From NCBI RefSeq assembly GCF_013314895.1, contig NZ_JABTYE010000006.1:1-64000 (forward strand): 64,000 bases of DNA, read 5' to 3'. A model generated the notes under the pieces. The model worked only from the letters and a program-made list of their open reading frames with translations. It was not told where the DNA came from and made no database searches. The stretch is from Cupriavidus gilardii (GTDB taxonomy: Bacteria > Pseudomonadota > Gammaproteobacteria > Burkholderiales > Burkholderiaceae). A program made the position numbers and the translations under genes. Positions 1-64,000 of the stretch are shown here, piece by piece. Position 1 is the stretch's first letter. Every line of letters begins with the position of its first letter.

Positions 1-323
1 GAGAAACGAGATTATGCAGAACCTTTCGCTTCTCGTCAACAGGTTTGTCAGCACTTTCTGCTGCGGCGCCAGCACCGTAGCGCCTTCGCCTTCCCTGCCA
101 ACCCCGCCGCCGTTCGGCTGCGAGGGGGCGAATATTAAGGGAGCTGGCGCGCAAAGGCAAGCGAATTTAAGTAGAAACCCGAATCCGCCCTTGAAGTGCG
201 CCATATCCGACAAATGTCACACCGGTGACAGCATCGCCGGAACGCTTGGCCTAAGCTGGCGGCCCATACCTATAAGAAGCACCCCCTGACTACGATTCAG
301 TCAATCAGTCGAAGGAGACAACC
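1..323. other. Upstream region without a supported gene
   Basis: I see no convincing gene here. A short open frame at 14-289 has no recognisable domain, biased low-complexity composition and no ribosome-binding site. The stretch from about 120 to 200 is less GC-rich than the genes around it. It probably holds the promoter of the acyl-CoA synthetase: a TATAAG hexamer at 271-276 lies about 19 bases after TTGGCC (246-251), which is a weak match. A palindrome at 215-230 is listed separately. Confidence 0.4.
215..230. promoter_or_regulatory. Palindrome TGTCAC-N4-GTGACA, possible operator
   Basis: The sequence TGTCACACCGGTGACA has perfect 6-base arms around a 4-base centre and sits about 95 bases before the acyl-CoA synthetase start, just upstream of a possible TATAAG -10 box. 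That is a typical position for a dimeric repressor or activator site. No regulator gene adjoins it, so the binding protein is unknown. A single palindrome can arise by chance. Confidence 0.35.
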
Positions 324-2015
324 ATGACGCTGATCCCGAACGCCGGCCTGTCGCTGGTCACTGGCGCCACCGACGTGCCGCTGTCGGACCAGACCATCGC
401 CGAATTGCTGGCCGCCACGGTGGCCGCCCATCCTGATGCGGAGGCCGTCGTCTTCCGCGAACAGGGAATCCGCTGGACGTGGCGCCAGTTCAGCGAGCAG
501 GTCGACCGGCTCGCCGCCGGGCTGCTCGAGCGCGGTATCGCCCGCGGCGATCGCGTCGGCATCTGGTCGCCGAACCGGCAGGAGTGGCTGGTCACGCAGT
601 TCGCCACTGCCCGGATCGGCGCCATCCTGGTCAATATCAATCCGGCCTACCGGCTGGCCGAGCTCGAGTACGCGCTGAACAAGGCCGGTGTGCGAATGTT
701 GATCACGGCCGCGCGCTTCAAGTCGAGCAACTATATAGAGATGCTGCAGAAGCTGGCGCCGGAGCTGGCCGACAGCCAGCCGGGCCAATTGCGCGCGGCC
801 CGGTTGCCCGCGCTGCAGTGGGTCGTGCGCATGGGCGACGAGAACACGGCCGGCATGGTGCGCTATGCCGACTTGCTGGCCCAGCCGGATACCGCACGCC
901 TGGACCCCGCCGGTTCCGCGCTGGGCCCGCACGATCCCATCAATATCCAGTTCACCAGCGGGACGACGGGCAACCCCAAGGGCGCCACGCTGACCCACCA
1001 CAACGTCGTCAACAACGGCCGCTTCGTTGCGATGGCGATGCGGCTGACCGACCGCGATTCGCTGTGCATCCCCGTGCCGCTCTATCACTGCTTCGGCATG
1101 GTGCTGTCGGTGCTGGCCTGCGTCAGCGTCGGCGCGCGGATGATCTTCCCCGGCGAGGCGTTCGATGCGCTGGCGACCATGCAGGCCGTGCACGAGGAAC
1201 GCTGCACCGCCTTGCATGGCGTGCCGACCATGTTCATCGCCCAACTCGACCATCCCGACTTCGGCAAGTTCGACTTCACCTCGCTGCGCACCGGCATCAT
1301 GGCCGGCGCGCCGTGCCCCATCGAGGTGATGAAGCGAGTCATCAAGGACATGCATATGGCCGAAGTCACGATCGCGTATGGCATGACCGAAACGAGCCCG
1401 GTGTCGTTCCAGAGCGCTACCGACGATCCGCTGGAAAAGCGCGTGGCCACGGTCGGGCGGGTTCAACCGCATCTGCAATGCAAGATCGTCGACGAAACCG
1501 GCCAGATCGTGCCGGTCGGTGCCACCGGGGAACTGTGCACCCGCGGCTATTCGGTGATGCTCGGTTACTGGGAGGACGAGGCACGTACGCGCGAGGCGAT
1601 CCGGGACGGCTGGATGCATACCGGCGACCTCGCCACGATCGACGAGCAGGGCTATTGCAATATCGTCGGCCGGGTCAAGGACATGGTGATCCGCGGCGGC
1701 GAGAACCTGTATCCGCGCGAAGTCGAGGAATTCCTGTTCCGCCATCCGAAGGTGCAGGCGGTACAGGTGTTCGGCGTGCCCGATCCGAAGTATGGCGAGG
1801 AGCTGTGCGCGTGGATTGTGCTCAAACCCGGACAGAGCGCCACCGAGGACGAGATCCGGGCGTTCTGCCGGGACCAGATTGCGCACTACAAGATCCCGCG
1901 TTATGTTCGTTTCGTCGACGACATGCCGATGACGGTCACCGGCAAGGTGCAGAAGTTCGTGATGCGCGAGACCATGATCCGCGAACTGGGACTGGAGCCG
2001 GCCGCGACCGCCTGA
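324..2015 (+). CDS. AMP-binding fatty-acyl-CoA synthetase
   Basis: A 563-residue member of the adenylate-forming ligase family, which activates a carboxylic acid with ATP to an acyl-AMP and transfers it to CoA. The phosphate-binding motif [11 protein letters not shown] is at about residues 209-220, GMTETS at about 352, the [11 protein letters not shown] and [16 protein letters not shown] segments at about 433-460, and the catalytic lysine motif TVTGKVQKF near 538. Length and motif spacing fit the medium/long-chain FadD-like class rather than PaaK (about 430 residues). GAAGGAGA lies 6 bases before the ATG. The gene appears monocistronic and may feed beta-oxidation. The true substrate cannot be read from the sequence; aromatic or branched acids remain possible. 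Confidence 0.9.
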
Positions 2016-2089
2016 CGGGAGACGGCGCGGTGGCGGCCGTCGCATTCGCATCGGCCGTCGCCGCCCTACCGCAGAGAGGAGCGTCCGCC

Positions 2090-2485
2090 ATGGCCGTCCA
2101 TATCGTCAGGCTCGGAACCCCGCGCATTGCCGGCGAAGGCCTGCGCATCGGCACGGTGCGCAGGCCGCCCAGAGGCGTGCCGCGCAGCGAATACGCCAGC
2201 CGCGACTTCTACGATGTCTGGTTTCCGCTGCTATCGCCCTCGCCGGAACTGGTCGCCGAGGCGAAGCACGCGCAGGAAAAGGAAGACGACAAGGCCTGGC
2301 GCCATTTCGAGCGGCGCTTTCAGGCCGAGATGGCCGAACCCGAGGCCAGCCGGACGCTCGACCTGCTGGCCGCCCTGTCGCACCAGACCGAATTCGCGAT
2401 CGGCTGCTACTGCGAGGACGAGAACCGCTGCCACCGGTCGATCCTGCGCAAGCTGCTGACCAAGCGCGGCGCGGCCTTGGCATAG
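2090..2485 (+). CDS. DUF488 family protein
   Basis: A 131-residue protein of the DUF488 family (YeaO-like). Family hallmarks are the N-terminal beta strand running into IGTVRRPPRGVP, the SRDFYDVWFPLLSPSPELV segment and the C-terminal CYCEDENRCHRSILRKLL motif with its cysteine pair and C-x-R-S. No molecular function is established for the family; members are small cytoplasmic proteins. The ATG follows AGAGGAG by about 9 bases, and the reading frame upstream of this start overlaps the acyl-CoA synthetase in another frame, so the later start is preferred. The gap to the preceding gene is 74 bases, so co-transcription is possible. Confidence 0.8.
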   Translation: MAVHIVRLGTPRIAGEGLRIGTVRRPPRGVPRSEYASRDFYDVWFPLLSPSPELVAEAKHAQEKEDDKAWRHFERRFQAEMAEPEASRTLDLLAALSHQTEFAIGCYCEDENRCHRSILRKLLTKRGAALA

Positions 2486-2683
2486 CGGCCTCTGCCTGGA
2501 AAACGCACCTGACAAGGCCGTCGCGCCACAGCGGCCGGGCGGGACGGGCAGCGCCCACGCTATGATAGGCACCTTGCGCAACACGCGGTCCTTCACGGCG
2601 CGCCACGCGAGCCGCACACTGCACTCAGCGCATCTGCGCGCCTATCCGCCGGCGTACCTGCCCGCTTACCCGCCACCCTGCCC

Positions 2684-3931
2684 ATGGCATTGAACCTGGT
2701 CTGGCTGTCCTTTTTCCTGTCCGCCTTTGCCATCGGCTGCGTGCGGCTGGCGCATGGCGATGCCGCCATCTTTCCGGCCATGCTGGCGAGCCTGTTCGAC
2801 AGCGCTCGCACCGCCTTCGAGATCTCCCTGAGCCTGGCCGGCATCATGGCGCTGTGGCTGGGCATTATGCGGATCGGCGAGCGCGGCGGCGTGGTGCAAG
2901 GCTTTGCGCGCGCCGTCAATCCGGTGCTGCGGCACCTGTTCCCTGGCGTCCCCCAAGGTCATCCGGCTCAGGGGGCGATGATGATGAACGTCTCGGCCAA
3001 TATGCTCGGGCTGGACAATGCCGCGACACCGCTCGGGCTGAACGCGATGCGGGAGCTGCAGACGCTGAACGACAAGCCCGACACCGCGACCGATGCGCAG
3101 ATCATGTTCATCGTGCTCAATACCGCGGGGCTGACGCTGATTCCCACTTCGGTGATCGCGATGCGGCAGGCGATCGCACTGAAACAGGGGCTGGTCGGCT
3201 TCAACGCCGCCGACATCTTCCTGCCGACGCTGCTGGCAACCGGCGTGTCGTGTCTGGCGGGGCTGATCGCGGTGGCCTGGACCCAGCGGCTCAACCTGTT
3301 CAGACCCGCGATCCTGGGCACGCTGGTGGCGATGGTTGCCGCGCTCGGCGCTCTGGCGGCCTGGCTGCGCCATGCGCCGGCACCGCAGGTCGACACCGCG
3401 ACCGCCCTGGCCGGCAGCCTGTTCATCCTCGGCTTGATCGTGGTGTTTCTGCTGTGCGGGGCCGTGCGGCGGGTCAACGTCTACGAGGCATTCGTCGACG
3501 GCGCCAAGGAAGGCTTTGGTGTGGCGGTGCAGATCATCCCCTATCTGGTGGCGATCCTGGTCGCGATCGGGCTGTTTCGCGCCAGCGGCGGCATGGACTG
3601 GCTGATGCAGGGCCTGGCGGCCGGCGTTGCGAGCCTGGGGCTGAATACGGATTTCGTGCCGGCGTTGCCGGTTGGGCTGATGAAGGTGCTGTCCGGCGCC
3701 GGGGCCCGGGGCCTGATGGTCGACGTGATGACGACTTACGGCGTCGATTCCTTCCAGGGGAAGCTTGCCGCGATCATCCAGGGATCGACCGAAACGACGT
3801 TCTACGTACTCGCGGTCTACTTCGGCAGCGTCAATGTGCGCCGTACCCGGCATGCGCTGGGATGCGCACTGTTCGCCGATGCGGTGGGCCTGGTCGCCGC
3901 CATCGCCATTGCCTACCTCTTCTTCCATTGA
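2684..3931 (+). CDS. SpmA/SpmB-like nucleoside-recognition (gate domain) membrane protein
   Basis: A 415-residue polytopic inner-membrane protein with about ten hydrophobic segments. The N-terminal half resembles spore maturation protein A (MNVSANMLGLDNAATPLGL motif near residue 105) and the C-terminal half SpmB (GAKEGFGVAVQIIPYLVAILV, then the MKVLSGAGARGLMVDVM region). In Bacillus these are two proteins; the fused form is common in non-sporulating Proteobacteria. Both halves carry the nucleoside-recognition or gate fold also seen in nucleoside transporters, but the substrate is unknown. A TATGAT hexamer at 2561-2566 may be a -10 box. No good Shine-Dalgarno precedes the ATG, so the exact start is less certain. 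Confidence 0.8.
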   Translation: MALNLVWLSFFLSAFAIGCVRLAHGDAAIFPAMLASLFDSARTAFEISLSLAGIMALWLGIMRIGERGGVVQGFARAVNPVLRHLFPGVPQGHPAQGAMMMNVSANMLGLDNAATPLGLNAMRELQTLNDKPDTATDAQIMFIVLNTAGLTLIPTSVIAMRQAIALKQGLVGFNAADIFLPTLLATGVSCLAGLIAVAWTQRLNLFRPAILGTLVAMVAALGALAAWLRHAPAPQVDTATALAGSLFILGLIVVFLLCGAVRRVNVYEAFVDGAKEGFGVAVQIIPYLVAILVAIGLFRASGGMDWLMQGLAAGVASLGLNTDFVPALPVGLMKVLSGAGARGLMVDVMTTYGVDSFQGKLAAIIQGSTETTFYVLAVYFGSVNVRRTRHALGCALFADAVGLVAAIAIAYLFFH

Positions 3932-4019
3932 CTGCATTGCGCTGGCCGCGTTGGGGACAGATAAACGTTGCATTTGTGCAACGAAATCGGTTCAATTCCG
4001 GCTTTTTGAGACGCGGACC

Positions 4020-4048
4020 TTGGTGCGTCGCAACAAGCCGCGTATAGT
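4020..4048 (+). promoter_or_regulatory. Predicted promoter of a short terminated transcript
   Basis: TTGGTG (4020-4025) and TATAGT (4043-4048) are separated by 17 bases, the optimal sigma-70 spacing. Transcription would start near 4055, only about 60 bases before a strong terminator. I infer this from sequence alone. Confidence 0.4.
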
Positions 4049-4054
4049 GAAGTC

Positions 4055-4113
4055 TGTCTCCTCCACCACCTCGGTGGATTCCAGCCCGCGCACAACCTGC
4101 GCGGGTTTTTTTT
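4055..4113 (+). ncRNA. Candidate small RNA, about 60 nt
   Basis: Between the membrane protein gene (ends 3931) and the DUF1488 gene (starts 4336) a predicted promoter is followed within 60 bases by a small hairpin (CCAC/GTGG with tetraloop CTCG, 4066-4077) and a strong intrinsic terminator. Together these look like a self-contained small RNA or a prematurely terminated leader. No coding potential fits the interval. The remainder of the 404-base gap shows nothing else I can support. It could also simply be the terminator of the upstream gene with a chance promoter. Confidence 0.3.
4085..4113 (+). terminator. Rho-independent terminator
   Basis: A perfect 8-bp stem (CCCGCGCA at 4085-4092 with TGCGCGGG at 4098-4105), a 5-base loop and eight T residues (4106-4113). 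This is the strongest intrinsic terminator seen in the first 10 kb. It ends either the SpmA/B-like gene transcript or the candidate small RNA. Confidence 0.85.
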
Positions 4114-4335
4114 CGTCCACATCTGTCGGCTGGAGGACGATGACGATCGGCTTGGTCTCAGACCTGTGCTGCATTGCACCAACCGCCACCCGACCGCGAA
4201 GTGAGCGAGCACTCAGGCCCAAGCCGAAGCCGCGATGCGGGACCCAGCTGCGGCGCGCTGCCGCGCCCGACTGGCGAGTGCCGCTCGATATCCTAGAATG
4301 GTCGTGACCCCTCCCCTTTCCGGCCGAGGCACGCC

Positions 4336-4620
4336 ATGTCTGAGATCGTATTTCCCAGCAGCGTCCCCACCTACTGCGCAGCCAGCCTGACGCTGTCGTG
4401 CCCCGCCACCGTCAACGGCCAACCGTCCCGCTATTCGATCACCGCCGAAGCGCTCGAGTCGCATTTCGGCGCGCGCTCGCCGCGCGAGGAAGATCTGGTG
4501 CGCGCATTCACCGACCATCGGCCGCGCATCGAAAGCATCGCGCAATCGCTGTTCGAGTTGACCCGTTCGCGCAATATCGTTCTGCGCAGCGGGCACGTGC
4601 GCTTCGTTCCCGACGCTTGA
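4336..4620 (+). CDS. DUF1488 family protein
   Basis: A 94-residue protein matching the DUF1488 pattern: an N-terminal strand (EIVFPSSVPTY), the middle SRYSITAEALESHFG segment and a C-terminal helix-strand ending SRNIVLRSGHVRF. Family members are small, single-domain, probably cytoplasmic proteins of unknown function and are frequent in Burkholderiales. It lies just upstream of the paa promoter but is separated from paaA by a strong promoter, so a role in phenylacetate catabolism is not implied. Confidence 0.7.
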   Translation: MSEIVFPSSVPTYCAASLTLSCPATVNGQPSRYSITAEALESHFGARSPREEDLVRAFTDHRPRIESIAQSLFELTRSRNIVLRSGHVRFVPDA

Positions 4621-4664
4621 AAGCGGCGCCAAGCCGCCACCGTCCAGACGCGCCCGTCGATTAA

Positions 4665-4692
4665 TTGACCGAACGGTCGGTTTATATATAAT
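4665..4692 (+). promoter_or_regulatory. paaA promoter with embedded TetR-type (PaaR) operator
   Basis: A near-consensus sigma-70 promoter: TTGACC (4665-4670), 16-base spacer, TATAAT (4687-4692). The palindrome ACCGA-ACGG-TCGGT (4668-4681) starts inside the -35 box and fills much of the spacer, so a bound repressor would block RNA polymerase. The ACCGNNCGNNCGGT-like pattern resembles sites described for PaaR, the TetR-family phenylacetyl-CoA-responsive repressor, and a TetR gene lies at 9803-10414 at the end of the same cluster. Promoter and palindrome are seen directly; the pairing with that regulator is inference. Confidence 0.8.
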
Positions 4693-4743
4693 GCTTCCTA
4701 CCGCCCGGCCCACGCACGGCCGGGACCCGCCAGAGGAGGCGCT

Positions 4744-5805
4744 ATGTACACCCAAAGCCTGGACCTGCCCCAACAGCCTTTGCCGGCCGACGCGCAGCGC
4801 GCCGCGAACGAACGCTCGAATGAAGGCGCGAATCAAGGCGCCAACGCGGCCGACAACGCCGAGGCGCAGGCCGCGTTCGATGCGCGTCTGGCTGCGGACG
4901 GCAAGATCGAGCCGCAAGACTGGATGCCGGCGGCCTATCGCAAGACGCTGATCCGCCAGATCTCCCAGCATGCCCACTCCGAGATCATCGGCATGCTGCC
5001 CGAGGGCAACTGGATCACGCGCGCGCCGTCGCTCAAGCGCAAGGCGATCCTGCTGGCCAAGGTGCAGGACGAGGGCGGCCACGGCCTCTACCTGTATTCG
5101 GCGGCCGAGACGCTGGGCACCTCGCGCGACGAGATGGTCGACGCCCTGCATCGCGGCAAGGCCAAGTACTCGTCCATCTTTAATTACCCGACGCTGACCT
5201 GGGCCGATGTCGGCGTGATCGGCTGGCTGGTCGACGGCGCCGCGATCATGAACCAGATCCCCCTGTGCCGCTGCTCTTACGGTCCGTACGCGCGCGCGAT
5301 GATCCGCATCTGCAAGGAGGAGTCGTTCCACCAGCGCCAGGGCTTCGACGCGCTGCTGGCGATGATGCGTGGCACAGACGCGCAGCGCGAGATGGTGCAG
5401 GACGCGGTCAACCGCTGGTGGTTTCCGGTGCTGATGATGTTCGGCCCGCCCGATGCGGCGTCGACCAACAGCGCGCAGACCATGGCCTGGGGCATCAAGC
5501 GCATCTCCAACGACGACCTGCGCCAGAAGTTCGTCGACGCGACGGTCGAGCAGGCCAAGGTGCTGGGCGTCACGCTGCCCGACCCGGGCCTGCGCTGGAA
5601 CGAGGAACGCGGCCACTACGACTACAGCCCGCTGGACTGGGACGAGTTCTGGCGGGTCATCAACGGCGACGGCCCGTGCAACCGCGAACGGCTGGCGACC
5701 CGCGTCAAGGCCCACGAGGACGGCGCCTGGGTACGCGAGGCCGCGCTGGCCCACGCAGCCAAGGTCGCGCAGCGCGAAGCGGCGCAGTCGCGCGCCGCGG
5801 CCTGA
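4744..5805 (+). CDS. Phenylacetyl-CoA 1,2-epoxidase subunit PaaA
   Basis: The catalytic alpha subunit (353 residues) of the diiron monooxygenase that converts phenylacetyl-CoA to its ring-1,2-epoxide with O2 and NADPH. The ferritin-like core contains the iron-ligand region around [28 protein letters not shown] and [14 protein letters not shown]. The start [12 protein letters not shown] is typical of PaaA, with AGAGGAGG ahead of it. Between this start and [14 protein letters not shown] lies an unusually long linker of about 30 residues with an imperfect Asn/Ala/Glu repeat ([20 protein letters not shown]), longer than in most homologues. First gene of paaABCDE, directly behind a repressible promoter. 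Confidence 0.97.
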
Positions 5806-5843
5806 GCCGATCCACAGCAAGCCGTCAACAGGAGACAGGCAAG

Positions 5844-6131
5844 ATGACGCAAAAGGAATGGCCGCTGTGGGAGGTGTTCGTCCGCAGCAAGCAGGGCCTG
5901 GAACACAAGCATTGCGGCAGCCTGCACGCGGCCGACGCGCACCAGGCGCTGCGCATGGCGCGCGACGTCTATACGCGGCGCCAGGAAGGCGTGTCGATCT
6001 GGGTGGTGCCGTCATCGGCGATTACCGCCAGCGTGCCCGACGAAAAGGCCGAGCTGTTCGACCCGATGGCCGACAAGATCTACCGCCATCCGACCTTCTA
6101 TCAGCTGCCCGATGAAGTCAACCATATGTAG
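5844..6131 (+). CDS. Phenylacetyl-CoA 1,2-epoxidase subunit PaaB
   Basis: A 95-residue PaaB subunit, recognisable from WPLWEVFVRSKQGLEHKHCGS near the N-terminus and the ARDVYTRRQEGVSIWVVPSS segment. PaaB bridges the PaaA-PaaC heterodimers in the multicomponent oxygenase and has no metal site of its own. An AGGAGACAGG sequence precedes the ATG, and the gene begins 38 bases after paaA and ends 12 bases before paaC, so it is part of the same transcript. Confidence 0.97.
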   Translation: MTQKEWPLWEVFVRSKQGLEHKHCGSLHAADAHQALRMARDVYTRRQEGVSIWVVPSSAITASVPDEKAELFDPMADKIYRHPTFYQLPDEVNHM

Positions 6132-6143
6132 GAAGGGCCGCGC

Positions 6144-7001
6144 ATGACCGCCATCACGTCGAACCCGCCATCGTCCTCGTCGCTGCTGTCCAGCCTGCCG
6201 CTCTCGCGCACCGCCGGCTGGCAGTACGTGCTGCGTCTGGCCGACAACGCGTTGATCCTCGGCCAGCGCAACGCCGAGTGGTGCGGCCACGGACCGGTCC
6301 TGGAAGAAGACATCGCGCTGGCCAATATCAGCCTGGACCTGATCGGCCAGGCGCGCCTGCTCTATGCGCGCGCCGGCGAACTGGAGGCCGAGCTGACCGG
6401 CCGCGCCCGCCACGAGGACGACTACGCCTACTGGCGCGGCGAGCGCGAATTCCGCAACTGGACGCTGCTGGAGCTGCCGCACAGCGGACCGCTGGCGGGC
6501 ACCGCCTCGTCGGACCGCGACTACGCCGTCACCATCGTGCGCAACTTCCTGTACAGCGCGCTGATGGTCGAGCTGTGGAGCGCGCTCGAAGGCAGCCGCG
6601 ACGCCGGCTTGGCCGCGATCGCCTCGAAGTCGATCAAGGAAGCGCGCTACCACCTGCATCATGGCGCCGACTGGCTGGTACGGCTGGGCGACGGCACCGA
6701 GCTGTCGCACGATCGCACCCAACGGGCGCTGGACCATCTGCTGCCCTATATGAACGAATGCTTTGCCCCGGACCCGGTCGAGCAGGAAGCGGCGGCGCAA
6801 GGCATCGCGGTGCGGACCGCCGAACTGCGGCCGGCCTGGCAGGCGATCGTCGAACAGACCGTGACGGAGGCCACGCTGACGCTGCCCGCGGCCACCGGCT
6901 TCGTGTCGACCGGCAAGCAGGGCCTGCATTCCGAGCATATGAGCTATCTGCTGGCGCAGATGCAGAGCCTGGCGCGCGCCCATCCCGGCGCGCACTGGTA
7001 A
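6144..7001 (+). CDS. Phenylacetyl-CoA 1,2-epoxidase subunit PaaC
   Basis: A 285-residue structural subunit of the epoxidase, with a ferritin-like fold related to PaaA that does not bind the catalytic diiron centre. Diagnostic stretches are LRLADNALILGQRNAEWCGH, EEDIALANISLDLIGQARLL and the HEDDYAYWRGEREFRN region, followed by KSIKEARYHLHH. It pairs with PaaA as a stable heterodimer. An AGGAAGGG ribosome-binding site overlaps the end of paaB. Confidence 0.97.
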   Translation: MTAITSNPPSSSSLLSSLPLSRTAGWQYVLRLADNALILGQRNAEWCGHGPVLEEDIALANISLDLIGQARLLYARAGELEAELTGRARHEDDYAYWRGEREFRNWTLLELPHSGPLAGTASSDRDYAVTIVRNFLYSALMVELWSALEGSRDAGLAAIASKSIKEARYHLHHGADWLVRLGDGTELSHDRTQRALDHLLPYMNECFAPDPVEQEAAAQGIAVRTAELRPAWQAIVEQTVTEATLTLPAATGFVSTGKQGLHSEHMSYLLAQMQSLARAHPGAHW

Positions 7002-7033
7002 CGGCGGACGCCCCACACATCGAGGCCGACCCC

Positions 7034-7675
7034 ATGCCAGCCACCTTGACTCGCCCCGATCCGCACACGGACACGCACCCGGACGCCGGTGTACACGCAG
7101 TCCACGCCGATGCCGACGCGCAGGCCCGCGTGGCCCGCGCGTGGACGGTGCTCGACGCCGTGCCCGACCCCGAAATCCCGGTGGTGTCGATCCGCGATCT
7201 CGGCATCCTGCGCGAGGTGGCGATCGCCGACGACGGCGCGCTGGAGATCGTAATCACGCCCACTTATTCGGGCTGCCCCGCGATGGCGGAGATCGCCGAG
7301 GACATCGGCCGCGCGCTTGGCCAGGCGAACCTCGGCCCGTGGAAGATCCGCACCGTGCTGGCGCCGGCGTGGACCACCGACTGGATCACCGCCGAGGGCC
7401 GCGACAAGCTGCGTGCCTACGGCATCGCGCCGCCGGCGCGCTGCGCCGACCACGGCGTGCAAACCCGGCCGCTGCGCTTCGTGCCGCGCCATCACACCAC
7501 GGGGGCCACAGCTGCTACGGCGGCCATGCGTGCCAGCACCGCCGACAGCGTGACCTGCCCGCACTGCGGCGGCGCCGACACCGAGCCGCTGTCGCAGTTC
7601 GGATCGACCGCCTGCAAGGCGCTCTACCGCTGCCGCACCTGCCGCGAACCGTTCGACTACTTCAAACCGTACTAG
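7034..7675 (+). CDS. Phenylacetyl-CoA 1,2-epoxidase maturation protein PaaD
   Basis: A 213-residue protein with a MIP18/DUF59 domain (VLDAVPDPEIPVVSIRDLGILR, then TPTYSGCPAM) and a C-terminal zinc-ribbon-like cluster (CPHCGG near residue 174, CRTCREPFDYF at the C-terminus). PaaD is thought to assist metal-cofactor assembly of the epoxidase system. The first about 35 residues are a low-complexity His/Asp/Thr-rich extension (PHTDTHPDAGVHAVHADAD), so the true start could lie further in; the ATG at 7034 is the only clear methionine before the domain. Confidence 0.93.
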   Translation: MPATLTRPDPHTDTHPDAGVHAVHADADAQARVARAWTVLDAVPDPEIPVVSIRDLGILREVAIADDGALEIVITPTYSGCPAMAEIAEDIGRALGQANLGPWKIRTVLAPAWTTDWITAEGRDKLRAYGIAPPARCADHGVQTRPLRFVPRHHTTGATAATAAMRASTADSVTCPHCGGADTEPLSQFGSTACKALYRCRTCREPFDYFKPY

Positions 7676-7730
7676 CCACCGTACAGCCCGGCCGCCCGGC
7701 TCACGCCGCGGCCACCGTCCCCACGCCGCC

Positions 7731-8819
7731 ATGACCCCACAGTTCCATCCGCTGCGCGTGGCGCAGGTCCGCCCCGAAACCGCCGACACCGTTTCGGTCG
7801 CCTTCGAGGTCCCGCCCGCGCTACGCGACGTCTACCGCTTCAAACAGGGCCAGTTCCTGACGCTGCGCACGTCGATCGACGGCCAGGAGGTACGGCGCTC
7901 GTATTCGATCTGCTGCGGCGTGCAGGACTACGATCAACACGGCGAGCTGCGTGTCGCGGTCAAGCGGGTCGACGACGGCCTGTTCTCGAACTTCCTGCAC
8001 GACGCGGTGGTGCCGGGCCACACCATCGACGTGATGACGCCGGACGGGCGCTTCCATGTCCCGCTGGACCCCGAGGCTGCGCGCCACTACGTCGCCTTCG
8101 CCGCCGGCAGCGGCATCACGCCGGTGATGTCGCTGATCCGGACCACGCTGGCGGTCGAGCCGAACAGCCGCTTCACGCTGGTGTACGGCAACCGCAATAT
8201 CGACAGCATCATCTTCGCCGAGGCGCTGGACGACCTGAAGAACCAGTACCTGTCGCGGCTGACGCTGTACCACGTGCTGTCGCGCCAGCCGCAGGAGGTC
8301 GATCTGCTGCACGGCCGGCTCGATCGTGCCCGGGTGCAGGCCTTCCTCGAGACGCTGATCCCGGTCGAGGACATCGACGCGGCCTTCGTCTGCGGACCCG
8401 CGTCGATGATCGACGACGTCGAAGCCGCGCTGAAGGACGCCGGCCTGGACCCGCACAAGATCCACGCCGAGCGCTTCGGCGTGCCGCTGGCCCAGCCGCG
8501 CCGCCAGCCGGCCAAGGTCGTCACCGATGAAGCCGGCACCGCGCAACTGGTGGTGGTGCTCGACGGCAAGCAGCATGCGATGCGCATTCCGCTGCAGGAC
8601 GCCAACGTGCTCGACACCGCGCTGGCCGCGGGGCTGGACCTGCCCTATGCCTGCAAGGGCGGGGTCTGTTGCACCTGCCGCGCCAAGGTGCTGGAGGGCA
8701 AGGTCGAAATGGAGAAGAACTACACGCTCGAGCCGTGGGAGATGGACAAGGGCTTCGTGCTGACCTGCCAGGCGCGGCCGCTGACCGAGCGCGTGGTGGT
8801 CAGCTACGACGAGCGATAG
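7731..8819 (+). CDS. Phenylacetyl-CoA epoxidase reductase PaaE
   Basis: A 362-residue reductase that passes electrons from NADPH through FAD and a plant-type [2Fe-2S] cluster to PaaA. The N-terminal ferredoxin-reductase FAD domain includes EVRRSYSICCG, the NAD(P)-binding domain includes AAGSGITPVMSL, and the C-terminal ferredoxin domain has CKGGVCCTCRAKV and a distal cysteine in LTCQARP. It closes paaABCDE, 55 bases after paaD. The ring-opening and beta-oxidation-like genes (paaZ, paaG, paaJ, paaF/H) and paaK are not in this window. Confidence 0.96.
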   Translation: MTPQFHPLRVAQVRPETADTVSVAFEVPPALRDVYRFKQGQFLTLRTSIDGQEVRRSYSICCGVQDYDQHGELRVAVKRVDDGLFSNFLHDAVVPGHTIDVMTPDGRFHVPLDPEAARHYVAFAAGSGITPVMSLIRTTLAVEPNSRFTLVYGNRNIDSIIFAEALDDLKNQYLSRLTLYHVLSRQPQEVDLLHGRLDRARVQAFLETLIPVEDIDAAFVCGPASMIDDVEAALKDAGLDPHKIHAERFGVPLAQPRRQPAKVVTDEAGTAQLVVVLDGKQHAMRIPLQDANVLDTALAAGLDLPYACKGGVCCTCRAKVLEGKVEMEKNYTLEPWEMDKGFVLTCQARPLTERVVVSYDER

Positions 8820-8998
8820 GGCCGAACCGGAGCGCGGGACGCAACGCGCGAGAGCGCACGCACCGCCGCCGTCCCGCAGTGATGCATGGTTAAAATGGCC
8901 GCTGCCTGAAACCGGCCGCCCGGGCGCCGCCGGCCCGGATACCGCGCCAGTACTGCGCCGCCGGGCGCCCGCGGTGCTGTCGAGCCGTCTTATCCATA

Positions 8999-9012
8999 TA
9001 CAATCACGGCCA
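8999..9012 (+). promoter_or_regulatory. Possible promoter of a leaderless DUF1835 transcript
   Basis: TACAAT (8999-9004) ends only 7 bases before the ATG at 9012, so a transcript from this -10 box would begin at about the start codon. No Shine-Dalgarno precedes the ATG. The -35 match (CTGTCG, 8977-8982, 16-base spacer) is weak, and start-site mapping would be needed. Confidence 0.3.
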
Positions 9013-9803
9013 TGCAATACATCCACGTCGTCAACGGTGACATGGCGGGCAACACGCTGCGCCAGGCGCTTGCGCAAGCCGCCCGTCCGGATCCCGTCGT
9101 CGTGCTGCGCGACGACCTGGCCGTCGGCCCGATCGCCGACGTGGACAGCAGCGGCCTGATCCGCTCCGGCTTCTGGCAGCGCGTTGCCCCGCACAGCGAG
9201 ATCGACTTCGCCGCCGAGATGCGCCAGGCGCTGGACCAGTTGCAGAGGCTGCGCCAGAGCGAGCCCGAGGTCGCGATCTGGCACGGCCAGAGCGCCTCCG
9301 ACCAGCTGATGCTGCGCCGGGTCGTGTTCCATCTGTATCAGAGCCCGCAGCGGATCAACGAGGTCGCGATGGACAGCCGCGAGCTCGACGGCTCCACCCA
9401 GGGCAATCTGACCGCGATCGGCATGTATCCCGCCGCACGGCTGGCGCGCCGTTTCTCGACCATCGCGCCGGTCTCGGTGCTGCGGCTCGGCCGGCTCGGC
9501 TACGAATGGCAGCAGAACGTCAAGGAAAACGCCGACGTGCGCCTGTGGAAGGGCAACACCCTGGTGCCCGCGGCCTACCATACGGTCGACGAAGTGATCC
9601 TCGAACGCGCCCCGCTCGAATGGACGCCCGCGGCCCAGGTGGTCGGCAGCGTGATGGGCGCCATCGAAGGGCTGCTGGCCAGCGACTGGTTCGTGTTCTG
9701 GCGCTGCCGCGAACTGATCGGCGCGGGCCAGATGGTGCTGCGGGGCAATGCCGATTCGCTGCAAAGCTGCGAGCTGCGGCGCAATCTGTCGGTCGATTCC
9801 TGA
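9012..9803 (+). CDS. DUF1835 domain-containing protein
   Basis: A 263-residue protein with the DUF1835 signature at its N-terminus (IHVVNGDMAGNTLRQAL, then VVLRDDLAVGPIADVD) and a DUF3658-like C-terminal half. The biochemical role of this family is unknown. Its stop codon overlaps the start of the TetR regulator (TGATG), which implies translational coupling. The same pairing with a paa-linked TetR gene is common in Burkholderiales as far as I recall, so it may be a modulator of the regulon or a passenger in the operon. Confidence 0.75.
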   Translation: MQYIHVVNGDMAGNTLRQALAQAARPDPVVVLRDDLAVGPIADVDSSGLIRSGFWQRVAPHSEIDFAAEMRQALDQLQRLRQSEPEVAIWHGQSASDQLMLRRVVFHLYQSPQRINEVAMDSRELDGSTQGNLTAIGMYPAARLARRFSTIAPVSVLRLGRLGYEWQQNVKENADVRLWKGNTLVPAAYHTVDEVILERAPLEWTPAAQVVGSVMGAIEGLLASDWFVFWRCRELIGAGQMVLRGNADSLQSCELRRNLSVDS

Positions 9804-10414
9804 TGGCCCGTACCAAGGCGCCCGATTTCGAGGCCCAACGCGAACAGATCCTCGAGCTGGCCGCGGCGGCGTTTGCCGCCAGCAGCTATCCCAGTACATC
9901 GATGGCCGACCTGGCCGCGGCCTGCGGGACCTCGAAGGCGCGGCTGTACCACTACTACGAAAGCAAGGAAGCGATCCTGTTCGACCTGCTCGATCGCTAT
10001 ACGCGGCGGCTGATGCTGATCGTCACCGAGGTCGAGGCGGAGGCCGAGCGCCAGGGCCACAGCGAGCGCGACAGCTTCGCCAATCTGATCCGCGCCTTCC
10101 TGGCCGAGTACGAGACCTCGCAGACCCGCCATATCGCGCTGATCAACGACGTCAAGTTCCTCGCGCCCGAGCAGCGCGACGTCATCCTGAAGCGCGAGCG
10201 CGACGTGGTCGCGGCCTTCTCGCGCCAGTTGCGGCGCGCCTATCCGGAACGGGTCACGCGCGAGAACCAGACGGCGCTGACGATGACGGTGTTCGGCATG
10301 ATCAACTGGACCTTCACCTGGCTCAAACCCGGCGGCAAGCTGTCCTATGCGGACTTCGCCGAGATGGTGATCGAGCTGCTGGCGGGCGGGCTGCCCGGAC
10401 ACGTGCGCGCCTGA
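9803..10414 (+). CDS. TetR/AcrR-family regulator, probable PaaR
   Basis: A 203-residue TetR-type repressor. The N-terminal helix-turn-helix is clear ([33 protein letters not shown], residues about 29-61), followed by an all-helical ligand domain with [18 protein letters not shown]. This resembles the PaaR regulators that sense phenylacetyl-CoA and repress paa operons. It lies 1 kb downstream of paaE on the same strand, and a matching palindrome occupies the paaA promoter. The assignment to PaaR rests on context and family resemblance. Confidence 0.85.
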
Positions 10415-10440
10415 CGCGGCAGCGCGTCCCACGATAGAAT
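10411..10440 (+). promoter_or_regulatory. Predicted promoter of the guanidine riboswitch-sugE transcript
   Basis: CTGACG (10411-10416, overlapping the regulator's stop codon) and TAGAAT (10435-10440) with an 18-base spacer. Transcription would start near 10447, immediately before the first riboswitch hairpin, which supports the call. Confidence 0.5.
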
Positions 10441-10449
10441 GCCGCCTGC

Positions 10450-10536
10450 GCCGGGGACGACCCCGCGCCGCCGCGGCAAGCCCTTCCGGCTTCGAGACTC
10501 GACCCAGCGGCGCCCGACCAACCGGGGACGGCCCCG
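10450..10536 (+). promoter_or_regulatory. Guanidine-II (mini-ykkC) riboswitch
   Basis: Two hairpins with the conserved ACGR loops of the guanidine-II class lie in the sugE leader. P1 is CGGGG-ACGA-CCCCG (10452-10465) and P2 is CGGGG-ACGG-CCCCG (10523-10536). P2 lies 26 bases before the sugE ATG, where its formation can control ribosome access. In this class two hairpins bind guanidinium and switch on genes for guanidine export. The linker of about 57 bases is longer than in many examples. Stems and loops are seen directly; ligand and mechanism follow from the class and the downstream gene. Confidence 0.85.
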
Positions 10537-10562
10537 ATGCCTCGACACCATCGCAGCCCATC

Positions 10563-10877
10563 ATGCCCTGGATCTACGTTCTGCTTGCCGGCCTCACCGA
10601 AATCGCCTGGGCCACCGGCCTCAAATACTCCGAAGGATTTTCCCGGCTGTGGCCATCGGCCTTCACCATCGTGACGATGGTGGTCAGCTTCTGGCTGCTG
10701 TCGCTCGCGATGCGCGCGCTGCCGCTCGGCACCGCCTACGCGGTGTGGACCGGCATCGGCGCGGTCGGCTCGTTCGCGGTCGGCATCCTGGTATTCGGCG
10801 AATCGGCCAGCTTCTGGCGGCTGTTCAGCGCCGGCCTGGTGCTGGCCGGCATCGTCGGTCTCAAGCTGTCGTCGTAG
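10563..10877 (+). CDS. SMR-family guanidinium exporter SugE/Gdx
   Basis: A 104-residue small multidrug resistance protein with four transmembrane helices. The first helix carries the essential membrane glutamate in [18 protein letters not shown], and [16 protein letters not shown] matches the Gdx/SugE subgroup rather than the EmrE drug exporters. Gdx proteins exchange guanidinium for protons as antiparallel dimers. The guanidine-II riboswitch in its leader independently supports this function. It converges with the antiporter gene on the minus strand. Confidence 0.93.
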
Positions 10878-10937
10878 CCGCGCGCGCGACGGCGGCGGCG
10901 ACGGGGGCAGAGACAGCAGCGGCGGCCGCGGCGCGGT

Positions 10938-12746
10938 TCACGACCACTCGGCCTCCTCCCTGCGCCGCCGCTGCTCGCGGTCCTGCCTGAACATCTCCTC
11001 GAGCTCGTCGCGCGCTTGCCGCGCCAGCGACACCATCGCCTTCTGGTCGGTGTAGTGCGGGTAGAAGCGGTCGATCGCGGCGATGTTGTGGCGGCGGAAT
11101 TTCATCGCCGCGGCGCGCGCTTCGGCCGGATCCAGTCCCAGCCCTTCCAACACGCTGCGGCCCAGCCTCAGCGAGCCCTCGAACATCTCGCGCTCGAACA
11201 GCTCGACGCCGCGGTCCTTCAGCAGATAGATGTGCGACACGTGGCGGGCGCGCGCGTAGATGCGCAGATGCGGAAAGCGCTGGCGGACGCGGTCGATCAG
11301 CTCCAGGCTTTCGTCCATGCCGTCGACGGCGACCACCAGGATCTTCGCGTTCTGCGCACCCGCGGCTTCGAGCAGGTCCATCCGCGTGGCATCGCCATAG
11401 AAGATCTTGAAGCCGTACTGACGCAGAAAATCGATCTGATCGGGGTCGTGGTCGAGCACGGTGACGCCGATGCCCTGCGCATACAGCAGGCGGCCGATGA
11501 TCTGGCCGAAGCGGCCGAAGCCGGCGATCAGCACCGGGTTGTCCTGCGGCTCGATCGTGTCGTCCGGCGGCTGGCGCAGCTTGCCGGCGCGCGGCGCGAC
11601 GATCCGGTCGTAGGCCAGCAGCAGCAACGGCGTGGTCACCATCGACAGCGCCACCACCAGCACCAGCAGCGCGGCGATGTCTTCCGGCAGCAGCCCGGCC
11701 AAGCGCGCCACGCCGAACACCACGAAGGCGAACTCCCCCGCCTGTGAGATCAGCAGCGCAAACAGCAGGCGCTGGCCGCGCGCGATCTCGAAGCGCGGCG
11801 CCAGCAGCCGCAGCACCAGCACCTTGGCGCCGACCACCGCGGCGACCATCCCGAGCACCTGCCACGGCTGCTGCGCCATCACGCCGAAGTCAATCGACAT
11901 GCCGACCGCCATGAAGAACAGCCCCAGCAGCAGGCCCTTGAAGGGCTCGATGTCGGCCTCGAGCGCGTGGCGGTATTCCGAATCGGCCAGCAGTACGCCC
12001 GCGAGGAAGGTGCCGAGCGCCATCGACATGCCCACCGCTTCCATCATCGCGGCGATGCCGACCACCAGCAGCAGCGCGAACGCGGTGAACATCTCGCGCA
12101 TGCCGGTGCGGGCGATGAAACGCAGCGCGGGGCGCACCAGATAGCGGCCCCCGACCACCACCGCGGCGATCACCGCCACCGCCTTGACGGCACCGATCCA
12201 GGCCTGGCCGTCGGCCGGCTGGGGACCGTCGAGCGTCAGCATCGGCAGCAACGCGATCATCGGAATCGCGGCGATGTCCTGGAACAGCAGGATGCCGAAG
12301 CTGGCCTTGCCGGCCGGCGTACCGAACAGATTGCGCTCGCCCAGCGTCGCCAGCGCGATCGCGGTCGACGACAGCGCAAGGCCCAGCCCGGCCACCAGCG
12401 CGACCTGCCAGCTGGCGCCGAAGGCGGCGGCCAGCGCGCCGATCAGCAGCGCGCAGCCGGCCATCTGCGCGGCGCCATAGCCGAAGATCGTCTGCCGCAG
12501 CGCCCATAGCTTGCTGGGCGCGAGCTCCAGGCCAATCACGAACAGCATCAGCACGACGCCGAATTCGGAAAAGCTCAGGATCGATTCGACATCGGTGACG
12601 ACCCGCAGCGCCCACGGCCCGATCGCCGCGCCGGCGAGCAGATAGCCAAGCACCGCTCCCAGGCCGAAACGGCGCGCCAGCGGCACCGCCACCACCGCGG
12701 CGACCAGGAACACCAGCACCACGCGCAGCGCATCATGCGGATTCAT
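10938..12746 (-). CDS. KefB/KefC-type glutathione-regulated K+/H+ antiporter
   Basis: A 602-residue CPA2-family monovalent cation/proton antiporter. About twelve transmembrane helices fill the first 380 residues, with the ion-site region GILLFQDIAAIPMIAL. A cytoplasmic RCK/TrkA-N domain begins near residue 395 (PVLIAGFGRFGQIIGRLLYA, then LDHDPDQIDFL and YGDATRMDLLEAAGA) and binds nucleotide and glutathione adducts in characterised Kef proteins. Kef systems acidify the cell during electrophile stress by K+ efflux. Its start overlaps the stop of the oxidoreductase gene (ATGA), so the two are translated together. Confidence 0.92.
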   Translation of the reverse strand: MNPHDALRVVLVFLVAAVVAVPLARRFGLGAVLGYLLAGAAIGPWALRVVTDVESILSFSEFGVVLMLFVIGLELAPSKLWALRQTIFGYGAAQMAGCALLIGALAAAFGASWQVALVAGLGLALSSTAIALATLGERNLFGTPAGKASFGILLFQDIAAIPMIALLPMLTLDGPQPADGQAWIGAVKAVAVIAAVVVGGRYLVRPALRFIARTGMREMFTAFALLLVVGIAAMMEAVGMSMALGTFLAGVLLADSEYRHALEADIEPFKGLLLGLFFMAVGMSIDFGVMAQQPWQVLGMVAAVVGAKVLVLRLLAPRFEIARGQRLLFALLISQAGEFAFVVFGVARLAGLLPEDIAALLVLVVALSMVTTPLLLLAYDRIVAPRAGKLRQPPDDTIEPQDNPVLIAGFGRFGQIIGRLLYAQGIGVTVLDHDPDQIDFLRQYGFKIFYGDATRMDLLEAAGAQNAKILVVAVDGMDESLELIDRVRQRFPHLRIYARARHVSHIYLLKDRGVELFEREMFEGSLRLGRSVLEGLGLDPAEARAAAMKFRRHNIAAIDRFYPHYTDQKAMVSLARQARDELEEMFRQDREQRRRREEAEWS

Positions 12747-13339
12747 GCGAGCTCCAGCCGGGTGGCGGCGGTCGCCGGGTCGCTGGACGCGTTGAGCGGA
12801 TCTGCCTCACCGCCATGGCCGAGCGCGGCCATGACCTCGGCGATCACGCGCTGCACGCCCGGCTGATCGAGCCGGTAAGCGTCGTGAACCGCGATCGGCG
12901 GCCGCCACGTCATGCCGCATTCGAGCGCCATCTGCTCCAGCGGCAACAGGAACGACGTCAGCGGATGCCGGTGCACGCCCTCGGGCGAGTAGGCCTCCTC
13001 GGTGCCCCGCGTGGTGGCCACCACCAGGCACGACTTGCCGCGCAGCGCGGTGCCGCCGGGGCCATGCGCCCAGCCGCGCTCGAGCACTTCGTCCATCCAC
13101 AGCTTCAGCAACGGCGGCACGCTGAACCAGAAGGTCGGAAATTGCAGCACCACGGTCTCCGCACAGGACAGCGCGCGCTGCTCGGCCACCACGTCGATGT
13201 CGTAATCGGGATAGCGCGCATAGAGATCGCGCACGTCGACATCGGGCAGCGCGGCGAGCGCCTCGGCCAGCGGCCGGTTCACATGCGAGCGGCGCGCGCG
13301 CGCATTGGCGTAGATCACAACGATGGGTCGGGCAGGCAT
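12743..13339 (-). CDS. Kef-associated NAD(P)H-quinone oxidoreductase (KefF/KefG-like)
   Basis: A 198-residue flavodoxin-like quinone reductase. PIVVIYANARARRSHVNRPL is the FMN-binding start, FPTFWFSVPPLLKLWMDEVL the conserved hydrophobic segment and TTRGTEEAYSPEG the active-site loop. Such proteins are required for full activity of KefB/KefC. First gene of a two-gene operon with a 4-base overlap to the antiporter. The extra C-terminal about 20 residues are low complexity. Whether it is closer to KefF or KefG cannot be decided here. Confidence 0.88.
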   Translation of the reverse strand: MPARPIVVIYANARARRSHVNRPLAEALAALPDVDVRDLYARYPDYDIDVVAEQRALSCAETVVLQFPTFWFSVPPLLKLWMDEVLERGWAHGPGGTALRGKSCLVVATTRGTEEAYSPEGVHRHPLTSFLLPLEQMALECGMTWRPPIAVHDAYRLDQPGVQRVIAEVMAALGHGGEADPLNASSDPATAATRLELA

Positions 13340-13672
13340 GGTGTGTAGCAGGCGTTACTTGGGACGTGGTGGTGAGCTGCAGTTGGTGCGGCGGCGGACT
13401 GCGGCGTTGCAACATTTCCACACCCGACGTTCGCCAGTTCTTTACGCAAGCCATTGATCTTTAAAGCGTTTCTACGAGCTCAGCCAGCCTGCGCCGCGCT
13501 CTGCGACGCACCATGCTTACGTCAAACTGACAAATGCACTACAATACTTTTCGCGTTGCAGCAAGATAGGATTTGCCCCATCCATTAGAAAAACGCATTC
13601 TGATGGTCTACTTTGACAAGCCTGCTTGCCGCGATGTGACGTTTATACCCTGAATCGCCCAAGGAACAGAAA
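13340..13672. promoter_or_regulatory. Divergent promoter region between kef operon and GNAT gene
   Basis: A 333-base intergenic region that is less GC-rich than its surroundings. For the rightward gene, TTACGT (13517-13522), a 17-base spacer and TACAAT (13540-13545) form a plausible sigma-70 promoter, which would give a leader of about 125 bases. No obvious riboswitch or terminator was seen in that leader. I did not find a good promoter for the leftward kef operon. Confidence 0.4.
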
Positions 13673-14371
13673 GTGAATCCGCTCGAACTGAGCAAGGCCG
13701 TCGGTGCCTTCACCGACGAAGATCTTCGCAAAGCAGCCGCAGCCTCGCAGGCCGCCCAGCGTCCGACCATTCTGGTGCGCGAACTGGGGGCCCAGCATCG
13801 CTCGCGCCTGCTGAAGCATTTTCTCGCGCTCGGCGAGGAAGATCGCCTGCTCCGTTTCGGCCAGTCTGTCGGCGACCATGTGATCGAGGCCTACGTCGAC
13901 AGCATCGACTTCGACCACGATACGGTGTTCGGCGTCTACGACGAGCATATCGAGCTGGTCGGCGTCGGCCACTTTGCCAATCTGCGCGACAACGCCCAGG
14001 GCCGCGTGGCCGAGTTCGGCGTCTCGGTGTCGCAGAGCGCGCGCGGGCGCGGCATCGGCAGCGCGCTGTTCGAGCGCGCCGCGATCCACGGCCGCAACAC
14101 GCATGTGCGCACGCTCTATATGCACTGCCTGTCGCGCAACGCCGCGATGATGCACATCGCCAAGAAGGCCGGCATGAAGGTCCAGTACGCGTACGGCGAG
14201 GCCGACGCCTACCTGGAGCTGCCGCCGGCGGACACCGTCAGCCGCCTGACCGAGGCGATCGACGAACAGGTCGCGGACCTCGACTACGTGGTGCGCCGCA
14301 ATCTGCGCGACGCGCGCCGCTTCGGTCAGCGCTTCTGGCGCTCGATCATGCCGCAGAAGAGCACGGCCTGA
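13673..14371 (+). CDS. GNAT-family N-acetyltransferase
   Basis: A 232-residue protein with a GNAT acetyltransferase fold. The acetyl-CoA pyrophosphate-binding motif A is SVSQSARGRGIGSALFERA (about residues 117-135), followed by HCLSRNAAMMHIAKKAGM, which matches motif B. The start is GTG, preceded by AAGGAACAG; there is no better ATG. The substrate (amine or protein lysine) is not evident. An intrinsic terminator follows 37 bases after the stop. Confidence 0.85.
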   Translation: MNPLELSKAVGAFTDEDLRKAAAASQAAQRPTILVRELGAQHRSRLLKHFLALGEEDRLLRFGQSVGDHVIEAYVDSIDFDHDTVFGVYDEHIELVGVGHFANLRDNAQGRVAEFGVSVSQSARGRGIGSALFERAAIHGRNTHVRTLYMHCLSRNAAMMHIAKKAGMKVQYAYGEADAYLELPPADTVSRLTEAIDEQVADLDYVVRRNLRDARRFGQRFWRSIMPQKSTA

Positions 14372-14407
14372 TCGGTTTGAAATCGTCCAGCCAGCTTCGG
14401 ACAGAGC

Positions 14408-14440
14408 AACGGCGCGCCCATTGGCGCGCCGTTTTCTTTT
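14408..14440 (+). terminator. Rho-independent terminator after the GNAT gene
   Basis: A near-perfect 10-bp stem (ACGGCGCGCC at 14409-14418 with GGCGCGCCGT at 14423-14432), loop CATT, then TTTTCTTTT. It separates the acetyltransferase from the convergent Lrp gene. The reverse strand lacks a following T-run, so it acts mainly on the plus strand. Confidence 0.88.
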
Positions 14441-14467
14441 GGGCCCTGCCCCGGTGCGCCGCGCCGC

Positions 14468-14959
14468 TCAGGCGCCGATCACCGGCAGTGCCGTGGTGTC
14501 CTTGATCGATTCGAGCGCGAAGCTGGACCGCACGTCGATCACGGCCGGATGGGCCAGCAGCTGGTCCTTCATGAAGCGCGCGAAGTGGTCCATGTCCTCG
14601 ACATAGACCTTGAGCAGCAGGTCCATCTCGCCGGTCATCGCATGGCACGCGGCCACCTCCGGCCAGATCGCGATGGCCGCGCGGAACAGATCCAGCGGGG
14701 CCTTGCCCTTGGGTGCGCCGCCGTGCTTTTCCAGGCGGACATTGATATAGGCCAGCAGCCCCAGCCCGATCTTGCCTGGCTCCAGCAGCGCCGCGTACTG
14801 CCGGATCACGCCGATCTCCTCCAGCCGCCGGATGCGGCGCAGGCACGGACTGGGCGACAGGCTGACGCGCTCCGCGACTTCGAGATTGGTCAACCGCCCG
14901 TTGGTCTGCAGGACCTCGAGGATCTTCCGGTCGATCTTGTCCAGCTCCACCTTGCTCAC
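14468..14959 (-). CDS. Lrp/AsnC-family transcriptional regulator
   Basis: A protein of about 163 residues with an N-terminal winged helix-turn-helix (LDKIDRKILEVLQTNGRL, then VSLSPSPCLRRIRRLEEIGV) and a C-terminal RAM ligand-binding domain (GLLAYINVRLEKH ... FARFMKDQL ... SSFALESIKDTTALPV). Members bind amino acids and control amino-acid metabolism. I place the start at GTG (14957-14959, VSKVELDKIDRK), with GGAG about 10 bases upstream; a start 11 codons earlier is possible. Its own leader contains repeated T-rich motifs that could be autoregulatory. Confidence 0.88.
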   Translation of the reverse strand: MSKVELDKIDRKILEVLQTNGRLTNLEVAERVSLSPSPCLRRIRRLEEIGVIRQYAALLEPGKIGLGLLAYINVRLEKHGGAPKGKAPLDLFRAAIAIWPEVAACHAMTGEMDLLLKVYVEDMDHFARFMKDQLLAHPAVIDVRSSFALESIKDTTALPVIGA

Positions 14960-14984
14960 GAGATTGTTGCTCCGCAATAAGACA

Positions 14985-15045
14985 GTCAGCAATTTTTTTG
15001 CGCAAATTTAGCAAGATGGGCACAAGGTTGCAATTTTTTGTGAAT
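14985..15045. promoter_or_regulatory. T-rich direct repeats upstream of the Lrp gene
   Basis: GCAATTTTTTTG (about 14989-15000) and GCAATTTTTTG (about 15030-15040) recur about 40 bases apart, with GCGCAAATTTAGC between them. Lrp proteins favour AT-rich, phased sites and usually autoregulate. The region stands out from the GC-rich background. The repeats are seen; the Lrp binding is inferred. Confidence 0.4.
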
Positions 15046-15140
15046 TGACGTGTCCTGTAGCGGCGAGCCGCAGCCGTTTCTCGACGACTGGAGACAGGCA
15101 CGGCCCCGAGGAGGACGCCCGCTGGCGGACGCCAAAGACA

Positions 15141-15170
15141 AAGCGCGCGGCCATTTCGGACCGCGCGCTT
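15141..15170 (-). terminator. Hairpin terminator between the EF-hand gene and the Lrp promoter
   Basis: AAGCGCGCGG (15141-15150) pairs perfectly with CCGCGCGCTT (15161-15170) across a 10-base loop. On the minus strand the stem is followed by the moderately T-rich CTTTGTCTTTGG, so it probably ends the EF-hand transcript before the Lrp promoter. Confidence 0.55.
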
Positions 15171-15228
15171 CTCTATTGCCGCTGTGCCGGCATCACCGCG
15201 TCGCTGCGGGACACCGGTGCGTTGCCGC

Positions 15229-15942
15229 TCAACCGCCCTCGGTCGACGGCACCGCCGGATTGTTCGGCTGCGTCGGCGGGTTGCCGGCGTTGCCCGGCGC
15301 CGCCGGCGCGCCCGGTGCGCCCTTCATGCCATGGTGGTGGCGGTGCATCCGTTCCATCCGCTGCTGATGCGCCTGGCGCATGCCGGCACCGATTTCGTCG
15401 CGGGTCAGCTTGCCGTCCTTGTTGGCATCAAGACGGTCGTAGTGGCTCGCCATGCGCGGCATGCCCGCCTCGGCTTCCTGCTTGCTCAGCGCGCCGTCGC
15501 CGTCCTTGTCGGCGGCCTTGAAGCGGGCGTCGAAGCGCTCGCGCATCTGCTGGCGGTGCTGTTCGTGCTGCGCCTTGTGGTAGGCGCGCATCTCGTCCTT
15601 GTCGATCTTGCCGTCCTTGTTGGCATCGAGGCGCGCAAACATCGCATCGGCCTCGGCCTTCGAGATCGCGCCGTCGCGGTCGGTATCGGCCGCGCGCAGC
15701 GACATGCCGCCGTGGTGGCCGTGATGGCGATGATGCTTGTGGTGATGGCCGTCGGCACGGTGACCCTTGTGCGCGGGCTTGCCTTCGGCCGCGGAGGCAG
15801 GCGCGGCTGCTTGTGGCACGCCCTGGGTGACAGGGGCCGGTGCCTGAGTCTGCGCGATCGCGCTGCCGCCGATCGCCAGGAACACCGCCGAAGCGGCCAG
15901 GAGCTGGTGAACAGGGCGCGGCTTGATGGTGTTTCGTGACAT
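15229..15942 (-). CDS. Secreted EF-hand calcium-binding protein with His-rich segment
   Basis: A 237-residue exported protein. A signal peptide (LLAASAVFLAIGGSAIAQ) is followed by a histidine-rich stretch (GHRADGHHHKHHRHHGHHGG, about residues 60-80) and four EF-hand loops: DTDRDGAISKAE, DANKDGKIDKDE, DKDGDGALSKQE and DANKDGKLTRDE. A second His/Arg-rich patch (RMERMHRHHHGM) precedes a proline/glycine/asparagine tail. The ATG at 15942 follows AAGGA. EF-hands bind Ca2+; the His clusters suggest transition-metal binding as well, but the function is unknown. It lies beside the type II secretion locus without evidence of a link. Confidence 0.85.
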   Translation of the reverse strand: MSRNTIKPRPVHQLLAASAVFLAIGGSAIAQTQAPAPVTQGVPQAAAPASAAEGKPAHKGHRADGHHHKHHRHHGHHGGMSLRAADTDRDGAISKAEADAMFARLDANKDGKIDKDEMRAYHKAQHEQHRQQMRERFDARFKAADKDGDGALSKQEAEAGMPRMASHYDRLDANKDGKLTRDEIGAGMRQAHQQRMERMHRHHHGMKGAPGAPAAPGNAGNPPTQPNNPAVPSTEGG

Positions 15943-16073
15943 GTCTGTTTTCCTTCTTGGTAACTGGTCCGGATTGACCATGTACCGATTAGAACGCAGA
16001 CGATCGCGGGAAGTTGGCCGAATTAATAGGATGTTACGCGGCTCACAGAATCGGCCCCGCGCTGTAAGGGGCC

Positions 16074-16150
16074 GCAATACGGAGGCAATACGGAGGCAAT
16101 ACGGAAGCAATACGGAAGCAATACGCGCGCGATACGAGACCAATACGGAC
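16074..16150. repeat. 11-bp tandem repeat, about seven copies
   Basis: The unit GCAATACGGAG/A is repeated in register from 16074: four near-perfect copies to 16117, then three diverged ones to 16150. The unit length is not a multiple of three and the repeat lies between the EF-hand gene leader and the 3' end of gspC, so it is probably non-coding. It occupies part of the 263-base gap 15943-16205, which otherwise holds only the EF-hand gene's ribosome-binding site and probable promoter. Confidence 0.85.
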
Positions 16151-16205
16151 GACACGAAAGCGATACAGAACGCCGGAAGCCCGTTCGCCTCGCGCCTTCG
16201 CCCGT

Positions 16206-17084
16206 TCAGCCCTTGGACATCATCGCCCCGTCGTCGCCCTGGTCCATGCCGGGGCTCATGCCCGGGTTCATGCCCGGGTTCATACCGGGATTCACTGCGG
16301 GGCTCATGCCCGGGTTGGCGCCGGGATTCGCGCCCGGCACGTAGCCGGGATTGAAGCCGGGATCGGGCACCTGCTGCGGCGGAACCTGCCCCGCCACGCC
16401 GGGATTCGGCGCCATGCCGGACGGTCGCGGCTGGTTCGCCGCGGCGGCGGTCGCGGGAGGATTCGCCGCGGGATTCGGCATCGGCGGCGTGGCCGGTGTC
16501 GACAGCGGGGCCGCTGCGCCCGATGGGGGGGTCGCCAACGGCGCCGGCGTCGCGCGCGGCGGCGTCCCCCGCGCCGCCAGCGGCCGGGCCGGCAGCGCGA
16601 TGGTCTGGCGCGCGCCGTCGCGCTCGATCACGATCGCGCGATCGCGGATCTCGACCAGCCGGATCTGCTGCGACAGCGCGGCCCCCGCGCGCAGCGCCTT
16701 CGGCGGACCGTTGTCGATCGACACCACCGCCGCGCCGCCGCCCAACGGATCGGCGATCACGCCGAGCAGCTGCACGTCGCGCACGCCCGCCTGCGTGCTG
16801 CCGCCGAACAGCGTCGCGATCGCGCCGGTCTCGACCACTTCGGTCTGCGCCACGCGCGCGGTCTTCGGCACGGGGATGGTGTCCATCGCGCTGAAGGTCA
16901 GCACCCATTGCGTCGCCAGCGCGCACAGCGCCACGAACAGCAGCAGCGTGGCGAGGCGCGGCAGCCAGGCGGCGCCGGCATCGAAACGGAAAGCGGATGG
17001 CAGGGACAGAGGCACGAGGTCGCGTCGGGCGGCCGTGGTGGCCGCCGCAGGTTGTCGATGGCGGCAAGCGTAACAGAGCGTCAT
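16206..17084 (-). CDS. Type II secretion inner-membrane protein GspC, PDZ replaced by repeat tail
   Basis: About 292 residues. A transmembrane helix (LPRLATLLLFVALCALATQWVL) and the homology-region domain (LFGGSTQAGVRDVQLLGVIA, then NGPPKALRAGAALSQQIRLVEI) identify GspC, which links the inner-membrane platform to the secretin GspD. Where many GspC proteins carry a PDZ or coiled coil, this one has about 110 residues of low-complexity Pro/Ala, ending in repeats of NPGM, SPGM and NPGA. It is transcribed away from gspG, unlike the usual co-linear arrangement. Start uncertain: the ATG at 17084 has no good ribosome-binding site, and a GTG at 17015 would also keep the membrane helix. Confidence 0.85.
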   Translation of the reverse strand: MTLCYACRHRQPAAATTAARRDLVPLSLPSAFRFDAGAAWLPRLATLLLFVALCALATQWVLTFSAMDTIPVPKTARVAQTEVVETGAIATLFGGSTQAGVRDVQLLGVIADPLGGGAAVVSIDNGPPKALRAGAALSQQIRLVEIRDRAIVIERDGARQTIALPARPLAARGTPPRATPAPLATPPSGAAAPLSTPATPPMPNPAANPPATAAAANQPRPSGMAPNPGVAGQVPPQQVPDPGFNPGYVPGANPGANPGMSPAVNPGMNPGMNPGMSPGMDQGDDGAMMSKG

Positions 17085-17343
17085 GGCGATTGTCTTGCGG
17101 CCCGCATGACAGCGGCGGTCGCGGCCAGCGCGGCAACGCACGCGGCGGCCGATGCGGTAACGACTCGGCAACGACGGGCAGCCGACGCGGCGACGAACGT
17201 GGCCGCCGATGCGGCGCGATGTCGGTGCCAGTCCGGTACCGAGGCGTCACAAGCCGCGGGTATACTGGGCGACCATCCCACCGGTGCGCGACGCGGTCGC
17301 CGTGCCGGCTTCGACTCCGTCGACAACCTAGGCCTGAAACCCG

Positions 17344-17832
17344 ATGCGCAGAAACACTCCGTCCAGCTCCGCCCTCGTCCGACCCAGCCAACCCGCCGGC
17401 ATCAGCCGCCTGCGCCGCCGCCGTGCCGGCTTCACGCTGATCGAGATCATGGTGGTGATCGTGATTCTCGGCGTGCTGGCGGCACTGGTCGTGCCCAAGA
17501 TCATGAGCCGCCCGGACGAAGCCCGCATCGTCGCGGCGCGCCAGGACATCTCGTCCATCATGCAGGCGCTCAAGCTGTACCGCCTCGACAACAGCCGCTA
17601 CCCGACTACCGAGCAGGGGCTGGCAGCGCTGGTCACCCGTCCGACCACCGAGCCGATCCCGAACAACTGGAAGGGCGGCGGCTATCTGGAAAAGCTGCCG
17701 CGCGACCCCTGGGGCCAGCCGTACCAGTATCTGAACCCCGGCGTGCGCGGCGAGATCGACGTGTTCAGCTTCGGTGCCGACGGCCAGGCCGGCGGCAGCG
17801 GCAACGACGCCGATATCGGCAACTGGGAGTAA
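17344..17832 (+). CDS. Type II secretion major pseudopilin GspG
   Basis: A 162-residue major pseudopilin. The prepilin peptidase site is in [22 protein letters not shown] (cleavage after the glycine, glutamate at +5), preceded by a long basic leader of about 28 residues. Downstream are the family landmarks [29 protein letters not shown] and [13 protein letters not shown], and the C-terminal calcium-site region. First gene of the operon gspGHIJKLMNDEF. A TATACT hexamer at 17261-17266 in the gspC-gspG gap may be its -10 box, without a good -35. Confidence 0.96.
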
Positions 17833-17865
17833 GCGTCCCGCCGCCGGCCGACGCCCGTCTTGATC

Positions 17866-18384
17866 ATGGCCACCGGCCCGCGCCCGTCGCACCCGCCCTA
17901 CCCCTTGCATGCACCGCGCAGGCCGTCGCGCCCGCGCGGCTTCACGCTGCTCGAGCTGCTGGTGGTGATGGTGCTGGCCGGCATCGTGGTGTCGATGGTG
18001 GCGATCAACGCCACGCCCAATGAGCGCGGCCGCGTGCTGGACGACGGCCAGAAGGTCGCCCGCCTGTTCGAGCTCGCGCAGGAAGAGGCGCAGCTGCGCG
18101 CCCGGCCGCTAGCCTGGGAAGCCGACCCGCAAGGCTGGCGCTTCCTCGAGGCCACGCCCTCCGGCTGGATGCCGCTGGTCGACGACGTGTTTGCGCCGGG
18201 CCAGTGGCGGCTGCCGCTGGACCAGGTCGCGGTGACCGCCGGCGCCGCGGGACAGGCCGGCGCGCGGCTGGTGTTCGGCCGCGAATGGATCGACGCGCCG
18301 CGGCAGCTGGTGCTGGTACGCGGCAACATCCGCGTCGAGGTGACCGGCGACGGCACCGGCCGCTATTTCGCCAGCGCACAATGA
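17866..18384 (+). CDS. Type II secretion minor pseudopilin GspH
   Basis: A 172-residue minor pseudopilin with prepilin cleavage site PRGFTLLELLVVMVLAGIVVS and a GspH-type C-terminal domain (QKVARLFELAQEEAQLRA, then PLAWEADPQGWRFL). I chose the ATG at 17866 over a TTG two codons earlier. It begins 33 bases after gspG and its stop overlaps the gspI start (ATGA). Confidence 0.93.
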   Translation: MATGPRPSHPPYPLHAPRRPSRPRGFTLLELLVVMVLAGIVVSMVAINATPNERGRVLDDGQKVARLFELAQEEAQLRARPLAWEADPQGWRFLEATPSGWMPLVDDVFAPGQWRLPLDQVAVTAGAAGQAGARLVFGREWIDAPRQLVLVRGNIRVEVTGDGTGRYFASAQ

Positions 18385-18809
18385 TTCCCCTGCGCCGTGC
18401 CTCCCGCTCCCGCGCGGGACCCCCAAGCCGCCGCCGGCAAGGCTTCACGCTGATCGAGGTGCTGGTCGCACTGACCATCCTCGCGGTCGCGCTGACTGCC
18501 GCAATGCGTGCGATGGGCTCGATGATCGAGGCCGGCAGCTCGCTGCAGCAGCGCATGCTGGCCGGCTGGAGCGCCGACAACCAACTCGTCGCGCTGCGCC
18601 TGACCAAGACCTGGCCCGAACCGGGCACGCGCGGCGCGCCCTGTCCGCAGGGCGGCATCTCTCTCTATTGCGAGCAGACCGTCGCGCCGACGCCGAACCC
18701 CGCCTTCCGCCGCGTCGAGATCGCGGTCTATCCGTCCGCCGAGGACCGCTCGGTGCGGCTCGCCTGGCTGGTCACCATCGTCCCCAATGAAACGCGCAAC
18801 CTGCTCTGA
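18381..18809 (+). CDS. Type II secretion minor pseudopilin GspI
   Basis: A 142-residue minor pseudopilin with the cleavage site RRQGFTLIEVLVALTILAVAL and the conserved N-terminal helix. GspI, GspJ and GspK form the tip complex of the pseudopilus. It overlaps gspH by 4 bases and gspJ by 23 bases, which indicates tight translational coupling. Confidence 0.93.
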   Translation: MIPLRRASRSRAGPPSRRRQGFTLIEVLVALTILAVALTAAMRAMGSMIEAGSSLQQRMLAGWSADNQLVALRLTKTWPEPGTRGAPCPQGGISLYCEQTVAPTPNPAFRRVEIAVYPSAEDRSVRLAWLVTIVPNETRNLL

Positions 18810-19470
18810 CGCGCGTGGCTTCACGCTGATCGAGATGCTGGTCGCCATCACGCTGCTGGCGGTGATGGCGGTGATGGGCTGGCGCGGTCTCGACGCGATG
18901 ACGCGCGGTCGCGAACGCCTGGTCGACCACGACCAGCGGCTCGACGCGCTGAAGCTGCTGTACGGCCAGTTCCAGACCGATTGCGAGAATCTGGCCCGTC
19001 CCGAGGCGCTGCAGCAGAGCCCGGTCGAACTCGAGGACGGCCGGCTGCTGCTGGTGCGCGATCGCCGCGAGCCCGGGATGCCGGGCGCGTGGCAGGTAGT
19101 GGCCTACCGCGTCGAGAACGGCGCCGTGGTGCGCGCCGCCACCGGCCCGCTGGACAACCGCCAGGGCGTGCAGGCGGCGCTGATCGCGCTGCGCCAGCCC
19201 GGCGGCGGCGGCGAGCTGGTGCGGCCGCTGGTGCCGAACGCGGAAGGGCTGGTCGCGCGCGCCTGGGTCGAGCCCGGCGGCTGGCGCGACACCAGCGGCG
19301 AGCTGCGCGCCGCGCTGCGAATCGGCGCGGCCAGCGCGGTACCGGCCAGCAATGCGCAGATCGGCGTGCCCAGCGGTACGCTGCGCGGGCTCGAGCTGGT
19401 GGTGCTGGCGCGGATGGGCGACGGCGACACGCCGCGCCGCTTCGACAAGCTGTGCATGACGGGCCAATGA
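18787..19470 (+). CDS. Type II secretion minor pseudopilin GspJ
   Basis: A 227-residue minor pseudopilin. Cleavage site DARGFTLIEMLVAITLLAVMA, then the family stretch GWRGLDAMTRGRERL and a larger beta-rich domain including LVRDRREPGMPGAWQVVAYR. Its 5' end lies inside gspI; the ATG at 18787 is in the right position relative to the leader peptide. The gene ends 7 bases before gspK. Confidence 0.93.
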   Translation: MKRATCSDARGFTLIEMLVAITLLAVMAVMGWRGLDAMTRGRERLVDHDQRLDALKLLYGQFQTDCENLARPEALQQSPVELEDGRLLLVRDRREPGMPGAWQVVAYRVENGAVVRAATGPLDNRQGVQAALIALRQPGGGGELVRPLVPNAEGLVARAWVEPGGWRDTSGELRAALRIGAASAVPASNAQIGVPSGTLRGLELVVLARMGDGDTPRRFDKLCMTGQ

Positions 19471-19477
19471 GCGCGCG

Positions 19478-20497
19478 ATGAACGGTACCCCTGCCCTCCC
19501 TGCGCACCGACCGCGAACCGCCCGGCACCGCGGCGCCGCCGTGGTCACCGCGCTGCTGATCGTCACGCTGGCGGTGGTGGTGGTGTCCGGGCTGCTGTGG
19601 CGCCAGCAGGTGCAGATCCGCTCGGTCGAGAATCAGCGCCTGGTGGCGCAGGCCGCCTGGATCGAGCGGGCCGCCGTCGACTGGGCGCGGCTGATTCTGC
19701 GCGACGACCTGCGCCGCTCCAACGTCGACCATCTGGGCGAGCCGTGGGCGGTGCCGATCGCCGAGACGCGGCTGTCGGACTTCCTCGGCGCCGCGCTGCG
19801 CACCGACCGCGCCGGCGAAACGTCCTTCCTGTCCGGCCGCATCCTCGACGCCCAGGCCCGCTTCAATCTGCGCAATCTGGTGACGACCACCGCGGGCGCC
19901 AACGGCGGCATCTCGGTGACCATCGACCCGGCCGGCCTGGCGGCCTATCGACGCCTGCTGCAGGTGCTGGGCCTCAACCAGGGGCTGGCCGAGGCGACCG
20001 CGCGCTATCTGCTCCAGGCCGAACGCGCCGGCGCCGGCCGCGCCGCCCCTCGGCCGCCCGACAGCCTGGCGGACCTGCTGGCCATCCCGGGCTACGAGCC
20101 GGACATGCTGCCGGTGCTCGAGCCCTTCGTCGACCTGCTGCCGGACCGCACGCCCGTCAACGCGAACACCGCCGACGCCGAGGTGCTGGCCGCGGTCATC
20201 GACAAGCTGCCGCTGGACCGGGCCCGCGAACTGGTGCGCCAGCGCGACCGCGCCTATTTCAACAACGTCGGCGACCTGCAGACCCAGTTGCGCGCGATCG
20301 CGCCGCAGGCCGATGCCGGCGTCGGCACCGCGCTGGAGACGCGCTCGCACTATTTCCTGATCTACGGCCTGATCCGCCACGAGCGGGCGGTGCGCATGCA
20401 GGTCTCGCTGGTGCGGCGCGCGGCGATCCTGGGCAGCGCCCAGGCGACCCAGGTGGTGTGGACGCGCGACCTCGAGCGGATGCCGGACTTGCGATGA
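19478..20497 (+). CDS. Type II secretion minor pseudopilin GspK
   Basis: A 339-residue GspK, the largest pseudopilin, which caps the pseudopilus. After a leader ending RHRGAAVVTALLIVTLAVVVVSG, which lacks the +5 glutamate typical of pseudopilins as GspK proteins do, come the hallmark NQRLVAQAAWIERAAVDWARL and the saposin-like insertion followed by TPVNANTADAEVL and the helix-hairpin-helix-like end. Start ATG at 19478. Confidence 0.93.
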   Translation: MNGTPALPAHRPRTARHRGAAVVTALLIVTLAVVVVSGLLWRQQVQIRSVENQRLVAQAAWIERAAVDWARLILRDDLRRSNVDHLGEPWAVPIAETRLSDFLGAALRTDRAGETSFLSGRILDAQARFNLRNLVTTTAGANGGISVTIDPAGLAAYRRLLQVLGLNQGLAEATARYLLQAERAGAGRAAPRPPDSLADLLAIPGYEPDMLPVLEPFVDLLPDRTPVNANTADAEVLAAVIDKLPLDRARELVRQRDRAYFNNVGDLQTQLRAIAPQADAGVGTALETRSHYFLIYGLIRHERAVRMQVSLVRRAAILGSAQATQVVWTRDLERMPDLR

Positions 20498-20807
20498 TGC
20501 CGATCGACATCCCGCCCAAGGAGGTACGGTCGGAAACAGGCCGGGAAAACGCGGCCTGCGAGCACCGCGGCCGCCCGCACACAACCGAAACGGTTGACGC
20601 GAATCCGCCACAAAGGCAAGGTATGCTGATGCCTTGGCGGAAAGGCATTTACCGGCACTCGGCTGTGCTCGCGGCGATCGCCGCCGGCACCGCCGCCACC
20701 GGGCGGGACCGTGCCTCGGCACGGAACCGGACCAGATTGCAGACGCGCCCCCAGGCCGTCGACGATTCCGCCGTCCATCTTCACTGCCGCGCAGTCCCAA
20801 GGAAACC
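20498..20807 (+). other. 310-base gap inside the gsp operon between gspK and gspL
   Basis: Unusually long for this otherwise tightly packed operon. It contains TTGACG (20594-20599) and TATGCT (20622-20627), but 22 bases apart, too far for a normal sigma-70 promoter. No conserved protein is apparent in any frame; the gspL frame is open through 20634 but its upstream part is Arg/Pro-rich with no GspL similarity. An internal promoter or an RNA processing site is possible. Confidence 0.35.
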
Positions 20808-22265
20808 TTGAGCACCACCCTGTTCGTCCGCCTGCCGCATCGCCCCCACGATCAACCGCAGCCCTGGCGCTTCGGGGCGCTGCCGTTCGCGCTGGTGCGC
20901 GATGCCGTGGCCGCCCAGGGCCGGCGCGAGCGCGCGCCCGCCACGGGCCATCTGCTGCGCGAGGGCTACGCGCCGATCGCCGAGCTGCCGCCGGCGGACC
21001 GGCTGGTGCTGATCGTCGCCGCGGCCGACGTGCTGGTGACCACGGCGGCGGTGCCGCCGCTGGCGCCGAACCGGCTCAAGCTGGCGCTGCCGAACCTGGT
21101 CGAAGATTCCCTCGCGGCCGATGCTCAGGCCTGCCATATCGCGGTCGGGCCGGAGGCACCGCAAGCCGCTGCCGATGCCAGCACCGCGGCCGCCGCGGCG
21201 CGCGGACCGCGCCGCCGCCTGCTGATGGTGACCGAGCGCGCTTGGCTGCGCGCGGTGCTCGACGCCTTCGCCGAACACCGCCATCGCCGCCGCCATCTGC
21301 TTGCCGCGCAGTTCTGCCTGCCGCTGGCGACGGCCGACGACGAGGCGGCCGCGGCCACCTCATCCGGCCCAGCCGGGCCCGGCGCGGCGCCCGAACCCGC
21401 CGCCCCGTCCGAGCCGCCCGCCACGCTGGCGCTCGAAGCGGCCTCCAGCGCCCTCGCCGCCGCCGCTCCGCTGCTCGAAGGGGAGACCGGCACCGGCCAG
21501 GCCGCGCCGGTCTGGCAGCTGACCGTGCGCACCGGACGCTATCAGGGCTATGGCCTGCTGCTCGGCGACGAAGCGCTGGCCGCCTGGCAGGCGCTCGCCC
21601 CGGCCGGCATCTGGTACGGCGACCGCGACGCGGCGTCGCTGCCCACGCTGACTTCGGTACGCCCGCTCGGCTGGCCGGTCTGGATCGAAGGCGCCCAGGC
21701 CTGCCTGCGCGAGCCCTCGCTCGATCTGGCGCAGTTCGACTTCGCGCAAGGCCGCGCCGACCGCTGGAACCTGCGCGCCTGGCGCGCCCCGCTGGCGCTG
21801 GCCGCCGCACTGCTGGTGGTCCACTTGATCGCGCTGAACATCCACTGGCTGATGCTGCGCGGCGAACAGGCGCGGCTGCAGCAGGCCCAGACCCAGCTGC
21901 TGCGCAGCGCCTTCCCGCGCATGCCGGTGGTGGTCGACCCGCCGCTGCAGATGCGCCGCCAGGTCGAACAACTGCGCCTGGCCAGCGGCCGCAGCACGCC
22001 CGACGACTTCCTGCCGCTGGCCGACCGCTTCGCGCAGGCCGGCCGTCAATTGCCGCCGGACGCGCTGCTGGCGCTCGAATACCGCGGCAAGACCCTGCAC
22101 GCGACGCTCAAGCCCGGCACCGACACCAATGCGCTGCGCCAGGCCGCGCGCCAGGCCGGGCTGTCGATGGAAGAGGATCGCGCGCCGGCGCAGTCCGCCC
22201 GCTCGGGCAGCGGCCCGGCACCCGCCGGATCGCGCTGGGTCATCAAGCCGGGAGGCGTGTCGTGA
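20808..22265 (+). CDS. Type II secretion inner-membrane protein GspL
   Basis: A 485-residue bitopic protein. An actin-like cytoplasmic domain binds the ATPase GspE, one transmembrane helix follows (APLALAAALLVVHLIALNI, about residues 325-343), then a ferredoxin-like periplasmic domain. Start is TTG at 20808 (LSTTLFVRLPHRPHD), preceded by AAGGAAACC; the longer open frame upstream is compositionally unlike GspL. An Ala/Pro/Ser-rich linker interrupts the cytoplasmic domain near residue 185-215. Confidence 0.85.
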   Translation: MSTTLFVRLPHRPHDQPQPWRFGALPFALVRDAVAAQGRRERAPATGHLLREGYAPIAELPPADRLVLIVAAADVLVTTAAVPPLAPNRLKLALPNLVEDSLAADAQACHIAVGPEAPQAAADASTAAAAARGPRRRLLMVTERAWLRAVLDAFAEHRHRRRHLLAAQFCLPLATADDEAAAATSSGPAGPGAAPEPAAPSEPPATLALEAASSALAAAAPLLEGETGTGQAAPVWQLTVRTGRYQGYGLLLGDEALAAWQALAPAGIWYGDRDAASLPTLTSVRPLGWPVWIEGAQACLREPSLDLAQFDFAQGRADRWNLRAWRAPLALAAALLVVHLIALNIHWLMLRGEQARLQQAQTQLLRSAFPRMPVVVDPPLQMRRQVEQLRLASGRSTPDDFLPLADRFAQAGRQLPPDALLALEYRGKTLHATLKPGTDTNALRQAARQAGLSMEEDRAPAQSARSGSGPAPAGSRWVIKPGGVS

Positions 22266-22332
22266 TGCCCGCCACCTCGGCCAGCTCCACCTTCTCCGCC
22301 CTCGCCGGCTTTCCCGCTCACCAGGCAAGACC

Positions 22333-22959
22333 ATGAACGACCGCGCGCACGATCGGCCGACCACCGCCGCAGCATCGCGGACCGCCGCCGCCGCCGGCCT
22401 GTCGGCACGGCTGGGCAAGCTGCGTCCGCGCGTGCCGGCGCGCTGGCGCGAGCGGGCCGAGGCCTTCTGGACCGCGCGCAACCCGCGCGAGCAGACCCTG
22501 CTGGCGGTCGGCGGCGCGCTGCTGGCGCTGACGATCGGCTACAGCGTGCTGTGGGAACCCGCCGCGGAAGGCCGCGAGCGGCTGCAGAAGACGCTGCCGC
22601 AGCTGCGTGCCGAGCTCGCCGAGATGGAAACGCTGGCGCAGGAGGCGCGCGGCCTGTCGGCCAGCCCGGCCCCGGCGCTGCGCGGCGAGGCACTGGTGCA
22701 GGCGCTGCGCGACGGCCTGGCCCAGCATGGCTTGAGCGCGAGCCGCGTCGCGCCGACCGGCGACCACACGATTCAGATCCAGCTCGACAAGGTGCCGTTC
22801 GGCGCGGTGGCCGCCTGGCTGTCCGACGTGCGGCAGCAGCAGCGCCTGAAAGTCACCGATGCCCGCATCGTCTATGTCGGCGCGACCGCCATCGTCAATG
22901 TCACCGCCACCCTGCAGGGACCGGGGGCCGGACCCGAGCGTCCGGGCGGACGCGGCTGA
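22333..22959 (+). CDS. Type II secretion inner-membrane protein GspM
   Basis: A 208-residue partner of GspL. A basic cytoplasmic N-terminus (about 50 residues), the transmembrane helix TLLAVGGALLALTIGYSVLW, a coiled-coil (EGRERLQKTLPQLRAELAEMETLAQEA is the core) and a small ferredoxin-like domain ending in DARIVYVGATAIVNV. It starts 67 bases after gspL. Its stop overlaps the gspN start (TGATG). Confidence 0.92.
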   Translation: MNDRAHDRPTTAAASRTAAAAGLSARLGKLRPRVPARWRERAEAFWTARNPREQTLLAVGGALLALTIGYSVLWEPAAEGRERLQKTLPQLRAELAEMETLAQEARGLSASPAPALRGEALVQALRDGLAQHGLSASRVAPTGDHTIQIQLDKVPFGAVAAWLSDVRQQQRLKVTDARIVYVGATAIVNVTATLQGPGAGPERPGGRG

Positions 22960-23789
22960 TGGCACGGCTGGAAGCCCTGCGCCTGCGGCGCCGCGAGCCG
23001 CGGCCGGCGCGCCGCCGCGGATTGCTGCGCTGGACGTTGCTGGGCCTGGCCACGGTCGCGGTGACGACGATCGCCGCGCTGCCGGCGGCCTGGATCGCCG
23101 ACACCGTCGCCAGCCGCACCGAGGGCCGCGTGCTGCTGGCCGATGCCGCCGGCTCGCTGTGGCACGGCAGCGCCACGCTGGCATTGTCGGCGGGCGCGGG
23201 CAGCCGCACCGCCACGGTGCTGCCCGGGCGCCTGCAGTGGAAGATCGCGTTCTGGCCGCTGCTGACCGGCTCGGTGCGGCTGGTCGCACAGCATACCGAG
23301 GCGATGCCGGCCCCCGTCGCGATCACGGTGACGCCGTCTGGCTGGCGGGCCCAGCCGGGCTCGATGCGGCTGCCGGCCTCGCTGCTCGAAGGCATCGGCG
23401 CGCCGTTCAACACGCTGCGCCCGGACGGCGCGATGCGGCTGGACTGGAGCGCGCTGGAGGGCCGTTTTCGTGCGGAAGGAGGGAGCGGTGGACGGCCCGC
23501 CGGCCTCTACGGCCACCTGACCCTTCGCATCGACCAAGTATCATCGGCCGTCAGCCGGTTGCGGCCGCTCGGCAGCTACCGCGCCGAAATCGACTGGACC
23601 GGCCCCACCGGCATGCTGAGGCTGTCGACCGTGTCCGGCCCGCTTCACCTGGAGGGCAGCGGACCGCTGGGCCGCCAGGCGCGCTTCGAGGGCACCGCCC
23701 ATGCGGATCCCGACGCCGCCAATCAGTTGGCCTCCCTATTGAGCCTGCTGGGAAGACGAGAGAACAATGTGACCAGGCTGCGCTTCTGA
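22959..23789 (+). CDS. Type II secretion protein GspN
   Basis: A 276-residue GspN-family protein with one N-terminal membrane anchor (LLRWTLLGLATVAVTTIAAL) and a periplasmic domain. Typical features are EGRVLLADAAGSLWHGSATL near residue 55 and LPGRLQWKIAFWPLL. GspN is an accessory component absent from several characterised systems and its role is unclear. Overlaps gspM by one base of the stop/start TGATG. Confidence 0.9.
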   Translation: MARLEALRLRRREPRPARRRGLLRWTLLGLATVAVTTIAALPAAWIADTVASRTEGRVLLADAAGSLWHGSATLALSAGAGSRTATVLPGRLQWKIAFWPLLTGSVRLVAQHTEAMPAPVAITVTPSGWRAQPGSMRLPASLLEGIGAPFNTLRPDGAMRLDWSALEGRFRAEGGSGGRPAGLYGHLTLRIDQVSSAVSRLRPLGSYRAEIDWTGPTGMLRLSTVSGPLHLEGSGPLGRQARFEGTAHADPDAANQLASLLSLLGRRENNVTRLRF

Positions 23790-23841
23790 TCCGGCGCAAG
23801 GCATCGCGCCAAGCACCGGGCCGCGCAACCAACCGACGCTT

Positions 23842-26226
23842 ATGACGACAACAGACCGACGCCCCATCCTGCCTACCGCCTGCGCACGCGCCGTCACGGC
23901 GCTGTGCGCCCTGTCGCTGATGGCGCCGGCCCCGCTCTGGGCGCAGGCACCCGGACAGGCGAGCCCCGCCGTGCCGGCCCCGCCCGACGTCACGCCGCGC
24001 AACCGCGATCAGGTCGTCCTCAATTTCGTCAACGCCGACCTGGAAGCGGTGGTGCGCGCCGTCGGCCAGGCCACCGGCAAGAACTTCGTGATCGATCCGC
24101 GCGTCAAGGGCACCGTCAACCTGGTGACCGAGGCGCCGGTCTCGCGGGCGCAAGCGCTGGAGACGCTGGGCTCGGTGCTGCGGATGCAGGGCTATGCGAT
24201 GGTCGAGGCCAACGGCTTCACCAAGGTCGTGCCCGAGGCCGACGCCAAGCTGCAGGGCTCGCCCACGGTGATCGGCGCCGGCGCCAGCCGCGGCGGCCAG
24301 GTGGTGACGCAGGTGTTCCGGCTGAACTACGAATCGGCCAACGCGCTGGTGCCGGTGCTGCGGCCGATGATCGCGCCGAACAACACGATCACCGCCTATC
24401 CGGCCAACAACACGCTGGTGATCACCGACTATGCCGACAACCTGCGCCGCATCGCCCGCATCATCGCGGCGATCGATGCGCCCGCGTCGGGCGAAGTCGA
24501 ACTGATCCCGCTGAAATACGCGATCGCCAGCGATGCCGCAGTGGTGCTGCAGCGCCTGCTCGATCCGGGCGCCGCCGGCGGCGCGCCGGGCGGCGCGGCC
24601 GGCCCGGCAGTCGATGCGAGCCTGCGCACCTCGGTGGTGGCCGAGCCGCGCAGCAACGCGCTGCTGGTGCGTGCCACCAGCCGGGCCCGGCTGCAGCAGG
24701 CACGCCAGCTGATCGAGAAGCTGGACCAGCCGCACGCGCGCCCCGGCAACATCTGGGTGGTGCCGCTGAAGAACGCCGACGCGGTCAAGCTGGCGCCGAC
24801 GCTGCGCGCGATCGTCGCGGCCGACGCCAGCTTCAATGTCGCGCAGCAGGGCCAGGGCGGCATCGGCGGGATCGCCGGCGCCGCGGGCGGCGCGGCCGGC
24901 ATGGCCGGCGCGCAGAACATCGCCGCGCCGACCGGCCAATTCACCGGCGGCGCCGCCGGGATGGGCGGCTACGGCCGCACCGGCAGCACCGGCAGCGGCT
25001 TCGGCGGCGGCGCCGGCGGTACCGGCTCTGCCTTCTCGGCCTCGTTCGCGCCGAACCAGATTCCGACCACCGGCGGCATCATCCAGGCCGATCCGTCCAC
25101 CAACTCGCTGATCATCACCGCCAGCGAAGCGGTCTATCGCAGCCTGCGCGCGGTGATCGACGACCTCGACGCGCGCCGCGCGCAGGTCTACATCGAATCG
25201 ATGATCGTCGAGGTGACCTCGACCCAGGCCGCCGAGCTCGGCATCCAGTGGCAAGGCATTCTGAGCTCCGCCGGCGGCAACAACAACTTCTTCGCCGGCA
25301 CCAACTTCGGCACCGGCGGCGGCAACATCATCAACCTGAGCGGGGCCGTCTACGACATCTCGCAGAACGGCGCGGCGGGGATCGAGCGCGCCGCCGGACT
25401 GGTGCCCGACATCGGCGGCCTGAACCTGGGCGTGGTCAACCGCGCGCTGGGCCTGGGCGCGCTGCTGCGCGCGCTCGGCAGCCAGGGCAGCGTCAACCTG
25501 CTGTCGACGCCGAACCTGATCACGCTGGAGAACGAGGAAGCCAAGATCCTGATCGGCCAGAACATTCCGATCACCACCGGCTCGTACGCGCAGAACAACG
25601 CAGTCGGCGGCGGCACACCGTTCAACACGTTCGACCGCAAGGATGTCGGCATCACGCTGCGGGTCAAGCCGCAGATCACCGACGGCGGGCTGGTCAAGCT
25701 GCAGATCTATCAGGAGTCGTCGTCGGTGGTGCCGGGCACGACCAACCTGATCCAGGGCCCGACCACCAATGTGCGTTCGATCGAAACCAACGTGCTGGTC
25801 AACGACGGCCAGATCATCGTGCTCGGCGGCCTGATCGAGGACAACTACGGCGATGGCGTGCAGAAGGTGCCGGGGCTGGGCGACCTGCCGTGGATCGGCG
25901 GACTGTTCCGCTACGAGAACAAGTCGCGCGCCAAGACCAATCTGCTGGTCTTCCTGCGCCCCTATGTGATGCGCACCTCGGGCGCGACCGACCGCATCAC
26001 CCAGGACCGCTACGGCTATATCCGCGGCGAGCAGCAGGGCTTCGTCTCGCCCAACATGATGATGCGCGACACGCAGACGCCGGTGCTGCCGCCGGCCGAT
26101 GCGCCCGCTGCGCCGTTCGTCGATCCGCGCAACAATGGGCCCGTGCCGGGTCCGCTGCCGCTGGAGCAGACGCTGCCGCCGCCGGGCCCGACCTCCCGCG
26201 CCCCCAACCAGGGCGAAGGCGCCTGA
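23842..26226 (+). CDS. Type II secretion secretin GspD
   Basis: A 794-residue outer-membrane secretin. Signal peptide (ALCALSLMAPAPLWAQA), N0 domain beginning VVLNFVNADLEAVVRAVGQATG, N1-N3 repeats (for example TLVITDYADNLRRIARIIAAI), then the secretin domain with VPGLGDLPWIGGLFR near residue 675 and LLVFLRPYVMR. A glycine/alanine-rich insertion of about 75 residues interrupts N3 (about residues 335-405). The C-terminus is proline-rich without an obvious pilotin-binding S-domain. It forms the channel through which folded proteins leave the periplasm. Confidence 0.96.
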   Translation: MTTTDRRPILPTACARAVTALCALSLMAPAPLWAQAPGQASPAVPAPPDVTPRNRDQVVLNFVNADLEAVVRAVGQATGKNFVIDPRVKGTVNLVTEAPVSRAQALETLGSVLRMQGYAMVEANGFTKVVPEADAKLQGSPTVIGAGASRGGQVVTQVFRLNYESANALVPVLRPMIAPNNTITAYPANNTLVITDYADNLRRIARIIAAIDAPASGEVELIPLKYAIASDAAVVLQRLLDPGAAGGAPGGAAGPAVDASLRTSVVAEPRSNALLVRATSRARLQQARQLIEKLDQPHARPGNIWVVPLKNADAVKLAPTLRAIVAADASFNVAQQGQGGIGGIAGAAGGAAGMAGAQNIAAPTGQFTGGAAGMGGYGRTGSTGSGFGGGAGGTGSAFSASFAPNQIPTTGGIIQADPSTNSLIITASEAVYRSLRAVIDDLDARRAQVYIESMIVEVTSTQAAELGIQWQGILSSAGGNNNFFAGTNFGTGGGNIINLSGAVYDISQNGAAGIERAAGLVPDIGGLNLGVVNRALGLGALLRALGSQGSVNLLSTPNLITLENEEAKILIGQNIPITTGSYAQNNAVGGGTPFNTFDRKDVGITLRVKPQITDGGLVKLQIYQESSSVVPGTTNLIQGPTTNVRSIETNVLVNDGQIIVLGGLIEDNYGDGVQKVPGLGDLPWIGGLFRYENKSRAKTNLLVFLRPYVMRTSGATDRITQDRYGYIRGEQQGFVSPNMMMRDTQTPVLPPADAPAAPFVDPRNNGPVPGPLPLEQTLPPPGPTSRAPNQGEGA

Positions 26227-26254
26227 ACGCAGGCCGACCACACAGGCAATCACG

Positions 26255-27853
26255 ATGGCGACAGTGCCCTCCTCCATTCCCGCCCCCGCGGCCGATCCGG
26301 CGATCGGCGCCGCCGGGACCGCCAACGCCGCCGCGCATGGCGCGGCCGGCGCCGTGGACACGCCGCTGTCCTCGCCGATCGCGGCGCGGCTGGTGCCCTA
26401 CGGCTTCGCGCGCGAAGCCAAACTGCTGGTCGCGCATCAGCGCGCCGACGGGCTCGAGGTCTGGGTCAGCCGCTCGACCTCGCCGGCAGCGCTGGCCGAG
26501 CTGGCGCGCGTGCACGGGCCGCTGCACCTGCGCGTGATGGAGCCGCACGCGCTGGAACTGGCGATGTCCGACGCCTACAACCGCCAAGACGGCACCGCCG
26601 CGCAGGTGGTCGGCGAAGTCGAGGGCGAGGTCGATCTGTCGCGGCTGATGCAGGACATCCCCGCGGTCGAGGACCTGCTCGAATCGGAAGACGACGCGCC
26701 GATCATCCGCATGATCAACGCGCTGCTGACGCAGGCGGCGCGCGAAGGCGCCTCGGACATCCACATCGAGCCGTTCGAGGCGGCTTCGGTGGTGCGCTTT
26801 CGCGTCGACGGCACGCTGCGCGACGTGGTGCGGCCGAAGAAGGCGCTGCACGGCGCGCTGATCTCGCGCATCAAGATCATGGCGCAGCTGGATATCGCCG
26901 AGAAGCGGCTGCCCCAGGATGGCCGCATCACGCTGCGGGTCGGCGGCCGGCCGGTGGACGTGCGGGTGTCGACCCTGCCGACCGGCCATGGCGAACGCGC
27001 GGTGCTGCGTCTGCTGGACAAGGAGGCCGGCCGGCTCGATCTCGCCAAGCTGGGCATGGCGCCCCGCACGCTGACCGCCTTCGACGACCTGATCCGCCAG
27101 CCGCACGGCATCGTGCTGGTGACCGGCCCGACCGGCTCGGGCAAGACCACCACGCTGTACGCCGCGCTGTCGCGGCTCGATGCGCGCACCACCAACATCA
27201 TGACGGTCGAGGATCCGATCGAGTACGACCTGGACGGCATCGGCCAGACCCAGGTCAATGCGCGCATCGACATGACCTTCGCCAAGGCGCTGCGCGCGAT
27301 CCTGCGTCAGGATCCGGACGTGGTGATGATCGGCGAAATCCGCGACCTGGAAACCGCGCAGATTGCGGTGCAGGCCTCGCTGACCGGCCACCTGGTGCTG
27401 GCGACGCTGCACACCAACGACTCGGCCTCGGCGGTCACGCGGCTGGTCGACATGGGGATCGAGCCCTTCCTGCTGTCGTCGTCGCTGCTCGGCGTGCTGG
27501 CGCAGCGGCTGGTACGCCGGCTGTGCCCGCACTGCAAGCGCGAGGAAACGATCGCGGTGACGCCCGCCGAAGCCGAGACGCTGCTGGCCGAAGGCAAGCC
27601 GCTGCAGAAGCTGTGGCACCCGGTCGGCTGCGACAAGTGCGGGCAATCGGGCTATCAGGGACGGATGGGCGTGTACGAGCTGCTGGTGGTCGACGACCGC
27701 ATCCGCACCATGATCCATCGCCAGTCGCCGGAATCGGAAATCAAGCAGACCGCGCTGGCCAACGGCATGCATACGATGCGCGGCGACGCGCAGCGCTGGA
27801 TCGACAGCGGCGCGACCTCGCTGGAAGAGGTGCTGCGCGTGACCCGCGATTGA
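26255..27853 (+). CDS. Type II secretion ATPase GspE
   Basis: A 532-residue hexameric ATPase that powers pseudopilus assembly. Walker A GPTGSGKTTT at about residue 290, Asp box TVEDPIEYDL, Walker B VVMIGEIRDLETA at about 355, His box ATLHTNDSASAV, and a zinc-binding CPHC (about 424) ... CDKCGQSGY (about 462) module. The start MATVPSSIPAPAA is preceded by a low-complexity, alanine-rich 35 residues before the N1E domain (IAARLVPYGFAREAKLLV). Begins 28 bases after gspD. Confidence 0.96.
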   Translation: MATVPSSIPAPAADPAIGAAGTANAAAHGAAGAVDTPLSSPIAARLVPYGFAREAKLLVAHQRADGLEVWVSRSTSPAALAELARVHGPLHLRVMEPHALELAMSDAYNRQDGTAAQVVGEVEGEVDLSRLMQDIPAVEDLLESEDDAPIIRMINALLTQAAREGASDIHIEPFEAASVVRFRVDGTLRDVVRPKKALHGALISRIKIMAQLDIAEKRLPQDGRITLRVGGRPVDVRVSTLPTGHGERAVLRLLDKEAGRLDLAKLGMAPRTLTAFDDLIRQPHGIVLVTGPTGSGKTTTLYAALSRLDARTTNIMTVEDPIEYDLDGIGQTQVNARIDMTFAKALRAILRQDPDVVMIGEIRDLETAQIAVQASLTGHLVLATLHTNDSASAVTRLVDMGIEPFLLSSSLLGVLAQRLVRRLCPHCKREETIAVTPAEAETLLAEGKPLQKLWHPVGCDKCGQSGYQGRMGVYELLVVDDRIRTMIHRQSPESEIKQTALANGMHTMRGDAQRWIDSGATSLEEVLRVTRD

Positions 27854-27870
27854 AGCGGGGAACGGAAGCC

Positions 27871-27936
27871 ATGCGATCGCGCCATACCATCGCGCCTCGT
27901 GCCATCGCTCCCCGTGCCGTCGCGCCCGTGACTTAA
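27871..27936 (+). CDS. Possible 21-residue peptide between gspE and gspF
   Basis: The 86-base gspE-gspF gap holds an ATG with GGAACGGAAG just upstream and a short open frame of 21 codons ending TAA four bases before gspF. The peptide contains a repeat (IAPRAIAPRAVAP) that reflects a DNA repeat of about 14-15 bases. It may be a translational-coupling leader or a chance product of the repeat. No family is known to me. Confidence 0.2.
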   Translation: MRSRHTIAPRAIAPRAVAPVT

Positions 27937-27939
27937 GCC

Positions 27940-29157
27940 ATGCCAGCCTATCGCTACGAAGCCGTCGACGCCGCCGGCAAGACCGACCGCGGCGTCATCG
28001 AGGCCGACAGCCCGAAGCAGGCCCGCACGCATCTGCGCACGCGCGGGCTGACCCCGCTGACCGTCGACGCGCTGGGCAGCGCGGCGCAGGCCGCGCGCGG
28101 CACCGCGGGCGGCTTTGGCCGCCGGCTGTCGACCCAGGAGCTGGCGCTGTTCACGCGCCAGCTGGCCAGCCTGATCGTCGCCGGCCTGCCGCTCGATGAA
28201 GCGCTGGGGGCACTGGCCGACCAGGCCGAGCGCGCCTACGTGCACGAGCTGCTGGCCGGCGTGCGCGCCGAGGTGATGGGCGGCAGCTCGCTCTCGGTCG
28301 CGCTGATGCAGCATCCGCGCGATTTCCCCGATATCTATCGCGCGCTGGTCTCGGCCGGCGAGCACTCCGGCCATCTGGGGCTGGTGCTGGAGCGGCTGGC
28401 CGGCTATATCGAGACCCGCAACACGCTGACCGCCAAGATCCGGCTGGCCTTCACCTATCCGGCCATCGTCACTGTGGTGGCCTTCGCGATCGTGATCTTC
28501 CTGCTGTCGTACGTGGTGCCTCAGGTCGTCAGCGTGTTCGCCAACACCAAGCAGAAGCTGCCGATGCTGACCGTGGTGATGCTGGCGCTGTCGGATTTCG
28601 TGCGGCAATGGTGGTGGGCGGCGCTGATCGTGCTGGTGCTGGCGGTGCTGGCAATCCGCGCGCTGCTGCGCCAGCCCGGCGTGCGGCTCGAATGGCACCG
28701 CTGGCTGCTGACGGCGCCGCTGGCCGGCAAGCTGATCCGCGGCTACAACACCGCGCGCTTTGCCAGCACGCTGGCGATCCTGGTGTCGGCCGGCGTGCCG
28801 ATCCTGCGCAGCCTGCAGGCCGCGGGCGAGACGCTGGGCAACGAGGCGCTGCGCGCCAACGTCGACGACGCCACCACGCGCGTGCGCGAGGGCTCGTCGC
28901 TGGCCCGCGCGCTGGCCGCGCAGAACCAGTTTCCGCCGGTGCTGGTGCACCTGATCCGTTCGGGCGAGGCCACCGGCAATCTGCCATCGATGCTCGAGCG
29001 CGCCGCCCAGGGCGAAGCGCAGGAACTGGAACGGCGCACGATGTTCCTGACCAGCCTGCTCGAACCGCTGCTGATCCTGACGATGGGCGTGGTGGTGCTG
29101 CTGATCGTGCTGGCGGTGCTGATGCCGATCATCGAGATCAATCAGCTGGTGCGGTAG
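27940..29157 (+). CDS. Type II secretion inner-membrane platform protein GspF
   Basis: A 405-residue GspF/PilC family protein. N-terminal motif MPAYRYEAVDAAGKTDRGVIEADSPKQ, two homologous cytoplasmic helical domains (LASLIVAGLPLDEALGALAD and LAILVSAGVPILRSLQAAGE) and three transmembrane helices (near residues 175, 225 and 380). It anchors GspE and GspL at the inner membrane. Last gene of the operon, followed by palindromic repeats that may terminate transcription. Confidence 0.96.
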   Translation: MPAYRYEAVDAAGKTDRGVIEADSPKQARTHLRTRGLTPLTVDALGSAAQAARGTAGGFGRRLSTQELALFTRQLASLIVAGLPLDEALGALADQAERAYVHELLAGVRAEVMGGSSLSVALMQHPRDFPDIYRALVSAGEHSGHLGLVLERLAGYIETRNTLTAKIRLAFTYPAIVTVVAFAIVIFLLSYVVPQVVSVFANTKQKLPMLTVVMLALSDFVRQWWWAALIVLVLAVLAIRALLRQPGVRLEWHRWLLTAPLAGKLIRGYNTARFASTLAILVSAGVPILRSLQAAGETLGNEALRANVDDATTRVREGSSLARALAAQNQFPPVLVHLIRSGEATGNLPSMLERAAQGEAQELERRTMFLTSLLEPLLILTMGVVVLLIVLAVLMPIIEINQLVR

Positions 29158-29189
29158 TTTCGGGGGTACGCCTTCGGGGCGACAAATCC

Positions 29190-29233
29190 ACCTCCCTCTC
29201 CCCGACCCTCTCCCGCAGAGGGGGAGAGGGGGA
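29190..29233. repeat. REP-like palindrome (copy A)
   Basis: CCCTCTCCC-GCAGA-GGGGGAGAGGG with an adjacent partial copy on its left, immediately after gspF. It shares its core (CCTCTCCC / GGGAGAGG) with copies at 29328-29353 and 34739-34766, which marks it as a dispersed repeat family rather than a simple terminator. Confidence 0.7.
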
Positions 29234-29327
29234 ACACCGTGGAAACAAGGCAAGTTCTCGCGCCCGTTTTCTTCCTCTCCTCTCCCCTCCGAAAAGCTGA
29301 CCCTCGGTAGACCACCACTGGTCTTCT

Positions 29328-29353
29328 CCCCTCTCCCGCTTGCGGGAGAGGGG
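29328..29353. repeat. REP-like palindrome (copy B)
   Basis: A perfect 12-bp inverted repeat, CCCCTCTCCCGC / GCGGGAGAGGGG, separated by TT, in the convergent gap between gspF and the NYN-domain gene. The stem is strong enough to act as a bidirectional terminator or an mRNA-stabilising hairpin. Together with copy A it fills most of this 237-base gap. Confidence 0.8.
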
Positions 29354-29394
29354 CGGGGGAGAGGGCAAGCGGCGCTCGCCCTGGCGAGCCGACC

Positions 29395-30798
29395 TTATTC
29401 CGCTGCCGCCGCCTTCTTCGCCGCGCGCTTGCGCGGGGCCGTGCTGCGGCGCTTGCGTGCGGGCGGCGCGGTCTCGCTGGCCTGCACCGATTCGGCGCTC
29501 TCCACCAGCTCGCCATTCGCCGGTGTCTCGGCCCCCGGCACCTCGAGCGCTTCGCTGGCCGGCGCCGGTGCGGCAAACACCGTGCTGTCGATCGGCCATG
29601 GCGTGTCGCTGAGCTTCACATCGGGGCGTCGCGCGCCGCGGCGGCCGCGCGACGATCGCGGCGCAGCGGACCCAGGTGCTGCGGACTCAGGTGCTGCGGG
29701 CTCGGGCGTGGCGGCATGGCCGGCGGGCTCGATCACGTCGGCGGCGACAGGTTCGTCGGCTTGCACCGGCGCCGGAGCCGGTTCGCCGATCTCGAGCTGG
29801 GCCTGCTGCGCCGGCACCGCCGATTCGGCCTGCGCCGGCGCGGCGTGGCCCTGGCGGCGACCGCGGCCTCCCCGGACATCCTGGCCGCTTTGTTCCTGGC
29901 CAACAGGATCTCGCTGCTCGGCGTGCCCACCGTGGCTGCGCTGTTCGCCCTGCCCGCCCTGGCTGCGCGGCTCGCCGGCATGGCCCTGCCGATCGCCGCC
30001 GCGCTGTTCCCCACTGCGCTGCTCGCCACCACGCTGTTCGCCGCGGCGCTTGAGCCGGACCCAGATGGTCTTGTTGTTGCCGCCGTTGCGGGTCTCGACC
30101 TCGAACAGGCCGGTCGCGGCGACCAGCTCCGACAGCTTGCTGTAGCCGTAATTGCGCGAATCGAATTCGGGCGCCTGCTTGGCGATGTGGGTACCCATGC
30201 TGCCGAGCGTGGTCCAGCCTTCCTCGTCCGAGACGGCCTGCGCGGCCGATTGCAGCAGCCGCACCAGCCGCGTGTCCTGCCGCAGCTCGCCGCCGCTGCG
30301 GCGACGGGCCGGCGCGGTGGTCTCGTCCGATTCGTCGGTGCCGACGTCGCCGCGCAGCAGGTCGGAGTAGATGAACTTGTCGCAGGCGGTGACGAAGGGC
30401 TTGGGCGTCTTGCGCTCGCCGAAGCCGTAGACCGTCAGGCCCTGCTCGCGGATGCGCGAGGCCAGCCGGGTGAAATCGCTGTCGCTGGAGACGATGCAGA
30501 AGCCGTCGAAACGGCCGGTGTACAGCAGGTCCATCGCGTCGATGATCATCGCGCTGTCGGTGGCATTCTTGCCCACCGTATAACGGAACTGCTGGATCGG
30601 CTGGATCGAATGCGACAGCAGGCATTCCTTCCAGCCCGACAGATTGGGCTTGGTCCAGTCGCCGTAGATGCGTTTGACGGCGGCCACGCCGTACTTGGCC
30701 ACTTCGGCAAGCAGGCCTTCGACGATGCCGGGCGCGGCATTGTCGGCGTCGATCAATACGGCCAGGGTCGCGGTGCCCTGGCGGGGATTTGGATTCAT
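29395..30798 (-). CDS. NYN-domain and LOTUS (OST-HTH) protein, predicted RNA-binding nuclease
   Basis: A 467-residue protein. The N-terminal NYN (PIN-like) nuclease domain has conserved acidic positions in AVLIDADNA, SAMIIDAMDLLY and IVSSDSDFTRLA (residues about 11-130). A LOTUS/OST-HTH domain follows (DEEGWTTLGSMGTHIAKQ ... YGYSKLSELVAATGLFEV). The C-terminal half is disordered: Gly/Arg/Gln-rich repeats (RGEQRGGEQRSGEQRGG), an Ala/Pro linker and a Lys/Arg/Ala tail (RKRAAKKAAAAE). Such proteins (LabA/DUF88 type) are predicted RNA-processing enzymes. Start ATG at 30798 with AGGACA upstream. Confidence 0.88.
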   Translation of the reverse strand: MNPNPRQGTATLAVLIDADNAAPGIVEGLLAEVAKYGVAAVKRIYGDWTKPNLSGWKECLLSHSIQPIQQFRYTVGKNATDSAMIIDAMDLLYTGRFDGFCIVSSDSDFTRLASRIREQGLTVYGFGERKTPKPFVTACDKFIYSDLLRGDVGTDESDETTAPARRRSGGELRQDTRLVRLLQSAAQAVSDEEGWTTLGSMGTHIAKQAPEFDSRNYGYSKLSELVAATGLFEVETRNGGNNKTIWVRLKRRGEQRGGEQRSGEQRGGDRQGHAGEPRSQGGQGEQRSHGGHAEQRDPVGQEQSGQDVRGGRGRRQGHAAPAQAESAVPAQQAQLEIGEPAPAPVQADEPVAADVIEPAGHAATPEPAAPESAAPGSAAPRSSRGRRGARRPDVKLSDTPWPIDSTVFAAPAPASEALEVPGAETPANGELVESAESVQASETAPPARKRRSTAPRKRAAKKAAAAE

Positions 30799-31112
30799 CG
30801 GTCTGTGTCCTGGGGGAGCGGTCGCTCCAGCAGTGGGAGGTTGCACCACCGCGGCAAGGCGGCCTCCGGCGGACGCCGCCCGCTGCCGGGCTTGGATGCA
30901 GTGCAGTGTACACGCCAGCGCTTGTCCATTCGGGAAATCGCCGAGCCGCAGGGGCGCCGGGATGCTGCGCCGCAGGGTGCCGCGTCAACGCCGCCGGTGC
31001 TACCATGCCGGGCAGAGACACGGTCGCTACCGCCTTCACAAGAGGCCTGCCGCGGCTGCCCACCACTGAAGTGTGTCGGCGATCCCGACAACATGCCCGA
31101 AGAGGAGCACCC
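30799..31112. other. Divergent intergenic region, NYN gene and indolepyruvate oxidoreductase
   Basis: 314 bases with two ribosome-binding sites at its ends (AGGACA for the leftward gene, GAGGAGCACCC for the rightward gene). The only promoter-like element I can point to is a TACCAT hexamer near 31001 for the rightward gene, with a poor -35. Nothing coding is evident; both adjacent reading frames remain open through it but with arginine/alanine-rich sequence lacking similarity. Confidence 0.35.
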
Positions 31113-34100
31113 ATGAATGCCCCCCTGACCGCCCCGGTCAGCGACGCCATCCGTCGCGCGCTCGCCAACGTTACCCTCGACGACAAATACACGCTCGAAC
31201 GCGGCCGCATCTATATCAGCGGCACGCAGGCGCTGGTCCGTCTGCCGATGCTGCAGCAGGAACGCGATCGCGCCGCCGGCCTCAATACCGCCGGCTTCAT
31301 CTCGGGCTATCGCGGCTCGCCGCTCGGTGCGCTGGACCAGGCGCTGTGGAAGGCCAAGTCGCACCTGGCCGGCCACAACATCGTGTTCCAGCCGGGCCTG
31401 AACGAGGACCTGGCCGCGACCGCGGTGTGGGGCTCGCAGCAGGTCAACATGTACCCGGGCGCGAAATACGACGGCGTGTTCGGCATGTGGTACGGCAAGG
31501 GGCCGGGCGTGGACCGTACCGGCGACGTCTTCAAGCATGCGAACTCGGCCGGCTCGTCGAAGCACGGCGGCGTGCTGGTGCTGGCCGGCGACGACCACTC
31601 GGCCAAGTCGTCGACGCTGGCGCACCAGTCCGAACACATCTTCAAGGCCTGCGGGCTGCCGGTGCTGTTCCCGGCCAATGTGCAGGAATATCTCGACTAC
31701 GGTCTGCATGGCTGGGCCATGAGCCGCTACTCGGGGCTATGGGTGGCGATGAAGTGCGTCACCGACGTGGTCGAATCGTCCGCCTCGGTCGAGCTCGATC
31801 CGCATCGCGTACAGATCGCGCTGCCGCAGGACTTCGCGATGCCGCCGGGCGGCCTCAATATCCGCTGGCCCGATCCGCCGCTCGAACAGGAAGCGCGGCT
31901 GCTCGACTACAAGTGGTACGCCGCGCTGGCCTATGTGCGCGCCAACCGGATCGACCGCATCGAAATCGATTCGCCGCACGCGCGCTTCGGCATCATGACC
32001 GGCGGCAAGGCCTACCTCGACACGCGCCAGGCGCTGACCGACCTGGGCCTGGACAAGGAGACCTGCGAGCGCATCGGCATCCGGCTGTACAAGGTCGGCT
32101 GCGTCTGGCCGCTCGAAGCACAGGGCGCGCGCGCCTTCGCGCAAGGGCTGCAGGAAATCCTGGTGGTCGAGGAAAAGCGCCAGATCATGGAGTACGCGCT
32201 GAAGGAAGAGCTGTACAACTGGCGCGACGACGTGCGGCCCAAGGTCTACGGCAAGTTCGACGAGAAGGACAATGCCGGCGGCGAGTGGTCGATCCCGCAG
32301 AGCAACTGGCTGCTGCCGGCGCACTACGAGCTGTCGCCGGCGATCATCGCCAAGGCGATCGCCACGCGCCTGGACAAGTTCGATCTGCCCAGCGACGTGC
32401 GCGCCCGCATCGCCGCGCGCATTGCGCTGATCGAAGCGAAGGAGCGCGCGCTGGCCACGCCCCGTGTGGCCGCCGAGCGCAAGCCGTGGTTCTGCTCGGG
32501 CTGCCCGCACAACACGTCGACCAACGTGCCCGAAGGCTCGCGCGCGCTGGCCGGCATCGGCTGCCACTACATGACGGTCTGGATGGACCGCAGCACCAGC
32601 ACCTTCAGCCAGATGGGCGGCGAAGGCGTGGCGTGGATCGGGCAGGCGCCGTTCGCCGGCGACAAGCACGTGTTCGCCAACCTCGGCGACGGCACCTACT
32701 TCCATTCGGGGCTGCTGGCGATCCGCGCGTCGATCGCGGCCGGCGTCAATATCACCTACAAGATCCTGTACAACGACGCGGTCGCGATGACCGGCGGCCA
32801 GCCGGTGGACGGCCAGCTGTCGGTGCAGGACATCGCCTTCCAGGTCGCCGCCGAGGGCGCCAGGCGGATCGACATCGTCACCGACGAACCGGAGAAGTAC
32901 AACGCGGCGATCAAGCTGCCGGAAGGCGTGACGATCCACCATCGCGACGAGCTCGACCGCATCCAGCGCGAGCTGCGCGAGGTGCCGGGCTGCACCATCC
33001 TGATCTACGACCAGACCTGCGCCACCGAGAAGCGCCGCCGCCGCAAGCGCGGCAGCTTCCCCGATCCGGCCCGGCGGGTGTTCATCAACGACACGGTTTG
33101 CGAAGGCTGCGGCGACTGCTCGGTCAAGTCGAACTGCCTGTCGGTCGAGCCGCTGGAGACCGAGCTGGGCACCAAGCGCAAGATCAACCAGTCCTCGTGC
33201 AACAAGGACTTCTCCTGCCTGAACGGCTTCTGCCCCAGCTTCGTGACGGCCGAGGGCGCGCAGCTGCGCAAGCCCGAGGCGCACGGCATCTCGATGCAGA
33301 GCCTGCCGCCGCTGCCGGAGCCGGCGCTGCCCGCGCTGGAGAAGCCGTACGGCGTGCTGGTGACCGGCGTCGGCGGCACCGGTGTGGTGACCATCGGCGG
33401 CCTGCTCGGCATGGCCGCGCATCTGGAGCAGAAGGGCGTCACCGTGCTGGACATGGCGGGCCTGGCGCAGAAGGGCGGCGCGGTGCTGTCGCACGTGCAG
33501 ATCGCCGCGCGGCCCGAGGACATCCACGCCACCCGCATCGCGATGGGCGAGGCGGACCTGGTGATCGGCTGCGACGCCATCGTGTCGGCCACCGACGAGG
33601 TCCTGTCGAAGGCCCAGGCGGGCCGCACGCGCGCCATCGTCAATACCGCGCAAACCCCGACCGCCGAATTCATTCGCAATCCGAAGTGGCAGTTCCCCGG
33701 GCTGTCGGCCGAGCAGGACGTGCGCAATGCGGTCGGCGAGCAATGCGACTTCATCAATGCCAGCGCGCTGGCGGTGGCGCTGCTCGGCGACGCGATCTAC
33801 ACCAACCCGCTGGTGCTCGGTTATGCGTGGCAGAAGGGCTGGGTGCCGCTGTCGCTGGACGCGATGCTGCGCGCGATCGAACTGAACGGCGTGTCGGTCG
33901 ACAAGAACAAGGCCGCGTTCGAATGGGGCCGCCATATGGCGCACGACCCGGAGCATGTGCTGTCGCTGACCGGCGAGCTGAAGCGCACCGCCGAGGGCGC
34001 CGACGTGGTCAAGCTGCCGACCTCGTCGGGCGCGCTGCTGGAGAAGCTGATCGCGCATCGGGCCGAGCATCTGACCGCCTATCAGGATGCCGCCTATGCG

Positions 34101-34706
34101 CAGACCTATCGCGATGCGGTCAATCGCGTCCGCGCGGCCGAGAGCGCGCTGGTCGGCAGCGGCAAGCCGCTGCCGCTGACCGAGGCGGTGGCGCGCAATC
34201 TCGCCAAGCTGATGGCGTACAAGGACGAGTACGAAGTCGCGCGGCTTTATACCGATCCGGTCTTCCTGGACAAGCTGCGCAACCAGTTCGAAGGCGAACC
34301 GGGCCGCGACTACCAGCTGAACTTCTGGCTGGCGCCGCCGATGATCGCGAAGCACGACGAGCAGGGCCGGCTGATCAAGCGCCGCTTCGGCCCGTCGACG
34401 ATGACGATCTTCAAGGTGCTGGCCAAACTCAAGGGTCTGCGCGGCGGGCCGCTGGACGTGTTCGGCAAGACCGAGGAGCGCCGCACGGAGCGCGCGCTGA
34501 TCGGCGAATATCGGGCGCTGCTCGACGAGCTGGTGGCGGGGCTGAATGCCGCCAACCACGGCACCGCGGTGGCGCTGGCCAGTCTGCCGGACGACATCCG
34601 CGGCTTCGGCCACGTCAAGGCCAACAACCTGAAGGCGGTGCGCTCGCGCTGGCAGACGCTGCTGACGCAGTTCAGGAATCCGGCGCAGGGGCAGCAGGCG
34701 GCTTGA
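31113..34706 (+). CDS. Indolepyruvate ferredoxin oxidoreductase, three-domain fused form
   Basis: A 1197-residue oxidoreductase fusing the alpha and gamma parts. The N-terminal thiamine-diphosphate region starts LERGRIYISGTQALVRLPM and contains AGFISGYRGSPLGALDQAL; the central region has FCSGCPHNTSTNVPEGSRAL, AGIGCHYM and a cysteine cluster (CEGCGDCSVKSNCLSVEP ... CNKDFSCLNGFCPSF) for an iron-sulfur centre; the C-terminal gamma domain has GVGGTGVVTIGGLLGMAAH. It oxidatively decarboxylates arylpyruvates (indole-, phenyl- or 4-hydroxyphenylpyruvate) to arylacetyl-CoA. ATG follows AGAGGAGCACCC. The product of phenylpyruvate, phenylacetyl-CoA, is the substrate of the paa epoxidase in this window. 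Confidence 0.93.
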   Translation: MNAPLTAPVSDAIRRALANVTLDDKYTLERGRIYISGTQALVRLPMLQQERDRAAGLNTAGFISGYRGSPLGALDQALWKAKSHLAGHNIVFQPGLNEDLAATAVWGSQQVNMYPGAKYDGVFGMWYGKGPGVDRTGDVFKHANSAGSSKHGGVLVLAGDDHSAKSSTLAHQSEHIFKACGLPVLFPANVQEYLDYGLHGWAMSRYSGLWVAMKCVTDVVESSASVELDPHRVQIALPQDFAMPPGGLNIRWPDPPLEQEARLLDYKWYAALAYVRANRIDRIEIDSPHARFGIMTGGKAYLDTRQALTDLGLDKETCERIGIRLYKVGCVWPLEAQGARAFAQGLQEILVVEEKRQIMEYALKEELYNWRDDVRPKVYGKFDEKDNAGGEWSIPQSNWLLPAHYELSPAIIAKAIATRLDKFDLPSDVRARIAARIALIEAKERALATPRVAAERKPWFCSGCPHNTSTNVPEGSRALAGIGCHYMTVWMDRSTSTFSQMGGEGVAWIGQAPFAGDKHVFANLGDGTYFHSGLLAIRASIAAGVNITYKILYNDAVAMTGGQPVDGQLSVQDIAFQVAAEGARRIDIVTDEPEKYNAAIKLPEGVTIHHRDELDRIQRELREVPGCTILIYDQTCATEKRRRRKRGSFPDPARRVFINDTVCEGCGDCSVKSNCLSVEPLETELGTKRKINQSSCNKDFSCLNGFCPSFVTAEGAQLRKPEAHGISMQSLPPLPEPALPALEKPYGVLVTGVGGTGVVTIGGLLGMAAHLEQKGVTVLDMAGLAQKGGAVLSHVQIAARPEDIHATRIAMGEADLVIGCDAIVSATDEVLSKAQAGRTRAIVNTAQTPTAEFIRNPKWQFPGLSAEQDVRNAVGEQCDFINASALAVALLGDAIYTNPLVLGYAWQKGWVPLSLDAMLRAIELNGVSVDKNKAAFEWGRHMAHDPEHVLSLTGELKRTAEGADVVKLPTSSGALLEKLIAHRAEHLTAYQDAAYAQTYRDAVNRVRAAESALVGSGKPLPLTEAVARNLAKLMAYKDEYEVARLYTDPVFLDKLRNQFEGEPGRDYQLNFWLAPPMIAKHDEQGRLIKRRFGPSTMTIFKVLAKLKGLRGGPLDVFGKTEERRTERALIGEYRALLDELVAGLNAANHGTAVALASLPDDIRGFGHVKANNLKAVRSRWQTLLTQFRNPAQGQQAA

Positions 34707-34738
34707 GGCTGGAAATCTGGCTCTCCCCCGGCTGTTCT

Positions 34739-34766
34739 TCCCTCTCCCGCCCCTGCGGGAGAGGGA
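34739..34766. repeat. REP-like palindrome (copy C)
   Basis: TCCCTCTCCCGC-CCCT-GCGGGAGAGGGA, the same core as copies A and B 5 kb away, again in a convergent gap, between the indolepyruvate oxidoreductase and the HD-domain gene. It occupies the middle of that 87-base gap and may terminate transcription from both sides. Confidence 0.8.
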
Positions 34767-34793
34767 GCCCGTCGACGCCGGGCGATCGCTGCC

Positions 34794-35408
34794 CTACTCC
34801 ACCTGCGCCAACTTCTCTTCGCCCTTCTTCACATACATCGAGTTCTTCGGCTGGGCGAACACGCGCCGCACCATCGGCTCGAAGAACGACAGCGGCAGCG
34901 TGTCGTAGTCGGTCATGAAGGCAGCCGCGTCGTACTTGGCGCAGAACTCCGCGGTGCGCTCGAACAGCTCCGGCTGGCCGCGGAATTGCTCGCGCAGGTT
35001 GCGGTCCAGGCCCAGGTGATGAAAGAAGTAGTAGCCCTGGAATACGCCGTGCTTCTCCACCATCCACAGGTTCTCGGCACTGACGAAGGGCTTGAGGATC
35101 GCCGCGGCGATGTCCGGATGGTTGTAGCTGCCCAGCGTATCCCCGATATCGTGAAGCAGCGCGCAGACGACATATTCCTCGTCGCGGCCGTCACGGTGGG
35201 CCAGCGTGGCGGTCTGCAGACTGTGGGTGAGCCGGTCAACCGGAAAGCCGCCGCAATCGCCGTCGAGCAGCCGCAGATGGGCCAGCACGCGGTCCGGCAG
35301 TGCGGCGGCATAGGGCATGAACTCGGCCGAGATCGCGGCCCAGTCTTCGCGGGTGCCCTGTTCCATATGGCTGAAGCGCGCCCGCGGCGCCTGGTGGGAT
35401 TCGCTCAT
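34794..35408 (-). CDS. COG4341-type HD-domain protein (PhnZ/MIOX-like)
   Basis: A 204-residue HD-domain protein. Metal-ligand motifs are visible in order: LTHSLQTATLAHRDG, ALLHDIGDTLGSYNHPDIAA (the HD pair) and WMVEKHGVFQGYYFFHHLGLD. This pattern belongs to the group that includes the mixed-valence diiron oxygenases PhnZ and myo-inositol oxygenase rather than ordinary phosphohydrolases. Substrate unknown. ATG at 35408 with a GGAGACC ribosome-binding site. Divergent from the GFA-family gene. Confidence 0.8.
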   Translation of the reverse strand: MSESHQAPRARFSHMEQGTREDWAAISAEFMPYAAALPDRVLAHLRLLDGDCGGFPVDRLTHSLQTATLAHRDGRDEEYVVCALLHDIGDTLGSYNHPDIAAAILKPFVSAENLWMVEKHGVFQGYYFFHHLGLDRNLREQFRGQPELFERTAEFCAKYDAAAFMTDYDTLPLSFFEPMVRRVFAQPKNSMYVKKGEEKLAQVE

Positions 35409-35458
35409 GGTGGTCTCCTGGTGGGGTCGGCGCTGATGCGCTCTTGGGGATTCCGGCA

Positions 35459-35501
35459 TTGTGACACCGGTTGATGCCGCTACACTGTCGGGATACCGAC
35501 A
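35459..35501 (+). promoter_or_regulatory. Predicted promoter with operator TGTCGG-GATA-CCGACA
   Basis: TTGTGA (35459-35464), 16-base spacer, TACACT (35481-35486), then a perfect palindrome with 6-base arms (35486-35501) overlapping the -10 and transcription start. A repressor bound here would control the GFA-family gene and perhaps the divergent HD-domain gene. No regulator gene adjoins it. Confidence 0.5.
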
Positions 35502-35587
35502 ATCGCCGCCACCGGCCCGAACCCACCGGCTGGAGCCCACCCGCTGAAGCGACCCGCGGCACCTTCCACAGAACCGAGGAGAACACC

Positions 35588-35935
35588 ATGCAATACCAGG
35601 GCAGCTGCCATTGCGGCCGCATCGCATTCGAGGTCGAGGGCGAGATCGAAGCCGTGCTGTCGTGCAATTGCTCGATCTGCCAGCGGCGCGGCCATCTGCT
35701 GTGGTTCGTGCCGCGCGAGCGCCTGCGCCTGAAGACGCCCGAGTCGGACTACTCGACCTATCGCTTCCACAGCATGAAGATCGCCCACCATTTCTGCCCG
35801 GTGTGCGGCTGCGGGCCGTTCGGCGAAGCCATCGATCCGAAGGGCCAGCCGACGGCGGCCGTCAATGCGCGCTGCCTCGAGGGGATCGATCTGGACAAGC
35901 TGAAGGTGATCCCGTTCGACGGGCGGCGCCTGTAG
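35588..35935 (+). CDS. GFA-family (Mss4-like) zinc protein
   Basis: A 115-residue member of the GFA family, named for glutathione-dependent formaldehyde-activating enzyme. Zinc ligands are in GSCHCGRIAFE, LSCNCSICQRRGH and HFCPVCGCGPFGE. Most members have no proven formaldehyde role; the fold is a beta-sandwich zinc protein. GAGGAGAACACC precedes the ATG. The VOC gene starts 19 bases downstream, so the pair is probably co-transcribed. Confidence 0.88.
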   Translation: MQYQGSCHCGRIAFEVEGEIEAVLSCNCSICQRRGHLLWFVPRERLRLKTPESDYSTYRFHSMKIAHHFCPVCGCGPFGEAIDPKGQPTAAVNARCLEGIDLDKLKVIPFDGRRL

Positions 35936-35953
35936 CGCCGCCTGCCTGACGCC

Positions 35954-36367
35954 ATGCTGTCGATCCGGGGCATCGATCATCTGGTGCTGCGCAGCGCCGA
36001 CGTGCCGACGCTGCTGCGCTTCTACGTCGACGTGCTGGGCTGCACGCTGGAGCGCGAGCAGCCGAAGCTCGGGCTGACGCAGCTGCGCGCCGGCGCCAGC
36101 CTGATCGATCTGGTCACGCTGGACGGCCCGCTCGGCAAGGCCGGGGGCGCGGGGCCGGGGCCGGAGGGCCGCAATCTGGACCACTTCTGCCTGCGCGTCG
36201 AGCCTTTCGACGCCGACGCCATCACAGCGCATCTGCGCGCGCATGGCGTCGAAGCGGGACCGGTCGAATCGCGCTACGGCGCCGAGGGCACGGGACCGTC
36301 GATCTATCTGCGCGATCCCGATGGCAATGTGGTCGAACTGAAGGGGCCGCCCGACGCCAGGGCATAA
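35954..36367 (+). CDS. VOC-family (glyoxalase/dioxygenase fold) protein
   Basis: A 137-residue single-domain vicinal oxygen chelate protein. IRGIDHLVLRSADVPTLLRFY contains the first metal histidine; LDHFCLRVEPFDAD and SIYLRDPDGNVVELKGPP supply the second histidine and the glutamate. Members include glyoxalases, dioxygenases and fosfomycin-resistance-like proteins; the substrate cannot be told. Likely in an operon with the GFA gene, which fits a thiol- or aldehyde-related detoxification role (inference). Confidence 0.88.
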   Translation: MLSIRGIDHLVLRSADVPTLLRFYVDVLGCTLEREQPKLGLTQLRAGASLIDLVTLDGPLGKAGGAGPGPEGRNLDHFCLRVEPFDADAITAHLRAHGVEAGPVESRYGAEGTGPSIYLRDPDGNVVELKGPPDARA

Positions 36368-36520
36368 GGGGCGACGCAAGCCGGCGCGATGCCGCCGCGC
36401 AACGGCCATGCAACGGCCCGCGCAACGGACAGCGCAGCGCCGCTACAATCGGGTTTCACACAACCATGCGCCGCCGGCATCGCATCGGACGCGCGGGCGC
36501 CGACCTCCCCGGCGCATACC

Positions 36521-37858
36521 ATGACGACACCCGACCTCTCCCCAGGACCCCGGCCCGGCACGCGCCCCGGCGCCGACGGCTCCGCCCCCGGTCCGGCCGA
36601 CGCCAGCAGCGCCGCCGGAGCCACCGCAACATCGCCGCACCCCGCCCCCTGGTCCGAACCGCCCCGCCATCTGGCCTGGGTGCTGGGGCTGACCGAGACC
36701 ATTTCGTGGGGCACGCTGTATTTCACCTTCACGGTTTTCATCGAGCCGATGAGCCAAACGCTCGGCTACGGCAAGCCGTTCCTGGCGGGCGGCTATTCGC
36801 TGGGCCTGCTGGTGTGGGCGCTGTGCTCGTTCGCGGTCGGGCGGCTGCTCGATCGCGCGCCGGCGCGATGGGTGATGGGGACCGGCTCGGTGCTGGCGGG
36901 ACTCGGCCTGATGCTGTGGGCATGGAGTCCCAACCCGACACTGTTCCTGCTGATGTGGGTGCCGCTCGGGCTGGCGATGGCCACCACGCTGTACGAGCCG
37001 GCCTTCGTGGTGCTGCGCCAGGCCTACGGCGACGGCTACCAGAAGTCGATCGTCATCGTGACGCTGGTGGCCGGCTTTGCCAGCACCATCTTCATTCCGC
37101 TGGCGCAATGGCTGGTATTGCATATCGGCTGGCGCGGCACGCTGCTGATCTTCGCCGCGCTGAACCTGCTGGTCTGCGCGCCGCTGCATGCGCGGCTGCG
37201 CTTCACGCCGCATCCGACCTATGCCAGCGTGCAGCCGGTGGCGCCGCTGGGCGGCGGCTCGCCCGGCATCGCCACGCTGGCGCTGCGCGATCCGGTGTTC
37301 TGGTCGGTGGTGCTGGCCTTCACGGCGCTGGCGGTGGTCGCCTCGCTGCTGGGCGCGCATCTGATCCCGATGCTCAACGAGAAGGGCCTGCCGGTTGGCG
37401 AACAACTGATGGTGGCGGCGCTGATCGGGCCCGCACAGGTGATCGGCCGGCTGGCGATGGCGCGGATGCCGTCGCGGCAGCCGGTGCGGATCGCGTTGCC
37501 GGTCTATGTGGTGATGGGCCTGGGCCTGCTGACGCTGGCGCTCGGGCATGGCAAGTGGCTGATGCTCGCCGCGGTGCTGTACGGCTGCGCCAACGGCATC
37601 AACACGATGCTGCGCGCGATGGCGATGCCCGAGCTGATCTCGCGCCATCACTATGCGACGCTGAACGGGCTGATGATGACGCCGGTGCTGCTGATGCAGG
37701 CGATTGCGCCGTGGCTGGGCGCGCTGCTGTGGAGCGCGGCGGGCGGCTATTGGCTGATGTTGTGGGTCATGGTGGCGCTGGCACTGGCGGCGCTCGGCGC
37801 GTTCGCCTATGCGCTGCGCCGGCGCGGCATGCTGGGCGCGCCGCCGGCCGCCGCCTAG
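36521..37858 (+). CDS. MFS transporter
   Basis: A 445-residue major facilitator superfamily protein with twelve predicted transmembrane helices after a 45-residue Pro/Ala/Gly-rich N-terminus. The cytoplasmic loop motif between helices 2 and 3 appears as VGRLLDRAPARWVMG. The group resembles uncharacterised MFS proteins related to monocarboxylate/oxalate-formate carriers. A TACAAT hexamer at 36444-36449 may be its -10 box. No strong ribosome-binding site is visible before the ATG at 36521; substrate unknown. Confidence 0.85.
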   Translation: MTTPDLSPGPRPGTRPGADGSAPGPADASSAAGATATSPHPAPWSEPPRHLAWVLGLTETISWGTLYFTFTVFIEPMSQTLGYGKPFLAGGYSLGLLVWALCSFAVGRLLDRAPARWVMGTGSVLAGLGLMLWAWSPNPTLFLLMWVPLGLAMATTLYEPAFVVLRQAYGDGYQKSIVIVTLVAGFASTIFIPLAQWLVLHIGWRGTLLIFAALNLLVCAPLHARLRFTPHPTYASVQPVAPLGGGSPGIATLALRDPVFWSVVLAFTALAVVASLLGAHLIPMLNEKGLPVGEQLMVAALIGPAQVIGRLAMARMPSRQPVRIALPVYVVMGLGLLTLALGHGKWLMLAAVLYGCANGINTMLRAMAMPELISRHHYATLNGLMMTPVLLMQAIAPWLGALLWSAAGGYWLMLWVMVALALAALGAFAYALRRRGMLGAPPAAA

Positions 37859-37874
37859 CCGGCCCGCCCAAGGC

Positions 37875-38759
37875 TTACACGGCGGCGGCGGCGGCCGCGC
37901 CCATGCCCTCGAACACGAAGGTATCCATCGCCAGCACGCCGTAGGTCACCGCGTCGGTGGCGCGGGCGACCTCGGCCGGTCTGGCCGGCGCGGTGCGGTC
38001 TGCGGGGTCTGCGGGACCCAGTGCGGCACCCAGCGCGACGAAGAACGGCAGCAGATGCTCGTCGGTCGGATGGGCCCGGCGCGCATGCGGCGCCTCGCTG
38101 CGGTAACGGGCGATGCGCGCGGTATCGCCGGTGCGCAGCGCCTCGTCCAGCGCGTCGACCATCCAGCCGCGAAACGCCTCGACATAGGGCTCGGCCGCGC
38201 CGCCGTGCTGGCCGGGCCGTTCCTCGCCGAACACCTCGCGCAGGTTGTGCGTGAAGCTGCCGGAGCCGACGACCAGCACGCCCTCGTCGCGCAGCGGCGC
38301 CAGCGCGCGGCCGATCGCGATCTGCACGGCCGGGTCCAGGTAGGGGTTCAGCGCCAGCTGCACCACCGGCACGTCGGCATCGGGGAAGAAATACCGCATC
38401 GGCAGCCAGGCGCCGTGATCCAGCGGCCGTGCCTCGTCCAGCGCGACAAAGCCCGCGCCGGGAATGTCCGCGGCCTCGACCAGCGCCTTGACCCGCCCGG
38501 CCAGCGCCGGCGAACCCGGCGCATCGTAGCGCAGCGCATAGAGCTCGGGCGGGAAGCCGCCGAAGTCGTGCCAGGCTTGCTGGCGCTCGGCCGCGGTCAC
38601 GGCCAGCGTGCTGTAGATCCAGTGCGCCGAGATCACCAGCACCGCACGCGGCTGCAAGGCGCGCAGCCGCGACCCCAGCGCATCGAACACCGGCCCTACC
38701 GGACCGGGTTCGATCGCCAACATCGGCGAACCGTGGGAGACATAAAGCGCGGGCAGCAT
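37875..38759 (-). CDS. DODA-type extradiol aromatic ring-opening dioxygenase (YgiD-like)
   Basis: A 294-residue class III extradiol dioxygenase of the 4,5-DOPA dioxygenase (LigB) superfamily. Conserved metal and catalytic histidines are in ALYVSHGSPMLAIEPGP, VISAHWIYSTLAVT, DHGAWLPMRYFFPDADVP and GSGSFTHNLREVF. Bacterial YgiD homologues cleave L-DOPA-like catechols. The ATG follows AAAGGACTCC. The gene converges with the MFS gene with only 16 bases between stops. Confidence 0.9.
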   Translation of the reverse strand: MLPALYVSHGSPMLAIEPGPVGPVFDALGSRLRALQPRAVLVISAHWIYSTLAVTAAERQQAWHDFGGFPPELYALRYDAPGSPALAGRVKALVEAADIPGAGFVALDEARPLDHGAWLPMRYFFPDADVPVVQLALNPYLDPAVQIAIGRALAPLRDEGVLVVGSGSFTHNLREVFGEERPGQHGGAAEPYVEAFRGWMVDALDEALRTGDTARIARYRSEAPHARRAHPTDEHLLPFFVALGAALGPADPADRTAPARPAEVARATDAVTYGVLAMDTFVFEGMGAAAAAAV

Positions 38760-38831
38760 GGGAGTCCTTTCGACAACGCGGATTCGTGGAGTACCGGGGT
38801 AGTTTGACAAATCCCCACCGCGCCGGCGTGA

Positions 38832-38885
38832 AGCGTTGCGGATGCCTCGGTCAAAAATTTTGAAATTCAGCGTTGCGGCGATGCC
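38832..38885. promoter_or_regulatory. Direct repeats flanking an AT palindrome between DODA and tag
   Basis: AGCGTTGCGGATGCC (38832-38846) and AGCGTTGCGGCGATGCC (38869-38885) are direct repeats on either side of the palindrome TCAAAAATTTTGA (38851-38863). The palindrome is a sharp AT island in GC-rich DNA, in the gap between divergent genes. It may be a regulator site for either gene; no regulator is adjacent. Confidence 0.4.
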
Positions 38886-38972
38886 CTCTCCAAGCGAAGG
38901 CGAACTCGCACTAACATGGCGGCTGCTTGTCGCCGGCCAACTGCGCCCGCCCACCGACACAATGGAGACACG

Positions 38973-39629
38973 ATGACCGCCATGCCCGCCACCGCCAAGC
39001 CAAAGCAAGCCGCACCGGCGCCCGACACGCCGCTGCCGCGCTGCGGCTGGTGCGGCACGCTTGAGGACTATTGCCACTATCACGACAACGAGTGGGGCTA
39101 CCCGGTCGACGACGACCGCCGCCTGTTCGAGAAGCTGTGCCTCGAAGGCTTCCAGGCCGGCCTGAGCTGGCTGACGATCCTGCGCAAGCGCGAGGCTTTC
39201 CGCAAGGCGTTCGCCAACTTCGACGTCGAGAAGGTGGCGCGCTTCGGCGAGCGCGACATCGAGCGCCTGCTGGGCGATGCCGGCATCGTGCGCCATCGCG
39301 GCAAGATCGAGGCGGCGATCAACAACGCCCAGCGCGCGCTCGAACTGCTGGAGACGGAATCCTCGCTGGCCGCCTATCTGTGGCGTTACGAGCCCGATCC
39401 CAGGAGCCGGCCCGCGGTGCTGACGCCCGAAGTGCTGCGCACGATGACCACCTGCCCGGAGGCCACCGCGCTGTCCAAGGACCTGAAGAAGCGAGGCTGG
39501 CGCTTCGTCGGGCCGACGACGATGTATGCGCTGATGCAGGCGATGGGCATGGTCAACGACCACCAGCACGGCTGCTGGGCCCGTGAGGAAGCGCAGCGTC
39601 GACGCGCGGCGTTCAAGGTGCCCCGCTAA
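38973..39629 (+). CDS. DNA-3-methyladenine glycosylase I
   Basis: A 218-residue Tag protein that removes 3-methyladenine from alkylated DNA. RCGWCGTLEDYCHYHDNEWGYP carries the zinc-snap cysteine and histidine, followed by EKLCLEGFQAGLSWLTILRKREAFR; the C-terminus HQHGCWAREEA completes the zinc site. The first about 20 residues are a Pro/Ala/Lys linker. ATG at 38973 follows GGAGACACG. The gene ends just before the origin-like intergenic region. Confidence 0.94.
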   Translation: MTAMPATAKPKQAAPAPDTPLPRCGWCGTLEDYCHYHDNEWGYPVDDDRRLFEKLCLEGFQAGLSWLTILRKREAFRKAFANFDVEKVARFGERDIERLLGDAGIVRHRGKIEAAINNAQRALELLETESSLAAYLWRYEPDPRSRPAVLTPEVLRTMTTCPEATALSKDLKKRGWRFVGPTTMYALMQAMGMVNDHQHGCWAREEAQRRRAAFKVPR

Positions 39630-39702
39630 CACAAGCGGCGAACGGGCAATCGGGCAATCCGGCAAGCGGGCATGTGGGCGTGGCGCGGTGTGCGGTGTGC
39701 GG

Positions 39703-39750
39703 TACGTGCGCGTGTTACGTGCGCGTGTTACGTGCGCGTGTTACGTGCGT
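39703..39750. repeat. 13-bp tandem repeat, 3.7 copies
   Basis: The unit TACGTGCGCGTGT is repeated perfectly at 39703-39715, 39716-39728 and 39729-39741, and partly at 39742-39750. It lies 45 bases left of the AT-rich origin-like element in the tag/DUF808 gap. It could be a slipped-strand repeat or part of that element. Confidence 0.9.
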
Positions 39751-39795
39751 AAACTCACGCCCAGGTCCCGCTCGACGCAACGGTTGCCTATCGTC

Positions 39796-40077
39796 TTTAA
39801 AGATTGTTTACGTATACGTAGATAGTAGTAGTAGGTAAACGGCGTCCGCGGCAGTGGATAAGGGCGCCGCGCCCTTGCGGCACAAGCCCTGGCGGACGGG
39901 ATAAGCCCTAGGGGAAAACCCGACGTATACGGGATAACCCGATGCCTTCCGGTAAACGGGTTCGATACGCGCCCGACTTGTTCGTCCGCGGTCCACAGGC
40001 GCCCCACACGCTGCCCAGCGCTTGTCCCTTGTGCCACGCACAGGACGGGCACAGGGTTGTCCCCGGAGTTATCCCCA
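39796..40077. other. Origin-like element: DnaA-type boxes, CTA trios and AT-rich tract
   Basis: In a 483-base gap between convergent genes, the minus strand reads: DnaA-like box TTATCCACT (39861-39853), a GC-rich spacer, GTTTAC, four CTA trinucleotides (39834-39823), then an AT-rich tract with TTTAAAG and the palindrome ACGTATACGT (39796-39820). Box, GC-rich, trio, AT-rich is the order of the bacterial basal origin unwinding system. Further TTATCC-type boxes are TTATCCCGT twice (39896-39904 and 39929-39937, minus) and TTATCCCCA (40069-40077, plus). GTAAAC occurs at 39749, 39835 and 39952. No dnaA, dnaN, parAB or repA is in the window. It may be oriC, a degenerate copy, or another DnaA-binding locus. 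Confidence 0.45.
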
Positions 40078-40112
40078 ACCGCAGGTTGCGGTTGCGAGCG
40101 TCCCTGCCAGAA

Positions 40113-41075
40113 TCAGTGCGAACTCGGCCGCAACGCCCGCCGGCCGCGCTGCACCAGCATCACGCCGGCCAGCACGATGGCCCCGGCGATCACGCCACCG
40201 ACCAGATTGATCAGCAATGGCCCAAGCCAGGACAGGAAGGGACCGACGCCCGGCATCCCTCCGAGCCATTGCGCGGCGCTCTCCTCCAGATGGTGCGCCC
40301 ACGGCAGACCGTGGACCAGGATGCCGCCGCCGACCAGGAACATCGCGACGGTGCCCGCCACCGACAGCGTCTTCATCAGCATCGGGGCCAGCCGCAGCAG
40401 GCCGTCGCCGATGCGGCGGGCGAAGCCGTTGGCGCGGCCGCTCAGATAGAGCCCCGCATCGTCGAGCTTGACGATGCCGGCCACCAGCCCGTAGACGCCC
40501 ACCGTCATCAGCAGCGCGATCGCGGTCAGCACGGCCAGCCGGGTGCCGAACGGCGCGTTGGCCACCGTGCCCAGCGAGATCACGATGATTTCGGCCGACA
40601 GGATGAAGTCGGTACGGACCGCGCCCTTGATCTTGTCCTTCTCCAGCGCGACCAGATCGACCGCGGGATTGGAGGCGGCCTGCCGCAACGCGACGCGCTC
40701 GACTGCCTCCCTGGCCCGCTCGGTCGGCTCGGCATGGGCGGGCAGGAAGCGGTGCGCGAGCTTCTCGAAGCCCTCGTAGCAGAGAAACGCGCCGCCGATC
40801 ATCAGCAGCGGCGTCACCGCCCATGGAGCGAAGGCGCTGATCGCCAGCGCCGCCGGCACCAGGATCACCTTGTTGCGCAGCGAACCGAGCGCCACCGCCC
40901 ACACCACCGGCAGCTCGCGCTCCGCCTTCAGGCCGGTGACCTGCTGCGCGTTCAGCGCAAGGTCGTCGCCGAGCACGCCGGCGGTCTTGCGCGCGGCGAC
41001 CTTGCTCATGGTGGCGACGTCGTCGAGGATCGTCGAAATATCGTCGAGCAGCGCAAGCAGGCTGGCACCGGCCAT
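40113..41075 (-). CDS. DUF808 (YedI-like) membrane protein
   Basis: A 320-residue inner-membrane protein of the DUF808/YedI family, beginning MAGASLLALLDDISTILDDV, with KVAARKTAGVLGDDLALNAQQV, LRNKVILVPAALAISAFAP and PLLMIGGAFLCYEGFEK as family landmarks and about six to eight hydrophobic segments. Function unknown. GGGGAGG lies just upstream of the ATG at 41075, which decides this start over longer possibilities. Ends 35 bases from the origin-like boxes. Confidence 0.88.
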   Translation of the reverse strand: MAGASLLALLDDISTILDDVATMSKVAARKTAGVLGDDLALNAQQVTGLKAERELPVVWAVALGSLRNKVILVPAALAISAFAPWAVTPLLMIGGAFLCYEGFEKLAHRFLPAHAEPTERAREAVERVALRQAASNPAVDLVALEKDKIKGAVRTDFILSAEIIVISLGTVANAPFGTRLAVLTAIALLMTVGVYGLVAGIVKLDDAGLYLSGRANGFARRIGDGLLRLAPMLMKTLSVAGTVAMFLVGGGILVHGLPWAHHLEESAAQWLGGMPGVGPFLSWLGPLLINLVGGVIAGAIVLAGVMLVQRGRRALRPSSH

Positions 41076-41378
41076 CAGCGACCTCCCCGCGGCAACTGGC
41101 CTGCAACGGCACGGCGATCGAAACTCGGCATGGTTCGGACTCCTGGTGTGGATGGAGAAACGGCGAGGCGGCGCGGCGCCGGCGGCCGCCGACCGATGCG
41201 AGGTGGCGCCGCCATCGCGCCATACTGCCATAGCCGGCGGGGCTTCCAGCATGCCCGCCATGTCGGATTTTGTCTGATTTTTTTACGTCACTTGGGTCTG
41301 CTAGCATCGGACGTCATGCGCAGGCACCGGGCGGCTTTTGCGCCGGCGCCCCCGCCCCTCCAATCCACCCGGTCGCCC
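41076..41378. other. Divergent gap before the hybrid kinase gene
   Basis: About 300 bases between DUF808 (minus) and the kinase (plus). It contains a T-rich patch with two similar copies of TCGGATTTTG / TCTGATTTTT (41263-41284) just before a possible start, and a TAGCAT hexamer at 41302-41307 without a good -35 at the proper distance. Nothing coding is supported. Confidence 0.35.
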
Positions 41379-44593
<3,215 letters not shown>

Positions 44594-44612
<19 letters not shown>

Positions 44613-45487
44613 CCCCTCACGCCGCGCCTTCGACCGGTTCGGCACCGGCCGACGATGCCTTCGCGGCCGTGCCCGTGGACGATTTCGACATCGAGCTCGA
44701 ACTGCTGCTCGAGGGGATCTTTCGCAAGTACCAGCACGATTTCCGCGGCTATTCGCGCGCCTCGCTGCGGCGCAGGCTGTCGCAGGCGCTGCGCGACCTG
44801 AAGCTCGACACGCTGTCGCAGCTGCAGGACCGCATGCTGCGCGATCCGACGCTGTTCGCCCGGCTGTTCCAGTACCTGACGGTGCAGGTCAGCGAGATGT
44901 TCCGCGATCCGTCGTACTTCAGGGCGATCCGCGAGCACGTGGCGCCGGTGCTCAAGACCTACCCGTCGATCACCGTGTGGGTGGCCGGCTGCAGCAGCGG
45001 CGAGGAACTGTGGTCGCTGGCGATCCTGTTCGCCGAGGAGGGCCTGCACGAGCGCACCACCTTCTATGCGACCGACATCAATCCGGCGGCGCTCGCCGAG
45101 GCCCGTGCCGGGGTCTACGATGCCGGGCGGCTGCGCGGCTTCGGCCGCAACTACCTGGCCGCGGGCGGCCGGCATTCGCTTGGCGACTACTATCACGCCG
45201 CCTATGGCAAGGCCAAGTTCGACGCCAGCCTGGTGTCGCGCGCGGTGTTCGCCGATCACAGCCTGGCGACCGACAGCGTGTTCCAGGAAGCGCAGCTGAT
45301 CTCGTGCCGCAACGTGCTGATCTACTTCGATCGCGCGCTGCAGGATCGCGCGCTCGGCCTGTTCCGCGACGCGCTGGTGCGCCACGGCTTTCTTGGGCTG
45401 GGCAGCAAGGAGACCCTGCAGTTCAGCGCGCACGCCGAGGCGTTCGAGGCGGTGATGCCGTCGGACCGGCTGTACCGGAAGCGATGA
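44594..45487 (+). CDS. CheR-type protein-glutamate O-methyltransferase
   Basis: About 297 residues. The N-terminal CheR helical domain (LLEGIFRKYQHDFRGYSRAS, RRRLSQALRDL) and the SAM-binding domain (VWVAGCSSGEELWSLAIL, TFYATDINPAALAEA, ISCRNVLIYFD) are typical. CheR methylates receptor glutamates, but no chemoreceptor gene is present here. I use ATG at 44594, inside the kinase gene by 19 bases; a GTG at 44585 is possible. Confidence 0.9.
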
Positions 45488-45502
45488 CCGGATGACGGCT
45501 CC

Positions 45503-46144
45503 ATGAACACAGCGCAAGCCCACCCGATCGCATCGCCCTGGCGCACGCCCGAGGCCGTGGTCATCGGCGGCTCGGCCGGCGGCATCGAAGCGCTCAACGT
45601 GCTGCTGCCGATGCTGCCGGTGGCCTTCCGCCCGGCGCTGATCGTGGTGCTGCATCTGAGGCCCGATACGCCCAGCCTGCTGCCGCAGCTGTTCTCGCTG
45701 CGCTGCGCGCTGCCGGTCTGCGAAGCCGAGGACAAGATGCCGGTGCGGCACGGCCACCTGTATCTGGCGCCGCCGGACTATCACCTGCTGGTCGAACGCG
45801 ACGGCCTTCATGGCGACCATCGCGCAGACCATGCCGAGGGCGTGCGGCTCGCGCTGTCGGTCGATCCGCCCGAGCGCTTTTCCCGCCCGTCCATCGACGT
45901 GTTGTTCGAGTCCGCCGCCCATGCCTGGCGCGATGCGCTGCTCGGCATCCTGCTCAGCGGCGCCAACGACGATGGCGCGCGCGGGCTCGAGACCATCCGC
46001 CAATGCGGCGGACGAACCTGGGTGCAGGCCCCGGATACCGCGTCGGCGGAAACCATGCCGGCGGAGGCGATCGCGCGCGGCGCGGTCGACGAGGTACTGA
46101 CCCTGGAAGCGATCGGCAGCCGCCTGCGGCTCGCCGTCCACTGA
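45503..46144 (+). CDS. CheB-type methylesterase domain protein without receiver
   Basis: A 213-residue stand-alone CheB catalytic domain. The serine is in AVVIGGSAGGIEAL, the histidine in IVVLHLRPD and the aspartate in LSGANDDGARGL. Canonical CheB has an N-terminal receiver domain that inhibits it; its absence implies control through the neighbouring receivers or constitutive activity. Located between cheR and the receiver-kinase gene, 15 and 9 bases apart. Confidence 0.92.
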   Translation: MNTAQAHPIASPWRTPEAVVIGGSAGGIEALNVLLPMLPVAFRPALIVVLHLRPDTPSLLPQLFSLRCALPVCEAEDKMPVRHGHLYLAPPDYHLLVERDGLHGDHRADHAEGVRLALSVDPPERFSRPSIDVLFESAAHAWRDALLGILLSGANDDGARGLETIRQCGGRTWVQAPDTASAETMPAEAIARGAVDEVLTLEAIGSRLRLAVH

Positions 46145-46153
46145 AACCTTGCC

Positions 46154-47248
46154 ATGTCCGCTCCCATCAAGATCCTGACCGTCGACGACATCGCCAGCAA
46201 TCTGACTGCGCTGGACGCGGTGCTCGCGCGACCCGACGTCGAGCTGGTGCACGCCAACTCGGGCCCGCAGGCGCTCGACCTGTTGCTGGAACACGAGTTC
46301 GGCCTGGCCATCCTCGACGTGCATATGCCGGGCATGGACGGCTTCGAGCTGGCCGAGCTGATGCGCGGCAGCACCCGTACCAACCACATCCCGATCCTGT
46401 TCCTGACCGCGGCCGGCTACGACAGCCAGCGCACGTTCAAGGGCTATGCCACCGGCGCCGTCGATTTTCTCTACAAGCCGCTCGACGCCAACATCCTCGC
46501 CGCCAAGGTCGATGTGTTCGTGCAGCTGGCGCGGCAGAAGCAGCAGCTGGCCGAGCAGCTCGCCACCACGCAGCGGCTGCTGAAGGCCAACGAGATGCTG
46601 ATGGCGGTGCTGGCGCACGACCTGCGCACGCCGCTGTCCGCGATCCTGGCTTCGACTTCCTTCCTCGAACGCTTTTGCCACGACGAGAAGACGGCGCCCG
46701 CGGTCGAACGCATTCGCCGCAGCGGCACGCGCATGGTGCGGATGGTCGATCAACTGCTCGATGTCGCCCGGCTGCATGGCGGCCGCATGCAGCCCGCGCT
46801 GCAGCGCGAGGATCTGCATGCGTTGTGCGCGGCGATCGTGGACGAACACGAGAGTCGGCACGGCAAGGGCCGGCTGCTGCTGGAGCGCGTCGGCGATACG
46901 GTGGCATCGGTCGACCCTGGGCTGCTGTCGCAGGTGCTGGCCAATCTGATCGGCAACGCGCTGCAGCACGGCGACGCCGCGGTGCCGGTGCGCGTGCGCA
47001 TCGAAGGCGCGGACGGACGCGTGACGGTGGCGGTCAGCAACGGCGGCACCATCCCGCCCGAGCTGCTGCCGCATCTGTTCGACGCCTTCCGCTCGGGGCG
47101 CTCCGCTGCGGAATCCGAGGGGCTCGGCCTGGGCCTGCATATCGCGCGGGAACTCGCGATGCTGCATGGCGGGGATATCGAGGTGGTGTCGCGCGAGGGG
47201 ACTGGGACGACCTTCACGGTGTGGGTGCCGCGGCACGGCGCCGTGTAG
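46154..47248 (+). CDS. Receiver-histidine kinase hybrid (REC-HisKA-HATPase)
   Basis: A 364-residue soluble protein. The N-terminal receiver has its aspartate in LAILDVHMPGMDGFEL (about residue 55) and lysine in FLYKPLD; a coiled coil links to HisKA (AHDLRTPLSAIL, His at about 155) and a HATPase with LIGNALQHG and GLGLGLHIARELA. With no sensor domain it probably receives a phosphoryl group, perhaps from the large hybrid kinase. Last gene of the operon. Confidence 0.9.
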   Translation: MSAPIKILTVDDIASNLTALDAVLARPDVELVHANSGPQALDLLLEHEFGLAILDVHMPGMDGFELAELMRGSTRTNHIPILFLTAAGYDSQRTFKGYATGAVDFLYKPLDANILAAKVDVFVQLARQKQQLAEQLATTQRLLKANEMLMAVLAHDLRTPLSAILASTSFLERFCHDEKTAPAVERIRRSGTRMVRMVDQLLDVARLHGGRMQPALQREDLHALCAAIVDEHESRHGKGRLLLERVGDTVASVDPGLLSQVLANLIGNALQHGDAAVPVRVRIEGADGRVTVAVSNGGTIPPELLPHLFDAFRSGRSAAESEGLGLGLHIARELAMLHGGDIEVVSREGTGTTFTVWVPRHGAV

Positions 47249-47275
47249 CCGATCGCTCGTCGTTCGGCGCGGCCG

Positions 47276-47410
47276 TCATTCGGCACGCTGGTTATTCGGC
47301 GCACTGGTCATTCGGCAAGCGATCTTCCGGGGCGCTGTCATTCCGCACGCGGTCATTCGGCACGCGGTCATCCACCACGCGGTCATTCACCACGCGGTCA
47401 TTCAGCACGT
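47276..47410. repeat. 15-bp imperfect tandem repeat, about nine copies
   Basis: The unit TCATTCGGCACGCGG recurs about nine times with variations between the stop of the receiver-kinase and the end of the IclR gene; the last copy covers the IclR stop codon. Because 15 is a multiple of three, plus-strand frames through it read as repeated pentapeptides, which I regard as a by-product. Confidence 0.85.
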
Positions 47411-48273
47411 AATACGCGCGCCATCTGCTGCGCCGCCTCCTGCAGCACCGGCACCGCCCGCAGCAGCCCTTCCAGCGGCACACGCGCCGTGGGCGCATGG
47501 CAGGCGATCGCCGCCAGCACCGGGCGCGCGCTCGTGGCCGCCGTGCCGTTGATCGCCTCCGTCGCCAGCTCGCGCACCGGCACCGCCACCGCCGTCATGC
47601 CGCGCACGAATTCCTCGTTGTCGACGCCGATGCCGCGCGCGCCGAGCCGGTCGAGCTCGGCCTCCAGCAGGGACAGATCGGCCAGCGTGCGCGGCGTATT
47701 GCGCGTCAGCACGAGACGCTGCAGCGTCTGCTGCCGTTCGAGCCGGCTCATCGCCGACAGGAACAGCTTGCCGCTGGCGGTGCAGTGCAGCGGCACATGG
47801 ATGCCGGGCGACAGCTGCAGCCGCAGCGGCTCGTGCGTTTCCACGCGTTCGACATAGAGCACACGATCGCCGTCGAGCGCGGTCAGATTGCAGGTCTCCC
47901 CCAATGCCGCCACCAGGCGGCCAAGAATCGCACGGCATTCGCGCAGCAGCGGCGGGCTGCGCAAGGTCTGCAGCGCCAGCCCCGCCGCCCTCGGCCCCGG
48001 CACGAAGCCGCGTTCGGCCGGCATCTGCAGCACGAAGCCGGCGCGCTCCATCGCCGCCAGCAGGCGCATCAGCGTAGTCTTCGGCACGTGCAGGCGCTGC
48101 GACAGCTGCGCCAACGTCTGCGGATGCTGGGCGCGCGCCAGCGCATCGAGCACCATCAGCACGCGCAGGCTGCGCGCGTCCTCGTCCGCCGCCCGGGGGT
48201 CCGCCGCACCCTCTGCTGCGCTGCGATTCTGAAACGGAATTTGCACGTTCTGTTTCACTTTCCGCGCCTCCAC
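47398..48273 (-). CDS. IclR-family transcriptional regulator
   Basis: A 291-residue IclR regulator. Winged helix-turn-helix (LRVLMVLDALARAQHPQTLAQLSQRLHVP is the core, recognition helix KTTLMRLLAAME) and the ligand domain (GPRAAGLALQTLRS, CNLTALDGDRVLYVERVE, LHCTASGKLFLSAM, GVDNEEFVRGMTAVAVPV). Start is GTG at 48273 with GGAAAGG upstream. Divergent from the GMC oxidoreductase and probably its regulator. Confidence 0.9.
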   Translation of the reverse strand: MEARKVKQNVQIPFQNRSAAEGAADPRAADEDARSLRVLMVLDALARAQHPQTLAQLSQRLHVPKTTLMRLLAAMERAGFVLQMPAERGFVPGPRAAGLALQTLRSPPLLRECRAILGRLVAALGETCNLTALDGDRVLYVERVETHEPLRLQLSPGIHVPLHCTASGKLFLSAMSRLERQQTLQRLVLTRNTPRTLADLSLLEAELDRLGARGIGVDNEEFVRGMTAVAVPVRELATEAINGTAATSARPVLAAIACHAPTARVPLEGLLRAVPVLQEAAQQMARVLRAE

Positions 48274-48321
48274 GCGTATTGCCTTTCCATTTGCGGTTCG
48301 ACAAATAAAATCGGGACAAGT

Positions 48322-48339
48322 CGTTCCATTATAAGAACG
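48322..48339. promoter_or_regulatory. Possible IclR operator in the divergent gap
   Basis: CGTTC-N8-GAACG (48322-48339; centre CATTATAA) sits in the 139-base gap between the IclR gene and the GMC oxidoreductase gene. Its inner TATAAG could serve as a -10 for the rightward gene, so binding would interfere with transcription. IclR sites often contain TTCC/GGAA half-sites, which it partly matches. Confidence 0.45.
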
Positions 48340-48412
48340 TTGCTCGCAGGCTCCGGCGCCAATCCGCTTCGGACAAACCCTGCCCGCAACACCCGATCAG
48401 GAGACAGCGACG

Positions 48413-50230
48413 ATGTCGCAAACCGTTGACTACATCGTGGTAGGCGCCGGCTCGGCCGGCTGCGTGCTGGCCAACCGGCTCAGCGAGGACGGGCGCCATG
48501 CGGTGTGCCTGCTCGAAGCCGGACCGCCGGACCGCTATCCGTGGATCCATATCCCGATCGGCTACGGCAAGACGATGTTCCACAAGCAGGTCAACTGGGG
48601 CTTCCACACCGACCCCGATCCCAACATGCTGAACCGCCGGATCTACTGGCCGCGTGGGCGCACGCTCGGCGGCAGCAGCGCGATCAACGGCCTGATCTAC
48701 GTGCGCGGGCAGCGCGAGGACTACGACCACTGGGCCGCGCTCGGCAATCGCGGCTGGAGCTGGGACGACTGCCTGCCCTACTTCCGCAAGCTCGAGAACA
48801 ACGACCTGGGCCCCGGCCCGACGCGCGGCACCGATGGCCCGCTGAACGCGACCTCGATCGATCGGCGCCATCCGCTGGTCGATGCCTTCATCGAAGCCGG
48901 CGAGGCGCTGGGCCTGCCGCGCAAGGCCGATTTCAATACCGGCGACCAGGAAGGCGTTGGCTACTACCAGCTGACCACGCGCAAGGGCTGGCGCTGCTCG
49001 ACCGCGGTGGCGTATCTGCGGCCGGCGCAGTCGCGTCCGAATCTGCGCATCGAAACCGGCGCGCATACCACCGCGATCCTGTTCGAAGGGCGGCGCGCGG
49101 TCGGCGTGCGCTATATGCAGAACGGCCGCCAGCACGTGCTGCGCGCGCGCCGCGAGGTACTGCTGTGCGCGGGCGCGCTGCAGTCGCCGCAGCTGCTGCA
49201 GCTGTCCGGAGTCGGGCCGGCCGGCCTGCTGCGCGAATTCGGCGTGCCGGTGGTGCACGCGCTGCCGGGGGTCGGCGAGAACCTGCAGGACCATCTGCAG
49301 ATCCGGCTCATCTATCGGGTGGCCAGGCCGATTACCACCAACGACCAGTTGCGCTCGCTGTTCGGCAAGGCGCGCATGGGGCTCGAATGGCTGTTGTGGC
49401 GGCAGGGGCCGCTGGCGATCGGCATCAATCAGGGCGCGATGTTTTGCCGCGTGCTGCCGCAGGAAAGCGCCACGCCCGATACGCAATTCCACTTCGCCAC
49501 GCTGTCGGCCGACATGGCGGGCGGCCAGGTCCATCCGTTCTCGGGCTGCACCTATTCGGTGTGCCAGTTGCGGCCGGAGTCGCGCGGCACCGTGCGGATC
49601 CGCTCGACCGATCCGTTCACGCCGCCGTCGATGCAGCCCAACTACCTGTCGGCCGAGCTGGACCGGCGCAGCGCCATCGCCTCGGTCCGCTTCGCGCGCC
49701 GCGTGGCGCAGACCGAGCCGATGCGCACGCTGATGCAGGCCGAATTCCGGCCTGGCGACGATGTGCGGACCGATGACGAGATCCTGCATTTCTGCCGGGA
49801 GTACGGCGCCACGATCTTCCATCCGTCGGGCACCGCGAAGATGGGCCCGGCCAGCGATCCGCTGGCGGTGGTCGACCACCGGCTGCGCGTGCATGGCGTG
49901 GCAGCTCTTCGGGTGGTCGATTGCTCGGTGATGCCGACGCTGGTGTCGGGCAATACCAATGTGCCGGTGGTGATGATGGCCGAGCGCGCGGCGGACTTCA
50001 TCCGCGAGGATGCCCGCGGGCAGACGGTCAGCGAGATCGTCGACGCGGCGGCGGCCGGTTGTGCCCGGGTCGAACGCGAGCCGGAGCATCAACCCGAACG
50101 CGATACCGAGCGCCAGGCGGAGCACCAGGCCGAGGGCCAAGCCCATCACGAGGCCCACCACCAGGCCCGCCACCAGGCCCACCACCAGGCCCCCCGCCAA
50201 TCCGAGCGCGGCATCACCGAGCCGGTCTGA
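48413..50230 (+). CDS. GMC-family FAD-dependent oxidoreductase with His/Gln repeat tail
   Basis: A 605-residue choline-dehydrogenase-like flavoenzyme. FAD-binding motif YIVVGAGSAGCVLANRLSED at the N-terminus, GMC signatures WPRGRTLGGSSAING and GALQSPQLLQLSGVGP, and the active-site histidine in ATIFHPSGTAKMG with SGNTNVPVVMMAERAADF at the C-terminus. The enzyme oxidises an alcohol to aldehyde; substrate unknown. After the normal end (about residue 545) comes an extra tail rich in Glu, His and Gln (ERQAEHQAEGQAHHEAHHQ), partly encoded by a 12-bp repeat. AGGAGACAGCG precedes the ATG. Likely co-transcribed with the MHS transporter. Confidence 0.92.
   Translation: MSQTVDYIVVGAGSAGCVLANRLSEDGRHAVCLLEAGPPDRYPWIHIPIGYGKTMFHKQVNWGFHTDPDPNMLNRRIYWPRGRTLGGSSAINGLIYVRGQREDYDHWAALGNRGWSWDDCLPYFRKLENNDLGPGPTRGTDGPLNATSIDRRHPLVDAFIEAGEALGLPRKADFNTGDQEGVGYYQLTTRKGWRCSTAVAYLRPAQSRPNLRIETGAHTTAILFEGRRAVGVRYMQNGRQHVLRARREVLLCAGALQSPQLLQLSGVGPAGLLREFGVPVVHALPGVGENLQDHLQIRLIYRVARPITTNDQLRSLFGKARMGLEWLLWRQGPLAIGINQGAMFCRVLPQESATPDTQFHFATLSADMAGGQVHPFSGCTYSVCQLRPESRGTVRIRSTDPFTPPSMQPNYLSAELDRRSAIASVRFARRVAQTEPMRTLMQAEFRPGDDVRTDDEILHFCREYGATIFHPSGTAKMGPASDPLAVVDHRLRVHGVAALRVVDCSVMPTLVSGNTNVPVVMMAERAADFIREDARGQTVSEIVDAAAAGCARVEREPEHQPERDTERQAEHQAEGQAHHEAHHQARHQAHHQAPRQSERGITEPV
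50147..50194 (+). repeat. 12-bp tandem repeat in the GMC gene 3' end
   Basis: Four copies of CACCAGGCCCRC-like units (50147-50158, 50159-50170, 50171-50182, 50183-50194) encode the HEAHHQARHQAHHQAP portion of the oxidoreductase tail. Repeat slippage here would lengthen or shorten the protein by four residues at a time. Confidence 0.85.
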
Positions 50231-50374
50231 TCCCGGCCGCGGTCGCGCACCGCCCACGCATATCGGCAGCGAACCCGGGCTCGGTTCGCTGCATCACCGA
50301 AGGCCGAGCCCCGGCAGCGAGAGCGCCCGCATACTCGTTCCACCAAGGGCGCCGTCAATCCAAAGGAGACAAGC

Positions 50375-51712
50375 ATGGCAAGCCCCAATGAGCAGGCGGT
50401 ACGCAAGGTCGCGATGGCGTCGGTGATCGGCGCCACCATCGAGTGGTACGACTTCTTCCTGTACGGCGTCGTCGCCGGCATCGTGTTCAACAAGCTGTAT
50501 TTCCCGGCCGGCGATCCGGTGGTCGCCACCATGCTGGCCTACACCACCTTCGCGGTGGGCTTTGTCACGCGGCCGCTCGGCGGCGTCATCTTCGGCCACT
50601 TCGGCGACCGCATCGGCCGCAAGAGCATGCTGGTGATCACGCTGATGATCATGGGTGTGTCGACCTTCCTGATCGGCCTGGTGCCGACCTACGACAGCAT
50701 CGGCCTGTGGGCGCCGATCCTGCTGCTGTTGCTGCGCGTGCTGCAGGGCATCGGCCTGGGCGGCGAATGGGGCGGCGCGGTGCTGATGGCCTACGAATAC
50801 GCGCCGCCGGGCCGCAAGGGCTTCTATGCCTCGTTGCCGCAGATCGGGCTGTCGCTGGGCCTGTGCCTGGCCTCCGGCGTGGTTGCGCTGCTGTCGCTGA
50901 CACTGACCGACGCGCAGTTCCTCAACTGGGGCTGGCGCGTGGCCTTCCTGATTTCCGCCGGCATGGTCTTCGTCGGCATGTATATCCGGCTGTCGATCAA
51001 GGAGACGCCGGAGTTCACCGCGGTCAAGCAGCGCAACGCCGAGACGCGCATTCCCTTCGTCGACATGATGCGGCGCTACCCCGGCAATATCCTCAAGGGC
51101 ATGGGTGCGCGCTATATCGACGGGGTGTTCTTCAACGTCTTCGGCGTCTTCTCGATCAGCTATCTGACCCAGACCGTCAAGATCACCCGCACCGAAGCGC
51201 TGACCGGCGTGATGGCCGCCGCCATCGTGATGTGTTTCTTCATCCCGTTCTTCGGCCACCTGTCGGACCGCATCGGCCGCACGCGGGTCTACTTCTGGGG
51301 CTCGCTGGTCACAGCCTGCTCGGCCTTCCCGGCGTTCTGGCTGATGCTCAACGGCGGCGGCAACGTGATGCTGCTGTGGCTGGCCATCATCGTGCCGTTC
51401 GGCATCTTCTATGCCGCGGTCTACGGCCCCGAGGCCGCGCTGTTCTGCGAGCTGTTCGACGCCAAGGTCCGCTATACCGGCATCTCGTTCGTCTACCAGT
51501 TCTCCGGCATCTTCGCGTCGGGCATCACGCCGATCATCGCCACCGCGCTGCTGAAGTCGGGCGAGGGCAAGCCGTGGCAGATCTGTGCTTACGTGATGTT
51601 TGCCGGGCTGGTGTCGGCGGTGTCGGCGGCGTTGATCGGGCGGTCGTCGGGATCGGGAGAGGTGCGGGAGGCAGGGCCGGTAGTGGCGGCTTCGGCCAGG
51701 CAGATGCGCTAG
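50375..51712 (+). CDS. MHS-family metabolite:H+ symporter
   Basis: A 445-residue major facilitator superfamily protein of the metabolite:H+ symporter group (ProP/ShiA/KgtP relatives). Start MASPNEQAVRKVAMASVIGATIEWYDFFLYG is diagnostic; GHFGDRIGRKSMLV is the loop 2-3 motif and RVLQGIGLGGEWGGAVLMAYEYAP the helix 4 signature. It probably imports the substrate of the adjacent GMC enzyme. Good AAAGGAGA ribosome-binding site. Its last 4 bases overlap the end of the DUF6338 gene. A broken second copy of its 3' part lies 1.5 kb downstream. Confidence 0.93.
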   Translation: MASPNEQAVRKVAMASVIGATIEWYDFFLYGVVAGIVFNKLYFPAGDPVVATMLAYTTFAVGFVTRPLGGVIFGHFGDRIGRKSMLVITLMIMGVSTFLIGLVPTYDSIGLWAPILLLLLRVLQGIGLGGEWGGAVLMAYEYAPPGRKGFYASLPQIGLSLGLCLASGVVALLSLTLTDAQFLNWGWRVAFLISAGMVFVGMYIRLSIKETPEFTAVKQRNAETRIPFVDMMRRYPGNILKGMGARYIDGVFFNVFGVFSISYLTQTVKITRTEALTGVMAAAIVMCFFIPFFGHLSDRIGRTRVYFWGSLVTACSAFPAFWLMLNGGGNVMLLWLAIIVPFGIFYAAVYGPEAALFCELFDAKVRYTGISFVYQFSGIFASGITPIIATALLKSGEGKPWQICAYVMFAGLVSAVSAALIGRSSGSGEVREAGPVVAASARQMR

Positions 51713-52479
51713 TCGTCCGCGAGGGCCGGAGCCGCAGCTTCGGCCTTTTCTTCCACCAGGAACTTGACGTTCAAGGTTGTCCACTCGCTGGAGCGGATCA
51801 CCAGCCGATTGCCCTCGATGGGGTAGAAGCGCCCGTGCTCCTCCAGGCCGCGTCCTCGGTCATCGGTCAATTTGCGCCGGGATGCGGCCGACAGGATGAT
51901 CCGCTCCAGCTCCCCATCGCTCTTGAACTCGAAATCCTCGAGCAGCCCCGTGTAGAGATAGGACTGGTCCTTCATCGGCACCACGGCGCTGACCACCACC
52001 ATGGCGCCGTCGCTGATGCCCGAATCGATGCCGCTGAAGAGGTAATACCAGGGCGCCTGCTGCCGGAAGAAGCCGCTCGCCCAGCTGTTCGGATGGTCCA
52101 GGTGGAACCGGCTGACCAGCCCCCGGCGCAGCATGGCCAGCGCGAAGGCGAGGCCAAACGTCCCCGCAAAGAAACCGAACACCGGCCAAGGGTGTTCGTT
52201 CAGCCATTCATAGCGGTGCGGCGGGACGCTAGCCGCCGCGGCACCGCCGGACAGCATGCGCAAGGCGTCGCCGAGATAGAGCTGGTAGCCAAAATATTCG
52301 GTCGCGGCCAGGCCGACTACGGCATCCACGATCAGCGCCAGCACAATCGATTTGATCGCCGTCGCCCCGAAGGGCGTCATGTCGGCTTCGCGCGCCTCCC
52401 TGGCCTGGCTGTAGTGGTGGTAAAGAAAGCCCGGCGCGACCAGGAAAAACAGCAGCATCGCGGGCAGCGCAATGTTCAA
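51709..52479 (-). CDS. DUF6338-like membrane protein
   Basis: About 256 residues. Three hydrophobic segments in the first 130 residues (IALPAMLLFFLVAPGFLYHH, IKSIVLALIVDAVVGLAA, VFGFFAGTFGLAFALAML), then a soluble domain with WASGFFRQQAPWYYLFSG, VVVSAVVPMKDQSYLYTGLL and FYPIEGNRLVIRSSEWTTLN. This layout resembles DUF6338, of unknown function. The start is TTG at 52479, two bases after the stop of a small gene, which implies coupling; an ATG at 52458 is the alternative. It is part of an accessory patch inserted between two copies of transporter sequence. Confidence 0.7.
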   Translation of the reverse strand: MNIALPAMLLFFLVAPGFLYHHYSQAREAREADMTPFGATAIKSIVLALIVDAVVGLAATEYFGYQLYLGDALRMLSGGAAAASVPPHRYEWLNEHPWPVFGFFAGTFGLAFALAMLRRGLVSRFHLDHPNSWASGFFRQQAPWYYLFSGIDSGISDGAMVVVSAVVPMKDQSYLYTGLLEDFEFKSDGELERIILSAASRRKLTDDRGRGLEEHGRFYPIEGNRLVIRSSEWTTLNVKFLVEEKAEAAAPALADD

Positions 52480-52481
52480 GG

Positions 52482-52661
52482 TCAGCCCTGGGCGGGAATC
52501 AGCTTCAGCTTGACCTCGCGCTCAACGCCCTTGGCGGCGTCCCGGATCTTGAACGTCCTGGTGGAGTTCAGCTTCCCGGTGGCAATGAACTCGCGCAGCG
52601 CCTTGTCGCTCTCGGGATCGTTGCGGATCAGCTTGACCGTGTTCCTGACAGTGGCTTTCAT
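52482..52661 (-). CDS. Small protein, 59 residues, coupled to the DUF6338 gene
   Basis: A short open frame, MKATVRNTVKLIRNDPESDK... to ...KLKLIPAQG, with an excellent ribosome-binding site (TTGGAGGACAAGCG before the ATG) and a TATACT hexamer (52683-52688, minus strand) further upstream. Predicted cytoplasmic, basic, with helix-strand character. Its stop lies 2 bases before the TTG start of the DUF6338 protein, so the two form a coupled pair. I do not recognise a family. Confidence 0.7.
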   Translation of the reverse strand: MKATVRNTVKLIRNDPESDKALREFIATGKLNSTRTFKIRDAAKGVEREVKLKLIPAQG

Positions 52662-52755
52662 CGCTTGTCCTCCAATGGGAAAAGTATAGTCGACGTGCCA
52701 TGGACGGCATCGGAGATAAGCGGACGTGGAAATCAGCCCCTGGCAACAAGCTCAG

Positions 52756-53220
52756 CCGCACCGAAGCGCTGGCCGGCGTGATGGCCGCGGCCATCGTCAT
52801 GTGTTTCTTCATCCCGTTCTTCGGCCACCTGTCGGACCGGATCTGCCGCACCCGCGTCTACTTTTGGGGACCGCTGATCACCGCGTGCTCGGCCTTCCCG
52901 GCGTTCTGGCTGATGCTCAACGGCGGCGGCAACGTGATGCTGCTGTGGCTGGCCATCATCGTGCCGTTCGGCATCTTCTATGCCGCGGTCTACGGCTTCG
53001 AGGCGGCGCTGTTCTGCGAGCTGTTCGATGCCAAGGTCCGCTACACCGGCATCTCGTTCGTCTACCAGTTCTCCGGCATCTTCGCGTCGGCATCACGCCG
53101 ATCATCGCCACCGCGCTGCTGAAGTCGGGCGAGGGCAAGCCGTGGCAGATCTGTGCTTACGTGACGATTGCCGGGTTGGGGGGCGGCGGTGTCGGCGGCG
53201 TTGATTGGGCGGTCGGCCGA
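52756..53220 (+). pseudogene. Truncated, frameshifted copy of the MHS transporter 3' end
   Basis: About 465 bases closely matching 51187-51652 of the intact transporter (by eye above 90 percent identity), starting at CCGCACCGAAGCGCTG and ending in the final codons. One G is missing in CGCGTCGGCATCACG relative to CGCGTCGGGCATCACG (near 53089), so the frame is broken. The 5' two-thirds are absent. Scattered substitutions, including Gly-to-Cys (GR to CR) and Pro-to-Phe codon changes, show it is a diverged paralogue or allele rather than a fresh duplication. It forms the right boundary of an inserted segment (52482-52755). Confidence 0.88.
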
Positions 53221-53311
53221 AAAGGATGACGTACCGTCGGCGGCAAGTGTCCGAACAGCGTCGGCGCGGCAGATGCGATGAACCGGTTTCCCCGGAAGAG
53301 TCTGGGCGGCT

Positions 53312-53884
53312 TCAAAGTGCCATCTTCCACTGCCGCAGTACACCTACCGTTTGTGTCAGGCCTTGCCTGAGCACGACGTCGAGGTACTCGTCGGCGCTCT
53401 TTGGCGGATTCCTCAAAGAGCGCCGATGATTCGCCGCCGCCTGGCAGACGAGGGAGGGATGTAGATCGAGCAGGTCGAAGAGGAAGTCGTCCGGATGCTG
53501 CGCGCAAAGCTGGTAGGGCTGCAGGCTTTCGGCAGGAAAATCTTTCAGGTTGAACGTGACGATCAGGCTCGCGCCGGCCTGGATGGCCGCTGCAACGACG
53601 TGCCGGTCGTCGGGATCCGGCACGCTGATGGAAGGAATCAGATGCTGGAAGTTGGACACGAGGCAGTCTCGTACATTGGCGTTCATCAGCTCGCGTGTTC
53701 GCTCCAGATCTCCCGCGCTCAGGTCGGGACGGTCGCGCAGGACCGCTTGCATCCACTCGTCGTGTATGACGTTGGTCCAGCGCGCCCGAAACACGTCGGT
53801 CATCGCCAGCCACATCAGAAAGTCGCGCAACGGTGCCGGGTAGAGGACGCAGGCGTCGTACACGACGGTGAAGTGCGAACTCAT
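53312..53884 (-). CDS. PIN-domain toxin (VapC-like)
   Basis: A 190-residue PIN-domain protein. Acidic active-site positions appear in VVYDACVLYPAPLRDFLMWL, in VPDPDDRHVVAAAIQAGASLIVTFNLKDFP, and the family fold is otherwise conserved. PIN toxins are RNases that halt translation. Its start overlaps the antitoxin stop (ATGA), the usual gene order antitoxin-toxin. Longer than classical VapC (about 130 residues), like the PIN subgroup paired with excisionase-type antitoxins. Confidence 0.85.
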   Translation of the reverse strand: MSSHFTVVYDACVLYPAPLRDFLMWLAMTDVFRARWTNVIHDEWMQAVLRDRPDLSAGDLERTRELMNANVRDCLVSNFQHLIPSISVPDPDDRHVVAAAIQAGASLIVTFNLKDFPAESLQPYQLCAQHPDDFLFDLLDLHPSLVCQAAANHRRSLRNPPKSADEYLDVVLRQGLTQTVGVLRQWKMAL

Positions 53885-54348
53885 TCATACCCCATGTTCA
53901 GTTTCTGCGCCTGCTCGGCCAAGTCCTCCAAGGAACGGCGGCGTTGGGCGTCGATCCGTTCCTTGTAGTCCAGCACGTCTTGATAGCGCACCCGCCGATG
54001 CGTACCGATCCTGTGAAATGGAATCTCGCCCCGCTCGAGCAATTGAACGAGGAAAGGCCGGGAAACATTCAGCACATCGGCCGCTTCTTGCGTGGTCAAT
54101 TCGGCGTGTATCGGAATGATGCTGACCGCGTTGCCCTCGCCGATCTCCGTCAGCACATCGATCAGCAATCGAAGCGCGGACACCGGCAGCCGTACGGCAT
54201 GCGACGAGCCCTTGTCATCGATGATTTGGATCCGCTGCGTTTCGGCCCGCGTGGCGAGGACGGCGGAGAGGGTACGCCCCGATTCGCGCGCCAGCACGAC
54301 CTCTTCGGGAGAAGGCAGAGGAGTTGCGGGGGTGATGTTCGTGGCCAT
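53881..54348 (-). CDS. Excisionase/HTH_17-type antitoxin
   Basis: A 155-residue protein with a C-terminal helix-turn-helix of the excisionase (MerR-like) type: ELTTQEAADVLNVSRPFLVQLLERGEIPF, then HRIGTHRRVRYQDVLDYKERID. The N-terminal half (LARESGRTLSAVLATRAETQRIQI) is probably the toxin-neutralising or dimerising part. ATG at 54348 with GGAGAACG upstream. DNA repeats in its promoter indicate autoregulation. Confidence 0.85.
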   Translation of the reverse strand: MATNITPATPLPSPEEVVLARESGRTLSAVLATRAETQRIQIIDDKGSSHAVRLPVSALRLLIDVLTEIGEGNAVSIIPIHAELTTQEAADVLNVSRPFLVQLLERGEIPFHRIGTHRRVRYQDVLDYKERIDAQRRRSLEDLAEQAQKLNMGYE

Positions 54349-54373
54349 TTCGTTCTCCGGTTCAGTGCGAGCC

Positions 54374-54411
54374 AGTATAAACGAAATAAACGAACAATCG
54401 AAACAAACGAA
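54374..54411 (-). promoter_or_regulatory. Toxin-antitoxin promoter with 9-bp iterons
   Basis: On the plus strand ATAAACGAA (54377-54385), ATAAACGAA (54386-54394), ACAATCGAA (54394-54402) and ACAAACGAA (54403-54411) form four direct repeats, about one per helical turn or slightly less. On the minus strand they overlap a promoter: TTCGAT (54402-54397), 17-base spacer, TATACT (54379-54374). The helix-turn-helix antitoxin is the likely ligand. The tract is far more AT-rich than the genome, a sign of foreign origin. Confidence 0.6.
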
Positions 54412-54693
54412 ACGAGACTCGCTCGGAGGCGGCGATGCCAGTACACCCACTCTCGGCCGTGCCAGGCATCCATGCACAAAAAAGTAACCCGCCGGTTTGA
54501 GGGTACGCATGTGCGCATAGCCTTGGTGGGTTTTGTTTATGTATGGCAGGAGCGCGGACGCGGGCAGGAGCGCCGACGCGGGTAGCTGGAGATGGTCTCG
54601 TTCCATCGCCCGAATATGACCATGCCTATCCCACAGCGTCGACTTCAACGCCGCAGCACAGTTTAGGTTTTTGCGTGCGGCCGCCGGCCCAGA
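54412..54693. other. Gap between toxin-antitoxin promoter and tRNA terminator
   Basis: No gene is supported. It contains an 18-bp direct repeat (54546-54563 and 54564-54581, unit GCAGGAGCGCGGACGCGG with one mismatch) and T-rich ends (around 54530 and 54667). Both could be remnants of mobile DNA next to the tRNA. Short frames here are arginine-rich without similarity. Confidence 0.35.
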
Positions 54694-54726
54694 TGCAAAA
54701 AGGCCAGAGCGCACGCTCTGGCCTTT
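54694..54726 (-). terminator. Rho-independent terminator of tRNA-Ala
   Basis: A perfect 11-bp stem (AAAGGCCAGAG at 54699-54709 with CTCTGGCCTTT at 54716-54726), 6-base loop, and on the minus strand a run of five T residues. It lies directly downstream of the tRNA gene. Confidence 0.88.
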
Positions 54727-54732
54727 GAATGT

Positions 54733-54808
54733 TGGTGGACCGAAGGAGGATCGAACTCCCGACCTCTGCATTGCGAACGCAGCGCTCTCCCAGCTGAGCT
54801 ATCGGCCC
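54733..54808 (-). tRNA. tRNA-Ala(CGC)
   Basis: A 76-base cloverleaf on the minus strand with encoded CCA. The 5' end is GGGCCGATAGCTCAGCTGGG and the 3' end CGGTCCACCA. The acceptor stem has the G3-U70 wobble pair that identifies alanine tRNAs, and the anticodon loop TTCGCAA gives anticodon CGC, reading GCG. A plausible integration target for the accessory patch to its left, although no integrase or clear attachment repeat is visible. Confidence 0.95.
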
Positions 54809-54917
54809 GTAGCGGGCGATTATAGCGTGAGCTTTCCGGCGATTTCAAGCCGTGGCGGTGCGGTTCGCGCCGGCGCCACGACTCGGCCATCGCGGCTTTC
54901 CATCAGCTCCGCCCCCC

Positions 54918-56639
54918 TCACGCCGCCATGCCCGGATTCCCGCCCATCCCCTTGACCGACGGCAGGTTCAGCGGCGCCGCGGCCACTTCCTTGCGTTGGC
55001 GCAGCCAGCCGGCCATCAGGTCCCAGATCGGCGGGCCGCCGTTGTGGCGGGCTTCCTCGGCGACCGGGGCCCAGCCGGCGACCTTGTAGGTCTTGCCGGC
55101 CTCGATCGGCTTGCCCTTCAGGCGCATCTCGGTGATGCGCTTGCCCATCGGCGCGGCCGGGTCGATGGTGTACTGCAGGCCGCCGACGCGGACCATGTCG
55201 CCGCCCTGCTGGTAGTAGGGGTCGGGATTGAACAGGTTGTCGGCGACGTCCTCGAGCACCGTCTTGATGGTCTCGCCGCTCATCTGCGTCACCGTGGTGT
55301 ACGGATAGGTGATCGCGGTCTGGTCCATCAGCCGTTCCATCGTGATGCCCTCGCCGGGCAGCAGCGTGGTGCCCCAGCGAAAGCCCGGCGAGAACGCGAT
55401 CTCGGCGCCCTGCACGTCCATCAGTCCGTCCAGGATCAGCTGATCGAAGGTGCCGTTGAAGTTGCCGCGGCGGTAGAGCAGTTCCTTGTTGACCGCCAGC
55501 ACCTCGCCCAGCTTCTGCTCGTAGGGTGCGCGGACCTTGCGGATCAGCGCTTCCATCGCCGAATCGGCCGGCAGGTAGTCGGCGAACACCGGCAGCAGCC
55601 GGTAGCGGAAGTCGGCCACCTTGCCGCCGCGCACGTCGAAGTCGAGCACGCCGAGGAACTTGCCGTTCGAGCCGGCGTTGGTGACCAGCGTGGTGCCGCC
55701 CGCATTGCGCACGCGCACCGGAGCGGGCACGCCATCATGGGTGTGGCCGCCGAGGATGGCGTCGAGCCCGCGCACGCGCGAGGCGAGCTTCAGGTCGACG
55801 TCCATGCCGTTGTGCGACAGCAGCACGACCGCCTGGGCGCCCTTGGCGCGGGCCTCGTCGATGATGCGCTGCAGATTCTCTTCCTGGATACCGAAGGTCC
55901 AGTCGGGCACGAGGTAGCCGGGGTTGGCGATCGGGGTGTAGGGAAAGGCCTGGCCGATGATCGCGACAGGCACGCCGTTCATCTCGCGCAGCGTGTAGGC
56001 CTCGAACACCGGGTCTTCGAAGTCCTTGGTCTTGATGTTCTGGGCCAGGAAGGCGACCTTGCCCTTGAAGTCGCGATCGACCACCTCGCGCACGCGCTCG
56101 GCTCCCAGCGTCATCTCCCAGTGGGCCGTCATCACGTCGACACCGAGGGTCAGCGCGGCATCGACCATGTCCTGGCCGCGCGTCCACAGCGCGGTCGCGG
56201 AGCCCTGCCAGGTATCGCCGCCGTCGAGCAGCAACGCGCCGGGACGGCTGGCCTTCAGCTGTTTGACCAACGTGGACAGATGCGCGAAGCCGCCGACCTT
56301 GCCGTAACGGCGCGCGGCCTCGGTGAAATCCAGATAGGTGAAGGCGTGCGCCTCGGCGCTGCCGGGTGCGATGCGGTAGTGCTTGAGCAGCGCCTGGCCG
56401 ACCAGATGCGGCGGCTTGCCGGCATAGTCGCCGATGCCCAGGTTGACGCTGGGTTCGCGGAAATGGACCGGCAGCAGTTGGGCATGGCAGTCGGTGAAAT
56501 GCAGCAGGTGCACGTTGCCGAAGCGCGGCACGTCGTACAGCCTGGCGGCGGCCTGTGCCGCCTGCGCGTCGCGCGTGGGGAAAGCCATGCCCGCGGCGCT
56601 GGCGATGGCCAGCACCTGCAGGAACTCGCGTCGGTTCAT
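54918..56639 (-). CDS. Thiosulfohydrolase SoxB
   Basis: A 573-residue periplasmic dimanganese hydrolase of the 5'-nucleotidase superfamily, which releases sulfate from the SoxYZ-bound sulfane. A twin-arginine signal (MNRREFLQVLAIASAAGMAF), the metal motif LHFTDCHAQLLP, LLDGGDTWQGSATALW (with the catalytic loop), VLLSHNGMDVDLKL and ILGGHTHDGVPAPV are all present. Full length. Last gene of the sox cluster in transcription order. Confidence 0.97.
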   Translation of the reverse strand: MNRREFLQVLAIASAAGMAFPTRDAQAAQAAARLYDVPRFGNVHLLHFTDCHAQLLPVHFREPSVNLGIGDYAGKPPHLVGQALLKHYRIAPGSAEAHAFTYLDFTEAARRYGKVGGFAHLSTLVKQLKASRPGALLLDGGDTWQGSATALWTRGQDMVDAALTLGVDVMTAHWEMTLGAERVREVVDRDFKGKVAFLAQNIKTKDFEDPVFEAYTLREMNGVPVAIIGQAFPYTPIANPGYLVPDWTFGIQEENLQRIIDEARAKGAQAVVLLSHNGMDVDLKLASRVRGLDAILGGHTHDGVPAPVRVRNAGGTTLVTNAGSNGKFLGVLDFDVRGGKVADFRYRLLPVFADYLPADSAMEALIRKVRAPYEQKLGEVLAVNKELLYRRGNFNGTFDQLILDGLMDVQGAEIAFSPGFRWGTTLLPGEGITMERLMDQTAITYPYTTVTQMSGETIKTVLEDVADNLFNPDPYYQQGGDMVRVGGLQYTIDPAAPMGKRITEMRLKGKPIEAGKTYKVAGWAPVAEEARHNGGPPIWDLMAGWLRQRKEVAAAPLNLPSVKGMGGNPGMAA

Positions 56640-56709
56640 TGTCGTCTTCCTCTCGATGGCGGCCGCGCCGTCCGGTGCAGCACCGGCGACGCGCCGCTTT
56701 GCCGCCGCG

Positions 56710-57273
56710 CTAAGGCCTGGCGTACTTCGCCAGCGCGGCGACTTCCTCCTCCAGCATCTCGCCGACTTCCTTCTGTACGACCTTGCCCTTCGCGTCGATC
56801 ACGTACAGCTCGGGCAGCCCCTTGCGCGGACCGATCGCGGCGCGCAGCGCCGGCGTGTCCATCGCCGCAGGGAAGGTATAGCCACGCTGGCGCAGATAGC
56901 CGACGGCATCCTTCTGATCCTTGTCGATGCTGATCGTCAGCACCTGCAGCGGCGTGCCGCGCGTGCTGTCGTAGAGCTTCTGCAGCCTCGGGTTCTGCAG
57001 CGCGCAGAACGGACACCACGAAGCCCAGATCTGCACCACCAGCGGCTTGCCGGCCCAGTGCTCGGGCGGCACGGTGCGGCCGTCGAGCAGCTGGACTGCT
57101 GGCAGCCGGACGGTGTCACCGACTTCGAGCGCGATGGCCGGCGTGGCTAACGTCAGCGCAATGGCCGACACGATGGTCGACACGATGGCCGACGCAGCGG
57201 CGTGCATCGCGCCCTGTAGCGGCTGCCACCGACCGATCGTCATCACCGCCATCATCCACGCCGCGGCCCGCAT
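56710..57273 (-). CDS. Thioredoxin-like protein SoxW/TlpA
   Basis: A 187-residue membrane-anchored or exported TlpA-family thioredoxin. An N-terminal hydrophobic segment (IVSTIVSAIALTLATPAIA) is followed by VVQIWASWCPFCALQNPRL with the redox CPFC motif and KGLPELYVIDAKGKVV. SoxW-type proteins reduce SoxY's cysteine to keep the cycle active. Starts 11 bases downstream of soxX. No soxV electron donor is in the window, so its reductant comes from elsewhere. Confidence 0.87.
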   Translation of the reverse strand: MRAAAWMMAVMTIGRWQPLQGAMHAAASAIVSTIVSAIALTLATPAIALEVGDTVRLPAVQLLDGRTVPPEHWAGKPLVVQIWASWCPFCALQNPRLQKLYDSTRGTPLQVLTISIDKDQKDAVGYLRQRGYTFPAAMDTPALRAAIGPRKGLPELYVIDAKGKVVQKEVGEMLEEEVAALAKYARP

Positions 57274-57283
57274 CGCGAGCCCC

Positions 57284-57991
57284 TTACTGGTTGACCGGCG
57301 AGGCCGGATCCAGCAGCAGCGCCATCACGTCGCGGATCTGCTGCTCGGTCAGGATGCCCTTATGGCCGAAGCGCGGCATGTTGGAGCACGCGGCGAAGGC
57401 GTTCGAGTCCCAGATCTTGCCCCAGGTGTACTTGAGCACCGCCTCGGAGTTGCCGCGCAGCTTGCCGTACTGATACAGCGATGGGCCGATATTGCCGAAC
57501 GAGATCTCGGCCTTCGTCATCTGGTGGCAGGCGTAGCAGTTGCCGCCGTTGACGCCGCCGGGCGGGTCGGAGAACTGCATGCCGCGGCCGAGCTGCGCCA
57601 CCTTCTCGCCCTCCTTCCAGTCGCCGAGCCAGCGGTTGTCGGACGGATAGCGGATCTTCTGCTGCTCGGCGGCCTCGATCTTCTTCGCCACCGCAGCCGG
57701 CACCTTGCTGCGGTCCGGATAGTCGCTGCACAGCTGCTGCATCTCGTCGCGCTCGAGCACGCCCTGCAGCGTGGCGGGGCCCTTCGAGGTGAACGAGTTG
57801 GCGATCAGGCGTTTCATGTCGCCGTCGGAAACGGGCGGGATATTGGCCGCTGCCTTCGACGTGCCCTTGCCCTTCGATGCCGCGTTGTCCTGCGCCATCG
57901 CCGGCGCGGCCAGCATCGCCAGCGCGCCGCATATGGCCACGGCGGCGCCAATACGCCCGCAATGCAGGCGCGATTGTTCTGTCTGGATCAT
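57284..57991 (-). CDS. Cytochrome c SoxX
   Basis: A 235-residue periplasmic cytochrome. Signal peptide (AAVAICGALAMLAAPAMA), a Lys/Ala-rich linker, then a heme c site CYACH at about residue 152 with distal axial-methionine region SNMPRFGHKGILTEQ. With SoxA it forms the SoxXA complex that couples thiosulfate to SoxY. The N-terminal extension before the heme domain is longer than in minimal SoxX. GGGGAGAGC precedes the ATG. Confidence 0.95.
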   Translation of the reverse strand: MIQTEQSRLHCGRIGAAVAICGALAMLAAPAMAQDNAASKGKGTSKAAANIPPVSDGDMKRLIANSFTSKGPATLQGVLERDEMQQLCSDYPDRSKVPAAVAKKIEAAEQQKIRYPSDNRWLGDWKEGEKVAQLGRGMQFSDPPGGVNGGNCYACHQMTKAEISFGNIGPSLYQYGKLRGNSEAVLKYTWGKIWDSNAFAACSNMPRFGHKGILTEQQIRDVMALLLDPASPVNQ

Positions 57992-58009
57992 TCTGTGCTC
58001 TCCCCTGGT

Positions 58010-58843
58010 TCAGCGCTTCAGGCCGGGGCCGTCGTAGGTACCGCCGTTGGCATTGCGCGCCAGGAACATCGTGAGCGCGGTGATCACATCGGAGCCGTAG
58101 GCTGGCTCGGGGAAGCGCTGCTGGCGCAGGCAGTCATAGAGCCGGTGCTGCATGGTGCGGACCTCGCCCTGCGAGACGCGGTAGGCCGGCCAGGTGGTGT
58201 AGGCCGCCTGGGCACCCTTGTCGGTCAGCAGATTGGGCAGATCCTGCAGCCGGATGCGCTGGCCGTCGACCGCATGGCAGGTCGCGCAGGCGAAGTCGTA
58301 GGCGCCGCCGCGGTAATAGAACATCTTCTGGCCGAGCGCGTAGACCTGCTTTTCTTCCGGATGGTCCAGCTTGACGTTCATCTTGACGCCGCGCGACTCG
58401 CCGGTGACGAAGGCCACCAGACGTTCGATATCGGAGCGCTTGCCAGAGGACGAGAACGGCGTGGCCTTGGCCTGCTGCTCGGTCAGCCCCTGCAGCGTGG
58501 TGCGGCACCACACCAGGCGCTGCTCCAGGTCCATCACCTTGCCGGCATCGGCGAAATAGCGCGGCAGCTCGGCGTAGGCGCCCTTGGTCACGCCGGGGCC
58601 CTTGCCCAGGTCGCAGCGCTCGAGCGATACGTTCTTCGGCCCGGCGGGCTTCTTCCACAGCTCCTCGCCGGCGGCTTCCCACAGCTCGGCGGGATTGCCC
58701 TCGGCCAGCATCTGCCGGTACTTGGCGATTTCGTCGGTCGTATTGCTCTCGCCCTGCGCCTGTACGGCCATCGCGCCCGTCAGCGCGACGGCGCCGGCGG
58801 CGGCCAGCGCGGACCAGCCAAGGCGGCGTCGGTTCGGTCTCAT
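58010..58843 (-). CDS. L-cysteine S-thiosulfotransferase subunit SoxA
   Basis: A 277-residue c-type cytochrome and catalytic subunit of SoxXA. Signal peptide (LAAAGAVALTGAMAVQAQG), one CxxCH heme site (CATCH at about residue 186) and the active-site cysteine in RLYDCLRQQRFPEP (about 238), the axial cysteine that becomes persulfidated. A disulfide pair replaces the second heme of diheme SoxA. ATG at 58843 follows AGAGGAGA, which excludes a longer frame upstream. Confidence 0.95.
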   Translation of the reverse strand: MRPNRRRLGWSALAAAGAVALTGAMAVQAQGESNTTDEIAKYRQMLAEGNPAELWEAAGEELWKKPAGPKNVSLERCDLGKGPGVTKGAYAELPRYFADAGKVMDLEQRLVWCRTTLQGLTEQQAKATPFSSSGKRSDIERLVAFVTGESRGVKMNVKLDHPEEKQVYALGQKMFYYRGGAYDFACATCHAVDGQRIRLQDLPNLLTDKGAQAAYTTWPAYRVSQGEVRTMQHRLYDCLRQQRFPEPAYGSDVITALTMFLARNANGGTYDGPGLKR

Positions 58844-58942
58844 GGGGTTTCTCCTCTCGGTCTCGCCGACCAGGCGGGCCGCTGTTTTTCTAGGCGCGAA
58901 TCTCGCCGCGCATTGCGCCGGCACATTGCGCCGCACATCGCA

Positions 58943-59401
58943 CTACGGCTTGATATAGGCGTAGCCTTCGTCCTGCTGCAGCCGCGCGATCTCGACCACG
59001 CCGGCCTGCACGATCTTCGTTTCAAGCAGCAGCTTGTTCTCGGGAATCTGACGCGCCGTCAGCGTGTTGCGGCAGACGCGGAACTCGACGCCCATGCCGG
59101 CCAGCGCGCCGACCGCGGCATCGAAGGTGTTGCCGCGCGCATCGCGCGCACCCTCTACCAGGAAATCCACCCCATAGCCGAGCGCGACCACGACGATCTT
59201 CGTGTTCGGCGCGCCGGCCAGGTGATTACGCAGATTGCCGATCGCGCGCACCGCCTGGTCGTTGCCTTCCGACAGCTGGTACACCACCCGGTGGCGCCCG
59301 CCCCCGCTGCGGGGAGCGGCCGCGGTCTGGGCCGCAGCCCTGCTCCCGAGTCCGACGGCCGCCAGCGCGGCGGCGGCCTTTGCAAAGAATGCTCGACGCA
59401 T
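58943..59401 (-). CDS. Exported DsrE-family protein of the sox cluster
   Basis: A 152-residue protein with a signal peptide (AKAAAALAAVGLGSRAAAQ) and a DsrE/DsrF-like domain (RVVYQLSEGNDQAVRAIGNL, ILVVALGYGVDFL-type strand, and the conserved cysteine in FRVCRNTLTARQIPE). DsrE proteins carry sulfane sulfur on a cysteine. In many betaproteobacterial sox clusters such a gene sits between soxZ and soxA; a role as a periplasmic sulfur carrier is likely but unproven. AAGGAAGATC precedes the ATG. Confidence 0.85.
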   Translation of the reverse strand: MRRAFFAKAAAALAAVGLGSRAAAQTAAAPRSGGGRHRVVYQLSEGNDQAVRAIGNLRNHLAGAPNTKIVVVALGYGVDFLVEGARDARGNTFDAAVGALAGMGVEFRVCRNTLTARQIPENKLLLETKIVQAGVVEIARLQQDEGYAYIKP

Positions 59402-59506
59402 GATCTTCCTTCCGCCGTGTCCGCCGCGCCTCGTGCGCGGCCGTCGACCCGGCTACCGAAGGGGCACCTTACCAGAGCGGCCGGCAACGTGCCGTCCGCG
59501 CCGGCA

Positions 59507-59818
59507 TCACGAAATGGTGGCCTCGTCGGTCCGCTTGTCGCCGCGATTGTCGACCCAGGTCACCGTGACCTTGTCGCCCTTGGCGCCGCCCTTGAACTTG
59601 AAGTTCAGGAACGGGTCCTTGGACACCGCCGGGCCGAAGTTGGCGTGGAAGACCTCCTTGCCCTTGCACTGGGCGCTGACGGTCTGGATGTGCCAGGCCG
59701 GGATGGTCTTGCCGGACGCGTCCTTGCGCTGGCCGGTTTCCATATCGTGTTTCATCAGAATCTTGACGTCGACCACGCCGCCGTTCTCGGTGGCGCGTAC
59801 GCGCATCGGGTCTGCCAT
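59507..59818 (-). CDS. Sulfur carrier complex subunit SoxZ
   Basis: A 103-residue SoxZ, the small immunoglobulin-like partner of SoxY (start MADPMRVRATENGGVVDVK; HDMETGQRKDASGKTIPAW; VTVTWVDNRGDKRTDEA at the C-terminus). It has no signal peptide of its own and is exported with SoxY. The gene follows soxY by 55 bases. Confidence 0.96.
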   Translation of the reverse strand: MADPMRVRATENGGVVDVKILMKHDMETGQRKDASGKTIPAWHIQTVSAQCKGKEVFHANFGPAVSKDPFLNFKFKGGAKGDKVTVTWVDNRGDKRTDEATIS

Positions 59819-59873
59819 GACGTTCTCCTGTTGCGATGGGCAGTCTGGGAAAGCGGGACCTGCGAACGACGTG

Positions 59874-60329
59874 TCAGCCGCCGCAGCCGCCCAGCGTCAC
59901 CTTGATCTCCTTGGAGGCGACATACCACTTGCCGCCGGCCTTGACGGCCGCATGCACCACGGAGGTCTGGCCCATCTTCACGCGCGTGGAGACGAACGGC
60001 TCGGTGCCGGCCGGGATCACGAAATCCGCGGCCAACGTATTGGGGTTCTTTTCGACCAGGATCGCGATCTGCTCGGTGTCGGGCAGATTGCTGGTCACCG
60101 CGACCGGCACCACGGCGCCGTTCTCTGCGATATCGGGCGCATTGAAGGCGATCGCCCCGCTCTTCTCGGGCGCGCCGCCGCCCAGGGCCTTGATCACGTC
60201 GTTGACGCTCTTGCCCTCGAAGGCCGCCTTGTTCCATTCGGCCGCCTGCGCTTCGCCGATCAGGCCAGCGGCGGCCATCAGCGACACGACGGCGCTGACC
60301 CGCAGCATCTCTCGTCTTGTGATGTTCAT
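59874..60329 (-). CDS. Sulfur carrier protein SoxY
   Basis: A 151-residue SoxY. Twin-arginine signal (MNITRREMLRVSAVVSLMAA), immunoglobulin-like domain and the C-terminal swinging arm KVTLGGCGG whose cysteine carries the sulfur intermediates during the Sox cycle. The start at 60329 gives the correct signal peptide; a longer open frame upstream lacks it. Confidence 0.97.
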   Translation of the reverse strand: MNITRREMLRVSAVVSLMAAAGLIGEAQAAEWNKAAFEGKSVNDVIKALGGGAPEKSGAIAFNAPDIAENGAVVPVAVTSNLPDTEQIAILVEKNPNTLAADFVIPAGTEPFVSTRVKMGQTSVVHAAVKAGGKWYVASKEIKVTLGGCGG

Positions 60330-60525
60330 GGTGTCCTGCACTCCTGCTTCTACCCGCCCCGCGGTATTCGTTTGGTCGCCACGCCGGCCGGCATGGCGCG
60401 GGCGGTGCATCGCCGCCCGTTATTGCCGTTGTTGGTTACGTCGTTGCTGCTGTGGCGCTCGCCGGGGCCGACCAGGACTGCGCGATGGCGCCTGCCGTCG
60501 CACCGTCGGCCCCGTCACCAGGCAA

Positions 60526-60855
60526 TTACTTGGCCGGCGAACCTGCCAGCACCCACTCCAGCACCGTCTTCACATCGGCATCGCTGATATTCGGGTTGGC
60601 CGGCATCGGCACCGGGCCCCAGACGCCCGCGCCGCCCTTCTTGACCTTGTCGGTCAGCTTGGCCATCGCGCCCTTGTCGCCCTTGTACTTGGCGGCGACT
60701 TCCTTGTAGGACGGCCCGACCAGCTTCTTGTCCACCTGGTGGCAGCCCATGCAGGCGTTCTTGGTGGCGATCTCCTGGGCCTTGGCCGCGTCGACGGCGG
60801 CGTGGGCGGAGGCCGCACCGGCCAGCATCATGGCTGCGATCACGAACTGCTTCAT
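60526..60855 (-). CDS. Small cytochrome c551/c552-type protein between soxD and soxY
   Basis: A 109-residue periplasmic cytochrome with signal peptide (MKQFVIAAMMLAGAASAHA), heme site CMGCH and the axial-methionine stretch GVWGPVPMPANPNIS. It strongly resembles the C-terminal domain of SoxD (CLACH ... WGPVPMPPQPQVP) and so may be a duplicated carrier that takes electrons from SoxXA or SoxCD to the terminal oxidase. Good AGAGGAGA ribosome-binding site. Confidence 0.93.
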   Translation of the reverse strand: MKQFVIAAMMLAGAASAHAAVDAAKAQEIATKNACMGCHQVDKKLVGPSYKEVAAKYKGDKGAMAKLTDKVKKGGAGVWGPVPMPANPNISDADVKTVLEWVLAGSPAK

Positions 60856-60984
60856 TGTTCTCCTCTCCAAACTGGAATGAGCCGTGGGGACGGCACGGCC
60901 GCGCGACAGCGAAGCTGTCCGGCACGGCGGCATATTGGCCCGTCCCGACCCCTTCGAGCGGGGGCGCCAGGGCGGCCCAATACG

Positions 60985-62109
60985 CTATTTTGCCTCAAGT
61001 ATCCACTTCACCATGGCTTGAATATCCGATTCTGGAACCTGCGGTTGCGGCGGCATCGGCACCGGCCCCCAGGCGCCCTGCCCGCCGCTACGGATTTTCT
61101 GCACCAGCGCACCGTGCGCGTCCTTGCCCTGATAGCGCTGGGCGATCTCGTGAAACGACGGCCCGACCAGCTTGCGGTCCTGCGCATGGCAGGCCAGGCA
61201 TTGGTACTGTCCGGTCAGCTTCGCGCCGACGGGCTGGACGGCGGTCGTCGCCTCTGCCTTGCCCTGCCCCTTGCCGTCGGGCCTGGGAGCGTCCTCCGGC
61301 GAGCCGGTCGCAATGCCCCGCACCGGGCCGAAACCGCGCTGCTGTGCCGCCAGGTCGCCGTGCGCGCCACGTGCGTAGTCCGGGATCAATGAGGTGACTT
61401 CGACCTTGTCGGCGCAGTTGGCCATGCAGGCGGTGTTGCGCGTGTCCGGCTTGCCGCGGCCCGGCCACAGGCCGTGCTCCGTCGTCATGCCGTTGCGGTT
61501 GGGCAGCTTGCGCTGGACCTCGCCGATATTGGCGTCGGACAACGTGAAGTCGGCCGGCACGATATCGCCCAGGTTCAGGATGTACGCGGTGACGGCGTAG
61601 ACCTCGTCGACGGTCAGGCTCTTGGGCGCATCCCAGGGCATCGCGCGACGGATGTAGTCCCACAGTGTGCTGACGGTGCTCAGCTTCATCAGCGAGGTGC
61701 GGTAGGGCTGGGTGCCGGTCATCGCCGCGACGCGCCCGCTGGCGATATCGGCCGCGGTGGTGCCGCCCGCGATCGGCGTGAAGACCGCGTTGGATTCGCC
61801 GAAGTCGCCGTGACAGGAGGCGCAACGCGCGTCCCAGACCTTCTGTCCTTGTGCCACCGTGCCCCGACCCGGCGGCAGGCCCTGGAAGTCGGGCCGCACG
61901 TCGATGTCCCAGGCTTTCAGTTCTGCGGCCGTGGCGGTGCGTCCCAGTTGGGCTCGGGCGGCTCTGGCGTCCTTGGGGACCGCACTCGCCTCGGCCTGCG
62001 CGGCACGCGTCGCCGTCGCCAGACTCGCGGCGCCGACAAGACCGATCAGCAGGCAGCCGAGCACCGCGCGATGGCGCCAGCCCGCCCGGACGCTATCGCA
62101 CCTGGACAT
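60985..62109 (-). CDS. Sulfite/sulfane dehydrogenase cytochrome subunit SoxD
   Basis: A 374-residue diheme cytochrome. Signal region (RHRAVLGCLLIGLVGAASLA), first heme CASCH (about residue 105) in the SoxD-specific domain, second heme CLACH (about 305) in a c551-like domain. SoxCD oxidises the SoxY-bound sulfane with a six-electron yield. The start overlaps the end of soxC by 17 bases; a longer frame upstream is a shadow of soxC. Confidence 0.93.
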   Translation of the reverse strand: MSRCDSVRAGWRHRAVLGCLLIGLVGAASLATATRAAQAEASAVPKDARAARAQLGRTATAAELKAWDIDVRPDFQGLPPGRGTVAQGQKVWDARCASCHGDFGESNAVFTPIAGGTTAADIASGRVAAMTGTQPYRTSLMKLSTVSTLWDYIRRAMPWDAPKSLTVDEVYAVTAYILNLGDIVPADFTLSDANIGEVQRKLPNRNGMTTEHGLWPGRGKPDTRNTACMANCADKVEVTSLIPDYARGAHGDLAAQQRGFGPVRGIATGSPEDAPRPDGKGQGKAEATTAVQPVGAKLTGQYQCLACHAQDRKLVGPSFHEIAQRYQGKDAHGALVQKIRSGGQGAWGPVPMPPQPQVPESDIQAMVKWILEAK

Positions 62110-63538
62110 TGGACACCTCGCCGCTGGCCGCGACCAGCCAGCTCTGGATCGCGTTGTTGTGATAGATCGAACGCGTGCCGCGCACCGCGCGCAGCTGCGC
62201 GATGGCCGGCTGCACGTAGCCCGTCTCGTCGATCGCCCGGCTTTGCAGGATCGCCGGCGAACCGTCCCAGACCCAGTCGACATTGAAGCGGGTCAGGCAT
62301 TTGGACAGCACCGGCGTCTCCAGCCGCGCGGTGCGCCAGTTGCGCCCGCCATCGACCGAGACATCGACGCGGCGGACCTTGCCGCGGCCCGACCACGCCA
62401 GCCCGCTGACGTTGTAGAAGCCCTTGCCGGTCAGCCGCTGGCCGCCCGACGGCGTCGTGATCACGGACTTGCATTCCTGGATCGAGGTGTACTGCCGCAG
62501 CATGCCGTCCGGCATCATGTCGACGTAGTGCAGCGTCTCGTCCTTGGTATTCCAGGGCCGGTCGCCCAGCTCGAGCCGGCGCAGCCATTTGACCCACGAC
62601 ACGCCCTGCACGCCCGGCACCACCAGCCGCAGCGGGTAGCCGTTCTCGGGCCGCAGCATCTCGCCGTTCATGCCCCAGGCGACGATGATCTCGTCGGCCA
62701 GTTCCATCGGGATCGTGCGCGTCATCGCCGAACCGTCGCCGCCTTCCGCCAGCAGATAACGGCCACGGCGCTGGTCGGCACCGGCATCGTCGAGCAGCAC
62801 GCGCAGCGGCACGCCGGTGAACTCGCAGCAGGACAGCATGCCGTGCGTGTATTGCACCGTCGGCACCGCGACATTGCCCCACTCCATGCCGGTGTTGGCG
62901 CCGCACTCGATGAAGTGCATGCGCGAGACCGACGGCAGACGCATCAGCTCGTCCATCGTATAGACGCGCGGCGCCTTGACCAGGCCGTTGATCATCAGCC
63001 GATGGCGGGTCGGGTCGATGTCGTGCCAGCCCTGGTGATGCCGCTCGAAGTGCAGGCCGTTCGGCGTGATGATGCCGAACAGGCCCTGCAGCGGGGCGAA
63101 GCTGACCGAGGCTGCGGAGACGCGCGTCAAACCCGGCGATTCGCGCCGCATCATGGCCGTTTCGTGGCTGGAGGGCTGGCCGTAGGGGCGCGCGGCGACC
63201 GGTTGGCCGAGCGAGGTGGCCCAGGGTTGCGGCGTCAGGATGGCGGGATCGCCCTCGGCAGCGGTATGGGTTGCCGTAGAGGCAGCGGCATTGGCAGACG
63301 CGGCGCGCGCTGGCTTGCCCAGGCCCACCGCCGCGGCCGTGGCGCCGGCCGCCGCCAGAAAGCTGCCGCGCAGCAGATCGCGCCGGCGGCTGTCGATGCC
63401 ATGGCGACCGATGTCCTGCTGCAGCTCGGCGCTGACGAAGTGTTCCGGCGCGGGCACGATGCGACCCGGGCGGCTACGGTCCGGCACGTCGGTCTCCTCC
63501 GGCCGCTCGCCGCGCTCCGGTGCGGGCGCGGTCGGCAT
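62093..63538 (-). CDS. Sulfane dehydrogenase molybdenum subunit SoxC
   Basis: A 481-residue sulfite-oxidase-family protein. A twin-arginine signal (SRRRDLLRGSFLAAAGATAA) lies about 50 residues from the start, followed by the molybdopterin domain with cofactor cysteine in MHFIECGANTGMEWGN (residue 212) and a C-terminal dimerisation domain (VRRVDVSVDGGRNWRTARLE). The 50-residue cytoplasmic lead is longer than normal, so a start nearer the signal is possible. Forms SoxCD with the overlapping downstream gene. Confidence 0.95.
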   Translation of the reverse strand: MPTAPAPERGERPEETDVPDRSRPGRIVPAPEHFVSAELQQDIGRHGIDSRRRDLLRGSFLAAAGATAAAVGLGKPARAASANAAASTATHTAAEGDPAILTPQPWATSLGQPVAARPYGQPSSHETAMMRRESPGLTRVSAASVSFAPLQGLFGIITPNGLHFERHHQGWHDIDPTRHRLMINGLVKAPRVYTMDELMRLPSVSRMHFIECGANTGMEWGNVAVPTVQYTHGMLSCCEFTGVPLRVLLDDAGADQRRGRYLLAEGGDGSAMTRTIPMELADEIIVAWGMNGEMLRPENGYPLRLVVPGVQGVSWVKWLRRLELGDRPWNTKDETLHYVDMMPDGMLRQYTSIQECKSVITTPSGGQRLTGKGFYNVSGLAWSGRGKVRRVDVSVDGGRNWRTARLETPVLSKCLTRFNVDWVWDGSPAILQSRAIDETGYVQPAIAQLRAVRGTRSIYHNNAIQSWLVAASGEVSNVQVR

Positions 63539-63610
63539 GCCTGTTCGTATTGGGTCGCGCGCCGGTGGCGACCGATGCGCGCGCTTCGTCCTGCTCGCGG
63601 TTCGCCGCGC

Positions 63611-64000
63611 TCAGCGCGCCGCTGCCGCTGCGCCCGGCTTGCGCCGCGTGGCCGTGCGCCGCTTCGGCTCGGCGGGCATGAAGCGGTCCACCATCGCGAC
63701 CTGCTGCGCGTCATCCTCGATCCGCGCGGCCACCTGCACGCACACCGTCCGGCACAGCTCCACCACGCTCTGGTCGGCGATCGCGTAGTACACCAGGTTC
63801 GCTTCCTTGCGCCGCGCCAGTACGCCGGAGCGGAACATCGCATTCAGATGCCGCGACACATTGGCCTGCGATGAACCGACCGTCTCGACCACGGCGCCGA
63901 CCGGCTTCTCGCCGTCGCACAGCGCGTGCAGGATCTTCAGCCGCGTCGGCTCGGCGAGCAGCGCGAAGTAGTGCGACACCTGTTCGAAGACGCGGTCCAG
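63611..64000 (-). CDS. ArsR-family repressor (SoxR-like), 5' end outside the window
   Basis: A partial gene: the frame stays open to the window edge and reads LDRVFEQVSHYFALLAEPTRLKILHALCDG, so the start lies beyond 64000. The winged helix-turn-helix (VVETVGSSQANVSRHLNAMFRSGVLARRKEANLVYYAIAD) is clear, and cysteines in ELCRTVCVQVA could be redox or sulfur sensing. In sox clusters an ArsR-type SoxR represses transcription and responds to sulfane sulfur. First gene in the direction of the sox operon. Confidence 0.88.
   Translation of the reverse strand: MDRVFEQVSHYFALLAEPTRLKILHALCDGEKPVGAVVETVGSSQANVSRHLNAMFRSGVLARRKEANLVYYAIADQSVVELCRTVCVQVAARIEDDAQQVAMVDRFMPAEPKRRTATRRKPGAAAAAR

Follow-up and report, generated by a model that had tools for sequence, protein, structure and literature searches.

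A second copy of the oriC-type module in an intergenic gap of Cupriavidus gilardii

An intergenic gap of Cupriavidus gilardii contains a module of about 110 nt that it shares with the likely replication origin (oriC) of chromosome 1. This oriC-type module is almost certainly under selection. The gap element appears to be a vertically inherited second copy of the oriC unwinding core; that it serves mainly for initiation control is a reading for which the case is evenly balanced. A second origin core was unexpected, since one origin per chromosome is the accepted picture for bacteria.

The gap and its origin-type parts

Contig C56 (278,935 bases), from a genome of 5.54 Mb in 60 contigs, begins with the 64 kb of the window, which is the whole stretch of DNA analysed here. 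As originally predicted, two convergent genes, tag and a gene of the DUF808 family, are separated by 483 nt (39630-40112). The predicted minus-strand order, in which a DnaA box is followed by an 18-base spacer, a run of four CTA triplets and AT-rich DNA, could be read and counted directly in the sequence (Table 1). The repeated motifs reported with it were also located, GTAAAC at four sites (39749, 39806 on the minus strand, 39835 and 39952) and ACGTATACG at three (39810, 39811 on the minus strand, and 39923). Three further boxes of the TTATCC type are indeed present, and four of the five TTATCC hexamers of the whole 64-kb window fall at the gap locus, which is more than chance would give. However, the two TTATCCCGT sites, which are both on the minus strand and absent from the rest of the window, have three mismatches to TTATCCACA over nine positions and can at most count as weak boxes. 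A distance of no more than one mismatch to TTATCCACA is seen for TTATCCACT and TTATCCCCA alone, and the 600 nt around the window's own copy contain no exact and two near-consensus DnaA boxes. The adjacent 13-bp tandem repeat does exist, but lies outside the conserved module.

Table 1. Features of the gap and of its neighbourhood (positions in the window)
Feature	Position	Strand	Remark
tag	38973..39629	+	neighbour gene; methyladenine glycosylase, PF03352
13-bp tandem repeat	39703..39749		3.6 copies, 100% match
Whole origin-type module	39782..39894	-	match to profile R1
AT-rich tract	about 39792..39822	-	presumed unwinding stretch; contains GTATAC (39812) and GTTTAC/GTAAAC (39806)
Module part matched by oriC-only profile R2	39797-39887	-	
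(CTA)4	39823..39834	-	four DnaA-trio type triplets, 3'-GAT-5' on the opposite strand
18-nt spacer	39835..39852	-	12 variable nt, then conserved GTTTAC next to the triplets
DnaA box TTATCCACT	39853..39861	-	one mismatch to TTATCCACA
TTATCCCGT	39896..39904	-	weak box-like site
GTATAC	39925..39930		second site in the gap
TTATCCCGT	39929..39937	-	weak box-like site
TTATCCCCA	40069..40077	+	near-consensus DnaA box
DUF808 family gene	40113..41075	-	neighbour gene; PF05661

On the 279-kb contig, CTACTACTACTA has two sites, one at the gap locus and one at oriC. GTATAC is nearly confined to the same two origin-type loci (12 of its 15 sites on the contig), with two sites in the gap and 10 at oriC (180278-181113). 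In the stretches scanned around the gap, neither intrinsic terminators nor sigma-70 promoters were found, and no Rfam RNA family matched at E<=1. A terminator, a sigma-70 promoter and a known RNA family were thus all rejected as explanations of the gap.

Position of the main origin

A profile, R1, was built from 29 copies of both kinds, which match it by construction. Its other match in the genome, C56:180,576-180,688, lies beside a gene for HU (PF00216), 141 kb from the gap element, and this HU-side copy is the likely oriC of chromosome 1. The gene dnaA was observed on a different contig, C16; separately, a 246-aa frame, possibly Hda, gives a weak match to the DnaA ATPase family at C1:212726-213145 (L002). 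The cumulative GC skew of C56 stands at -443 at 39.8 kb and has reached -2157 by 180.6 kb; its lowest value, -2285, comes at 194.1 kb, and at the end of the contig it is -1920. It falls by 11.1 per kb to the left of the element and by 12.2 per kb between the element and oriC, then rises beyond oriC; the trend is thus alike on both sides of the gap element and reverses near the HU-side copy. The chromosomal origin away from dnaA, which had been one proposal for the gap, does therefore exist, but beside the HU gene. The gap itself loses support in this role, with a skew that falls on through it and fewer consensus boxes. The skew check that had been called for, once run, placed the switch near the HU-side copy and not at the gap, and the richer cluster of DnaA boxes is likewise at the HU-side copy.

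The skew places oriC only roughly, since the minima lie off the oriC copies in all three stretches considered. The exact minimum of C56 (194,094) is 13 kb past the HU-side copy. In a 430-kb stretch of genome G008 the minimum is at 315,367, with oriC at 187,479 and dnaA at 291,115, 104 kb from the HU-side copy; the steady fall stops there 12 kb beyond the HU-side copy, at about 200 kb, and a deeper dip follows later, near dnaA. In a 288-kb stretch of the Ralstonia genome G207, minimum and oriC are at 3,571,391 and 3,515,918, respectively. No reversal of the skew occurs at the element in C56 or G008, where the 10-kb bin just to its left (30-40 kb) is slightly positive (+0.013 and +0.014, respectively). 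Slightly positive values were also obtained in four of the five 10-kb bins around the left copy of G207 (3342-3392 kb), a weak signal that a part-used origin could also give.

For C. metallidurans CH34, a skew transition has been reported at about 3,837,500, some 90 kb from dnaA, with three perfect DnaA boxes just before it (PMC2864759). The oriC-type copy of CH34 (G049) found by the R1 search is at 3,835,881-3,835,986. That the gap element could be the main chromosomal origin, as its order of box, spacer, trio and AT-rich tract might suggest, is therefore hardly credible: the HU-side copy has more consensus boxes, adjoins the skew switch, matches the CH34 region named in PMC2864759 and scores far better with an oriC profile (R2, see below), a difference that arises partly by construction because R2 was trained on HU-side copies. 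Of the three readings first offered, the main origin thus falls away; a second origin and a titration or regulatory locus both survive, with the element now recognised as a genuine second copy of the core of oriC.

Conservation and distribution of the module

In the aligned copies, the module runs in the order YAANNNNYTGA, TTATCCAC, a variable stretch, GTTTAC, CTA triplets, GTATAC and GTAAAC. YAANNNNYTGA is taken here to be an IHF-like site, and the Ralstonia copies carry GTTAT where Cupriavidus has GTTTAC. To avoid circularity, the profile R2 was made from 13 oriC copies only. In the genome of the window it matches oriC (E 4.4e-24) and the gap element (E 6.6e-9), and nothing else at E<=1, so that the latter is recognised as an oriC core sequence module on the basis of oriC copies. 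Over 12 whole genomes, R2 detects a second copy in nine of 10 Cupriavidus (E 5.1e-13 to 6.6e-9), the exception being G001, and two further copies in both Ralstonia; the only remaining matches have E values of 0.126 and 0.569. Chance is excluded by the E values of R1 and R2.

With R1, the search among relatives that had been suggested found two strong copies in 56 of 60 Cupriavidus genomes. In C. necator N-1 (G050:C3), these two copies are at 3,650,371-3,650,482 and 3,793,317-3,793,427. All strong matches have E<=1.4e-15, the only others in these 60 genomes being at E 0.004 and 0.009, and a third strong copy of the Ralstonia type was found in none of them. A single strong copy was detected in G001, G016 and G046; G012, whose genome is 54% complete, yielded none. 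In the first three, tag is present and no module appears at E<=1 in the 3-kb tag loci, which indicates that the module is dispensable in some lineages. Pairs located on the same contig are divergent in 31 of 31 cases and 134.6-219.8 kb apart (median 145.2 kb), leaving out G061, whose pair spans contig ends. These copy and pair counts come from profile matches alone, flanking genes apart. As for the latter, 31 of the 32 distinct non-HU copies of Cupriavidus have tag no more than 1.5 kb away. The trio and box pattern is found in 57 of the 60 genomes, in some through oriC only, and the backwards pattern in none of the 60. The closest match to the gap among relatives is in G020 (87% over 334 nt); beyond the core, little of the gap can be aligned across most of Cupriavidus.

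Conservation was assessed on 24 distinct element copies and 11 oriC copies, a full CTACTACTACTAT run being required for inclusion. The box core TTATCCAC is identical in all 24 element copies carrying this run, and the distance from box to triplets is constant in the 24 element and the 11 oriC copies. In comparison, the mean column identity is 0.60 over 12 spacer positions, as against 1.0 in the box. A constant box core and spacing beside a diverged spacer and an unalignable gap argue for selection. Triplet runs of a non-standard kind are seen in G045, with one CTA fewer, and in G049 and G006, with a ATTACTACTA-type run.

The element and the HU-side oriC share the DnaA box, GTTTAC, CTA triplets, GTATAC and GTAAAC, in equal order and spacing. 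They differ in that the Cupriavidus element lies 135-220 kb off and has fewer consensus boxes. Exact consensus boxes number 0.23 per 600 nt over 31 elements, 1.91 over 11 oriC copies and 0.0025 in random C56 stretches, and near-consensus boxes one to three per 600 nt over the 31 element copies. The box itself ends in CG in 22 of the 24 element copies and in CT in the other two, whereas the oriC box ends in CA; after the triplets, most element copies have GTATACGTAAACAAT where oriC has GTATACAT-AAAG. The YAAN4YTGA motif was found in 28 of 31 distinct element copies, in 11 of 11 oriC copies and in 34 of 2000 random 140-nt windows, and its stricter version ending in TTGAT(A/T) in 1/31, 4/11 and 0/2000, respectively. 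The window's own copy is without this IHF-like motif. A strict concerted evolution of both copies, with GTTTAC or GTTAT throughout a genus, was considered and dropped: oriC reads CTATCACTACTAT in some clades, while the element keeps its own form.

Among 16 Ralstonia genomes, 14 have three strong R1 copies and two (G213 and G225) have two. All three lie on one contig in six genomes (G098, G139, G157, G187, G194 and G207). In these six, one copy is 127-152 kb from the HU-side copy and another 23-32 kb from it on the other side, and both extra copies point away from it. In G207, the one Ralstonia genome checked for synteny, the far copy falls within the interval syntenic to that of the gap element: C56 31-38 kb corresponds to 3346-3356 kb and C56 from 55 kb onward to 3389 kb onward, and the interval contains a single module in both genomes. 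This synteny indicates that the element is old. A duplicated oriC core, older than the split between Cupriavidus and Ralstonia and kept by selection, would be the simplest account of these sequences. The immediate neighbours of the Ralstonia far copy are different (GGDEF and LysR genes), and the Ralstonia tag is on another contig. At five Ralstonia loci (L128, L131, L136, L138 and L139), the module 23-32 kb from oriC was noted with two tandem DnaA boxes before the triplets; the second box of the Ralstonia copies is TTATCCACC, adjoining the triplets.

It might still be argued that the element is what decay has left of an earlier duplication of the origin, or that it arose by chance. It is absent from three Cupriavidus genomes, and the window's own copy ranks last among the nine second copies to which R2 was applied. 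Against this stand the box core and spacing, which persisted throughout the genus even as the spacer and the greater part of the gap changed, and the syntenic counterpart in Ralstonia, so that such an origin of the element is very unlikely.

Weaker R1 matches extend to other Burkholderiaceae, with matches in at least 81 of 100 genomes and at least 18 of 25 genera, Cupriavidus and Ralstonia included. In all five Burkholderia-like genomes whose sequences were inspected (G090, G137, G146, G153 and G166; loci L265-L269), two modules face one another at a distance of about 3 kb, with genes of the GCS2 and Na/H-exchanger families between them in G166. The gene dnaA is 39-84 kb from the facing modules in four of the five, and on another contig in G090. 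These facing pairs look like a bipartite origin away from dnaA. A general rule that modules point away from oriC was rejected, since it holds in the 31 Cupriavidus pairs and the six Ralstonia genomes but fails for distal matches in G137 and G153. The exact trio and box pattern was also seen in two metagenome-assembled genomes of Limnohabitans (L298 and L322).

Known DnaA sites and possible roles of the element

The basal origin unwinding system (BUS) of B. subtilis and other bacteria is recognised by a DnaA box with three or more DnaA-trio triplets next to it (PMC8287927). The element has the same succession of DnaA box and DnaA-trio triplets, with four CTA. It differs by its location outside oriC and by its 18-nt spacer, counted from TTATCCACT to the first CTA, the published search program allowing 16 nt at most as described in PMC8287927. 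The B. subtilis BUS has two tandem boxes, as do the Ralstonia copies, whereas a single recognisable box precedes the triplets in the window's own copy. The E. coli datA locus, which promotes the hydrolysis of ATP bound to DnaA, combines DnaA boxes with an IHF site, and most element copies have a box with what may be an IHF-like site; datA is likewise chromosomal and apart from oriC; minimal datA, as outlined in PMC10380432, consists of one IHF site and four boxes, three of them essential, without an unwinding element. DARS1 and DARS2, at which ADP is released from DnaA, are similarly clusters of DnaA boxes on the E. coli chromosome that act on DnaA away from oriC, and their three-box core is presented in the same source without a trio or an AT-rich opening part (PMC10380432). 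The order of box, IHF site and unwinding element at E. coli oriC, given here partly after PMC10380432, is similar to that of the module. Since datA and DARS have no unwinding part, the triplets and AT-rich tract kept in the element favour opening, and perhaps an origin. In the bipartite origins of H. pylori and B. subtilis, an origin comprises more than one region bound by DnaA, and its parts lie on either side of dnaA at a distance of a few kb; in contrast, the Cupriavidus copies are separated by about 145 kb and do not adjoin dnaA.

On the element's side of oriC in CH34, a cluster of four DnaA boxes has been described at 3,707,588-3,707,653 (PMC2864759). Its identity with the element was rejected, the CH34 copy being 24 kb away at 3,683,254-3,683,363, and a scan of CH34 from 3,706,000 to 3,709,500 found no TACTACTA. 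No account of the gap element was found in the literature, as far as open-licence papers are concerned.

By analogy with oriC, the element is probably opened by DnaA. DnaA-ATP would bind its box, a DnaA oligomer would extend over the spacer onto the triplet strand, and the AT-rich DNA would be opened as at oriC. That its main use is in control and not in routine initiation is less sure than the opening itself, with arguments of comparable weight on either side. The unchanged trend of the skew, the few consensus boxes and a box mostly ending in CG argue against routine firing. Together with the opening parts that were kept, these signs favour, on nearly level terms, an origin mimic that gathers DnaA after initiation. 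The element would be copied soon after each initiation at oriC, and the freshly copied element would gather DnaA and turn it over, helping to limit initiation to once per cycle.

The main rival to such a control site is a little-used origin, by which the element would be a second initiation-competent origin firing rarely or only under stress, on a multi-origin chromosome. This is possible but clearly less probable. The whole opening module was kept at the spacing of oriC, which goes beyond mere DnaA boxes; the six single-contig Ralstonia genomes have three modules, one of them only 23-32 kb from oriC, and more distant Burkholderiaceae have several weaker copies. The lack of a skew reversal at the element in C56 and G008 points the other way, as do the scarcity of consensus boxes relative to oriC and the box ending, which is never the CA of oriC in the 24 copies. 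Clear roof profiles were moreover reported for all chromosomes measured, C. necator N-1 included (PMC13342612), a statement that leaves room for a small shoulder at 145 kb in N-1. Sequence alone does not tell whether the locus is a second origin under DnaA control or a site of DnaA titration or regulation.

A role as a timer similar to crtS, the copying of the element on chromosome 1 triggering the secondary chromosome, seems improbable. Like the element, crtS of Vibrio cholerae, to which the initiator of the secondary chromosome binds, is a conserved site of chromosome 1 apart from ori1 (in part after PMC13342612), but no common sequence logic was found between them. Cupriavidus does have a chromid. 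Delayed chromid initiation with synchronous termination is the dominant pattern in a 2026 study, which also describes how the Chr2 origin of C. necator contacts Chr1 widely, and which calls for further timers (PMC13342612); both the delay and the contacts would suit a timer. However, a 17-nt repeat put forward for CH34 as the RepA site of its chromid (PMC2864759) is absent from the element, its best matches having four mismatches in the CH34 element and six in the gap of the window, as compared with four to seven in 20 random C56 stretches. Neither profile matched another large replicon in the genomes with separate replicons.

A complete opening module remote from oriC, stable in distance and orientation throughout a genus and present in its sister genus as well, is at odds with the view of a single oriC served by regulators made of boxes only. 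Should the element work on DnaA, control would be exerted by a mimic of the origin itself; should it fire, natural bacterial chromosomes with several DnaA-type origins would exist. A broader and rather doubtful extension is that the primary chromosomes of Burkholderiaceae are multi-module replicons, in which the modules of a chromosome (two in Cupriavidus, three in Ralstonia), spaced at 23-220 kb and each directed away from the main origin, would all be opened by DnaA, each being either capable of a start or licensed to stay dormant. This would amount to a conserved multi-origin bacterial chromosome. Such copies may also be picked by origin-prediction programs, which calls for caution. The finding makes testable the question of what keeps DnaA from initiating at a look-alike of the origin core, and of what the cell gains from keeping one.
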